From assembly GCF_000189635.1 (NCBI RefSeq), contig NW_002476539.1, forward strand, positions 145,334 through 209,333: a stretch of 64,000 nt of DNA, given 5' to 3'. Each line of letters opens with the position of its first letter. Positions within the stretch are counted from its first letter, which is position 1. Both the position numbers and the translations under genes were made by a program. The notes below the pieces were generated by a model. It saw nothing but the letters and a program-made list of their open reading frames with translations, was not told where the DNA came from and searched no databases. This DNA is from Tetrahymena thermophila SB210 (lineage: Eukaryota > Ciliophora > Oligohymenophorea > Hymenostomatida > Tetrahymenidae). This document shows positions 1-64,000 of the stretch, in pieces.

Positions 1-2
1 TA

Positions 3-2204
3 TTATCAAAGTCATATAGAAGCTGCCCTTAACATCCTAAGAATTGGATTGTTTCTCTAAGTACAAACCCTAACTCTACTCAATTTCTCTAATGCGCCAG
101 ATGCCTATCTTAAAATCCTAATTAGAATACTCTAGATCTTATAAGTCTTATTGAAGAAAATGAAAAAACTCTTTTTCATAATTGGCCTGTATAGGGAGAC
201 AACTAGCTTTAGTAGAAACTCTAAGTGATATTTTAAGGTGACTTCTCCGTAGAAGGCTTATAATAGAGGATTATTTCATATTTTTAGAATTTAAGAAAAT
301 CAATTGAACAAAGAATCAATGAAAAAGAATAATAAATGCTTCAGTAAGCTAAGTCTCTATGGAATATAGGTGAATAGGTTATCATTTAATACAACTAATT
401 TGCTGAAAAAGATAACTTGAAGAAAATTATTACATAGCTAAATGGTGATTTCAACAAATAAAATTTACTTCTGAAAGAAACAATTTGCAGAATTTTTAAT
501 AATCAAAATAATTATAAGCAAATTTTGTAAGAAACAGTTAATCGCTTTGAAAATTTTTAATCTTTAATTAACTTTGATACAGCTTAGGAAGTCAATTAGA
601 ATATTTTAAAACTTTTAGATTCAATTGATATGTTTGTAATCAAAAATTTCTAAGACATCAAAGTAAACACACATTTCTAAAATTAAGATTTTAAATTTGA
701 TAATTTGAATAATGTGAGAGTTAAAGACATGACAACGAGTCAGTTAATAGTAAAATTAATAAGTAATTAGTTAAATTACTGCTCTAAAGAATTGTTTGGT
801 AAACTCTAGGAAATAATAAAAAATCTATCACTTATAATTGACTAATATAATGTAAAAGATTTTCTGAATGAAGACTTACTTAAAATAGATTTTTAAAAGT
901 TAGAAAGCTATTAGGTAGATTTGATTAAGAATATATCAGAATATATTAATACAAATCATATTCGAAATGATCAAAATAATTAAAAAAAATAAATTCTTAT
1001 GAATTTAATATCAAATAAATTTAATCATTGTTCTTAGAACTTTTTAAACAATTTATAAAATAATTTTGATTAGATTTTACCATTTATTAATAATATTGAT
1101 TTCTCAAATTATTTATTGCCTGATAAATTATCTATAACTGGTGAGCAGCTAACTGAACAATAGATCATAGAAATATCAAATTTAACAAAAAGTATAGAAA
1201 CAAATAATACGATGAATAATTAAAATGAAATAGAAGAGTAAGAATAAAAGCTTAACTAAGATATTAAAAATCTAATTTCATTAATTGAAAATAAAACAAA
1301 CTTTTGTAGTGCTTAGTTTATTTAAAATGTAAAAGAAGTTACAAATAATTATAAATAAATAATAAAAAATTTATTCTTGAATGAAAACATTTTCTAAAAT
1401 GGTCATAATACAAATATAAATTTTTCTAAGTTTAATGAGAATCAACTAAATAACTTACAAAAATTAGCAGATAAAATTTCAGAGCTTACTTTAAAGTTTG
1501 GAGACAATTATTATAACAGTTAATCTCCTATAAAAGAATAATAAAATTATTCTTAAATAGTATCATGTTTACTTGGTAATAACAAAATTATTGATAAATT
1601 ATTAGTTGACTTTCCAATTCTAGAAACTCAATAATTAACTTCTTTAAAATTAAATATTGATTTTTTTAAAACAAATTATATTAATAGCTAAAAATTAATT
1701 TTAGAAAAAAATAAATAAAATAATCATTACATAGTCAAATAACCTTCAAACCTAGAAGGTTAAATTATGACATGTAATAAGTTGGAACCTAATTTAAACT
1801 ATATATTTAGATGCAAAGTTAACAAATATTTAAATTGTAATGGTGGTATTTGTTTTGGAATTATGAAAACAGAATGTATACATAGTCAATGGTAGGGCAG
1901 TGAATAATGTTGTTTTTATTCTAATGGTAATATTTATGGATTAAATAAAATTATAAAAGGAAAGAATTTATATGAAGTTAGAGACTAGATTAATTTTGTC
2001 GAGATAAGAGTAAATGTATAGACAAGAAAAGTGTTATTTATGGATTATCCTGATTACAAAAATATTAATTAAATGAAAGAAGAAAATATGTTAGTAAATA
2101 CAAATTATAGTTTTGGAGTATGCTTTAATTACCCAGGTGATGACTATTAAGTAGAAATAGAAAGTTATGTTGTATATGAATTAATTTTAGATTAGTATTA
2201 ATGA
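3..2204 (+). CDS. B-box zinc-finger / coiled-coil / SPRY-like protein, 5' end outside window
   Basis: The reading frame starting at base 3 is open (ciliate code, Q = TAA/TAG) to TGA 2202-2204, giving 733 residues without an initiator, so the start lies upstream. The first residues hold a Cys/His cluster (CPQHPKN, then CARC about 20 residues later) that fits part of a B-box zinc finger. Residues about 60-560 are N/K/Q/E-rich and predicted helical, typical of a long coiled coil. The last 145 residues (from MTCNKLEPN) alternate beta-like segments such as YIFRCKVNKY, ICFGIMK, IEIRVN-type strands and YSFGVCFNYPG, matching the SPRY-like C-terminus of the ciliate TRIM-like family. The combination suggests a RING-less TRIM-type scaffold or ubiquitin-pathway adaptor; that role is inference. 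No intron is needed in the visible part. Confidence 0.8.
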
Positions 2205-3086
2205 ACATTAAATAAATAAAAGTAGAAATATTAATATTAAAAAATCATAATTTAATTAAAATAAATATTGATTAACAATATATAAGTATTTTTAATGTAA
2301 ATAATTATGATATTTGTGAAATTAATGAAAAAATATCTAAATTATTAAGTATAAATAAAATTGTTTAAAAAAAATAGTAGGATTATCTATAAAAAATTAA
2401 AAAATTATCTTCCTATTTTTTAATTAGAGTTAAATCAATACTTATTTTAGATAAAAAATTTTATTTTTTAAAAAAAATTAGTAAACAATAATGTAAACTT
2501 AAATAATAATTTTACTTCTAAATGGGAAAATTATTTAAATAACTTTGCTTACATATAGCATAAAAGGTTTACTTAGATGATTTTTGAAATTTAATTTAAA
2601 AAAAATTTAAAGGAATTTATATGTAAATGAATATATTAGATATTTATTTAAGTATCTATTAAAATATTAGTTAAGATTTTAAAACTGATTTTAATTTTAT
2701 TTTAAACTTGTGCTGTGCTTTCTTTCTGAAAAATATAACTTATTTAATAAAACTTATCTAATCAAAAAATATCTTTACAATATTAGAAACAAATTCTAAA
2801 ATTTTTAAAATTTAATAATGAGTGTAAGAAAGAGTAATAAAACTAAAATTTTTAAAGCAATATATTTAAAGTATGAAAGAATAAGAATGTATTAAATTTT
2901 TTATTGCTAATTCTTATTATATTTTTAAAAAGGATTTATAAAATAAAACAAAATCGAATTATAGACAGTTAGTTAGTTATTTAGTTAAGAAAATTTATTA
3001 CAAGTTTATTATTTGATTGATTTAAATAATAGAGAGATTTAATTATTTATTTATTTATTCATTTATTTTTTTACTTTAATTTTAGT
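2205..3086. other. intergenic, convergent 3' ends
   Basis: The AT-rich spacer lies between the 3' ends of two convergent genes. All frames are broken by TGA or made of low-complexity A/T runs. I see no gene in it. Confidence 0.6.
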
Positions 3087-6000
3087 TCATTTTAAAATAA
3101 GAATGAAGAGTAAAGTTGATAAATAGATCAACACGAAGCCTACGATGATGATTTTAATTTTATCATTCATATCACTAATATTTTTGTTAAGTTGAGTTAT
3201 TTAGTCATTTTAATTAGCAGTAGATATTGGTTTGTTTAATTTTTTAGAGTTCTTTCTGCTTGACTGCGAAGTGTTTCTGCGAAAAGTTGGAGATCTTAAT
3301 ACTATACTACCAGCATCAGTTTGGCTGTAAATTTCGTTGAGGTCATCTTGCAAATCTATGCTTTATATTTTTATGTTGTCTGATTTAATTTGCTTAAAAT
3401 TTAATCCTGTTTAGAAAAAATCTATTTGGTAATTACTAAGATATTCCTAGACATACATTTAGAATGCTTCTTGATAAGCAGGCAATACACAATTTTTAAC
3501 AGCTATATGGGATTGCTCAATAGTGCCATTCTCTATTTTTCCCTAGAGGAAGGTGCTTTCTAAGAAATGAACATAGCTATATTAGCTGAAGTGTATATTT
3601 TCTTCATCTATTTATTTAAATATACTTCTAACACGAACAGTAAAAGAGTCTCCCTTAGGTATACCACTTGTAAAGGCTTCTAAATTGACAACTATGGTAT
3701 CGTTTGAAACCCAATAAACTCTTGTTACTTCTCTTACTTAACAAGTTTTTGGCATAAAAGGGATATTGCTAGGAGGTAAAGGATGAGTTAATCTAACCTC
3801 CCTCTCACTATAATCAGGAGAAGCTATTAGATCTTCATCGAGTCTTTATGATTTAAACTAGAAATACTTAGGAATAGGAGGAGAAAACAAAGTACTTTAA
3901 TAATCATAATCTCCCATTTTACCTCTTTTTATGTATTCCTAAAAATCAGAGTATTCTTTAAATTTAAGTGAATCGCTGAAGAAGAAATTAAAAACTTATT
4001 GCAAATTGATTGCTTAATTTTAATAGTTGAATGTGTAATCTATCAATTTATGTTTGTATTTTTCGTTAGGTTCTATAGAAGAGAGAATTCTTCTTTTTCT
4101 GTTTTCTATTTCAGCTTTTAAACTTTCTTTTTTTTAAGTATCACTTTGTTTGATTGGAGAACTATTCTAACTAGCTATTTATTTGCTAAGGTTTACTTAC
4201 TATTTGTTTGAAATATATTGAGAAACAATCTACTCAAAAAAGGGTATAATCACTTTAGCAGATATTCTCTACTATTCTATAGTGTTGCTTTCAATTTAAC
4301 CTTACAGAAACGTGCTTTGCATGAAGTGTAGGTAAGATTTTTATTATAATTATACAGTGAATGGGTCAATTTATTCAAATTAATATCTCACCCTAACACT
4401 AAAAGAATCACCTTTAGGGATTCCACTAGTAAATGCTTCTATATTAAGGATAAGCATTTAATCAGATACATAGTAAGCTTTAAGAACTTCTTTAACTTGA
4501 CATTCTTTAGGCATAAAAGGAATATTAGAAGGAGGTAGAGGATGAGTGAATTTTATTTCTCTCTCACTGTAATGAGGAGAGTTTATAATTTTTTACAAAA
4601 TTTCTTCTTCAGAACTACTTACTTCGTGTATGAAAGAAGGAACTGGAGGTAAAAACTTAGTTGCTTGATAATTTTTATCATTGAATTTTTTAATTTTTAA
4701 GTATTCATAAACATCTGAGAAGCCTTAATATGAAATTGTATCATCAAAAATTACTTTTAAGGATTATTTTTAAAAATCAATTAATTATTTTTATGAAATA
4801 AAAATTTTTTAAAGTATGAGAAAGAAAGAAAAAAATTAATGAAATTTATTTTAAGTAGGAAAATTTAAAATAGAAAAAAAAGAAATTGAAATTTTATAAT
4901 ATTTTAAAAAATAAAAAAATAATGATTTACTTTTAAAAACTTCATTAACTTTAAGACCATTAACAGGATCACTAAACTTAAGGTCAATAATGTCGTGTTT
5001 GTATTTATCGTAAGGATCAATACTGTCCAATACTTATTATTATCGTACTCTGATTTGATGAGAAAAATCTTGTGCTGCGCTTTTTTTCTTTATACTGAGG
5101 GTGCTTTTTTTATCAGAGTCATCGTTTGCATCACTTTTTGCTATTAAATTCCTTCTTTTTTCATTTTTATCTTATAAAAACTGAGTTAATCTTTCTTAAA
5201 AGCTTTTATAAATTTCTTAGGTTGATTTCACACCTTCCTTTTACGATTAAGAATCAATAGTTCCACTAAACCAGTTGCTTTTTAAGAATCTAACATCCAT
5301 TTAAACCTGTATTTATTAAAATTTATAATTTTTATTTTGACTTATCTCTAAAGGATTAATTAAAATTTGTTCTTGATTTATAATTAATTTAATTTAATTA
5401 TTCATTTATATTTTATTATTAATTACTTTGTAGCTCACAGTGTCTGGAGTTAATTATACAAATGTATTTCTTATGAAATGATAGAATGTGTCTGTCATGG
5501 GAGCTCCAGAAGAGTAAGCTTCAAGTTCAAATATAAGCTCATCAGGACTTATAAAAATAATTTTTTGTTTTTCAGAGACTTTGCAAAACTTAGGAAGGAA
5601 AGGCATTCCTGAAAGAGGGATGGTTTTGTCATAGGTAACTTATCTTTAGCTAATTTCAATCCAATCTTATACTTTTTCTTTCTTTTTCTCATTTTCTTCA
5701 GAGAAGGGATAATTTTGTTGTCTGAATAAATTTAAATTAATAAATAAAAAATATTTTGAAATGAATTTATAAATTAAATTTCTTACTAAAAGTATTAAGG
5801 TGGTGGTGGAGACCACTTTTCTATCTGTATATTCCAGCACTTCATTACGTTTTCGATATAATAATAGAAAAAGTTATCATAAACTGTGTTGGTCGAAGGA
5901 TTCTAATACTGGAAATCCCCCAAACAAGCCTAGAAAACATCCCTAATGGTAATATTTTCTCCTTTTAAAATGACATCACATAATTCAAATTTGAATGTTT

Positions 6001-9000
6001 CATTTTATTTGATGATAGATTCTATGTTTTATTTACGCTATATTTTTTATTGTTGGATTTTTTCATTACTGGGCTCATCTCTATCTTCTTAAATAGATGT
6101 TTGTGATTTGGATTTTACACTTTTACTTGGAGTTTAGTAAACATATTATTTCTTTTCTTCTTAATTCTAAATTCCTCTCTAAGGACTTGCTTAGCTTACC
6201 ATATTTACAGGCTATAATACTTTTTATATAGCATTATATGCATCATCTCTATAAATGAATTGAGTAAATAACAAAGAACCTAGTTTTTTATTAAATATTT
6301 TAATTTAAATAATTTTAAATAAAACTAAAAATGAATAAATCAAATAAGTTTAAAAAAATATTTATCATTTGTTAAGCAATTTTACCTTTAACGACATCGA
6401 TTTGGATAGCGTTATCAAATAAAAGCATATTCTTTTTCTTGTGAATTTGCAAAATATCGCCTTTAGGGATTTCTAGAATGGTTTCATTAAAAAATATTGT
6501 GTTGCCATTAAAATAGCTTTAGAAAATCAGTCTTTTGTTTGTAATGTAAATTCTTCCCTGCAAATTTATACTTTAAGCGAAAGCACAAGAAAAATGATGC
6601 TTAAGTTCTTCGCCCTCAATCCATTAGATTCTTTTTTTAATAAATTCTTCATGCTATTAAAGTTCTTGCTTTCGTGCTTGAGAAGGAGTTTTATTCAACT
6701 ACAAGCTATCTTAAGAAGTAAGTTTTCTAAACTGTTAATTCTATTGTTGCGAATTATTTTAAAGATGATTTCCATTTTAATTTTATATTAAATTATCTCC
6801 ATAGGTTTAATACCCAATTTCTTCTAAATTGTCATTTTTAGCTGTCTTTTCTTCTTCAGAATTAGATTAGAAGCTTAGGAAATTCTCATTTTCTTCATCC
6901 TCTTATGTATCAAATAAAGACTATCTTCTAGTAAATTTACTAATTTGGTTATATCTTGATGGCGGTTCTAGATTATCAATTAAATTATGATTGAAATAAG
7001 TTTGCCTAGAAAAATCCACTTATAAATTCTATACATCTTAGTCCATATCAGAATATAAAATTTTATAGACTTCATCTTTTCTTAATAGCTCCTATACAAA
7101 CATTTGAATTGAGCTCTCATCAACTTTATTTTAAATACTAGTTTAATAACCAGAATTTCCTATAAGATGACCATTTTCTAGATTCCTTTTATTTTATTCT
7201 TACTTTTCAACTTCATCTACCATCTCTTTACAGCTGTTTTCAATCTGAACTACCAATTTTTTTAATCCCTCTCTAATTGCACTCAATTCTTTAATATCTA
7301 ATTTAAAAAAATATTAATCAAATTCGATTACAAATATCTTGGATATAACTCTAATATTAAAAATTTTTAATCATAAAAAATCTAATTATTTTTTATCTTT
7401 TTTATTGATTTAATAATAAAATTTGAAAATTCATTGTAAAATATTTTAAAAGTATCAAAAAAGTTAAGTTTAAATTTATCATTTTAAATCAAACCATATC
7501 AAAAAACTTTAAAAAATATTAAAATTATTTAAAATAAATCTTTAATTTTCATATTTAGATTATTTTAAGAAAGAAAAAATAAATTGACAAAAAATATTTG
7601 AAATTAAAATAATTATTAGCAAATTTTATCAAACTTTTAATTTTAAGATTTTTTTGTTGGCCAAATAAACTAAATTATTGATTTAATTTGTCGATTATTG
7701 ACATAAAAAAAGAAAAAATATATTTTACTTGTTTTTTCGTAGTCATTCAAAAAGAAAATAATGCATTCTTGCAAAACAGGTAGGTGATCAACTATCTTTT
7801 TCTTTATAATTTAGAAGTTTGGCTGAGACATCTAGTTTTATGAGTTAATAGAGCTTTATGGGCTCATTCTGTAATGGTCATTTATATATTATGGTGGCTA
7901 ATAATTTCTCTAGCTAGGGACAGTATTGTAGGCTGATTAATATTGGTACTAGCTTTAGTATAAAAGAACAATTTTAAATTCATCTCTAATTCTATTGTGA
8001 TCAAACAAGGATTTATTTAAGCCAGTAAAAACTCTTTGATGACATTCTTTTAGGCTTTGCAGATGAGTTTTTATTTTTTCATATTGAGCATTTACTATTT
8101 TGCTGTGTTTAGTTATTTGGCTTGAAGCGATTTCAATGTTATTTTATAAGATGTTTATCTAAAGGCTTACTTCTTTTCCCATTAATTAAGCTATATTTTA
8201 CTTTGTTTTTGTATCAAATTTGGCTTATAACTCTTTAAGTCCTTTAGCACATCCTTCCAAGTAGTCTCTTAGAGATTCTAAGAATTTCAAAGATAAAACT
8301 ACTTCATTTTATCTAGCTGAAGACTATTTTTCTATCTAATTTAAATAATATTTATAAATCATTAAATAAAATCTAAATTTAACATATTTCTTACATCGTG
8401 GATGTATATCTTGGCATAATCAGAGAACTCCACTAACTAATGGTCAGTCAGATTGTAATTAGTATACAAGAAATTAGGGAATTTATCTTTATTTTAAAAA
8501 TAAATTTAAATGGATTAAATTCAAATTATAAAAACCAATTGAAAATTAATAATAAGTAAATGAAATGAAAAATTGAATTTGAATAAAATTCTATTTAATA
8601 TTTAAGTTTCTTTTCTAGAAACAAAAGATATTGCAAAAAATTTAATTGAATTAAATAGAATTTGCCTTTTCTTTACATTTGTTTTCCAGTAATTAATTTA
8701 AATTTAAGTAGAAATCGATTTTCTTAGTTAATTTTTTTTAGAGAAATGTTCTAATTCAAATTTTTTAAAGTTTAAAAATTAAATACTTTGAGAGTCGAAA
8801 GGTTGACTTTTGGATGAGTAAGAAAGAGGAGGAGGGATGATTTCAGGACTCCATTGAAATTTACTATTCTTTTCTAGCTGCTTATGCAAGTAGTTTGAGT
8901 AGAAGAAAAAGAAAAGGACAAATGAAGTCGAAGATTTCATTACATATAATATAAAAATTCTTATTATTTCCACCAAACCTTTTTAATTTTTTTGCATAAG

Positions 9001-9690
9001 CTCTTAGAGATTAATTCCAAGTGCTTTTTTGTTAGTCTGAATCAACTCTAAGGTGTCAAAGAAAATATTTTCTTTTTATCCAAGCAAACTGTATTCTTTT
9101 TCTAGCTTTTCCCACTTCAATTGCTTTTCTTTAGGATTGTAATGCAACTTTGGGTCGTTTAGACAGTTATTGTATTCTTCTATTTTTTTTAATGTTTCCT
9201 TCGATTGCTATTTATAATTTTTGAACTAGTTGTAGAACTCTTTTTCATGTTCCTTATATATTAAAATAGACTCCTTTGCTATCTTGCAGTAATTTAACTA
9301 GACCTCGTCTAACTCCTTATTCATCTGTTCAACGAACTCTGTTGAATCCTTAGAAAAAGCAGGATTTAGTTCTAATATTTCGAAAATAGCTTCTTTGAAA
9401 ATGTTGACTATCTAGGAGAAGACAGGTTGGTTGTTAAGCGAATATCTTCCAAAGTTAGAGTTGGCATTCATAATGTGCTTTTAATTAGGATTTAAGCTAA
9501 AAGAGTCAGCCATATCTTTAATCGCATTCAAGTGATTTTCAAAGTGCTTCTGAGACTTAACAACAAACTACACTATATACTCAATGCTAACTTTATAGTC
9601 TCTGAGTCTTTTTTGGATATTAGTAATCATATCAAGACTTAATAGCTATCTGGGTATTTAATACCTTTAAATATCGTCTTAGTATTCCAT
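3087..9690 (-). CDS. GRAM protein with BAR-like N-terminus, three VASt domains and C-terminal TM anchor (Lam/Ysp/GRAMD1 family)
   Basis: Start ATG 9690 (TGA five codons upstream in frame); stop 3087-3089. Exons 9690-8787, 8486-8395, 8335-7729, 7297-6386, 6279-5787, 5721-5427, 5306-4931 and 4753-3087 sum to 1782 codons (1781 aa) with all phases matching. Residues 1-580 are helical and charged, resembling the BAR region of yeast Lam1/Lam3 (inference). A GRAM domain spans about 755-855 (HHFSCAF, GRIYITNKRLIF, then FTQFIYRDDAY after an intron). Three VASt domains follow at about 930-1125, 1205-1400 and 1440-1640; each carries the hallmark basic-strand then THPL/PL then GIPKGDSF-type core. The second and third share SEREIKFTHPLPPSNIPFMPK-like segments. 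The C-terminus ends in a hydrophobic tail (IIIVGFVLIYLSTLLFILIL). Family members move sterols between ER and plasma membrane; the TM would anchor this one in the ER. Confidence 0.9.
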
Positions 9691-10355
9691 TAATTAAGAA
9701 ATTCAATTAAATTATTTGTCTAAAAAATGCGGTATTTGAAGATTTCTATTAAATTATTGGGCCTATATTGAACACAAATAAAACTGCAACTTGTTTTATG
9801 CTTATTTAAAAATGATTTTATTTGTGGCTATAAGATTTTTGCTAAAACTTGATAGGAGATTGTGCGCTTATTCTATGCTAAAGAAATTATATATTTTCAC
9901 TAATTATTATCCTTTTAACTTAGAATTATATTAAAAATTTGTTATATTTTGGCAACAAAATTGCATTTAATAAGTCGATTTAAGTTATCACTTCGTATGT
10001 AATTTCTAAACAATTTATCTATGAATATCGTGATACAATGCATTCATTTGCAAATAAGCAAGCAAACAAAATCAAAACTTGAAAAAACAATCAAATTGAT
10101 TTATTTGCCTCACAACCAATAACTTTATTAAGAGAAGTAGATATTGAGGCCTTATTAGATTTTATTGATGCTTTAAATATATCTTTATTTATTTATTTAT
10201 TTATTTCTTTCTTTCATTATAAAAGCTTGTCATTCATACTTACTGATTGAAGAAAATATTTACCAGTTCAGTTGAATCTTAAATGCTTGAAATGAAATAT
10301 ATAAATTATCTATTTATTTTCAGGTAATTTAGAACTATAATAATCTATAATAATA
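9691..10355. other. intergenic / promoter side of GRAM-VASt gene
   Basis: AT-rich spacer upstream of the GRAM-VASt start and downstream of the small gene at 10356. It contains TTTA and CAAA microsatellite-like runs near 10060-10205. No frame shows amino-acid composition like the neighbours. Confidence 0.5.
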
Positions 10356-10734
10356 TCAAGTTCGCTTATTAATTTTTTTTATTTAGCTAAGCCAAATAAA
10401 AATAAAATCTGAGTAATATTTCATCAACCAAATTATTTCGTTTGCGATATTTTTTTGATCGTAAAATTTCTTTTTTAATATTTTGTAAAGTTAAGATTGA
10501 TTGATTGATGTGTGTCTGTAATCTTCTTGTTTAACCAACTTCTATAAAATTAATATCAATAAATTAAACTAAAATTTATTGACTTACTTCGTCTATCTTA
10601 TAATATTATTAAAAATCTTTAATCACCTCAAGTTTATAGCTAATAAATATTTTTCTTTCTATCTTAGATTTTTCTTCCCAGCTAAAATCAATCTCATTTT
10701 CTAAAACTAAATCAAAAACTATTTCTTCAATCAT
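10356..10734 (-). CDS. small two-exon gene of unknown function, 110 aa
   Basis: Start ATG 10734 and exon 1 to 10588; a 46-nt intron with consensus GTAAGT donor and TTTTATAG acceptor (10542-10587); exon 2 10541-10356 ending in TGA. Both junctions are phase 0 and give 110 residues. The N-terminal half is acidic (MIEEIVFDLVLENEIDF, then WEEKSKIERK) and the C-terminal half is basic and aromatic (LYKILKKKFYDQ, IIWLMKYYSDFIFIW). I do not recognise a family. Support comes from a clean short intron and balanced composition in a region where other frames look random. Reading through without splicing also stays open for a while, so the exact C-terminus is uncertain. Confidence 0.5.
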
Positions 10735-10991
10735 TTCTAAAAAAAAAATAATCAAAAAATTTAGATATTGTTTTTCATAATTTTCTCGATTGCGTATTTG
10801 TTTTTAAAAATGTAAGCTTTTTATTAAATTTTAGAATAATATAAATATTTTTTGATTTGGTTACTAATTGAGTGGCCATTATCAAATAGATTTATTTCAT
10901 TGTAACCAAATGCTAATAAATTACAAATTCTAATCAAAAAAGATTTTAAAAACTATTTAAAATAGAAAGTAAAAATGTAAACACAAACATC

Positions 10992-11192
10992 ATGGAACCT
11001 AAAAAATTATAATCGAATTAAGTTTTTTCTCTTCCTTATCTGGATATTTAATTATCAAAGTAAAGGAAAAAAGATAAAATAATGTAAAATTCCTTTTAAA
11101 GTGTGTTGTTGTAGTAATTAAAAAAATTTGTATAATAAAAATTATTGAGAATCTAATAAGATTTTTAGAATTCAAATTACTTCTAAATTTGA
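10992..11192 (+). CDS. possible small ORF, 66 aa, unsupported by homology
   Basis: ATG 10992 to TGA 11190-11192, rich in Q, K, L and S (begins MEPKKLQSNQVFSLPYL). Composition resembles ciliate coding sequence more than surrounding DNA, but random open frames of this length are common when TGA is the only stop. A second frame just downstream (ending at TTTTGA near 11240) also looks protein-like, so this could be one piece of a spliced or decayed gene. Low confidence. Confidence 0.22.
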
Positions 11193-11620
11193 GAAATAAT
11201 TGTAAGTGAGTCATTAAAGCTTTAAACTCTATCAATTTTGAATATAAATTGTAACATGCAAAAAACAATAAACAAACAAACAAATAAATAAATATAATTT
11301 GATGACAAATTTAAATATGACAGTTTTGTAGAAATGATTAACTTAATACACAAAAGATTAAATAAAATAGATCGATACAAATGCTAAAAATTATTATAAT
11401 TAATAATTTATAAATTCTATTTCTTGATTATTTATGCATGTTAGTTGACAAGAAATTGAGTTTTAATAGCAATCATGTTTAAATTAACCATCTCTTACTC
11501 AATTACTTATAAATATAGCCGTGCTTTAAAAATGTTATTTAATTAATTTATACACTTTGTTTATTTATTTTATCACGTGTTTGTTTTTTAAATATTTTAT
11601 GGATCAACAAATCAATTAAC
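11193..11620. other. intergenic 3' of eIF2-alpha
   Basis: AT-rich DNA with CAAA and TAAA repeats (about 11265-11295). Apart from the protein-like frame up to about 11240, no gene visible. Confidence 0.5.
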
Positions 11621-13453
11621 TCAGTTATCGTTTTCTTCATCTTCTTCATCGTCATCACCCATACCTTCGACTTCAGAATCTTCATCATCTTCGTCTTCTT
11701 CTTCAGCCTTTTCCAACATTTCTAAGTTATCTTGAGCTTTATCACCATAAATTTTAGGCTTTTATAATGAATTAATTAACATTAATATTTATTTTTTATT
11801 AACAAATTAAATAAATTAATTTTCTATTTCATTTTTTTCTAAATAAATTAAATTTCTATTTCATTAATTTCTAAGCTAATTTTAATAAACATTGTTTTTT
11901 ATAAATATCTAATTCCTATTTTAATTATTTCTATCTGACTAAAACTCTAAAATACTTATTTAACTTTTTAAAATTCTAAATATAAAATCTAATGAATACC
12001 TCAGTTCTAAGCTTGTAAGAACCCTTTTTAGAGATAATAACTTCTTCAACAGCCTTCAAAGCTTCGTTGAGAACTTCAATACCTAAATTTTTGTCTTGAG
12101 TGACGATGCAACCAGCATAGACGGGAGAACCAATGATTTCAAACTAGAATAAAATTTAAAATTATATTAACACAAAAAGTTAAAAATGTATTGCAAAAAT
12201 AACAAAAACTGGCAGCTATTATTGATTGATTGATAGATTGATTTATTTATTTAAAAGATATCTTTATAGTTAATAATAAATTTGATACATCTATCAAGTT
12301 AGCATCAATAGATAGATAGAGATATTTTATATAATTTATAAGAAATTTTTATTTATTTTTACTTTAACATCGCATTTATTTCTTGATTTGGCTTCACCAG
12401 CGAGTAAAGCAGCCTTAATAGCATCAATACCTTCGTATTCGTGGCATCTTAATTCAAAGTCAGCCTTGATTCTCATAGGTTGAGTGTTCAAACGTCTTCT
12501 AATAACTTAGAGCAACTTTTCTTTAACTTCAGCAGCAATGTCAATCTTGGTGATGATGGTTTCATCGTTAAGAGCGAATCTGAAGGCATCATAAGCGTGG
12601 TTGAATAACTTGTATAAAGGCCAAACAATCTTAGTATATAAATCATCAATTTTAACACTGCAATCTTAAGGGAGAGATTCGCAGACAGTAATCAAAATTG
12701 AATGGATATCCTTAGCCTTAGAGAATCTATCTAAACAGGCATTATCTTGATTGTTTCTAACTTTCTTCTTACTTAAATCAATATAACCTATTTTGTTTTT
12801 TATTTTTCAAAAAATATGTTTTCATTTTATTCCAAATTCTCATTATTAATCTAAATAAAATATTTATTTATTTATTAATATCCTATTAATCGTAATTGCA
12901 TTAGCAAATGAAAAACTACCATTTTGGATTGAAAATTATTCCATAAAGTATTTTTCAAGCAATTTGAATTGTTTTCAATTTAAATTTATAGTTTTACCTT
13001 TTTCTTCATCAACTCTAAGAACTTGGACAACTTCTTATTTACCAATTTTTAAAACCTTCTAAATACTTTACTACATTTGCTTGGTCATTTCGTTTGGGGT
13101 AATCATACCTTCGATTCTGTTGTATTCTAAAAGTTAAACATAACAGCAGTTTTCTTCAACTTTAACAACTTCGACCTATTTGATATTTATAAAAATTATA
13201 TTGCATTTATGTGTTTAAACTTTAATTCTATTTTATTTTCTATTAAATAAAGTTTAATTCATTCATAAATTTAATATTGCTTAAAATAATGAAAAAATTA
13301 ATCTAAGTGCTTAGCTTAATTTTAAAAAAATGCTAAATCTATCTATTTGATTTAAATATGAATCATATTGCTTACGACAACCAAGTCATTTTCCTTGGGA
13401 TACTTTTATTCGTAAAAACGATGGGTTTGAATTTTCTTTCTATCTTCAGCCAT
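11621..13453 (-). CDS. EIF2S1: eukaryotic translation initiation factor 2 alpha subunit
   Basis: Five exons: 13453-13376, 13175-12998, 12787-12363, 12143-12000, 11758-11621, totalling 321 codons (320 aa; family usually about 300-315). Start MAEDRKK with an A-rich leader; TGA stop at 11621-11623. The N-terminal S1-type OB fold (residues about 20-95) contains LLEYNRIEGMI and ends KGYIDLSKKKV, a hallmark of eIF2-alpha. The helical domain carries YDAFRFAL and the C-terminal alpha/beta domain YEGIDAIKAALLAGEA. The tail is very acidic (EEEDEDDEDSEVEGMGDDDEE). The protein binds initiator Met-tRNA in the eIF2 ternary complex. Odd: the regulatory Ser51 motif (ELSRRR in animals and yeast) reads EMTKQM here, with Thr57 at the serine position and no arginine triplet. 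Four introns of 200-241 nt are larger than most in the window. Confidence 0.97.
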
Positions 13454-14853
13454 TTTTCTATGTTTATTGATTGATTATTTATTTAATTGGTTAATTAATT
13501 TGTATATTAAGCTAATTAATTTCTTATTGTATTTATTTACCTTCAAAACTAAACTTAAAAACTTCTTTCTTTCTTTATCCTTTTAATTCTTTCTTTTTTC
13601 TTTCTTTCTTAATAAACAAGTTGATCAAAATTATCTTTTTTCTAATTTTTAATAAAGATATAAAACAATAAAATAACTAAAATTTCATTCATTTTCCAAG
13701 ACCTTATTAAATAAATGCTTAATCAAGATATTAATTATCCTTCAAATCAATTATAGATCTTATATTATTTTATCTATTTTATAATAATAAGATTTTAACT
13801 CATTTTATCTCTCACTTTAAAATTAAAAAATCTTTCTAAAACATTTTATTTATTTTTTTATTAAAAAAAAGTAAAAAATTAAATTTAAATAATTTACAAA
13901 TTTTGAATTAAACAAAATTGAATATTAATTAAATAAATATTTCAGTAAATCCTGATCACCAACAAACTTTAAGATACTTAAATGTGTTTATTAGGTTTTT
14001 TTTAAATCAATAAAAATGTATTATAAACAAAAAAAATATTGTCTTTCTCACATATTTATACCATATTAAAAACAGTGAAAAAGTTTAAGAATTAAAAATT
14101 TTTTAATTTTTAATTTTAATGATTTTGAATTAATATTATGTTTATATATATCTAAAAGTATTGAAATTTAACATATATTTTAGTAATAATCTATTCATTA
14201 ACATGTATAATATAGATATATTTTTAATTTATTGTATTTCAAACTGTAATAAATTTAATGTTTTTAAATATATTTATTTATTTATGAATTTGCTATTTAG
14301 TTTCTATTAAAAATTTAACTAAAACATTAATTGGAAATAATATAATAAGAAGCCTATTTTTAAAAAGCAATTAATGATATTCATTAATATATTTGATAAT
14401 CAATTTATATAAAATCTTTTTTAATTTATTAGCTTTATGATCTATTTTATATTCAAAAATAAATATATTTGTTCATATATATGCACCAAAGATTCTATTA
14501 CCTACTATTTATAGCTCTCTTTCTTTATATAAATGTATTATTTTACACTAATTCTTAAATATTAATTTAATTACTAATTAATTATGTTTACATTTAATCT
14601 AATTTAAATATTAAAAATATAATCCACCAACCATAAAAGTAAATTATGAGATTTTGTTAAGTCTAAATTACATGATTGATAGATTAAAATAAGGAAATTT
14701 TAAGGAAATTTCTTATTTATTTATAACTTGATATTCTAAAAAATGTGTGTTGCAAAAAAAACAAGCAAACAAACAAACAAATATACAAGAAAACAAAAAA
14801 AACTAAGAACTTTCCAAAGGAAGGCAACTATAAATAATAGGAATACTATTTTT
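13454..14853. other. intergenic, upstream of eIF2-alpha
   Basis: About 1.4 kb of very AT-rich DNA between the eIF2-alpha start and the 3' UTR of the selenoprotein. It has T-rich pyrimidine stretches (TTCTTTCTTT) just upstream of eIF2-alpha that may belong to its promoter. I see no gene. Confidence 0.5.
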
Positions 14854-14870
14854 GGCTTATTAGTATTAGG

Positions 14871-14913
14871 ATTCATGAAAATCTCAGTAAGTACTTTAGA
14901 AATTTTCATTCAT
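14871..14913 (-). promoter_or_regulatory. SECIS-like element in the 3' UTR of the selenoprotein
   Basis: Read on the minus strand: an AUGA (14913-14910) followed by an 11-bp helix (AUGAAAAUUUC pairing with GAGAUUUUCAU, one U-G wobble), a 13-nt apical loop starting UAAAG, then GAAU (14874-14871). The AUGA/GA pair can form the tandem sheared G-A core of the SECIS kink-turn. The unpaired AA of the loop begins 13 nt after the quartet, the spacing of a type I SECIS. A lower helix can form between CUUAUU upstream (about 14924-14929) and AAUAAG downstream (about 14855-14860). The element lies about 470 nt 3' of the in-frame TGA. One deviation: the base expected to make a U-U pair is A. Confidence 0.72.
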
Positions 14914-15119
14914 TGGTAAATAAGGAAATTGTATTCTTTGTTATGAATAGTTATACTTCAATTTGAAAAGACATCCTACAAATCAAATGAATGACTATTT
15001 TATTAGTTAGAGTCAGATATTTATTTATTCACTTTTCAATAGATAAAACCTGCTAATTAGTAAACATTTTTTGTGGGATGGCCATATTTAATATTTGCGT
15101 TTGGCAAACGCTGCTTTCA

Positions 15120-15509
15120 TCATCTGTCTTCGTAAAAACTGATTTATTATTCAACTCTATCAACCAAAGTATGAATATTATCTCCTGCTAAAGAGCCATC
15201 TCCTTTTAATTTACTCCACACCTAAACTTGATCATCTGTATTAATTTAGAGGAAAACTTCAAAACTATGATCTTTTTCTTATGATGGGAAGCGATTCACT
15301 TTAACTTAATGATTTTAATTGCCCTACTCGAAAGTTGACTGTAAATGTGATTCGAGTAAACGCAAAGCTCTATTTGATCCTCATGTTTTACAATACTTTA
15401 CATCAAAATTTAAAGTAGCGAAGCTATTATTAAGTGCCTAGTGTAAAAACATCGGTTTTTACTGTTTTTTTATTAGAAAACCCAGGCTTTTTTATAAAAT
15501 TTTATTCAT
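15120..15509 (-). CDS. selenoprotein of the SelW/Rdx (CxxU) type, 129 aa, TGA read as Sec at residue 43
   Basis: Start ATG 15509 (leader GGAAAAATG); TGA 15381-15383 falls in frame at codon 43; termination at TGA 15120-15122, directly followed by a second TGA. The sequence around the internal TGA is DVKYC-KT-U-GSNRALRLLESHL, the exact CxxU-G layout after a beta strand and before a helix that defines SelW/SelH/SelT-type Rdx proteins. Downstream, FEVFLQI and VWSKLKGDGS match the conserved strands (in SelW: FEV and HSKKKGDG). The usual family size is about 85-130 aa. The thioredoxin-like fold and CxxU suggest a redox role. The stretch before the motif (MNKILQKSLGFLIKK) is basic and could be an organelle targeting signal (inference). 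A SECIS-like hairpin sits downstream at 14871-14913. No intron with GT/AG borders removes the TGA. Confidence 0.88.
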
Positions 15510-15778
15510 TTTTCCTTATAAATAAAGCCTCTAATTATAAACTAAAAATTTTTTTATAATTAATTAATTAATTAATTATCTCTGTCACAAAAAACATCTA
15601 TCTTATCTTTTAGCTAATTTACTTAAAATATACTATCAAAAATTTGATAAAATAAACTAAAAACAAACTAATGAATTTAAAAAATACAATTTTGATTAGA
15701 ATAATTTTATTTAAAAGCTAAAAGTTTTAATTAATTTTTAAATTTTATGTCAAAAAAAAGTCTTTTATGGTAAGGTAT
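15510..15778. other. short intergenic region upstream of the selenoprotein
   Basis: AT-rich, including an (AATT)n run near 15560-15580. It probably contains the selenoprotein promoter. Confidence 0.4.
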
Positions 15779-16250
15779 TCAAAATAGCTCTCTCTATTTG
15801 AATATATCTATTTTTTATTTAGATTCTTTTTTTAGCTGAACAAGTTGATAACCTTAAATGATCACTTAGTTGGTTGGATTTTCATTTTGCTTTATATTTT
15901 CCCACAAAAGTTCTACTTCTAGAAGCTCTCCTAAATTTATGTAACCAAAAATTTTAATATTTTAAAGGAAAGATATTAATTTGTCAGAGCTATTAGTTAA
16001 CTCAAAATAAATATTATAATAATTCATCACATCTGCTTTTTTAGTTTCTTAGTAGGCACTTCATAAGTAAAAAGGGCTAAAGATCATATGCTTTTTAGAA
16101 TATTCCTAGCTTATTTAATAGTAATATGGATTATATTTTTATCTAAGCCTTTAAATTGCTGAATAATTTAGTAGTATCTAGTCAAATTAGAGGAGAGTTT
16201 TGAAAATTTGAAATTAGATTTTTAAAAATTATTATCATATAAAGGAAATA
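15779..16250 (-). pseudogene. degenerate or unresolved open region with in-frame TGA
   Basis: An 82-codon frame runs from ATG 16027 to TGA 15779-15781 (contains YFELTNSSDKLISFLQN and LGELLEVELLWENIKQ). The same frame continues upstream through one TGA (16061-16063) into about 55 more protein-like codons (YNPYYYQISQEYSKKHMIFSPFYL before the TGA). A different minus frame over 16070-16250 also looks coding (RYYQIIQQFKGLDKNIIHI). No GT donor is available to splice these together. I cannot place it in a family. It could be a pseudogene, a gene with sequencing indels, or less likely a second Sec-containing ORF. Confidence 0.3.
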
Positions 16251-16629
16251 CATATTGCAGACAGAGTATTAATATTTATGACTATCAATATTATTGCTAT
16301 TTACAGTATATTTTTCTGTAGCTATTGTAAAATTAAAAAAAAAAAAATAAATTAATAAATAAATAAATAAGTTTTTATATTTAATTTTAAACAAATTTAT
16401 GATAATTCAATTTTATGTTTTTTCTTTTTCATATTTTATTTAATTATATATTGATTAATTTATAAATATATATTAATACTTTAATTTTACTCATAATTTA
16501 TTTTTAAATTTATTGTTTGTTTTTATGTTTTAGATTAAAATAAAATTTTTATTTTATGTTTTCTTAAATTTTATAAATTAAATTATCTTAAAACTAAAAT
16601 AATTAATTAATAATCACAGATAAATATTT
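16251..16629. other. AT-rich spacer
   Basis: Dominated by T and A runs, including a poly-A/TAAA stretch at about 16335-16370. Nothing recognisable. Confidence 0.5.
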
Positions 16630-17020
16630 AAATTTTGATCTAAACAGTAGCGATTTTTATATCCAATATAAAGTAAATTTTAAATTGAATTTAAAGTTAT
16701 TTGATTATATAATTAAATTATAAAGGAATAAAAAATAAATTAAACCACTTTGAAAAATAATTTTTGACATTGTAATCTAAGTAATTATAGATGGATAATA
16801 TAAATAAATTTATAACAAAATTAATTGAATAAGATAAATATAATTAAGTAGACAAAAGAATAATTACTAGTATATTAAAAAGTGAATGAATGTTAATATA
16901 TATTTTAATCCAATTGCTTTTAATTAATATAAATTTATTAAAAAATTTTAAATTAGACATTCATGTAATAAATATATTTAAAAATATTAATGAAAATATT
17001 TATATATTGATGCCAAATAG
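16630..17020 (+). pseudogene. decayed duplicate of the 3' end of the membrane-protein gene at 18039-20332
   Basis: The segment aligns by eye with 20080-20490: shared anchors include AACAGTAGCGATTTT, TATCCAATATAAA, CACTTTGAAAAATAATTTTTG, ACATTGTAATCT, AAAGAATAATTACTAGTAT and the matching 3' flank (AATGAAAATATTTAT versus GATGAAAATATTTAT). In the intact copy this encodes the last 80 or so residues plus 3' UTR. Here single-base indels and TGA codons break the frame, and there is no 5' part. It is in the same orientation, about 3.45 kb upstream of the source, consistent with an old local duplication. Confidence 0.75.
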
Positions 17021-18038
17021 ATTATTGTAATCTTTTCTATTTAATTAATTTCTTAAATTTATCAATTTTGATTATTAAATTTTTAAAATTTTCAAAAAAT
17101 ATTTTTTCAAAAAAAATGACATGGGTGTCTATTATTTCAAATTTACATTTTGCGAATTTATAGCTTTCTAAATACTCAAAAATAAATCTGTTTCAATCTT
17201 ATTTAGCTTTATTTATTATGTTATTCAGATATATTATATTTCGCTTTTTGTAAATTAAATAGGCATTTCACTGTATATTTTATAAATATTTTCTTCAATA
17301 AATTTATCGCAATTTAAATAAATATAAGAAATTGAAATTATATTTTTAAGTTATTCTTATCTATTCATAGATAAAAAATTTTATAATACTTGCATGATTG
17401 TAGAAAAATAATAATTATAATAAACATTATTCCAGTAAAAATAATAAATAATCAATTAAAATGGCAAATTATTTATGAACAGTGAATTATTTTTATTTTA
17501 TTTTACTGAAAATATATTTTTCATATATTTTATTTCAGTTTTTTTAAGAAAGTAAGCATATCATTGATTATTTATATAAAATAAGAAATAAAAAATATTT
17601 TATTGTGTTATTTTCATTTATTAATATCCATACATTTTTATTATGCAATAATAATATACAATATTTCTCTCAACATAATAAATAGGAGTTTAATGTTTAA
17701 TAATTTATGACCAGTGAATTACTTATATTTTATTATAATTATATTTATAAAATTTTTTTTGAGAAAAAATAAAACTCATCAATCAATCAATAAAAGAAAT
17801 AAATATAAATATAAGTTAATAATACCAGAAATTTTTAAAAATTAAATTAATTTTGTTTATATTTTATTGAAATTCAATTTAATTATTTAATGAATAGTTT
17901 TTTTTGGTTCACGCAAGTATAAATAAAGCTGATAAATTATCAAGAAAGGTAAAAATTAATAATTATAATTTTAAAACAAAACATATTAAAACAAATTAAT
18001 AGGAAATAGGAAAATCTCTTAGTCTATCTAATTATTTT
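17021..18038. other. intergenic AT-rich DNA
   Basis: About 1 kb of A/T-rich DNA leading to the membrane-protein gene. No coding or RNA gene signal seen. Confidence 0.5.
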
Positions 18039-20332
18039 ATGCTTAAATTTGATTTATTCTCTTCTGAATTTTACTTTAACTTGGGTAGTTAAGACTTTAA
18101 AAAGAGCAGCCTGTAAGGTACAGTTCTTACAGTGGCATCTGTTTTCATAATTTTTTCTTACTTTATTTACTTAATTGTACTCTATGCAAGTAATTAGATA
18201 GATCCAAAATTTAGATCATAAAATTTTATTATGAATGAAAAGCTAGAAATGCCCTTTTCTTAAGATCTTCTTGGTTTTACTTTTTAATATAACGCTACTT
18301 TGACTATTGACTAAATTTAAGCAAACTCAAATGTAACTTATTTAGTATACTACGCTCAGTATTATTATAGTGATCCTATTAACAATTTCATGCAATATGT
18401 CAATCTGGACGTTGTTAAATGCACTGATCCCTAACTTTAAGGTTTAAACTGCGTTGATTTTTCTAAATTAAGTAATAACTACACTTTACTTTTGGATACA
18501 AATAAGCAGATTATATCCTAACTATAAATAAGCTTATATGGCTGTCGTGATTTAGATTAAATAAAAACTACTGTTCCTGACAACTGTGCTCAATAGTAAG
18601 ATATAGATAATATTATCAGTAGTCTTTATGGTCAATTTTATTTAAAATTAAAAACTTAATAATATAATACAACTTCCATGAAAATTTAGACCTATTATAG
18701 AAATATCTTCAATTATCTAACTCCAAGTTAATGCATAATCAGCACTTTAAAAACACAGCTATAAAACACTTAAGTAAGCGAAGGGTTAGTTTTCCAAACT
18801 TAATAAACTTACTCCTCACCTATTTAGTATGATTAACTCTTATAAAGCTTTGATAGGTAGTTATCTTTGGAAGAAGGACTAGGGCCATACCTCTAAGAGA
18901 ACATTTTATTAGATGAAATTTTACAATAATTCTAAATTTAATATCCAGCAATCACTGAAGTTTTAGCATAAGTTAATAGTATAACTTTTATAATTATTTT
19001 TTCAAGAATAATTGGAAGATTTTTCTCAAAAAAACTAATATACTAAGACATTTTTATGGTAATTCTTACAAAATTATTCTAAGATAAAAATCAATAAATA
19101 CTAAAGCATAATGATATGATACAATAGAAAAATGACTTTTATCTAAAATCTTTAAATATTTAAAATGAGTATATTGAAGATAATTTAGAATAGGAAAGCT
19201 TACCATCTGCAATAGTTTTACCAAATTTCAAAGCAAAATTTAAAGATTATGTTGAATAAAATTAGATTAAAAATTCATTTACCCAATAAAATATTTTAGA
19301 TTTTCAAAGTTCTATAATTTAAAAAGATGAAATCAAAAATTAAAGAAGTAAAGAATTGATAAATTCAAAAGATAATCAACAATACTCGTAAACTAACTAC
19401 TCTAATCTAGGAAATTATATTTATAATAAAAAATATGACATTAATGAATAAGAAATTAACGATTCATAAAATTCTTATGGAGAAAAAAAATTCCATAATA
19501 AAAAGGTATTTTAGTAAAAGCTAATTAAATAAAAAAATGACAAAATATTGAATAAATATGAGGCAAATTTATTTTTTTCAGCCTAGTAAATTTAAGATTA
19601 AAATAGCACAATTATTAGTTAGAATAAGTAGAGCTTATAGAAGATTTCCCTTCCATTAATAAATTAAACTATATCCAAAAAATTAATTGTAAGTGATGAG
19701 AGCAGTTATTAGTTTTAGGTCAGATAAGCTTTTAAGGAATTCATTTCTTCAAGGATGGAAGCAATTAATAACAGCTAGTTGAAGAAAAATATTTGCAATT
19801 TAATCTTCAAATTTAGGTAAAAATATAATAATATAAAAATAAATCAAACTATTTCTTTTAACTTTAACGGACTTTAAAATCTAAGCAGCATATTTCAAGC
19901 AAGAATATTGATTATTTGTAAGTAAAAAATATCCATAAAGAAGCTTAAAGAAGCATGGATATCTATCAAATGTATGAAGATATAATCTTTTTGAAAAAAT
20001 CTATTTCAATGCTTCTAAGTTAAGAATAATTATCTGCTATCTAATTTGTAAGCCTCACAGATAACTATTTAAACCTTGATTTAAACAGTAGCGATTTTGA
20101 TATCCAATATAAAAGTAAATTTTTAATTGAATTTGAAGTTATTTAATTAATTTATTAAATTATAAAAGAATTAGAAGGTAAGTTAAATCACTTTGAAAAA
20201 TAATTTTTGACATTGTAATCTTAGAAATTATAGATAGATAATATAAATAAATTTATAAAAAACTTAATGGATTAAGATAAAAATAATGAAATAGATAAAA
20301 GAATAATTACTAGTATACTAAAAAGTTAATGA
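18039..20332 (+). CDS. ciliate two-pass transmembrane protein, 736 aa
   Basis: ATG 18039, exon 1 to 19816, intron 19817-19899, exon 2 19900-20332 (TGA). Phases join (AAA TTT AG / C AAG AAT) and total 737 codons. The N-terminus (MLKFDLFSSEFYFNLG) is the signature of a large ciliate family of predicted transmembrane proteins. A hydrophobic segment at about 29-50 (VLTVASVFIIFSYFIYLIVL) is followed by an extracytoplasmic region with N-glycosylation-type NxT/S sites and four or more cysteines (KCTDP, LNCVDF, YGCRDL, DNCAQ). A second hydrophobic segment lies near 312-332 (SITFIIIFSRIIG). The remaining 400 residues form a Q/N/K-rich cytoplasmic tail ending in a conserved helical module (IFLKKSISMLLSQEQLSAIQ). 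Function unknown. The intron is inferred from the frame change and the family-typical C-terminus. Confidence 0.8.
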
Positions 20333-20657
20333 ATGTTAAATAAGTTTTATTTTAATCTAATTGCTTTAAATTATTAAAATTTTCTAACAAAAATTTAATA
20401 TTAAAAAATTTTTCAACCTTTTAAATAAATTTGACATTCCTATTATATATTTAAATATACTGATGAAAATATTTATTATGAATAATGTATTCATTGTTTT
20501 TAAGTTTTTCTATTTATTTTTTATATATAATTCTTATGAAAAATGAATCAAATGATAAATTTTAGAAAAGATATGAAATAAGGTATTACTTAAAACCGCA
20601 CTGAAAAACTAATTTTTATCTTTAATAATGAATTTTTATATTTTTCATTATTTTAAA

Positions 20658-20680
20658 GGGCATAGGGGAGGGGAGGGAGG
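20658..20680 (+). other. G-rich tract with G-quadruplex potential
   Basis: Four runs of three or more G separated by 4, 1 and 1 bases (GGGCATAGGGGAGGGGAGGG), followed by AGG. This fits the canonical G3+ quadruplex pattern. It is the only such motif noticed in the window and lies about 330 nt downstream of the membrane-protein stop. Confidence 0.75.
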
Positions 20681-21194
20681 TGAAGCGAATAAAAATGTAA
20701 GAGTTTTAATTTTGATACATAAATCTTTTAAATAAAGATAAATTAGAAAAATAAATAAATAGCTTTTGTTTATATAAATATTAAAAAATAATTGACTTTT
20801 ATAGAAATGTATGTAATTTATAAGAAAAATATAATTTAAAAGAAAAGTTATTCATTCTAAAATGTTTAATTTTCAAATTAGCCAATCAATAAAATAAATA
20901 GGTTTAATATCATAAGCCTACGAAACTTGAAGTTCTGCCTGTAATAATAGCCTAAAAATAATTTTTATAGTTAATTTTTATTTATATTAAACAAAAAATA
21001 ATTAATCCTAAACTTGGTTGGTTTAATCATATTTAAATTTGAGTAATATTAGGAATATTTTGGGTTTTAAGAGGTAATCTTCATTAAATTTAACGAATTC
21101 TTATCGAAGTTAAATATGATTTGATTTTATAGTAGGTTTATTCATATTTTTTTTAACAAATATTGAAAAATTTTCACTGAATGTCATTTATTAT
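20681..21194. other. intergenic
   Basis: AT-rich DNA with no convincing frame. I checked the slightly GC-richer patch at about 20915-20950 for a tRNA and found no TPsiC arm or cloverleaf. Confidence 0.45.
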
Positions 21195-21510
21195 TCAGTG
21201 TTTTTAATGTTTCTAACTTTTCCTTTAGCTTTGAGATATATATATTGTTGCTTAAATAGTTCTTTTAATTTGTTATTTTATTTAATAACTACTTTTTATT
21301 AAATCTATATTTTATTCCAAATAAGTCTTTGTTTCTTTTGGAATGTAATCTAAACACTACAAAACCTATCTGATCATTTCTTGCTGCTCATTAATAGAAT
21401 TGCTTCTAGCTTCATTCAATTTTTTTAAGCTTTTCCAAGTAAATAAATATCTTTTGTTTTTGAAAAGCTTCTATCTAATTCATCTTCAGCTTACTCTTAA
21501 CGACAATATA
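21195..21510 (-). pseudogene. possible helical ORF broken by a 1-nt indel in an A7 run
   Basis: Two adjoining minus frames look coding: upstream QEQAEDELDRSFSKTKDIYLLGKAQ and downstream KKLNEARSNSINEQQEM, continuing LDYIPKETKTYLEQN to TGA 21195-21197. They would be continuous if the A7 run (21420-21426 on the plus strand as T) had one more base. No splice signal bridges them. It may be a decayed gene, a real gene with an assembly indel in a homopolymer, or the last exon of a gene whose upstream exons I cannot see. Family not recognised. Confidence 0.3.
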
Positions 21511-22396
21511 ATTATTAAAAATCAAATATTTTTGTATTTTATTCAATTAATTTTATAATATAAAATCGAAAATATAGAAAAAATGCTTTTTTATTATTAT
21601 GTATTTTTGAGACAATATATTGAAAAATCGTAAATATAGTTCATACATAAAATCAATTAATATATAATCATCAGCAAACTTATTTGAATTAATTCCATCA
21701 TTTTTAGATAGAAAAAATTATTTATTAAGTTGCATTTTAATTATTTTCACCAAAGATAATGTTTTTGATCTCTTTTAAAAATTATAAATACTACTCATCC
21801 ATCATAAATTTTATTTATTTTTCACCAAAAGAATTCAATTAAATAAATGAAGATCAATTAATAAATTGCAAAATTTTCATAGTAAATTTCGTCTGAAATA
21901 CATATTACAAGAATTAAGAAATAAAAAGTATAATAAAGTTAATTGATTATTTTAGAATAGTTACAAGAAGTTTACTATTTAATGAATAGAACAATTAATG
22001 GCTAATAAAAACATTTAAATTTATTTATTTATTGAGAGAGATATTGAGAAAACGAAAATAATTATAAAATGTAAAAAAAATATCATAAAAATTTCAGCCT
22101 AAAATTGCCAATCATAAATTGAGAGTATATTTGTATGTATGTATGTATGTATGTATGTATGTATGTATTAATTATTAAAGTATACTTAAAGAATTAAATT
22201 TTAAAATCTTATTAATTTTAAAATAATTAGTTTTTAATAAACTAATAAATAAATAAATATTTATAATAGACTTTTTTATTCATTATCTTTGACTGATTGA
22301 TTTTGTATAGATTTGTTAATTTATTTATAGACTACCTGATTTTATTGATTGTTCTAAAAATATTTCAATTTATTTGATTTTCTTATTTTAGTTAAT
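21511..22396. other. intergenic with a TGTA microsatellite
   Basis: AT-rich spacer holding the simple repeat listed at 22132-22168. No gene recognised. Confidence 0.5.
22132..22168 (+). repeat. (TGTA)n microsatellite, about nine units
   Basis: Perfect tandem TGTA repeats over 37 nt. Confidence 0.95.
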
Positions 22397-22660
22397 TCAC
22401 TTAAAGAAGTCTTTTTCTTGATTTTAAATTTAATTATCAGAATATTCTTATGTATCCATTAATTCAATACAAAGTTATTGAAAATCATTAGCTCCAAATT
22501 CATAATTGAAATCATGATATTTACCATCTTTTTAATCATCACTTATGGTAGGATCATTTGGTCCATAATATATCGTTCTATCTTATATATCTGTTATATT
22601 ATCATTGTAATCGTGTTCGCCAGTTCCTTAATGAACATATCTGTGTTACTCATCACCCAT
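22397..22660 (-). CDS. small acidic protein of unknown function, 87 aa
   Basis: ATG 22660 with an in-frame TGA five codons upstream, and TGA stop 22397-22399; single exon. The product is strongly acidic and D/N/Q/G-rich (MGDEQHRYVHQGTGEHDYND, then YYGPNDPTISDDQ and FNYEFGANDFQQLC), unlike translation of random AT-rich DNA, which gives F/I/L/K/N. A hydrophobic-looking plus-strand frame over the same bases (22478-22699) is its antisense shadow. No signal peptide, TM or known motif; one cysteine. Function not assigned. Confidence 0.6.
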
Positions 22661-22819
22661 TTTATCCTTTTATCATTCATTAAAAATATTAAAAATTAAA
22701 AGCTTTTTTTACAAAAACATTTATTTAAAAAAATAATCAAAAATATGGTATTAATAGACTAAATTTCTATATAAAATATAGCTATAGCTAAATTTCGAAA
22801 AAAATAATTATTTACTCGG

Positions 22820-23296
22820 ATGAGTTTGAAGTTGGATTGTATTTATTATTTAAAAATGAAGTAGATAATACAAGCAGTTTTTTTAACTATTGCTTTTCTT
22901 TTCACTTACTTTTATATATAATATTAAAAGCATATATTATTTAATAATTCCTACTATTTTTCTTATCAAAAAAAAGATTCTCCTTTTTATTAATACATCC
23001 AAGAAATACAACAAATATTATTTTAGTAATATAAAATAGAAACAAATTTTTTAAAGTGCTTATTTATTTTATAATGTTAATTCATAGAAAGAAGAACATT
23101 GTCAAAATATTATCTAAAAAAACACTAAAAGTAATGGTATTTTGAAAGAGATCAAAAATGTATTGATTTTTAAGTATTAAATATTTATTTGAAATCTACG
23201 CTATTTATTTTCTTTTTTTATAAATATTTCAATTTATATCTTTATGCGTCAACTAGCACTTTTAATATTTAAAAAAAGTCAGATTTAAACAGATGA
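22820..23296 (+). CDS. candidate small membrane-anchored protein, 146-158 aa
   Basis: Open from ATG 22820 (or the in-frame ATG 22856, preceded by TTAAAA) to TGA 23294-23296. From the second ATG the product begins MKQIIQAVFLTIAFLFTYFY, a signal-anchor-like start, then a mixed region with FNNSYYFSYQKKDSPF and basic aromatic segments (KYYLKKHQKQWYFERDQKC). The length is about twice what chance predicts at this base composition, but there is no recognised domain and the 3' part is hydrophobic and low in complexity. Treat as a candidate. Confidence 0.35.
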
Positions 23297-23694
23297 GTCT
23301 CTCTATTACAATATTACAAGAAATAAAATCAACTGTTATCTACAATAGATAACTTACCATATATTTATTTTTGTATAGATCATTTTAGATTTAAAAATTG
23401 CTTATCTTTTTCACAAATAAATATTAATAAATAGTATTTAAGCATTTGACTTGATACAATTATTTTAAATTTAAACAAAACGAAGTATGTATAAAATTAG
23501 TACAATAATTGGATTTATTAAATTTAAAAGATATAACTTAATTTTATATGATACGCATTTAATTTTTGATATATTTAATGTGAAATGTTAAAAAAAAACT
23601 AATAAAGAAAGTTTCAGTATAAATAAATTATAATATTTATTTGTATTTTCTTAAATATTCTAAGTAATTCATTCTTGAATTTCCCGCTTCAAAT
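23297..23694. other. intergenic, convergent
   Basis: AT-rich region between the 3' ends of the candidate plus-strand gene and the RAP-domain gene. Nothing recognised. Confidence 0.5.
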
Positions 23695-25164
23695 TCATTT
23701 TTATTAATCCAAAAATTGATTAGCCTTTTTAATAAAAGGAGATAATAGCTTAGCAATATATAACTCCTTTTCATTTTCTTTGAGAGCATACCAATCATAA
23801 TCTTTAATTTCAATAATAATATATCCTTATTTTTCCAAACATGTATGCTTGATTTAGTAAACACCTGAATATCTATTATGCACATAATGAAATCTGCCAT
23901 TAACTTCTACTACTATTTTTTTACCATCTAAATGTGTTAAAAAATCCACATTAAAAGAATCTATATGATGATTTTCCTTCAAGTGAATTTTAGGAATAAA
24001 TTTCAAAAGATATGGTTGGATTTCCTCTTACACTTTACTAGATTAAACATGCATATTTTTATATCTGAAAGCAGGCATGAAAAAATCATCAATTTCTTTG
24101 TTTGTAAACAAAGAGTAAACTTTCAAAAATATGTTAAGAGGCTTAGAAATATGTAATGGAAGGTTTCTATCCTTTTGATGGTGAATTTTAATAAGCTTTA
24201 AGAGAATATCATGCATACTTTAAGTTGATTCAAACTGCAAAGCAAAAAAGAAAAGAATATTTGGAACATAAGGTAAAATTGTTTCATTAAAATACTATTA
24301 ATACTCTTCAGCTAATAGCCTTTATTCTATTTGTCTAATAAAGTAACCCTCCATTTTTTAATTGAAGTAGTTAGCTTTTGTAAAAGCTGGTAAATAAACA
24401 TTCATCATATCGCTAAAAGTCAATTTATTTTAAGCTGTGTTTTCAATTATGTTTAAAATCTTTTCTTGTACTGCATCATAAAATTCGACAGATCCTTTGA
24501 AATTTTAACTATAAACTTTAACTATTTGCCTTATATGATTTTCTTCTAATTAGTCTAATCTTTATAAAAAGAAGCTTTCTAATTCAATTAAATAAAGTTT
24601 TTTTTGGCTTTTCTGCATAAAATATTCGAAAATAACACCAAGTTCTTTATTGCTGTAACGAGCATCAAATAAATCAGGCTTTTTCATTTATTGATATATC
24701 CTCTCGCGGAGTGGATTGTCTTAAATTTGGCATTTTTCAAGCACTCTTAAGCAACTAATGAATGCATTCTTATCTTTGATTTCATTGTTTTCTATTTTAT
24801 CTTTTAAATCACTTTAACGTACTGCATCAATCAAGCTATCCCCTTTCTCTTTAATTGCATATAATATTTTATCAAAAGTCTCTGCTGATAATTCAAAATG
24901 TTGCTCATTTTCAGTATTCTATTGCTAATTCTCGCTTTAAATTTAATCTTAACAGTCATCATCTAAATCTTCTAGTTTTTATTGCTATTTATTAAAATGC
25001 TTGTTTTATTTATTAAGCCTTGCAAAGCAATACTTCTATTTCTTATGCAATTCAGCTTAAATCAATAAGAAAGTCCTCTGCTAATATTCAACTCCTACCT
25101 TATTTAACAACTATAGTGAAAAAAAACCCTATTGCTTTAGAATTTTTGATATTCCTTTAATCAT
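23695..25164 (-). CDS. RAP-domain protein, probably mitochondrial RNA metabolism, 489 aa
   Basis: Intronless: ATG 25164, TGA 23695-23697, 490 codons. The C-terminal 100 residues form a RAP domain: SFNVDFLTHLDGKKIVVEVN then GRFHYVHNR, YQIKHTCLEKQGYIIIEIKD and YDWYAL, which reproduce the family pattern of a DF strand, EV(D/N)G-H restriction-endonuclease-like core, K-x-L-x-x-x-GY and I-x-x-x-x-W. Residues 95-380 are helical with repeated 30-40 residue blocks, as in FASTK/OPR-type RNA-binding proteins. The N-terminus (MIKGISKILKQQGFF) is basic, amphipathic and Ser/Gln-containing, suiting a mitochondrial presequence. RAP proteins act in organelle RNA processing and translation; the exact target is unknown. 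Open frames at 23637-23900 (-) and 23965-24156 (+) are shadows. Confidence 0.9.
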
Positions 25165-26009
25165 TTCTTTAGAGAAAAAAACTTTATATATTAAACAAAA
25201 TTAATTAAATGAAAAATAGTAGAAACTTCTATATCCAAATTTTTTTATGCTACTAAATTTTTAAATTAATCTTATTCTAAAATTAAGCTAGGTTGGCTGG
25301 CCAATGAAATTATCAGAATGTTAAAACATACCAAAATATCTTTGACTTTGTAAAGAATTTTATCAAATAAATTTATTTAAATAGATTTTAAAACCACCTT
25401 GTAAGATTGTTAAAAAGATAATAAAACAAACACATTTTAAATAGGATAATTTTTTTATTGTTAAATTTGTTAGTTTAAAAAAACTTGCTTGAAATTTTGA
25501 TAAATAAATTTTTAATCATTAAAATTTTTATATTAAACATTAAATCAAAAATTTAAAATAAAATACAATATAAATTCCTTTTGAATCTTTCTTTATTCTT
25601 CTTATCATGATTATTTATTAAATAATTTATTTATTTTATAAAATTTAAAATTATTTTTCATCAAAAATTTTCAATTTTATTTATTTTTTTATTATTTTTT
25701 AAAATTAAAAAAAGATTTTAATAAATAAACATTTCTATCTATAAATTCTGATAAAAAAGATAATATGAAAGGATTTATTTTTTTATAAATTGGTTATTTA
25801 CTCATTCGAAGGATTACTAAATAAAGTTTTAAATATAAATTAATTTTTAATAAATATAGTTTTTCAAGTCTATTCAATTTATTTTGATTAAAGAAGCATT
25901 TTTGTTTTTTTATTTTTGAAACTTTAATTTGATTCTGATTTATTTATTTAAAGTCATTTAATAAATTAAAATGAATAGGATTTTTTGTGTTTCATAGAGG
26001 AATTTAAGG
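25165..26009. other. intergenic, includes RAP gene promoter
   Basis: About 850 nt, extremely AT-rich with poly-T and TTTA runs. No gene seen. Confidence 0.5.
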
Positions 26010-27379
26010 TCAATTTATATGTTATGTGATTATTGATAAGGTGTTTAAATCTGGTCTGTCTGGAATATTTTTTTCATGTTTTATTAACCTTTCTAGTAAT
26101 ACCTTTTCTAGCACCAAATTATTTCTTTGTAAATTTTCTTCATCGTAATTAAAATTCTTTTTGATTAGTTTTTGATCATCCAAATAATTATCTGCAAATT
26201 ACATGGTTTCAATGTGGAATGGTGCTGATTTTTCATAATGTGGTAGCTTAACAACTTCTTTATTAAAATACTTCTTGTGAGAGTTAATGAAATGACACAT
26301 AAGATTTTTAATTTTTGGTATATTTTTATCACTTCTAACTAGCTTAAAAGAATCTAAATTAAATTGTCTTGGCATAACATATTCCTTTTCTTCATTTTTA
26401 TTTGTGAATTTAGTCAGTATTTGTCTACTTTATTTGGCATCTCTATCTTCAATAGCCTTTTTAACAAAAAATATTGAAACTTTATTTATGAAACAATTAA
26501 AATCAATAAAATTTTCTCTATTAAACTTTATTCTTTTTTATCAAATATTTCTAATTGACTAAAACAATTTAATCTGAAATTTCTTTCATCCTACATTGGC
26601 TTTTACAAAATTAAAAATAGCACTCTTTATTTGTGCTAAAATAATTTAATTACCATTTAAATAATTTATTCAGTAGCTAATTTATTTAACAAAGTTATAA
26701 TTTAATCAAACTTTAATATTCAAATTGTTTTTTTATAGTAGAATTTAACTAAATAAATAATAAATAATTGTTTCTATGTCATAAATGTATTTTGTTTTAC
26801 TAAAAAAATTCTATTAGAATAATTAATGTTGTGTTTAAAGTTATTATTGATATTAAATTGATGCGTTGAGCAATTTTAATAGTTAGCTATTATTTATTTC
26901 TTTCCTTTTTTTCTATTAGTTAATTAATATTTCTCTTTAAAATTAAAATGAATATCAGATAGTTTATTTTTAAATTGTTTATTTACATGAAGAAGTCTTG
27001 TAACTCTTGGAGGAATCGATTCATTTATTTTTTTAAATCCTGTAACTCTAGCTTACTCTATACTTTGAAGACTATTATTTGTTCTATGTGAAGGTTTAGT
27101 ATGAACATATTTAGTTGTGCTAAAGTTTTTTTTGAATAAATGAATAAAGTTTCCAAATCCATTATTAGTTGAGTTGATATTTGAAGCTGAGCTGTTATAT
27201 CTTGAAGCCATTTGAAGGTTATCTAAGTTATCATAGTTTGAGTTTATCGAAGGTAACTTTAATGATAAATCACTGCTGCTATTTAAATCTAATTTCACAC
27301 ATTATGTAATCAAAATGTTTCTTGGTTTGGTATTCTTTCTAATATTTTTATTAAGCTAAGAGGAATTTGAGCTTTCCAT
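26010..27379 (-). CDS. unknown two-exon protein, about 364 aa
   Basis: Exon 1 from ATG 27379 to about 26801 (donor GTAAAACA), exon 2 from about 26525 to TGA 26010-26012; both phase 0, 365 codons. Exon 1 is S/N-rich (MESSNSSQLNKNIRKNTKPR, LDLNSSSDLSLKLPSINS) and basic. Exon 2 contains VMPRQFNLDSFKLVRSDKN, VVKLPHYEKSAPFHIETM and a charged helical end (NLVLEKVLLERLIKHEKN). The protein looks soluble with a disordered N-terminus. No family recognised. The intron boundaries are my best phase-consistent choice, and an extra small exon between 26530 and 26800 is not excluded. The frame starting at an internal codon (27298) is part of exon 1. Confidence 0.6.
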
Positions 27380-28287
27380 TACTTCCTTTAAAATAAAATA
27401 GCAAACTATCTTCTAATTCCTGGAGTATTCTTCAGTCCAAAAGATTGAAAATCTTATATAAAAAAACCTATCTTTAAGTTATTTAGCTATTTTATAATTT
27501 GTGAAGATTGTTATTAACTTATTTTGAATTGTATTATAATTAAAACTTATAGATTTAGGAACAAAAAAAAACCTAAAAATCAATAATTAATCAGTAAAGC
27601 AATGAATATAATAAATATATACAAATCATTGTATCTATTTATCTATTTATTATAAATCAACTAATCAAAATGCAAATCTGGTTGGTTGTTTGGTTGGCTG
27701 GCTGACTTAAAAGTACCACTTCTTTTATTATTTCATTATATAATGAGATAGAAAAAATGTGTATTTTTATGATAAACTAGATTTTATTTGTTAAATTAGC
27801 AAACATGTTCATAAAATAGTAATATATTATATTTTTGAAATAAAGTTTAAAATTATTGTCATATATTCATTAAATTTTTAAATACTAAACACATTGAAAA
27901 TCAAAAATATTTAAATAAAAATTAACACACTGAAAAATATAATTTTTAAAATAGTTTTTAAAAAACTTCTAAAATAATTTTTTTATAATAAATAAATCAA
28001 ATATTTTTTATTTTTTTAAATTAAATAAATTCAAATATTTTTTTTTTATAAAATTAAATAAATCAAATATTTTTTTTTATAAGATTAAAAGATAACTTTT
28101 TTAAGGGTAAATAAATATTTATAAATGCCTATAAACAAAAAAAGTTAAAAATATTTAAAATACTGTTTAGCTTTTTTAAGAAAGCAATTCTAATTTTTAG
28201 AAATGTTTAACTTGTCTAATTAATTGATTAAAGAGCCTATTAATGAATATTTTTATTTAACAAATCATTAGCTTAAATTACAAAATA
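27380..28287. other. intergenic
   Basis: AT-rich region with a short GGTTG-type repeat patch (about 27681-27707). No gene recognised. Confidence 0.5.
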
Positions 28288-31200
28288 TCAAAGCATTATA
28301 TTTTCTGAGAAATTGTAGTTTATATTTTTGATATTGTCAAGTATTGTTAGGCAAAAAATAAAATGTTTTTTATGTTGCTAGCCATATATTTTAAAGAAGC
28401 ATTAACCTTTATGCTCTCCTTTATTTTGGTCATTCATTTTTATGTCATTCAAATTTAAGTTATATCTGGTTTTACCATCTAGTACATAATATGTTTAGAA
28501 TGATAAAACTTCAGAACCTTCTTAGATGTTATTATCCAACCTCAGCTCACATGACAAGTTGTTTGAGAGGCCAACCTGATTCATGTCACAAAATGTAATT
28601 GTGTACTCATTCAAATAAGTTTAAACTTAACTTTCTTCACTTAGTAATTTAATATTTGTCTTTATTTGAATTGGTTGCTAGAAGATTTTTTTTAAGTTAG
28701 CTGTGTCTAAAGAAGGTAGAGGCAGCAAACCTTCGGAGTATCTATGAACATCCTTCCATTTTATTGAAAATATTTCTCTAAATTTCTTTTGCATAAATTC
28801 CTATGGATCATAATCTTCTTCGTCTTGCTCTTCAATGAGCTTTTAAACCTTCTGAAGCTTAAATATTTTTGTGACCCTTTTATTGTTTGAGTAAAGGTCG
28901 CACTAATCAATGCTGTTTTATTTCTCATAAAAAGTTAAAGTAAATTAATTATCAATTATGTTTGAGTTTTAAGGGAATAATAGAATGGCACCACTATTAT
29001 TTTCATTCTAATTATATTATGTACTTTCACCAAACTACAATTATTGCTGCTATGAAATTATATTATCGTCTGTTTTAATGAATGTCATTTGTACGTAAAA
29101 ATAATCATTTAAATAATAATTTTAAACTCTTGAATCTTCTATAATCTTTTAGTTTTATTCATATATTTCCATACTGTCAATCAAAATACTCTCTTTTACT
29201 GTTATATTTTTTTTTAAGTGTATTTCCTTGATAAACTTGCTGCTACTGTTTTCCATATAACTTACCACAAAAGTCACTTAAGAAACCTATAAAAATTATT
29301 AAGTAAAATTGATAAAATATTTTAATTAAATTTAGTGAACAATAAATTAAATACTTCATAAGAAGACTGCTTCAGTTAAGGTAACTATAGTACTTTAAAA
29401 TTTCCTTTTTTTTGCTTGAAAATAGAATTCTGCTCAACAAAAATCAATGTTATACTCTCATTTTTGTTTATAGAAACCTCACCAACTTCTTCAAAGCTAT
29501 ATTAAACTGTTTTAAATTAATAAATTATAATTTTAGCAGTTTAAATAAAAATTATATTATAAACAAAGCTATATTTTTAATCATGAACAAAAAATCCTTT
29601 GCAAAAATATCAAGCTTAAATGTTAACGGTAAGAAATATTTACATTCCTAAATTGGTGGCTAATTGTAATCAATGCATGCTGAAATATTTAGCTAAGTTA
29701 CTGGTAAGTCTCCTATGTTTTTCAAGTTTATTTAGAATTATATTTTTTGAGATTTCTCAAAAATAATATTTCCATTTTAATCGATATCTCCCAACAGTTC
29801 AGCGTTGAGATGAGGAAGCTTATCAAAAATCTCAATATTTTTCAAATCATATTAAACTTTTTTTTAGTTGTTTTACAGGTTAATTTTATCTTAGTGTTTT
29901 TAAAGGTAAATCAATCCGAAACCTCTTTCGTCAATGCAATGCTCATAAACAGTGTTAAAGCATCTAAATTTGATTGCTTCGATGCTCAAATTACCTGATT
30001 TAAGTGGTTTTATATTTTATTCTATCACAAATTCTGTATGATTCTTACTCACAAATATATTATTGGGATAATTTAATATTTCTACACCACTAACTTCAAA
30101 GACAATGCAGTCAATCTACAAATCAAATCCAAACGAATTCACCAAAGTAATTCTATTATTTTATCATTTTAAAATAAAATAATTGAATAAAAACACAAAT
30201 AAATAAAATATTAATAAATTAAATCAATAATTAAGAAAGTTATTAAATAAATAAATAGTAAAATCAACTTAAAACTGATCAGCTCATCGGAAGGAAATTT
30301 AAGTTTCTACAAATTTTTTTTCTAAAAAGGATTGTAAATAAATAAACCCTTTTTCTCTTATTCGTTAGGTCTAATTAATTGATTAGAAGGGATTATGTCA
30401 ACTTTTTTAACAACTGGAAGATGCTCAAAAATAAAGTAACTATAATTAGGAGTATAGGGACACTCATTTCTTAAAGACAAATAAATTCTCTCCTTGTCTT
30501 ATTTATTTAAATCAGTAAATACATTAATGATATGCTTTTAAACTTAATTTTTCCTATTAATTTCAAAATATTTATGCTTAAATTAAAATTAAATAAATAA
30601 ATAATTACAGCTTAGGTTAATCAGCAAGACACTCTATAAACTCAAATAAAAATGCCATTTAAATTTTGAGCCAAAATTATTCACTCTTTTTTCCTTCTCC
30701 AAAAGGACTTAACTCATAAAATTTATAATATTTAGCAGCTATACTCATTAATTTTTAACAAACATTTGAATTATATTTGTTAATCAGCAAGGCAGCCTAA
30801 TTAATTTTAATAAAATAAAAAGAAATTAATTAACATTTTCAAGTGAAAATAATTATTAATTAATTAAATTGTTTAATATTAAAATTATTTAATTTTCTAC
30901 TTTTCTTAGATAGAAACCATATTTTCTAAGCATACCAAGTTATTTGTACATACCAGCAATAGACTAAAAGCATTGTGAAGACTCCACTTTATCATTTAAG
31001 GTATAATTCATTTCAAAATAGTAAGCCATATCATTAAATTACAGTTTAAATTAATACTCAGATAAAACTTTCATATATTTAAATGCTATTTCAATAAAGA
31101 AATTTGAAAATTTAGTTTTAAGTATGCAATCCATAGCTTCTTTCATCCTTGTAGAGACTTCTTACTCAAAATCATTAACGGATAAAGCTGTTATTAATAA

Positions 31201-32605
31201 TTTATTTTTGAACTTGTAATATATTCTTGCTGTGCAGCTTGTTTAGCAAGAAGCTATCCATAAGTAATCTTCACATTTTTTAAGAATCTTTAAACCATCT
31301 GAATAGTAACCTATTGCATCTTCAAATGATAGCAACATCATACAGTAATCGCCCATCATTTTTAAAGCTCTTCCTTCTTTTCTTTTCTTAAGCTTAGAAG
31401 AATCAGTCACCTTTTCTTCTTTCATATGAACTTTTACAGTATTTTAAGGATCTGACCTTTTATAATCATATAAAATACTCTAAATATTGCTATTATTTAT
31501 ATCTAAATTTTATTATTTATGTTAGTAAATTACCAAACATCCAAATTTTAATAAGAATATAAATGTTAAATATCTAACATAAATTTATCAAATTAGTATC
31601 AACATTTTATTTTAAAACTAAAAAATAATATTTTAAAATAGATCATGTTTTTATTGATTTTATATAATTAATTTATGGCTTTTTGTATGAATTGAGGTAA
31701 CTAAAATATTTCAATTTATTTAAATAAATTTATAAATTTGTTAAGTATTAATTGTTAAAATTAGTAATTTAAAATAGATTTTAATTAAATTCTTACTTAA
31801 GTTTTTCTAACTCGAGAGCAAAATTGATAGAAATATCAACAATAATCTATTATATTTAATTTTAAAGAGTTATTTAGCTTGCTTCTCTTTCTATTTCAAT
31901 ATCTTCAAGAAAGCAAAATGATGTTTCATATGGAACCATCTCTCTGATATCTTTTTCTTTAGAACCCATAATAAAGAGCTTCATTAGTGTTTAACGACTT
32001 TAAGATACTCTCTTTCATTTTATTTATTTATTTAATTTAAATTATTAAAATTTTTATTATCAAATATTTTTTTACGCTTTTAAGTTTGATAAACTCTTCT
32101 TAAAATTAATTTATATCGTTAGAGTCAGAATCATAAAACGCTATTGCACCTGCAGCAATCCTGTAAAATCAAAAATGAAAACTAATTTATGATGAAATAG
32201 TAAATTTAATGATTTTACATGTGCAACTCGTATCCAGGCCACTCAGTTTATATGACATAATCTTAAAATTACAAATTCATTAAACTTTTATTCCATTCCT
32301 ATTTTGATATCGAAAGAAAATTCATAAATACTAAGATAAATATTCTCAATTTTATCAACTTTTTGCTTTAAATATGGCGATAGTTTAGTTTTAATTAATT
32401 TTAAATTATCCTAGGAAATATTAAGTGATTAGAAAGACTCTTATAACAACTTTAAAAAATCTTTAAATTAATCAGATTTCATATTTCCCATTTGATAACA
32501 TTGAATAGTAACTCGTGTATGATCATCTAAGCTTTTTTGAATATTTGATAGCTATAAATAAGTGCTATTGTACTGCTAAACTATTTAATAAGCTTGTTCC
32601 TCCAT
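28288..32605 (-). CDS. TRAPPC9: TRAPPC9/Trs120-like TRAPP II subunit, nine exons, with an apparent 1-nt frameshift in exon 1
   Basis: Exons 32605-32219, 32160-32076, 32011-31797, 31477-30901, 30796-30609, 30553-30269, 30152-29644, 29506-29355, 29286-28288 (TGA). With one surplus A in the A4 run at 32302-32305 removed, phases match throughout and give 1131 aa (animal TRAPPC9 about 1150). Recognisable landmarks in order: N-terminal DDHTRVTIQCYQMG; GRALKMMGDYCMMLLSFEDA then SDGLKILKKCEDYLWIAS, the family's G-R-x-x-K-x-x-GD-C / D-x-LWL segment; LGMLRKYGFYLRKAA; HLPVVKKVDII; FIYNPF; then immunoglobulin-like beta domains with VNSFGFDLQI, FEVSGVEILNYP and GNLSIEAIKFRCF. The complex tethers and activates Rab/Ypt GTPases at late Golgi/endosomes. 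ATG 32605 is the first Met of the conserved frame; the frame stays open a little further upstream. Confidence 0.9.
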
Positions 32606-33600
32606 GATTGCTATATCTTCTTAAAATTCTAATTGATTATAATGTATTATATGCTTTATATTTGATGTAAATCTTAAGATATTTATTAATTACTAATTAA
32701 ATAAAAGATGCAGTAAATATTGTATTATTCAGATAAATTTTAAGAATCTTTGGTGCTTATTACAAATTAATATTAATAATTAATATCTAAAATATGCCAA
32801 CCAAAATAAATATAAATTAGATAGATAAATAGATAGATAGAACAGTATTGAATTAATTCTAAAATTTTATTAAGCAATTTATTTTACATTTTATTAAAAA
32901 TAAATAATTCCAAAAATAATAGAAAAAAGATTAATAAATATTTACAATAAATATATTTTTTATATTTTTAGTATTATTTTGTTTGTATGTAGAAAGATAT
33001 TTATATTTTTACTAATTGTTATTGAAAATATATTCATTTCTAAATTAATATTTAAAGGGTATTTTATTAAACTTAAAAGATTATTTTAGTAATAAATAAA
33101 ATATTATTTTTTTCTTTCATAAAATAAAATGAATTTATGTAAAAAATATTTATTATTAATATTGGAGGATTTATTTTTATGTACATTTATTTGCTATATT
33201 AATAGAATTTTAGTACATCTAAAATTGTATTTATTGGAAATAGAACTTAGGATAATTTTTATTTTTAATGAAACCTATTAAAAAAATATAAAAAACTTGA
33301 TTTTTAATTAGAATTAGTAAAATTTATTATTTTTATAATAATTTTAAATTATAAAAAAACAAACTTACTTTTTCATTACTATTTTATTTATTTTCATCAG
33401 TTTTTAAAATTTTTTAACTAAATAAAAATGACTTTTGAATAAAATTGTGAAAACAATAAATTATTATTATTTTAAATAGATAATTGATAAATAATAAAAA
33501 TTTAAAGGCAATTTAATTTTAATTAATTAAATTATATGGAATATATAAATTTATATAAATGAATTCCTACAAAATAATACTAGAATATATTATTTTGTAT
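32606..33600. other. intergenic
   Basis: About 1 kb of very AT-rich DNA upstream of TRAPPC9 and downstream of the first LRR gene, with a short GATA run (about 32821-32840). No gene seen. Confidence 0.5.
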
Positions 33601-35154
33601 TCAAAAAATGTAATTATACATTACTAATCTCTTGCAGCATTTTTATATTTTTTTTCTAGTTTAATTAAGTCTTTGCTTTTCTGCAGTAGAACTTATCAAT
33701 ATAATTAAAAAGTAATTCAATTTATTTTATTAAATAAATAAATAAGAAAATCTTACAAAAGCACTAAGGAAAGCACCCTCAAAACTTAGTTTTTTATTAG
33801 TGCATTTTAAAGAGTTATAATGCCTTACCCAATATAGTTTAGTACTAGACTGAGCTCTAAGCTAACAATTGTTTTATTATTTTATATGAAATCACAGAAA
33901 TCAGTATTTCCTTATTCATCTATATTATTATTTCTATTTTTAATATTTTTAATTTTTAATTTAAATGTAAGTCTTTAATTGTGTTACTTGTTCAATAAAA
34001 TAAAAAAATATTTGTTTCAATTAATAAACATTTTTTTAAAAAGATATTTTTAAAATATAATTGAATTTTAATGGCTAAATTTAGTTTTTACTTTTAATAC
34101 TATAAAATTTGCTAATTCAACTTTTTTTTATTCTAAATAATTTTTTAATTTTAAAATTTTTTACTGTTAAAAATATTAGTTTTGATAGCATTTTCTATTT
34201 AAAAAAGTTAAATAAAGTGTTGTTTAAAATTTAGATAAAAATATTTAATTATACGTTAAGATTATATTTAGGTGCTTTAATTAAGTGAGTAATCTAAGAT
34301 TTTTGGATATTTGCTACCAGCCAGTTGAATTTATATTGCATTCACTTTTCAAAAAAAAATAAATTAAATTTACTATTTTTGACAAAAAATTTAATATTTT
34401 ACACTAAATTTAAAGAGAGTACTTGCAGTTTACTAGTAGATTACAAAATATCAGAAATGTGGAAAGCCCCTGCTTGATAGATAATATTTTTACTTTATTT
34501 TATATAAACAGCTTGCATAAATTTATTTGAACTTTTACTTGCGAATTGTTAATTATAAGATAAAAATATTACAAAATAACTAGTTTTAACTCTTTCATTT
34601 CTGCTAACTTTTATAATCCTATGCTTATGTGTCTTGCTCCCTATTCTCCAAAATAGTTATTTCTATTAAATATTTATTTGTTTCCTAATTATCATTTATT
34701 GTATATGATTTAATACCCCAAATGTAGATGTAGGACTTGTAGCTTCTTAAAGCATATTACTATTTTCATTAATCTTTAAACTCCTTCATCTTCTAAAAAG
34801 TTATGGCTTTAAATAAATAAAATTTATTAATATAAAGTTATAGTTTAACTAATGTACTCAAGCTTTAATTGTAAATAATTTAGTTCAGTATTTTTGCATA
34901 TTATATTTAGGTCATTTATACTTTCTGCGTTTATGTCTTTATATCTAATTTAATAATTTGTAAAATGCACTATTAGATAAATGATGTTCCTTTTACTCTA
35001 AATCGAAAATTAATCTTCTACTTTTGTTTAGATCTTAGTTCTCTATATTTAGCTTTATGATCATATTTACGCTCTTAGGATCATAAAATAGGTCATCTCT
35101 TTCATTTATAAAGTAACTTTTAATAAATTTGAAGATATTCATTAAAAAAATCAT
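33601..35154 (-). CDS. leucine-rich-repeat protein 1 (RNI-like), multi-exon
   Basis: Coding islands on the minus strand carry 28-30 residue LRRs of the ribonuclease-inhibitor type: DEGVQRLMKIVICFKKLQVL (about 34720-34800), GARHISIGLQKLAEMKELKL (34575-34645), GAFHISDILQSTSKLQVLSL (34405-34485), TIVSLEL then IGQGIITLQNAL and LRVLSL (33770-33935). The start is ATG 35154 or 35142 (MNIFKFIKSYFINERDD, an F-box-like or capping N-terminus with no firm match). The end is a basic tail (KKIQKCCKRLV) with TGA 33601-33603. Exons are separated by AT-rich introns of 80-470 nt; exact borders of the N-terminal exon near 34900-35000 are unresolved. Probable protein-binding scaffold; partner unknown. Confidence 0.7.
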
Positions 35155-36003
35155 AGAAACTAATTAATTTTTTTTTAATGATCTAGACAAATATATTATG
35201 TATGTATGACTGATTCCTGATAAGCTTAAATAATTCATAAATAAATAAATATACAATTTCTATTCAGAAAACACAATTTGATGGGTTAAAAATATTATTT
35301 TAAAATGAGTAATTGTAAGTTGTTAAAATAAATCAAGATTACAATTTTTATTTTTAACAAATAGCTTTAAAAAGTTTATTTTTTTATCTACAATACTTAT
35401 TAATTTTATGAAAAAAAAATCAAAATCTCTTTAAAATAAATTATTGAATTTAAAAAAAGCATGAGGTAAAATTTTAACTTTATATGAAAGCAAACTTAGC
35501 TGTAAAATTACTCACCTAGTAATTATAGTATAGTTTATAAGATAATCTTGATTATCAAAACCTTTGTAACTTACCCTTTTATATTAAACATTTTTATAAT
35601 TATCTAAATTTATTTTAATTAATGATAATAAACTTAAAATAAACTTGAATATAAAAAGCTAAAAAAAAAAGGTAGAAAATATAAATTTTAAGATAAGAAG
35701 GAGAATTAATTATAAATTTTAAATTTATTTTTAATTAGATTATTTAGAATTAAAATTTCTATTTAAAAATGATTTATATTTGCAAAATTAATTTATAAAA
35801 TTATATTAGGAGAAATATTTAATACAGATTAATTATAATACAAAAAGCAAGCAACAAATAAATATCAAATGATTATTTTGAAATAAGAATTAGTTAATTA
35901 GTTAATTTTAATTTAATATAATTAATTTTGTTATTAACGAGAAGCTTATATATAAAAGTATATTTTTATCTATGATTATTACTTGATTCCAATAATAAAA
36001 AAA
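35155..36003. other. intergenic between the two LRR genes
   Basis: AT-rich spacer in a head-to-tail arrangement of two LRR genes. No other gene visible. Confidence 0.5.
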
Positions 36004-38487
36004 TCAAAATCTGTAATTAAGAGGAACCAAAGAAAGAAAATCAGTCCCTAAAATATCTATAACCATATCTTGTTCAATTAGCAATAGCATTTCTTATGTG
36101 AAAAGATTTTTAATACCTATCTTTTCTAAGGCAGTTATTTCCATAAGGAATTCATTCATCAATTCCATTCTACTAATTATCATATTAACTATAGGACTCT
36201 AAAAGCTATTTTTAAATATTTTGAATAATTAAATATTTTTTTAAGAAATAAAATTAGTACTCTAATCCTATTCTAAGTTAATTAAGCAACTGAATTTATT
36301 TAAATAATTCTTTTCCATACATGGTTTGCATTTCAGGTGACATTCCAGTCATACTATAAATATTTTTAAAATAGTTTTAAAATGTTTTTAAAAATGATAT
36401 CAATTACTTTAAGTTCATGTTCAAGCTTTATAAATTTTTTAGAGAGCTAATAGACTTTTCAAGTTCCTTTGCTCCTTCATCTGTGATTTTGTTGCTCCTT
36501 AATTTTATTTTTATTTAGATTAGTTAAAACTCACAATTAAATTTTATTTCAAATTTACTTAAAACTCAAGATTAGCTCATTTAAATCTTACAATTCATTT
36601 AATGCTTATGCTGTTTCAATAGCTCCTATCTTGTCTATCTTATTTTCACTAGATATAAAATATTATTTATTTTTATTGACTAAAATATTCATAAGATAAT
36701 CTTAAATTATTTTTGATATTTTACATGAGGACTAATGTAAGCTTTTTTAAATGTCTTAATTATTTTAAAGAGTGAGCAAGAGCTGAAACACCTTCTGAAC
36801 CAAGTTTATTATAGCTAATTTTAATTAAAATATTTTCAATTAAACAGTATTTTTTAAGTTCAATTTAAAAACTAACTTTTTAAATTTATTCAATTATAAT
36901 TTAAATTAAAAAATTTATTTTAGAATTTTTAATTTTTTAGAGGTAAATTTAAAATATTTTTGATCTTGATTTATTATTTTTTTACAATTTCAGTTTAAAA
37001 TTTGCTAAAAATTTCACCTAAATATCACAAAATATGTTTTCAATATTTTTTTTGAATGAATAAACAAAAATTGATATTAATTTTATTATTAAAACCACCT
37101 AGAACTAGTCATCAAATAATTTTTAAAAATGTTTGTTTTATAAATAAATAATTTAATGCTATTAAATTTACTTTAAAAGAAGTTATAACTAAGTTAAACC
37201 AGTTAAGTGAAGAAGTGCCATAGAGAGCTCAATAGCTGCTTCGTCTTCCATGTCATTTTAATAGAAATTTAAGTCTAGAGATCTAAGTTTTCTCAAGTTC
37301 TTAAGACCATCTGAAAACTCCTTCATGCCTTCGTTTTGAAGACTATTCCAACTTTTTTATACAAATAAAATTTTAAAATATTTTTCTAGTGAATTTGATT
37401 TACCCTAAAAACAAAGATAAGTCTTGCAATTCTCTTAGGTTATGAATTCCATTAGCAATTTCTTTAATTCCTTGAACTCCTAACTGATTTTCTCCAACTA
37501 TAAGCTTCAAAGACTTGAGTCTCTTCAAATGAGTCAATCCATCACTCAAAGTATTCATGCCTTTGCCTGTGATCATATTAGAACTAGTTTTATTTAAACA
37601 GAAAAGTAAATTTAAACAAGCAACATTTAATTTGCTTTCTCTTACTCCAACTATAATTAGAGCATTTGCATGTGCTTCATATGGCTTAAATATTCTGATA
37701 TTATAGTCACACCTTCGTCTCCCAATTCATTATTGCTATAATAACAAAATAAAAAATAATATTTTAAAATTATTACTGAGAAAATGGAATAGCTAAATAA
37801 ATTTGTCTTTTAAAAATGCATACATTAAACTCAATGTTAAAACTTCTAGCTTAGTCACCTTTAGTAGCTGTTCTATAAGTAACTTGATTCCTTCTGTTTT
37901 AATATCATTGTAGCTATTTATAAATTTATTAGTGAATTTCTTTTAAGAAATCTAGTAATTTATACTCTAAATTAAGAGATAAATCCTTTAGGTGCTTTAA
38001 TTATCCTATTGCTTCTGCAAGATACTCTATTTCTTCTAAGCCTATATCGTTTTCACTATATATAATTATAAAGTCTTAAGACATTAAATTGAATTAAAAT
38101 TAAATCTATTTATTAAATTGGTGAACAGACAGACACAAAGCTTAAAAAATAAATTATTCTACTTTAGCTTCAGATGAAGCTTCTCTAAATTCTTCATGAG
38201 CTAGATACTATATGATATGTTTAAAATACCTTCAAGTCCAATATATTGCATGCTTTTTCAAATAATAAATTAGATAAATCTTGCTATATTATAATCAAAC
38301 ATCAAAAATAATACCCAACATCTAAAAAAGCTGACTTCCTTTACTCTATAGAATCTATGAAGGCATTTTTATTTGATGACTCTATAATACGAACTTCTTC
38401 GCCTAAATACCCAAAGTCGCTTTTTTCCTGGCTAAATTGCTTCAGCATAGGCAAAGCCTTTCTCATTTCTGTCTATTTTTTTTGCAT
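36004..38487 (-). CDS. leucine-rich-repeat protein 2, about one exon per repeat
   Basis: ATG 38487 starts an acidic N-terminus (MQKKQTEMRKALPMLKQFSQ). Then follow about eleven RNI-type LRRs, each with the N-x-(I/L)-G-x-E/G-(A/G) turn and L-x-x-L-x-L: ENDIGLEEIEYLAEAIGQL, YNDIKTEGIKLLIEQL, NNELGDEGVTIISEYL, SNMITGKGMNTLSDGL, ENQLGVQGIKEIANGI, WNSLQNEGMKEFSDGL, NDMEDEAAIELSMAL, YNKLGSEGVSALAHSL, ENKIDKIGAIETAQAL, SNKITDEGAKELEKSI. The C-terminus (MIISRMELMNEFLMEITA, ending LVPLNYRF) stops at TGA 36004-36006. Introns interrupt most repeats at the same place just before the N-x-(I/L) turn, in phase 2. It lies head-to-tail with LRR protein 1 and probably arose from a common ancestor. Individual exon borders were not all fixed. 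Confidence 0.8.
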
Positions 38488-39596
38488 TTTATATAAATCT
38501 TATCAAAAACAAATTAGAACTTTAATTTATAAATTATTCGACTGTGTATTTTATCATAAAAATAATATATTAAAATATTAAAATTTTAGTTCATTAGCTT
38601 AATTGTCATAATAAATTATCAAAATTTAGAGTTAGTGTTTTTTGTAAAAGTGACAATTAATTTGTTAAATACTAAATATTTATTTGTGTAATTCGCTTAA
38701 TTAGCTGTTTGTTGTTCTACTTACTTCTACTAATTTGTTAAATTATCTATTTATAAAAAATTTATACAATATTTGAGAAAATATTATTAAATGTAATTTA
38801 CTTTCAAAATGTTATTTTCGTCTTTATGAAAATATTTTTAATATTGTAACTATTATATTGATAATTTTTTTATAAATAACTTTTTTTACAGTAGAAAATC
38901 TTACAAAAATGTTTAATTTAAAGAAAAAAAATAAATTAAAATATTAATCCAATAGGAAAATTCTAGAGTCTAGTAAAAATCTGGAAACTATCTTAATTTT
39001 ATTTATTATTTTTCCAAATTCTAAAATTAAGAATTATAGAATTTAATATTTAAGAAAATTCTTTTACTTTTCTACTACAACAATTCAAATCATGCAAAAT
39101 AAAATTAAATCCATATTTTTTTTCCACAAAAAATAAATTTTATTTTTATATTTACACAATTCTTTTAAATTTCTGAACAAAAACTGAGCAATTACTCATC
39201 ATGATCATCAATTATTGATAAGTAAATTTTTGTATTTGTTTAAATTTCTAAATTCTTAATATATTTTAAATCTTCAAAAATATTCTAACTAAGCTGTTGT
39301 TTGAAATTGAATTTTATTTATAAATTTGTTAAAAAGTTAATAAATAAAAGAGAATTAATTAAATTTTTAAACTTTAAAAAATGTTTATTTGATTATTAAT
39401 AAAAATTTTTGAATTTTTAACAAACAAAAAGAAAAAGAAAAAAGAAAGTCTGTAATAATTAATAAAAAATATTCATAGATTTGCAAAGATTTGCGAATAA
39501 TAAATAAGTAACTATGAATGGAATTACATATAAGATAATATATAAAGTTATATTAAAATAAAAAAATATTAGGAATAAAATTCAGATAATTTTCAT
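38488..39596. other. intergenic
   Basis: About 1.1 kb of AT-rich DNA upstream of LRR protein 2. No gene recognised. Confidence 0.5.
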
Positions 39597-42500
39597 TCAT
39601 CTGCTATAATTTATGTTCTTGAATTTATTTATGAAATTTATTTGGTTTTCGTTAAGCTCATAAACAGATATATTTTAAAATATGTCAACTGTTTTTATAC
39701 TTTTGATGTTATTCATTTTATTGTTAGTCTCTGATATTTATTGCTGAATTTTGTTAAATATTTTAATCCAGCTATCTAAGATTTGGCTGTTTTTTAGCTC
39801 AACTATTCTATTGAATCCATTTATCCCTAAAAATACTCCAAAAGGAACTTAGAAAATTTGCTGCTTGTCAAGACTAGGGTTTGGCAAGTATTTATTTTTA
39901 AATGTGTACACAATAGTTGCTTCTTTTAGAGTTAAGAGAGCATCGTGAATAGCTTGGATGCTAGTTGCAAACTGCTTGAAATCAGTTTTTAAATAGCTTA
40001 AAAAGTAAAATTCACTGTTTAGTAACATTTGTTTATATATAGAAAGAGATTAGAAGTAATTTAACAGCTAATAAAGATCTTAAACAAGCTCAGAATGTAA
40101 AGAACCATTTTCTTAAATACCCAATGACTCGTAAAATATTTTATTGCTTTTCTCTTTCTGTTGTTAAAGTTTATTTCTTAATTCCTACTAGCTTGTTGCA
40201 ATCAATGAATTAAGTGTTTGATCGAATACTGATCCCTTGTTCACTAAGTCATAATACTTAAGAAGGTACGAAAAGAAAGATGTCTCATTTTAATCAATCT
40301 ATACATAGATTTATTGCTTCCATTTTTATTTAGACTCATCTAGAATTTGTTAAATTAAAATGAATCTAGAATTTAAATGCAAACAAAAATCAATAAGTGA
40401 ATCAATTTAATCTTTGTAGTGTAAAATAGATTCGTTCAGCACAACATCTTTGTAAAAGCTAAGCATGAGAAGTACTTTCTAGTCTTTTTAGTTGATAAAA
40501 TTGTCTATTTAACTTACAAGTAACTCTGTTACTCTTGATCTTAATAGCTTTATCCTGCTTCTTATTTCTTCATTTTCGTAGGATTTTTCAACATCCAAAA
40601 AATTTACACATTTGTACAAGTCATAAAGTACTGGCAATTTTGGTATGCTGCTTCTTTAGTTAAGCTTTTCTTCTAACTAAGATGTTACTGCTTCTATATT
40701 TTCATAAGTTACTTCTTTCTGAGTACCTTCGTAAACAAAAACTATCAAATTAGCACAGCACTCGTTCACTTTTTTAGCTAAAACGTTGATAATTCCTTTG
40801 AAGTAAGAAGAAAAGTCACTTGAAATTCTGTTATTCAAAAAATTCAGGAAAGGCTCTATACTCTCATCGATTATTTTTTATTAAAACTCTTTCTTAACAA
40901 AATGTTTACTGTCCACACTTTCTTTTATTTTTTTCACTATAAGCTTTACTCCTTTCATCCAAAAACTAATAAAATCATAGAGCTATTTAATCATTTCAAT
41001 TAACTTTTGTGTAATATCATTCAAAAACTTTTCATAAGCTTAATTTTATACAGTTTCCCAACACTGAGTTATATTTTTCAAAGACTTTATTTATATTCAA
41101 ATTAATTTTTAACAAAATCAAATAAAAAAGCAATTAAATTTTTAAAAACTCTTTGAATTGAATTTATTTTAAAATAAATTTGAAGGGGAAAAGTATTAAA
41201 AGAATTTACTTCGTCAACACCTTGAAGAAGTTCATCTAAATTGGTTTCATAATCTAATTTATTGTCTTTGATGTTGAAGTTAAAAGAAAGGTATTAGAAA
41301 TTCTACAATTGCAAATAAGAAATGTTCTCGAAAATGGTGTTGCAGAGCTCTAAGGTGTTTTTTTGCTAGACTATTTGCTTTTCGAATTGTTGTAAGGCAG
41401 GATCTTCTTTCATGTTGTTGTTCATTATATTGTAAGCTTAACGAGCATTTCCCAAAGCTATCATTGCTGGCATGTGGAATTTTTCAGAATCCTAGAAGTT
41501 AAAAAAGATATAATCTTTCTATCTCTTGAAGTTTTCAATTTCTTTCTAGCATAAATCAGAAAATTCATCTAATTTCTTCATATTTAATTCAAATTACTCA
41601 CTTTTTCCTTTCTTTTTGGTTTCTATGAGAATCTTCTCTTACAATTTAGTAATCTCTTAAATTCCACTTTATAATTAAGCCTGAATTGTGAAAAAATTCT
41701 TTTAAGCAGATCCTATTTAGTTAAATTCAATGTAGCAATTTAATCTATTCAAAGAACTTCCCATATTTGAAATCAACAAATTACAGCCTTAATAAAGTTA
41801 TTTGAGCATTTCAGTCACTCTTTTATGCTCTTTTATTTATGTAATTGCTCCAAATTCATTTGTTATCTTTTTCATCTACTCTTGGAACTAAATTATTTCA
41901 TTTAAGTCTTCATCTAATCTTGTGCAAACTAACTAAATGAATCTCTACAAGCAATCTACCTATGAATTCATCAACTCGAGTTTGTAAATAATTTTATTTG
42001 ACTATTTAAAGCGAAGTTAAATGAAATACTAACAACGAGGATCTGTTGCAAGCTATTTTACTTGCTTTTTAAGGGATGAAGTATTTTGTAAAATATCTTA
42101 GATTCTTTGTTATATTTATATAATACCCTTTTTAATTTCTTCTTCATTGTAAACGAGTTGATTGCTATTTTTAGTGCTACTTAATTAAGCCATCAAACTT
42201 TAGCTTTATTGTTGAGATATGCTTATACTCTTCTGTTAAGTTTACTTTCTTCTTAAGAACTTTGAAACAAAAAGCTCAATATCTTTAGTTGTCTCAGAAA
42301 TTTGCTCGTTCATTTCTTTGAATTTAGATTAGCTTAAATAAATTAATTTGCATACCAAATCAAAACTCTCCTCTATCGCCTAATATACTCTGGTATAAAA
42401 TTCTACATTTTACTTGAGAGAAATAGTAATCTCCTTCAAATTATTTCCTTTATTTTTTAATACATTTTAATTTTAAAACATTTACTAAATAAGTAAATCC

Positions 42501-42931
42501 ATAAAAAAGTGATTTTCAACTTAGAAAGAAAATAATTAATTTAATTTATCAATAATAGGAACAAGAAAAATCAATAAATTACCGAGTTCTTAATTCAAAA
42601 GTATGATTTCTTTTTCAGCATCTGCTGTAAAAGTGGTGCATTATTTGAGGATCTAAAGCAATTCTTAAGTTCTAATATTAAACTCCTCTCCTTCAATATC
42701 TAATTTAAGATATTTTTTATATTCATTAAGCCCAGCATCAAGATTACGAATTTATTATTGAAATTCTTAATAAATTTGCAAAGCTCTAGAATCAAAATCA
42801 AGCATATTGCTAGATTAATGGAAGACACTCTGGTAGTTATATGTGGATTAAATTTGCTTATAATGACTTTCTACTTTAGAAATATTTTAGCTATGAATTT
42901 GCTAATTTTACATTTTATTCAAATCCATCAT
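39597..42931 (-). CDS. large coiled-coil protein, about 1024 aa, function unknown
   Basis: Exons 42931-42583, 42447-41210 and 41084-39597 (TGA) join in phase and total 1025 codons from ATG 42931. The protein is helical and charged throughout, rich in L, K, E, Q and N with regular heptad-like spacing (QIYQEFQQQIRNLDAGLNEY; KLQEKILIETKKKGKSEQF; VKLIVKKIKESV), with islands holding Cys and aromatic residues (ATDPRCQYFIQLRF, ITQCWETVQNQ). No TM or signal peptide. It resembles long cytoskeletal or axonemal scaffolds in general character only. Coding-like sequence (S/N/Q-rich) continues upstream of the chosen ATG to about 43019, so the true 5' end may lie further up or be spliced from the neighbour at 43841-45094. 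Confidence 0.75.
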
Positions 42932-43840
42932 CGAACTGTTGCTACTTTACCAATTTTAATTGCTGTTTAAATATTGATTGCTAGCAATACTAAATATGAC
43001 AATTAAATCATTTGCTTCTAATATAATTAATATAAAAAAATGTTAAAATGTATTTAATGCTATTACTGCTTTAAAATATTGATAAAGAAATTAAAATTAT
43101 TTTTCAAGAATATTTTCATTATAAATAATTGAAGTTTTTATAGTTTATTCAGATTGTTCAAAAATTATTTAAGTAAGTACAAATTATAAATAATTTTACA
43201 TCATTTTTTATTCATTATGTAGTTCTTATCTTAATTCAAAATTAAACATTTTTTAGAAATTTATAGCATTTTTATTAATATTTATTGTTGAGTGCAATTA
43301 GCTCAAATAATTCTATGTGATATAAAATTTTGCTAATAATGATGTTATTAAAATAACTTGCTAAACTAACGTTACCAATATATTAAATATTGCTACTGTG
43401 TATTCTAATTAATTAGAGAGTTGACTTAAAAAGTTTGTTCAAAAAAATTAGCTTTAATTTCTAGTGTTTTTTAAGTATTAATAAAATTTGGCTTTAGCTT
43501 ATTTATCACTTAATACATTACATATATTTATTTTTTAGTAAAATAATTAGACTTAAATTTTTAGATTTTTTTTTGATAAAATTGCTTGAATCATTGAAAA
43601 TAAATAGTCACTTTTTAAAACTTTCATTATTATTAAAATTACATATTGCTATAAATTAATGAGATTAAATAAAGCTAATTTCTTATTTATTTGGAAGTAA
43701 TAAATTAATAATATTCTTCTAGTAATAATCTAAATTCTTTATTACTACAATAGAAATTTATATACTGAATATCTAATTTTTATCTATTGTTTAGAAGAAT
43801 GTAAAATTCTATTTGACGTTAATAATTATATAATTATTTA
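42932..43840. other. intergenic or long intron
   Basis: AT-rich stretch between two minus-strand coding blocks. 42932-43019 still looks coding in the frame of the downstream gene (ending upstream at TATATTAG, a good acceptor). The rest shows no gene and may be a single long intron. Confidence 0.45.
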
Positions 43841-45094
43841 TCACAAAATATTTGAATTATAATGGAGGGGAGTAAGTTAAATTAATTGATTACCTCTATA
43901 CTTGTCTTTAAGGTCTTCTATTTTTAATTTAATTTACTCGACAAGAAGTTATATATCTCTTTCAAATACCTTTTTTTTGCTGGTTTTTTAAATTATTTCC
44001 AACGAATCTTTATATCTTTCAATTGATTTTATTAATTCTTCGTGTTCAAGGAGGAATTTTTTTCTTCTCTCCATCATGTGGCTTACTATCTTGCTCGTAT
44101 CTCTCAATCTATCTTTAAGCTTCTCAGCTCTTCTGTCTAATTTTTCATAATAAGTAATTGTTTTTTAGGAGTTGTTATCGCTTACAAATAGATCCTTTTC
44201 GTTTGGCTTTTAATTCTACCAAGATTACTACCAATGGTCTCTCTTTTCTCCAAAAAGAAGGTAAATCGTTTCTCTTTGTTTTGGATGAATGTATTTCAGA
44301 AAATTATCCTGATTCAACTCTTTGATGTGTGAAAAATCATAATTCAGCTCAGCTCCTTTATCTTGCTCGTTATTTGTAAAAAAAGGTAGCTTAGTCTATG
44401 ATCCAAAGTCATACTCGTTTCCATTTGGCTTTATTGAAGGTACTCTGCTTTACAATATGTTTTTACTATTTTAAAATATTTATGGACGATTTCTATTCTT
44501 ACTCCTGTAATTAAAATCTTCTATTATCCCTATGCCTCCTCCAGCATTATCCTTTGGAGTCTTAACTGCATTGCTATTTAATTATGGAGATGCGTAAGCA
44601 TTTTCGCGAGGAGAAACAGCATTAAAAAAATTATTATTGTTGTTTATATTAATCCTGGCTATATTTCTTACACTGCTATTCTAACTTTCAGGAATGCTAA
44701 TTGGTCCACTTCCTAATCCTTCATCTACTATAGCATCAAAACTTGGTGAAATCGGCTAATTGGCTCCTAAAAATTGAATTTTATTTTGTCTCTAATTTTC
44801 AGGAAAAAAAAACTTTTTGTCAGAAGAAGATAAATTATATTTTCTAGCTTTTTAAGATTAATCATCTTTAATGTCTTAATCTTAAATGGCATTTTTCATA
44901 GCATTAGTTCCAGTATTCTATCCATGCGGGCTAGTGCCTCTGATAGAACGAAAATATTCTGGATTATTAAACAAATTATGGTTTTTTGGCTTGATGAGAG
45001 TCTATTTTTTAATTGGAATAACAATCTAAGTTGCTGTCAAATATTGTTGAGCATTCTAGCTTTAAGTGCTTGGAGCTAAATTCAAAGGATTCAT
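43841..45094 (-). CDS. unknown protein with disordered N-terminus and coiled-coil C-terminus, 417 aa or first exon of the next gene
   Basis: ATG 45094 to TGA 43841-43843 reads 418 codons without introns. Residues 1-230 are low complexity, N/S/P/Q-rich with SP motifs (GANQPISPSF, NAVSPRENAYASPQ, KTPKDNAGGG), likely disordered and phosphorylated. Residues 235-300 hold a more ordered block (DFSHIKELNQDNFLKYIHPK, then IYLLFGEKRDHWQQSW). The rest is coiled coil (ERRKKFLLEHEELIKSIERY). Near the end, TATAGAG/GTAATC (43894/43893) could be a splice donor; a phase-1 junction to the acceptor at 43020 would fuse this block to the coiled-coil protein downstream. I list it separately because the unspliced reading also ends cleanly. 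Confidence 0.65.
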
Positions 45095-47566
45095 ACAAAA
45101 TAAAAAGCTTAAGTAAATAAATAAATTAATAATCAAACACTTAATGCTAAATGAATAAAGATATTACATCCCACCTAACAAGTCATTTATATTTTAAATT
45201 CATAAATTAGTTACTATTTTCAAAATAAATATAATTATGACTTTGCTATCAGTAGACATCTTTCTTTTCTTTAAATTATGTCTGTATTTTTTATATTGGA
45301 TCCATTAATAGAACTTTAATGGTTTAATTGCTATAATAGCATTTTATTAAGCTTACATCTTAAATTCCAGCTCATTATTTTAATAATCAAAATTTTTTTT
45401 CTTCTACTGAATAAACTAATTTTATTTACTTTAAAGTATTTGATTTAAATTTTATATGAAGTAACAAAGTAAATTTTGTCTTAAAATATTAGTAATCCTT
45501 ATTCTAATTTTTGATTTTCTACTAAAAGATCATTTAAGAGTATCAAATATGAAATCAGATATTTATTTACTTTTTTTAATAAATGTGTATCTGCCATCAA
45601 AACATTTAATACAAAAAAATACATTTTTTACAGCAAACTTACTAAGATTTCTTCAATTTCCCAATAAATATTAACACAAAAATCTATATTTTAGTAAGCA
45701 TCTCTCATTTAATTACAATGATTCACTAAATTTTTAATAAGTTATCCATTTTTATCGTTTATTGTGAAGTTTACATGCCTCTTCTATATTTAAACAAATA
45801 GGTGTTAAATAAACCAGCTTAATAATTATCAAAATAAATTTATTATATAAAATTCTTTTTTATAAGTATAAAACTTGGAATTGTACTTATTTATTAACTC
45901 CCCTCTTAGTAATGGCTTAAATTTATTTCTTAGAAAAAAAGAATAAAAAGTATTTAAGGGGGCTTTTAATTTAAGAAATATGCAAAATTTAAATAATGTT
46001 TGTATATCACAGTCATTAATACTTGAATGAAATAAAGTAGCAGTAAATAGTTTTAATTCCTTAATTTCTTACGCTTCTCATTAGAATTACACATTTTTTA
46101 TAGCTTTAGATATGTTTAGTTATAGAAAATTAAATAGGAAAAAAGAGATTAATATTAATTTTCTTTGCTTATAGTAAATTGTAACATTAATCAAAAATAT
46201 CAACACATACATAAAATCTAATTAATAACACTTGAAATATTTCTATACAAATGTTCTTATTCTAAAAAATGTTTATTATGTAACATTGTTTTAAAAGTAT
46301 TGAGTAATAAAATTTTTTTTTTTTGTAATAACTATATCATCTTTTTTCTATTATTTAAAATGAATAAGCAAAGAAAAAATAGATTATAAAAAATCAAAAA
46401 TATAAAAACTAAATTAATTGAATATAGTAATTTGATTAAACATAATAATACAAAAAGATAGAGTTGAGGTAAAATAAAAACAAGATAATGAATGCCATTG
46501 AGGAAGTTAATTTTTAAGATACTACTAAACTAAGTTTTGTATAACATTTTTAAAAGGTTTTTATTTTAAATATTATGAGTCTGTCTCAAAAATGAGAGTA
46601 TACAATTAAAATTGTTTCGCTAACAAATTTTAGTTTTTCAAGTCTTTTATCAAAGTATGGTTTTATCAAATTTTTTAATATTACATTAACAACCTATTTA
46701 AATGAAAATAAAAATTATTGAATAAAAAAAAATCAATTAAGAGCCAAGCTGAAAAATTAACAATTTCTCAATTTTTTTAGTCTTAATAAAATTAATAAAA
46801 GAAAGATAATTAATATATTTTCATGTTTAGATAAATTGAGTATTTTTTAAATAATTTCCAAATTTACTTATATTTGCAAGACAAATAAATTGATTTTTTA
46901 CCTAAAATGTTTATACTAGTAAATAATTAAAAAAAGTAGCTATAACTCTATTTATTATTTATCTTTTTATGGGCTTATTTTGTAATATCATTCATTTTTA
47001 TTTAAATGTTACAAATTAGGAAATATAGCTAATTTCTCGTCAGTTTAAATACTACATAAAATTCATGCTGATATTTAATTTAATGATGATTACAAAACTA
47101 ATTTACAAATAAATTATTATTTCTATCTTGAAAATTTATCATTACAATATATAGTTTTTTAATTGACTAAAGGTGAAATAGTTGTCTTTATTAAAACATA
47201 ATTCATAGGCAATTCCTAAATAAATATATGGAGTATGAATAATTAAATTCTGTGCAGTTTTTTTAGGCAAAAATAAAAGATATACAGATTTATTTTTTAA
47301 TGGTAAAATTTGATAGTTTTATTCATTCTTATTTACTTTAAATTGAACTCTGTTATTTTCTAAATTAGCCATATTTTAATTAAGAAGCGAGAGTGATTTA
47401 CATTATCTAAATAAAAATTCTTTTCATAAATATATAATTGATTTTAAATGCGCTAAATTAAATTAAGAAATTAAAAAATAAACAAATTTAAGTGTAAATT
47501 TACTTCTATTAAAGAAAGAACTTGAGCTTAATTCACTGATTGATTAGCATCTGCTCCAAATAAAAA
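45095..47566. other. intergenic, includes duplicated upstream region of the surface-protein array
   Basis: The first 800 nt are unique; about 45240-45430 has two overlapping minus frames that look protein-like, but neither has a clear start. From about 45940 the sequence is homologous to 53990-55609 and 61370-62669, i.e. the shared 5' flank of the tandem genes. Non-triplet indels between copies argue it is non-coding. Confidence 0.5.
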
Positions 47567-50500
47567 ATGAAATTATTTGTAAATGCAGCTACAATAATAC
47601 TATTTAGTATTATCTAAATCTCACTATCTTAGTCACTACAATAGTTTTCTTCTATATATTCGTCTACTTACTCAAATAAGGTAGACACACTCGACAGGAT
47701 TAACTAAATTTAATTCATTGAGGTAGCAAGTAAGAAAGGGTTTGTGTTTGCCACAGCTGAAGCAGAAGGACTCATAATCCTTGACTCTAATAATAATAAT
47801 AAATTAATCTTTTAAGGTAAGTTGAGTGGCCCTCTTAATTAAGCAATCGCAGTAACTAGTGATGGTTAGCATGTGTTTATAAGTATGAATAACACTTTTT
47901 ATGCATATTAGTTTCTATATTCAGATAATTCATATAACTTGTATTAATATTATCAGAATCAGACTGATGTTTCTCAAATACAAAGAATACAGGTACTAGA
48001 AAATGAGAATCGAGTAATAATTGCCCATCTTTCTGGGCTGCTTACATTAGTTGATATAAGCAAGAGAGACAACTAAATTATAAGTATATTAGCTAATTAT
48101 ACTGTTTAGTCTACTTTGAGAGGACTCAAAATTACAAAGGATATGTTATGGGTAATAATTGCTGATTATAATTATGGTCTTATGGTTTTTTATTGGTAAG
48201 ACCAGACAAAAGCACAAACCAGTTTGAATCTAATTAATGTTGCAATATCACCTTCTGTTTCTCCTAGTTACTTTGTTATAACTTAGGATGGAAGGTACGT
48301 TATGATTATGGAATATTGGGATGGATTCAGTATTATTGATTTGTACCCTATTTAATAAAAGTACATTTAAAATTAATTTACAAATTTTACTGTGGATACT
48401 CCTCCCTTAGTAGTTCCCCATTGGTGGGTCGATCACGATACTTCCCCTGATAGCTTGGCAATTACTATGACAAATGATGAAAATTATGTGATGGTTGGGC
48501 AGAGATCTGTTGGTATTTACATTATTGACATTTCTAACAAATTGAACCCTAAATTATTCCAAATAATTTCAGCTCCGCTTGATTCACTTAGTCTCATTTT
48601 ATCTAAAGATTCATAGTAATAGTATCTTTATTATTCTAATGGAAATTCGTTACTAGCCTTTAAAAAATCAGAACCAAATTTAAATTTAGATGTACCTAAT
48701 ATATTGAATGTACAAAAGTCGACCAGCGTCAATGCAGGAAATAGCAAATGGAGGTGGACTGGAGCTGTAGAGATAAATAATTAATTTCTCTTTTAGAGTT
48801 CTTATGATTAAGGCTTGGCAATAATGGATTTGAGAGTCTCTCCTCAGCTTATGACTTCAGCATATTAAATACCAGTATAGACTAGTGGTGCATCTGTTGA
48901 TCAATTTATTCTTTTCGGTAGGAACGATATTTATTTGGCAGTACCTATTCAAACTTAGACAACTATGATGAATATATATAACATAACAGATAGAACAAAC
49001 CCTGTTTTAATTTAATCTCTACCATCTGATGACCCTTCTTATTCATATTCTATGGACATGAGCGATGATGAGACACTCTTTGTGTTTGATAACAATTTTA
49101 GCTTTGTTTTGTTTAATAGTACCACTATAGGTAAATTTACATAAATTAGCTAGTGGTAATTCTAAAATGGAATATTTGGCGGTATTGCAAATGGATTGAT
49201 TATTTCTCATGATAGTAATTATATTGTAGCTGTAGAAAGAGCTAGTGTTATTTGTGTTGTGGATATTTCAAATAAGAAAAACCCACAATTAGCTAGTTTT
49301 TCTAGAACTAATGGAGGAGAAAACATCATAAAAGCCAAATATGGGGTTAATAAAAAATATGCATTTATTGTGCAAGGCTTGTATGGTATTGATGTAATAG
49401 ACATGACTTAACTTCCACAAATAAAGGTTGTAAGCAGAGTTTAGACTTAAGGATATTCAAATTTTATGTCGCTTATATAGAATAACACATATGCTCTAGT
49501 GAGTTAGCTAGACATTGGTGAAATTAGTTTAGTTAATTATACAGATATTACTCAACCAAAAGTAGTGAGCACTTTTTAATATGTTAATGAGCATGCTACT
49601 TCTGTATGCGCTTCGCCTATAGATGACTACTTCTATATAATTAGTTAGAGCGGCCTGAGAGCAGTACCATTAAAAAGCAACACATACATTCATACTGAAA
49701 TATAATAAGTCTTAAATGCAAATACAGGTTCACCATAGCTTATTCATCTCAGTAAGTATCAGTCTTTGCTTGTTGGATAGCAAATTAATTATTAATTTCA
49801 GATTCTTCTTCCTACTCCTGGAATATAAATAACAAATGTTTATTACATAGAATATGGTCAATTATAAAGCTTGCCATATTGGATGAATTACAATCCTATT
49901 CAATAAACACTTTCTCTTAATATCGTTAAAGACTCTCTAGGTTAAAACTATGACACAAGTAAGAGAAATCAACTGATCTAAAATACAATAGTTGTTTAAT
50001 CAAATATTCCAGTCTTAGCTTCAGACTTAGTATTTACTAAGGCTGTACATGGAGTTGATTAAAGTTTAGATTAGGCAAATCAAATATTGAATTACTTCCA
50101 TAATATAGGTTTACTTGATAAATCTGATTTTGTAACCAGTGTTTTCTAATATTAAAAACCCCTAGGTATTAACCTTAATGGAATAAATTTCAGTGATTAA
50201 TTGCTAAATAATATTAAGCTAGTTCTACAAAACTCCGTAACATTAAATCCTATTTATTTTAATACTCAATCATCACTGAATATTTATTTAAACCCTCCTT
50301 AGAATCAAGGATCTCAGTTATTATATTACATTTCAGCATTACAGAGTAGAGTTTATATGTTTTTAACAATTGATTTATAGTATGGTATGTTTGTAAACAA
50401 AAATTATAATGGTTTGATTTCATCAACTACAAGCGCAAGAAACCAATTACAATTAGAAGGAGATCCATAGGTCTTAAATGCTTGTTTGAATAACAAGATA

Positions 50501-52969
50501 GAGGTTTTTATCCACGGAATTCAAAACGTTAATTCCACATCGAAAATATAAGAAATATTATAATTAGTTAACATCACTGTTTAGCTATAAGATAATACTA
50601 ATTATGACATAATTCAAAATTTCACTATAAATTAAGCATCTTTTTTTAGATTTAGAGACAGATTAGTCTTAAATCCTAATCCTAATATGAACTTGTAAGA
50701 TTAGGTCAATAGCTAATTTTCAAATGGAAAACTAGAAATAAAAACGCCAATAAGTATAGAGTTTTCATAAAGTTCTTTTATTATAATAGATAGCTAGACA
50801 GATCACTCACTTCCTCTAACATATAACGCTTACTTGATATAAGATGGATAATATATTTCCATTCCATCAAATTTTTGGCTTTAGTTTTCACCTTCTCTCC
50901 TCAAATTCACAGGTTAATGCAGTTATTCTGAATTCAATAACAAATATTGTTTCTTTTTGAATGTAACAGATTAATATTCAGTAGCAAGTGACACCTTTTG
51001 TGTAGTAACAAATTAAATACCATTTTTAATTATCCTTAATCTAGTTTTCTAAATTCTCGGTCCTATTATTTTTGTATTAGGACTTTACAAGTACTAAAAT
51101 ATCTTTTATAACTGGATCTATGCTCAAAAAAATTTATATTCAACAGAGATTGCTAAAATCAATCATACCTTTTATCATAGAACGATTTTTATTGGATAAA
51201 ACATGCAAATTGCGAACGAGATTTTTACAAAATTTATTAATGAATTCAATTAAGGCAGAATTTCAATAAGTGAAAGTCCTCAACCCGAAGACTAAACAAA
51301 TGTTAATGACATAGAGCATTCTTAAATTTAAGACAAAGCCAAAGAAATGGCTAAAAAAAATATTTCTTAAGAGCTTAATTTATCGAGAGATTTTTAAAAA
51401 AAGATAACAGATTTAGCTAAAACACCAAATCAAAAACAAACAAAAATAGAATAAACTTATCTCAGTTAAAGGGATTCATCTCTTTTATTTGAAAAGTTCA
51501 TAACAGACCTTCTTAATAATGATATATCATTTAGATTTGATGGAGAAGTTTAATTTGTAACTTCTTATAAAGAGTAACTAAAATCAAAATCTAACTTGCT
51601 GAGACTATCGATCAGGAGTCTTTTAGCTCGCCATCTTCTTGAAAAAGATAAAGTTACAACGAAAGCCTATAATTTCTTAAAATAATATTCGTTAGATTAA
51701 AAGAAATATACTAAAAATGATTGGTACAAACACTATGTGCATATCAACCATATGGAAGAAGATGAAGATAATGATGAAGCTAATTTATCTATTTTGCCAA
51801 TGTCACGTATTGCTGCCACACCATCAAATCTGAACCAGAACTTCAACAGCAATAATAATAATATAAATTTGTAAAGAAAATCAAATAATTGTAATATTCC
51901 TTAGTTAGCAATCAAGAAAGAATCTTTTGATTTGATTTTAAATACTATTAATATAGTGGAAGGAGAGGAAAATACAGCTTAAGAAGCTAATTAATAAGAA
52001 CTTCCTGTTAGAAATAAAAAAACTTCAATTTCAATTAAAGTAATTCAAAAATAAACTAGATCTAAGTTATTTTTGATGATAAATAGACATTTACTTAAAG
52101 AAATTTTATTTGCAGATACTCTTGGACTTGTTAATCCTTCTCCTTCAAGATATCGTCCTTGTTCTGGAGAATCAATCCATTTGGAAGAACATGAAATAGC
52201 CAGTGTGAGAGCTTTTACAAAGGCTAACAAATCTTATCTATCTGGACTGCGTAGAATATTTAAATTAGAATATGTACCTCTTGCCTCCTATGAAAACAGA
52301 AAGCTTCCTTAATGGCTGGATTACACATCTAAACAAGATCTATTTTTACTAAAAGGATGTCCTACTATAGAAGATTAATCTGAAATATTGTTGCGTTTTT
52401 ATAGTTAAAAACAATTCATTTTGAAGTAATTTTTGATTAAAATAGAATAAGATAAGACAGAAAACAATTAATTAAACAGAATTTTCTTTTAAAAGTAGTT
52501 AAATAACAGCTAAAATAATATATAAACCTAACTAAGATTTGGGCACTCTAAATACTATAGTGAAAATAATTAAGATTAGCATTCTGTGGCAGGTACTCCA
52601 AATCCATAAAAAAGCATATTAAATTCAAATTAAAATTTCTTTAAAGGAATATAAAAATCAACATTTTAAGCAACAGCCCTTAATTTAAATTAAAATTATT
52701 TGGGAGAATCCTAAAGTAATGCAGATGATGAAATTATAAGCATGGAAGGAGAGGATATTTAAGAAAATGGTCTTAAGGGATCTAATTTAAAATCAAATTA
52801 TTAAATACAATCTTAAGACATTATTCTTAGTCAAAAAAACACTGCTAGAACAAAATAAGATGAATAATTAGAGTGTTAAGATAATAAGATAAACAAATAC
52901 AGTTTTGATGTTTTAAATATCAAAACAAACAGATAAGCTGAAGAATAGAATGAAGAATAAAATGAGTGA
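47567..52969 (+). CDS. surface protein copy 1: signal peptide, LVIVD-repeat propeller, cadherin-like domain, TM, long tail (1800 aa)
   Basis: Intronless ORF, ATG 47567 to TGA 52967-52969 (1801 codons). Residues 1-20 are a signal peptide (MKLFVNAATIILFSIIQISL). Residues about 45-720 contain LVIVD-type beta-propeller repeats, seen as GLIILDS, LLTLVDISKR, GIYIIDISNKLNP, ICVVDISNKKNPQ and GIDVIDM. Residues about 830-1135 end in a dystroglycan-type cadherin-like fold (FWLQFSPSLLKFTGQ). One TM lies near 1150-1175 (FLIILNLVFQILGPIIFVLG). The tail of about 620 residues carries a Q/N/E/K-rich region and a conserved block (YLSGLRRIFKLEYVPLASYE, PQWLDYTSKQDL). The architecture suggests a cell-surface receptor or adhesion molecule; ligand unknown. 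It is the first of three tandem paralogues; copies 1 and 2 are near-identical over most of their length. Confidence 0.88.
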
Positions 52970-55609
52970 ATTTTTTGAATAATTTAATTCATTTTTACTT
53001 ATCTTAAAAAGATTGTAAATTAGCTAAATAGCTAACTAAATATCTCATTAACTATTATAATTTTACTAAATTACTTAACTATTTTGCTTTTTGAAATTAT
53101 TGTTTGAAATTTCTATCATTTTTTCAATCAAAATAATTTAAATTTATATACTAAAATAATAATTTATATTTAGTGTGAATGTATGCTAAATCTCATTAAT
53201 TACTTGTTAATATTATAAAATTTATTAGTTGTATTCTTATTAATTGAATTAAATATTATTTTTAATAAATGATTTAGATAGTTTAAATTCTAATTTTAAC
53301 AAAAAATTTTGTTTAATTTTATTTGAGGCAGAAGAAATCACCATAAACATTAATGACAACTAACTAATATTGAAATAGAAGCACGAAGAAAATATCTTAA
53401 TCATTTTTAAGGAAATTCTAAAGATAAAATTAATAATTTTAAAATAATTTGATACTATGTTTAACATAATTTAAATATTTATAATTTTAATCAAAATATA
53501 GTTTGGCCTTAATAAATCAAAAATATTTTGATGCTCTTTTTATAAATAAATAACTTAAACCATTTTTTTAAGCTTTACTTGTAAATAGTCTTATTTTTTC
53601 GTTAGTAAAATAAGTAATTTGTTGATCCATTGTAAAAATTATTAAAAAAAAAATTAGTTCTAGTAAAGATTAATATGGTAAATATAAAAATTGCAATTTT
53701 TCCTCTTTAATAAAATGAACTTTCTAACTATTTTTTAGCAAGAAAACTTTATATTAATTATTTATTTATTGAATTAGTTAATTAAAAAGGATTTATACTG
53801 TATTTCCTCTAATTTAAGAAACATTAATTTTATAAATTTAGAGATATTATCTTAATAAGAAAAATTGAGTAAAAAATTAGGAGGAGGGGGTTTGAGCTCT
53901 TAGTTTATGATAATTTATAGTAAATGGTTACATTTAGAATTCAAAGAAAATTTGCATCTAAAAGTAAAATTGATTATAATTATCAAATAAATTGAAAATA
54001 ATTTTTAAAACAAAAGAATAAAAAGTATTAAAGGGGATTTTATTTTTTAAAAATGAAAAATTTAAATAAATTTAAATACTGTTTATTATCACATTAATCA
54101 TACTTGAATAAAATAAAGAGCAGTAAAAAGTATTTATACCTTTAGTTTCTTACACTTCTTATTAGAATTACACATCTTTCTTTAGATATTTTTAATTATC
54201 GAAAACTGAATGGGAAAAAAAATATTAAGATTAATTTTTTTTGCTTTTATAAATTGTTAGATTCATCAAAAATATTTGCATATAGAAAAAATCTAATTAA
54301 TAAAAAATATTTAATAATACTTTTTGAAATATTTCTAATAAATATTCTTATTCTAAAAAATGTTAATTAAGTAACACCATTTAAAAGTAATTTGTAAATT
54401 AATTTTTTAATTTTGTAATAATAATATCATCATTTTTCTATTGTTTAAAGTGAGTAAACTAATTAACAAGAATATAGATAATAAAAATAACAAATATAAA
54501 AACATAATTAAGTTTATTTAAAAATTTGATGATAGATAAAAGTATAAAAATATAGAGTGGATTTGAAGTAAAAACAATATAATTAATGCTATTAAGAAAA
54601 TAACAGATTTAAGATTTTAAGAAAAAAAAATTTAAATTGTTTTGCTAATTAATTTTAGTTTTTGTAGTCTTTCATAAATCATTATTATATAAATTAATAG
54701 GATTTTTTTATTAATCAAAATATTGTTTTACCAAATTTTTTTGATACTGCATTAAGAATTTTTAAATGCAAATAATTGAAAGAAAAATAATTCAATTAAA
54801 GAGCCAGACTCAAAAACTATCAATTTCTAAATTTTTTTTAGTCTTTATAAAAGAATAATAATTTATATTTTCACATATTTAGAAAAATTGAGTTTTTTTC
54901 AATAATTTACAAACTTATTCATATTGGAAAGATAAATAAAATGATATTTTCACAAAAATATTAAAACTTGTAAATAATTAGAAAAATTAACTATAACTTT
55001 GGTTATTATTTATCTTTTCATGTACATCATATTCTTTCCTTTTATTTAAATGTAAAAAGAAAGAGTTTTAGCTAATTACTTTTCAGTGTAAATACTAAAT
55101 AAAATTCATGCTATTTAATTTAATGAGGATTACAAAAATAATTTACAAGCAAATTATCTTTTGTATCTTGAAATTTTGTAATTAAAATATATGCTTTTTT
55201 AATTAACTAAAGTGATAGAGCTATCAATATTGATTAAAATTCATAATTCATAGGCAAATCTTATATAAATATATGGAGCATGAATAATTAAATTCTGTGT
55301 AGTTTTTAGGCGAAAATAAACGATATACAGATTCTTAATTTTTAATGGTAATATTTGATTGTTTTATTCATTCTGATTTACTTTTAATTGACCTCTGCTA
55401 TTTTATAATTAGCCATGCTTTGGTTAGATGCGAGAGTTGTTTAGATTTTCTAAATAAAATATGCTTTTCATTAATATATAATTGATTATGAATACAATAA
55501 TATAATTAAGATTTTAATAAGTAAACAAATTTAAGTGTATATTTCTTTCTTTTAAAGCAAGATTTTTAGCTTAATTCTCTGATTGATTAGCATCAACTCC
55601 AAATATAAA
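52970..55609. other. spacer between surface-protein copies 1 and 2
   Basis: The first 200 nt match the 3' flank of copy 2 (61000-61190). About 53180-53860 is unique to this spacer. From about 53865 the sequence matches the spacer before copy 3, starting with a G-rich box (GGAGGAGGGGGTTTGAGCTC, about 53880). No gene seen. Confidence 0.7.
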
Positions 55610-58600
55610 ATGAAATTATTTGCAAATGCAGCTACAATAATACTATTTAATATTATCTAAATCTCTCTATCCTAGTCTTTACAATAATTTTCTTCTATAT
55701 ATTCGTCTACTTACTCAAATAAGGTAGATACTCACGACAGGATTAACTAAATTTAATTCATAGAGGTAGCAAGCAAGAAAGGGTTTGTTTTTGCAACAGC
55801 TGAAGTAGAAGGACTCATAATCCTTGATTCAAATAATGATAATAAATTAATCTTTTAAGGTAAGTTGAGTGGCCCTCTTTATTAAGCAATCGCAGTGACT
55901 AGTGATGGTTAGCATGTGTTTTTAAGTATTAATAACACTTTTTGTGTATATTAATTTTTATATTCAAATAATTCATATGGCTTGTATTAATATTATTAGA
56001 ATAAGACAGATGTTTCTTAAATACAAAGAATATAAGTACTAGAAAATGAGAATCGAGTAATAATTGCCCATTTTTCTGGACTGCTTACATTAGTTGATAT
56101 AAGCAAGAGAGACAACTAAATTATAAGTATATTAGCTAATTATACTGTTTAGTCTACTTTGAGAGGACTCAAAATTACAAAGGATATGTTGTGGATAATA
56201 CTTTCTGATTATAATTATGGTCTTATGGTTTTTTATTGGTAAGACCAGACAAATGCGCAAAAGACTTTGAATTTAATTAATGTTGCAATATCACCTTCTG
56301 TTTCTCCTAGTTACTTTGTAATAACTTAGGATGGAAGGTATGTCATGATAGTTGAATATTGGGATGGATTTAGTATTATTGATTTGTATCCTATTTAATA
56401 AAAGTATATTTAAAATTAATTTACAAATTTTACTGTGGATACTCCTCCCTTAGTAGTTCGCCGTTGGTGGATTGATCACAATAGTGCACCTAATAGCTTG
56501 GCTATTACTATGACAAATAATGAAAATTATGTGATGGTTGGGCAAAGATCTGTTGGTATTTACATTATTGACATTTCTAACAAATTGAACCCTAAATTAT
56601 TCCAAATAATTTCAGCTCCACTTGATTCACTTAGTCTCATTTTATCTAAAGATTCATAGTAATAGTATCTTTATTATTCTAATGGAAATTCGTTACTAGC
56701 CTTTAAAAAATCAGAACCAAATTTAAATTTAGATGTACCTAATATATTGAATGTACAAAAATCGACTAGCGTCAATGCAGGAAACAGCAGATGGAGGTGG
56801 ACTGGAGCTGTAGATATAAATAATTAATTTCTCTTTTAGAGTTCTTAAGATTAAGGCTTGGCAATAATGGATTTGAGGGTGTCTCCACAGCTTATGACTC
56901 CAGCATATTAAATACCAGTTAATATAAGTGGAGGATCTGTAGATTCATTTTTTCTCTTTGGTAAGAGCCATATTTATTTGGCAGTCCCTATTCAAACTTT
57001 GACAACCATGATGAATATATATAACATAACAGATAGAACAAACCCTATTTTAATTTAATCTATACCATCTGATGATCCTTCTTATTCATATTCTATGGAC
57101 ATGAGCGATGATGAGACACTCTTTGTGTTTGATAACCATTTTAGCTTTGTTTTGTTTAATAGTACCACTATAGGTAAATTTACATAAATTAGCTAGTGGT
57201 AATTCTAAAATGGAATATTTGGCGGTATTGCAAATGGATTGATTATTTCTCATGATAGTAATTATATTGTCGCTGTAGAAAGAGCTAGTGTTATTTGTGT
57301 TGTGGATATTTCAAATAAGAAAAACCCACAATTAGCTAGTTTTTCTAGAACCAATGGAGGAGAAAATATTATAAAAGCCAAATATGGCTCTAATAAACAA
57401 TATGCTTTCATAGTGCAAGGCTTATATGGTATTGATGTAATAGACATGAATTCTCTTCCTGAACTAAATATTGTAAGCAGAGTTTAGATTCAGGGTTATT
57501 CGAACTTTATTTCTCTTATATAAAATAACACATATGCTCTAGTGAGTTAGCTAGATATTGGTGAAATTAGTTTGGTTAATTATACAGATATTACTCAACC
57601 AAAAATAATAAGCACATTCTAATACGTTAATGAGCATGCTGCTTCTGTATGCACTTCGCCTTTTGATGACTTCTTCTACATACTCAGCCAGAATGGTCTG
57701 AGAACAGTACCATTAAAAAGCAACACATATATTCATACTGAAATATAATAAGTCTTAAATGCAAATACAGGTTCACCATAGCTTATTCATCTCAGTAAGT
57801 ATCAGTCTTTGCTTGTTGGATAGCAAATTAACTATTAATTTCAGATTCTTCTTCCTACTCCTGGAATATAAATAACAAATGTTTATTACATATAATATGG
57901 ACAGTTATAAAGCTTGCCATATTGGATGAATTACAATCCTATTCAATAAACACTTTCACTTAATATCGTTAAAGGCTCTCTAGGTTAAAATTATGATACA
58001 AGTAAGTTAAATCAACTAATCTAAAATACAATCGTAGTTTAATCAAATATTCCAGTCTTAGCTTCAGACTTAGTATTTACGAAGGATGTACATGGAGTTG
58101 ATTAAAGTTTAGATTAGGCAAATCAAATTTTGAATTACTTCCATAATATAGGTTTACTTGATAAATCTGATTTTGTAACCAGCGTTTTCTAATATTAAAA
58201 ACCCCTCGGTATTAACCTTAATGGAATAAATTTCAGTGATTAATTGCTAAATAATATTAAGCTAGTTCTATAAAACTCTGTAACACTAAATCCTATTTTT
58301 TTTAATACTCAATCATCACTAAATATTAATTTAAACCCTCCTTAGAATCAAGGATATCAGTTATTATATTATATTTCAGCATTACAGAGTAGAGTTTATA
58401 TGTTTTTAACTATTGATTTATAGTATGGTATGTTTGTAAACAAAAATTATAATGGTTTGATTTCATCTACTACAAGTGCAAGAAACCAACTAAGATTAGA
58501 AGGAGATCCATAGGTCTTGAATGCTTGTTTGAATAACAAGATAGAGGTTTTTATCTATGGAATTCAAAACACTAATTTCACATCGAAAAAAGAGGAATTA

Positions 58601-60997
58601 TTATAATTAGTAAACATCACTGTCTAGCTATAAGATAATACTAATTATGACATTATACAAAATTTTACTATAAATTAAGCATCTTTTTTTTAAATTAGAG
58701 ACAGATTAGTCTTAAATCCTAATCCTAATATGAACTTGTAAAATTAGGTCAACAGCTAGTTTTCTGATGGAAACTTACAAATAAAAACCTCAATAAGTAT
58801 AGAGTTTTCATAAAGTTCTTTTATTATAGTAGATAGCTAGACAGATCAATCTCTTCCTCTCACATATAACGCTTATTTGATAAAAAACGGATAATATATT
58901 TCTATTCCATCAAATTTTTGGCTTTAGTTTTAGCCTTCTCTCCTTAAATTTACAGGTTAATGCAGTTATTCTGAATTCAATAATAAATATTGCTTCTTTT
59001 TGAATGTAACAGATTAATACTCAGTAGCAAGTGACACCTTTTGTGTAGTTACAAATTAAATACCATTTTTAACTATCCTTAACCTAGTTTTCTAAATTCT
59101 CGGTCCTATTGTTTTTGTCTTGGGACTTTACAAGTACTAAAATATCTTTTATAACTGGATCTTTGCTCAAAAAAATTTATATTCAACAGAGTATGCTAAA
59201 ATCAATCATACCTTTTATCATAGAACGATTTTTATTGGATAAAACATGCAAATTGCGAACGAGATTTTCACAAAATTTATTAATGAATTCAATTAAGGCA
59301 GAATTACAATAAGTGAAAATCCTATACCAGAAGACTAAACAAACGTTAATGACATGGAACATTCTTAAATTTAAGACAAAGCCAAAGAAATGGCTAAAAA
59401 AAATATTTCTTAAGAGCTTAATTTATCGAGAGATTTTTAAAAAAAGATAACAGATTTAGCTAAAACACCAAATCAAAAACAAACAAAAATAGAATAAACT
59501 TATCTCAGTTAAAGGGATTTATCTCTTTTATTTGAAAAGTTCATAGCAGACCTTCTTAAGAACCATATATCATTTATATTTGATGGAGAAGTTTAACTTG
59601 TTACTTCATATAAAGAGTACATAGAATCAAAATCTAACTTACTGAGACTATCTATCAGGAGTCTTTTAGCTCGACATCTTCTTGAAAAAGATAAAATCAC
59701 CATGAAAGCCTATAACTTCCTAAAATAATATTCGAAAGATTAAAAGAAATATACTAAAAATGATTGGTACAAGCACTATGTGCACATCAAGCATATGGAA
59801 GAAGATGAAGATAATGATGAAGCAAATTTATCTATTTTGCCAATGGCACGTATTGCTGCCTCACCATCAAATCTGAATTAGAACTTCAACAATAATATTA
59901 ATATAAATTAGTAAAATAAATCTTATAATTGTAATATTCCTTAATTATCAATCAAGAAAGAATCTTTTGATTTGGCTTTAAATACTTTTAATATAGAGGA
60001 AGAAGAGGAAAATACAGCTTAAGAAGCTTATTAGCAAGAAATTCCTGTTAGAAATAAAAAAACTTCAATTTCAATTAAAGTAATTTAAAAATAAACTAGA
60101 TCTAAGTTATTTTCGATGATAAATAGACATTTACTTAAAGAAATTTTATTTGCAGATACTCTTGGACTTGTAAATCCTTCTCCTCCAAGATATCGTCCTT
60201 GTTCTGGTGAATCAATTCATTTGGAAGAACATGAAATAGCCAGTGTGAGAGCTTTTACAAAAGCTAACAAATCTTATTTATCTGGACTGCGTAGAATATT
60301 TAAATTAGAATATGTACCTCTTGCATCCTATGAAAACAGAAAACTTCCTTAATGGCTAGATTACACATCTAAACAAGATCTATTTTTACTAAAAGGATGT
60401 CCTACTATAGAAGATTAATCTGAAATATTGTTGCGTTTTTATAATTAAAAACAATTCATTTTGAAGTAATTTTTGATCAAAATAGAATAAGATAAAACAG
60501 AAGACTCATAATTAAATAGAATTGTTTTATAAAAGTAATTAAATAGCAGCTAAAATAATACATAAAACTAATTAAGATATAGGAACACTAAATAGTACAG
60601 TGAAAATAATTAAGATTAGCATCCTGTGGTATTCACTCCAATCCAATTAAAAAGTATATTAAATTCAAATTAAAATTTCTTTTAAGGAAATTAAAAATTA
60701 ACAATTTAAGCAACAACATTTAATTAAAATGAAAACAATTTTGGAGAATCCTAAAGTAATGCAGATGATGAAATTATAAGCATGGAAGGAGAAGATATTT
60801 AAGAAAATACTCTAAAGGAATATACTTTAAAATCAAATTATTAAATATAATCTTAAGAGATTATTCTCGGTCAAAAAAATGCTCCTAGAACAAATTAAGA
60901 TTAATAATAAGAGCGTTAAGATAATAAGATAAACAAATACAGATTTGATGTTTTAAATATCAAATCAAACAGTTAAAATGAATAATAAAATGAATGA
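55610..60997 (+). CDS. surface protein copy 2 (LVIVD / cadherin-like / TM), 1795 aa
   Basis: ATG 55610 to TGA 60995-60997, 1796 codons, no intron, same domain order as copy 1. Differences are scattered, many at third positions, with a few whole-codon indels in the Asn-rich tail (NSNNNNINL in copy 1, NNNINI here) and a shortened C-terminus (SNSQNEQQNE). The open frame is fully preserved over 5.4 kb, indicating selection or recent duplication. Propeller motifs GIYIIDISNKLNP and VICVVDISNKKNP are unchanged; substitutions cluster in loops such as RRWWIDHNSAPNS versus HWWVDHDTSPDS in copy 1. Expressed function is expected to match copy 1, possibly with different ligand-facing loops (inference). 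Confidence 0.88.
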
Positions 60998-62669
60998 ATT
61001 ATCTTAATAATTTAATTCATTTTTACTTATCTTAAAAAGAATTTAAATTAGCTAAATAGCTAACTAGATATCTCATTTACTAACTAATTAACAATTCTAT
61101 CTTTACTAAATTATTAAGCTATATTGTTTTTGAAATTTCTATCATTTTTCAATCATAATAATTTAAATTTATATACTAATATAAAAATTTTTTTTAAATT
61201 TAAGTGTATAAAAATATCATATTAAGGGAAAAGTATAAAAAATTGAGTAAAAAATTAGGTGGAGGGGGTTTGAACTCTTAATTTATGATAATTTAGAGTA
61301 TATGGTAACATTTAGAATTCAAAGAAAATTTACATATATCTAAAAAGTAAAATTGATTAAAATTATTATGTTTATAGAAAAATAATTTTTAAAATTAAAG
61401 AATAAAAAGCATTAAAGGGGATTTTAATTATTTATTTAAATGCAATATTTAAATAAATTTAAATACTATTTATTATAACAGAAATCATTATTTGAATAAA
61501 ATAAAGATCAGTAAACAGTATGTATACCTTAAGTTTCTTACGCTTCTTATTAGAATTACCAATTATTATAGCTTTAGATATGTTTAATTATCTAAAACTG
61601 AATGGGAAAAAAAATATTAAGATTAATTTTCTTTGCTTTTAATAAATTGTTGGATTCATGAAATCTAAGATTTTGAGAAATGAAAATTTAAATTGTTTCT
61701 TATTAATTTTAGTTTTTGAAATCTTTCATAAATTCTTATTATAAAAATTAATAGGATTTTTTTATAAATCAAAGTATTGTTTTACCAAATTTTTTTAATC
61801 CTACATTAAGAATTTTTGAATACAAATTAAAAATTAGAAAGAAAAATAATTCAATTAAAGAACCAGACTCAAAAATTGTCAATTAATTTCTCAATTTTTT
61901 TTAGGCTTTATAAAACAATAATAATTTATCTTCTCTCAGTTTAGAAAAATTGAGTTTTTTTCAATAATTTACAACCTTAATCATATTTAAAAGACAAATA
62001 AAAGTATAATTTGCCAAAAATGTTTATATTTGTAAATAATTAGAAAAATTAACTATAACTCTGCTTATTGTTTATCTTTTTATGTACTTAGTATCATTTC
62101 TTTTTATCTAAATGTAACAAATTAAGAAATTTAGCTAATTAATCATTAGTTTAAATCTAAATAAAATTCATGCTATTTAATTTAATGAGGATTACAAAAA
62201 TAATTTACAAAAAATTATCATTTCTATCTTGAAAATTTGTAATTGAAATATATACTTTTTTAATTAACTAAAGCGATATAGTTATCTTGATTAAAATTCA
62301 TAATTCATAGACAATTCTTATATAAATATATGGAGCATGAATAATTAAATTTTGTGTAGTTTTTTTAGGCGAAAATAAATGATATTCAGATTCTTAATTT
62401 TTAATGGTAAAATTTGATTCTTTTATTCATTCTGATTTACTTTTAATTGACCTCTTTTATTTTATAACTAGCCATGCTTTGGTTCGAAGCAAGAGTTGAT
62501 TAGATTATCTAAATAAAATATGCATTTCATAAATATATAATTGATTATAAATACAATAAATTAAATTAAGATTTTAATAAAAAAACAAATTTAAGTGAAT
62601 ATTTACTTCTTTAAAAGCAAGATTTTTAGCTTAATTCTCTGATTGATTAGCATCAATTCCAAATAATAA
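60998..62669. other. spacer between surface-protein copies 2 and 3
   Basis: A compact 1.67-kb spacer: about 240 nt of conserved 3' flank, then the G-rich box (GGTGGAGGGGGTTTGAACTC, about 61258) and the conserved 5' flank. Short conserved stretches close to the start codon (GATTGATTAGCATC, ATATGGAGCATGAATAATTAA) recur before all three copies and may be promoter or leader elements. Confidence 0.7.
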
Positions 62670-64000
62670 ATGAAATTATATGCAAATGCAGCTACAATAA
62701 TACTATTTAATATTATTTAAATCTCTCTACAATAATTCTCTTCTATATACTCGTCTACTTACTCAAATAAGGTAGATACTCTCGACAGCATTAACTAAAT
62801 TTAATACATTGATGTAGCAAGCAAGAAAGGGTTTCTGTTTGCAACAGCTGAAGTAGAAGGACTCATAATCTTGGACTCGAATAATAATAATAAATTAATC
62901 TTTTAAGGTAAGTTGAATGACCCTCTTTATTAATCAATCGCAGTGACTAGTGATGGTTAGCATGTGTTTATAAGTATTAATAACACTTTTTGTGCATACT
63001 AATTTTTATATTCAGATAATTCATATGGCTTGTATTAATATTATTAGAATCAGACAGATGTTTCTCAAATACAATGGATATAGATACTTGAAAATGAGAA
63101 TCGAGTAATAATTACCCATCTTTCTGGACTGCTTACATTAGTCGATATAAGCAAGAGAGACAACTAAATTATAAGAATATTAGCTAATTATATTGTTTAG
63201 TCTACTTTGAAAGTACTCAAAATTACTAAGGATATGTTATGGGTAATAATTTCTGATTATAATTATGGTCTTATGGTTTTTTATTGGTAAGACCAGACAA
63301 ATGCACAATAGACTTTGAATTTAATTAATGTTGCAATATCATCTTCCGTTTCTCCTAGTTATTTTGTAATAACTTAAGATGGAAGGTTTGTCATGATCAT
63401 TGAATATTGGGATGGATTCAGTATTATTGATTTGTATCCTATTTAATAAAAGTACGTTTAAAATTAATTTACAAATTTTACTGTCGATAATCCTCCCTAA
63501 GTAGTTCACCATTGGTGGGTTGATCCAAATAGTTCACCTAATAGCTTTGCTATTACTTTGACAAATGATGAAAATTATGTGATGGTTGGGTAAAGATCTG
63601 TTGGTATTTACATTATTGACATTACTAACAAATTGAACCCTAAATTATTCCAAATAATTTCAGCTCCGTTTGATTCACTTAGTCTCATTTTATCTAAAGA
63701 TTCATAGTAATAGTATCTTTATTATTCTAATGGAAATTCGCTACTAGCCTTTAAAAAATCTGAACCAAATTTAAATTTAGATGTACCTAATATATTGAAT
63801 GTACAAAAATCGACTAGCGTCAATGCAGGAAACAGCAGATGGCGGTGGACTGGAGCTGTAGAAATAAATAATTAATTTCTCTTTTAGAGTTCTTAAGATT
63901 AAGGCTTGGCAATAATGGATTTGAGAGTGTCTCCTCAGCTTATGACTCCAGCATATTAAATACCAGTTAATATAAGTGGAACATCTGTAGATTCATTTTT
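62670..64000 (+). CDS. surface protein copy 3, 3' end outside window
   Basis: ATG 62670, open to the window edge (443 complete codons). It has the same signal peptide and N-terminal propeller as copies 1 and 2, but lacks four codons after the signal peptide (LSQS) and carries more amino-acid changes (e.g. GKLNDPLYQS where copy 1 has GKLSGPLNQA, and IVQSTLKVLK where copy 1 has TVQSTLRGLK). The frame is intact in what is visible, so it is probably a functional paralogue rather than a pseudogene. Confidence 0.85.

Follow-up and report, generated by a model that had tools for sequence, protein, structure and literature searches.

How can one codon specify both selenocysteine (Sec) and the end of the protein within a single gene? 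This question is raised by a minus-strand gene in a stretch of 64,000 nucleotides of Tetrahymena thermophila DNA (the window), which a preliminary description had read as a SelW/Rdx-type selenoprotein gene with TGA in both senses. The dual use as such is already in print: in the excerpted texts, UGA is given as the only stop and the Sec codon of T. thermophila by PMC7409322, citing Eisen 2006, and is called predicted or highly likely in these two roles by PMC2612030 and PMC2636879. The dual reading is supported for the window gene, as set out below, and is not new, having been stated in PMC7409322 and PMC2612030. The assignment of TAA and TAG to glutamine in this genome is likewise supported.

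Translated with genetic code 6 and TGA as Sec, the gene is a single open exon with a product of 129 aa (Table 1). The preliminary description had placed an in-frame TGA at 15381-15383, at the U of a CxxU motif; this position is right, the strand being the minus strand, and the codon is residue 43 in the context DVKYCKTUGSNRA. The gene does end at a TGA, as had been claimed, and another TGA adjoins it.

Table 1. The window gene, its SECIS-like element and the Rdx-type loci of the genome. Positions are those of the window unless a contig or locus is named.
Feature	Location	Strand	Basis
SelW-like (Rdx) selenoprotein gene	15120..15509	minus	code 6 translation with TGA as Sec; Pfam PF10262, 31.9 bits
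Start ATG	15509-15507	minus	translation
Basic, acid-free N-terminal extension, residues 1-35 (5 K/R, 0 D/E)	15405..15509	minus	residue count
In-frame TGA read as Sec, U of the CKTU motif, residue 43	15381..15383	minus	translation; paralogues C15 (TGA) and C255 (Cys)
Terminating TGA	15120..15122	minus	translation
Second in-frame TGA directly after the stop (backup stop)	15117..15119	minus	sequence
SECIS-like element with 10-bp helix, 3' flank	14866..14920	minus	scanner, shuffles, covariance model
SECIS core: ATGA, AAA, TGA	14913-14910, 14897-14895, 14875-14873	minus	element 14866..14920
SelT-like, in-frame TGA, CIGU	contig C4, L001:1153-1923		genome search
SelW, in-frame TGA, CGGU	contig C334, L004:1474-1752		genome search
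SelW-like, in-frame TGA, CVSU	contig C15, L015:1444-1809		genome search
Window gene, CKTU	contig C35		genome search
Cys version, CDSC	contig C255		genome search
CQNC, within a longer frame	contig C154		genome search

The open frame of 86 codons that follows the in-frame TGA is by itself weak evidence for readthrough, because TGA accounts for 1.7% of the triplets on both strands of 20 genome stretches, and chance alone would leave about 23% of frames of this length open. What raises the window gene above chance is homology, namely its match to the Rdx family and the alignment of its post-TGA part with a paralogue. With the Pfam Rdx profile (PF10262), residues 36-116 of the protein score 31.9 bits, where the cut-off is 22.6, and Rdx is the only Pfam family listed by hmmscan at E-values up to 10. 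Together with the TGA at the U of the redox motif (KYCKTUGS), this agrees with the family proposed in the preliminary description. The profile search of the 129-aa translation had a divided outcome, however: Pfam Rdx lies above its cut-off, and NCBIfam TIGR02174 (CXXU_selWTH) gave 28.4 bits, short of the 34.2 bits of its cut-off. With the same model the paralogue on C15 passes (37.7 bits) and that on C255 stays under the cut-off (15.2 bits). The part of the window protein after the TGA scores 16.7 bits with Rdx when taken alone, which is under the cut-off.

A structure predicted from the single sequence was poor (mean pLDDT 59.6), and in this low-confidence model a strand (residues 31-40) and then a helix (residues 46-61) lie around the CxxU motif. 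When the model was submitted to Foldseek, none of the 50 listed of 1062 matches was titled SelW or Rdx; their TM-scores by query ranged from 0.25 to 0.50, the best being mitoribosome and complex I entries. These were rejected as evidence of family, Rdx having been the sole hmmscan entry for this protein up to an E-value of 10. A phmmer search of the protein against the PDB gave three matches, with E of 0.96 or worse and none named Rdx or SelW.

Homologues were sought in the genome (101 Mb, 445 contigs). A profile search with Rdx returned four matches, the window gene and the C15 locus not being among them, and a search with the window protein returned three, namely itself, C15 and C255; both searches combined give six Rdx-type loci. 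Two of these we take to be SelT (C4) and SelW (C334), judging in part from motif, length and TIGR02174. The C15 protein is 37% identical to the window protein over residues 26-124 and has a TGA at the position of the window-gene Sec, while C255 carries a Cys there (CDSC). The in-frame TGA thus occupies the place of a catalytic Cys, with a second TGA-bearing gene and a Cys homologue in the same genome. The frame after the TGA is conserved between the window gene and C15, with 32 of 80 residues identical (40%, E = 8e-16 in a single comparison).

If an intron removed the TGA, the gene would encode an ordinary protein, and of the 82 GT..AG pairs that enclose this codon at a spacing of 20-200 nt, 25 would keep the frame. 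However, each of these 25 introns would take out U43 together with all or part of the C40 codon, although both columns are common to C15, C255 and the window protein, and the SECIS-like element described below would be left unexplained. We regard an intron here as very unlikely.

The window protein shares with the C334 SelW the Rdx domain, the CxxU motif and a SECIS-like element in the 3' flank of the gene. It differs in that 27 additional residues precede the first motif Cys, in being just 20% identical in the alignment, and in a basic N-terminal extension that is absent from the C334 protein. In the window protein the N-terminal 35 residues contain 5 K/R, in the C15 protein the first 29 contain 5 and in the C255 protein the first 28 contain 6, with no D/E in any of the three; the start codons are predicted, and the C255 N-terminus is counted from a Met later than the first in the frame. 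This composition suggests that the extension is possibly a mitochondrial presequence.

A SECIS-like element was spotted by eye in the 3' flank, and then by script, as ATGA-N12-AAA-N19-TGA at 14913-14873, with 206 nt from the stop of the window gene to the start of the core. The element would form part of the 3' UTR of the mRNA. A scanner whose rules were set after the element had been spotted gave it -7.7 kcal/mol; the next best match in the 64-kb window, both strands, was -2.4. As a null, 400 1-kb windows were taken from the genome; none had a match at or below -6 kcal/mol, and 18 had a weaker one. With dinucleotide shuffles of the 400-nt flank, 1 of 2000 reached the observed value for the window gene, and 1, 0 and 0 of 2000 did so for C4, C334 and C15, the SECIS-like cores of which start 62-88 nt after the stop. 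At its wider setting the scanner found a 3'-flank match at -6.8 kcal/mol or below for all four TGA-bearing Rdx genes, and all six published T. thermophila SECIS, five of them at -6.8 kcal/mol or below and that of GPx_141160 at just -3.5. The narrower setting found five of the six published elements and three of the four Rdx elements. No SECIS-like match was found by the scanner within 1 kb after the match of the Cys paralogue on C255, or after C154.

A cleaner test than this scanner, with rules that postdate the sight of the window element, is a covariance model (R1) trained on seven elements (those of C4, C15 and C334 plus four published ones), with the window element left out. R1 was run on 28 of 39 sources (the window and 38 loci), 287,766 bases in all; L003, L005-L012, L014 and L017 were omitted as tRNA loci or because of overlap with other loci. 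For the window element the model gave 33.5 bits (E = 0.0013, its E-values being rough), four training elements scored 39.3-46.1 bits, and the best non-SECIS match, among 22 matches in all, reached 17.7 bits. Ten unpadded SECIS elements were left out of register by MAFFT, and the loops were then padded with N. In an alignment of eight elements, hand-padded to the helix II structure, 92.5% of the 80 cells of helix II pair, and sliding the helix II partner by one to three columns drops pairing to 35.0-62.5%; both-side changes occur in nine of the ten pairs of this hand-padded helix. The ATGA/AA/GA core and helix II are recognized in the window element by both R1 and the scanner, with Rfam silent on it: near the window gene Rfam gave six weak matches (E of 10 or less), all outside the SECIS families, and Rfam SECIS_1 searched genome-wide (132 of 1998 candidates scored) gave one match, below the cut-off, after the C334 SelW. 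A locus on C384 (L043), which matched a portion of the joined SECIS query at 73%, was discarded as a candidate; about 800 nt were read by eye in six frames, in which no selenoprotein frame was seen.

The window locus might also be a broken Rdx gene, in which a nonsense mutation has replaced Cys by TGA; a single TGA does interrupt the frame. But C15, which is 37% identical, has its TGA at the same place, the frame beyond it is conserved (the comparison at E = 8e-16), and a SECIS-like element lies downstream, so that a pseudogene seems extremely improbable.

The machinery for Sec insertion was found in the genome as well. The search for tRNA-Sec gave one match above the cut-off (68.6 bits against 47), and the TCA anticodon is visible in the gene. 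The cut-off matters here, because all 14 prokaryote controls match but only 5 exceed it; nine other matches in the genome lie under it, and two of the checked loci are tRNA-Ser genes. ARAGORN, run with the bacterial code, did not report a tRNA-Sec gene. SepSecS (E = 1.7e-126) and an EFSec domain (E = 5.2e-28) are present, and the SECIS of SPS2 was located. An SBP2-like gene, TTHERM_00395870, and SPS2 are reported for T. thermophila in the excerpted text of PMC7409322. Among other selenoprotein families, searches for Sep15/SelM and SelK gave no matches, with their controls likewise silent, and a search for MsrA gave four matches, none with an inner TGA.

The UGA at residue 43 could in principle be read as Cys or Trp, by a readthrough that does not depend on a SECIS. 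The C255 paralogue does have Cys at this place, and UGA serves as Trp, stop and Sec together in the ciliates Condylostoma and Parduczia (PMC4967479, in excerpt). However, a SECIS-like element and the Sec machinery are present, and UGA is the general stop of T. thermophila according to the excerpted PMC2612030, so that we give this reading hardly any credence.

We thus consider it highly probable that the window gene encodes an Rdx redox protein, probably mitochondrial, that receives Sec by the SECIS-dependent, standard eukaryotic route and terminates at a later UGA. Most of the computational tests point to a real selenoprotein gene, and the mechanism would be the usual one. The product would be a small thioredoxin-like redox protein of the SelW/SelT/SelH (Rdx) type. 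Its SECIS, in the 3' UTR, would recruit EFSec carrying Sec-tRNA(UCA), along with an SBP2-like protein, and the Sec-tRNA would outcompete eRF1 at the UGA at 15383-15381, placing selenocysteine in the CxxU motif; termination would follow at the second UGA, which lies 206 nt ahead of the SECIS core and has a third UGA adjoining it. Sec insertion, redox function, organelle and the part of SBP2 are here what we infer for this gene.

In Euplotes, UGA encodes both Cys and Sec within one gene. As in the window gene, UGA has two meanings within a single mRNA, but in Euplotes the two meanings are two amino acids, whereas here they are Sec and stop. The codes of Condylostoma and Parduczia, as excerpted from PMC4967479, resemble that of Tetrahymena in that UGA is both Sec and stop; they differ in that UGA is also Trp and there is no dedicated stop, whereas in Tetrahymena UAA and UAG are Gln and UGA is the sole stop.

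The selenoproteins published for T. thermophila belong to other families than the window protein, although they share with it UGA as Sec, UGA as stop, a SECIS in the 3' UTR and the same genome. Table 2 of PMC2612030 lists six (two GPx, three TrxR and one SPS2), with no SelW, SelT or other Rdx member. PMC7409322 (2020) counts five, with no SelW or SelT among those named in its excerpted text, and accepts one Sec GPx, for which no SECIS was found there. All six published SECIS occur in the genome, five at 100% and one at 98%: that of TrxR_47660 at 100% over 93 nt, that of TrxR_823430 as an exact 58-nt match, that of SPS2 at 98% and three others at 100%. For 3' UTRs as AT-rich as these, such identity would indicate T. 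thermophila itself or a strain almost the same. Both published GPx genes (L040, L041) have ACKUGLT with an in-frame TGA, and both have a scanner match, the weak one at -3.5 included. No Tetrahymena Rdx selenoprotein is reported in the excerpted portions of PMC2375036, PMC3341644 and PMC4561486, or, by title or start of abstract, among the literature matches listed, subscription papers and gene databases being outside the scope of that search; an existing annotation of these Rdx genes is possible. As far as this literature shows, the new element is the four Rdx selenoprotein candidates, namely the window gene, C15, SelW and SelT. Four further candidates would nearly double the count of five, which would weaken an argument in PMC7409322, the excerpted text of which states that such counts give no confirmation of a link between aquatic life and large selenoproteomes.

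The preliminary description held that the choice between Sec and stop rests on UGA context alone. This leaves out the SECIS in the 3' UTR, which marks the mRNA and is found here by the scanner and by R1 (33.5 bits). The choice between the UGAs of a marked mRNA was compared across ten selenoprotein genes (the window gene, L001, L004, L015, L018, L039-L042 and L044), in nine of which both the Sec and the stop UGA could be placed, SPS2 contributing its stop only. The distance to the SECIS was rejected as a rule, since the 66-651 nt of the nine Sec UGAs overlap the 60-206 nt of the ten stops. Just 6 nt separate the Sec UGA from the following in-frame UGA in each of the three published TrxR genes. 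G follows eight of the nine Sec UGAs and one of the ten stops (Fisher p = 0.001), a difference that is confounded by the residue after Sec being partly a protein constraint. As a sole rule base +4 was likewise rejected, GCT following both UGAs in TrxR_823430. The gene concerned (TTHERM_00823430, L044 on contig C312) ends TGA GCT TGA GCT GCA TGA, where the second TGA is the presumed stop.

In five of the ten genes the stop is followed by another in-frame TGA no more than six codons away. Such backup TGAs are given for 3,046 of 26,498 T. thermophila genes (11.5%) in the excerpted text of PMC6879139; the enrichment, post hoc and in ten genes, has a binomial P of 0.003, or 0.009 against the top codon-bias quartile of that paper. 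It may be conjectured, and we think it rather doubtful, that a mitochondrial SelW-like branch with Sec and Cys versions exists in Tetrahymena, and that backup UGAs soon after the stop and the G after the Sec UGA have been selected in its selenoprotein genes because UGA is the only stop, the choice between Sec and stop being readable locally. Since T. thermophila is a genetic model with ten such genes, this choice is directly testable, above all in the three TrxR genes.

Elsewhere in the window, two plus-strand open frames of 1809 and 1804 aa (47540-52969 and 55583-60997) share a sub-threshold LVIVD match (residues 314-340) and may be tandem duplicates. On the minus strand, a frame at 3087-5876 contains a VASt domain (95.7 bits) and one at 23695-25362 a RAP domain (50.4 bits).
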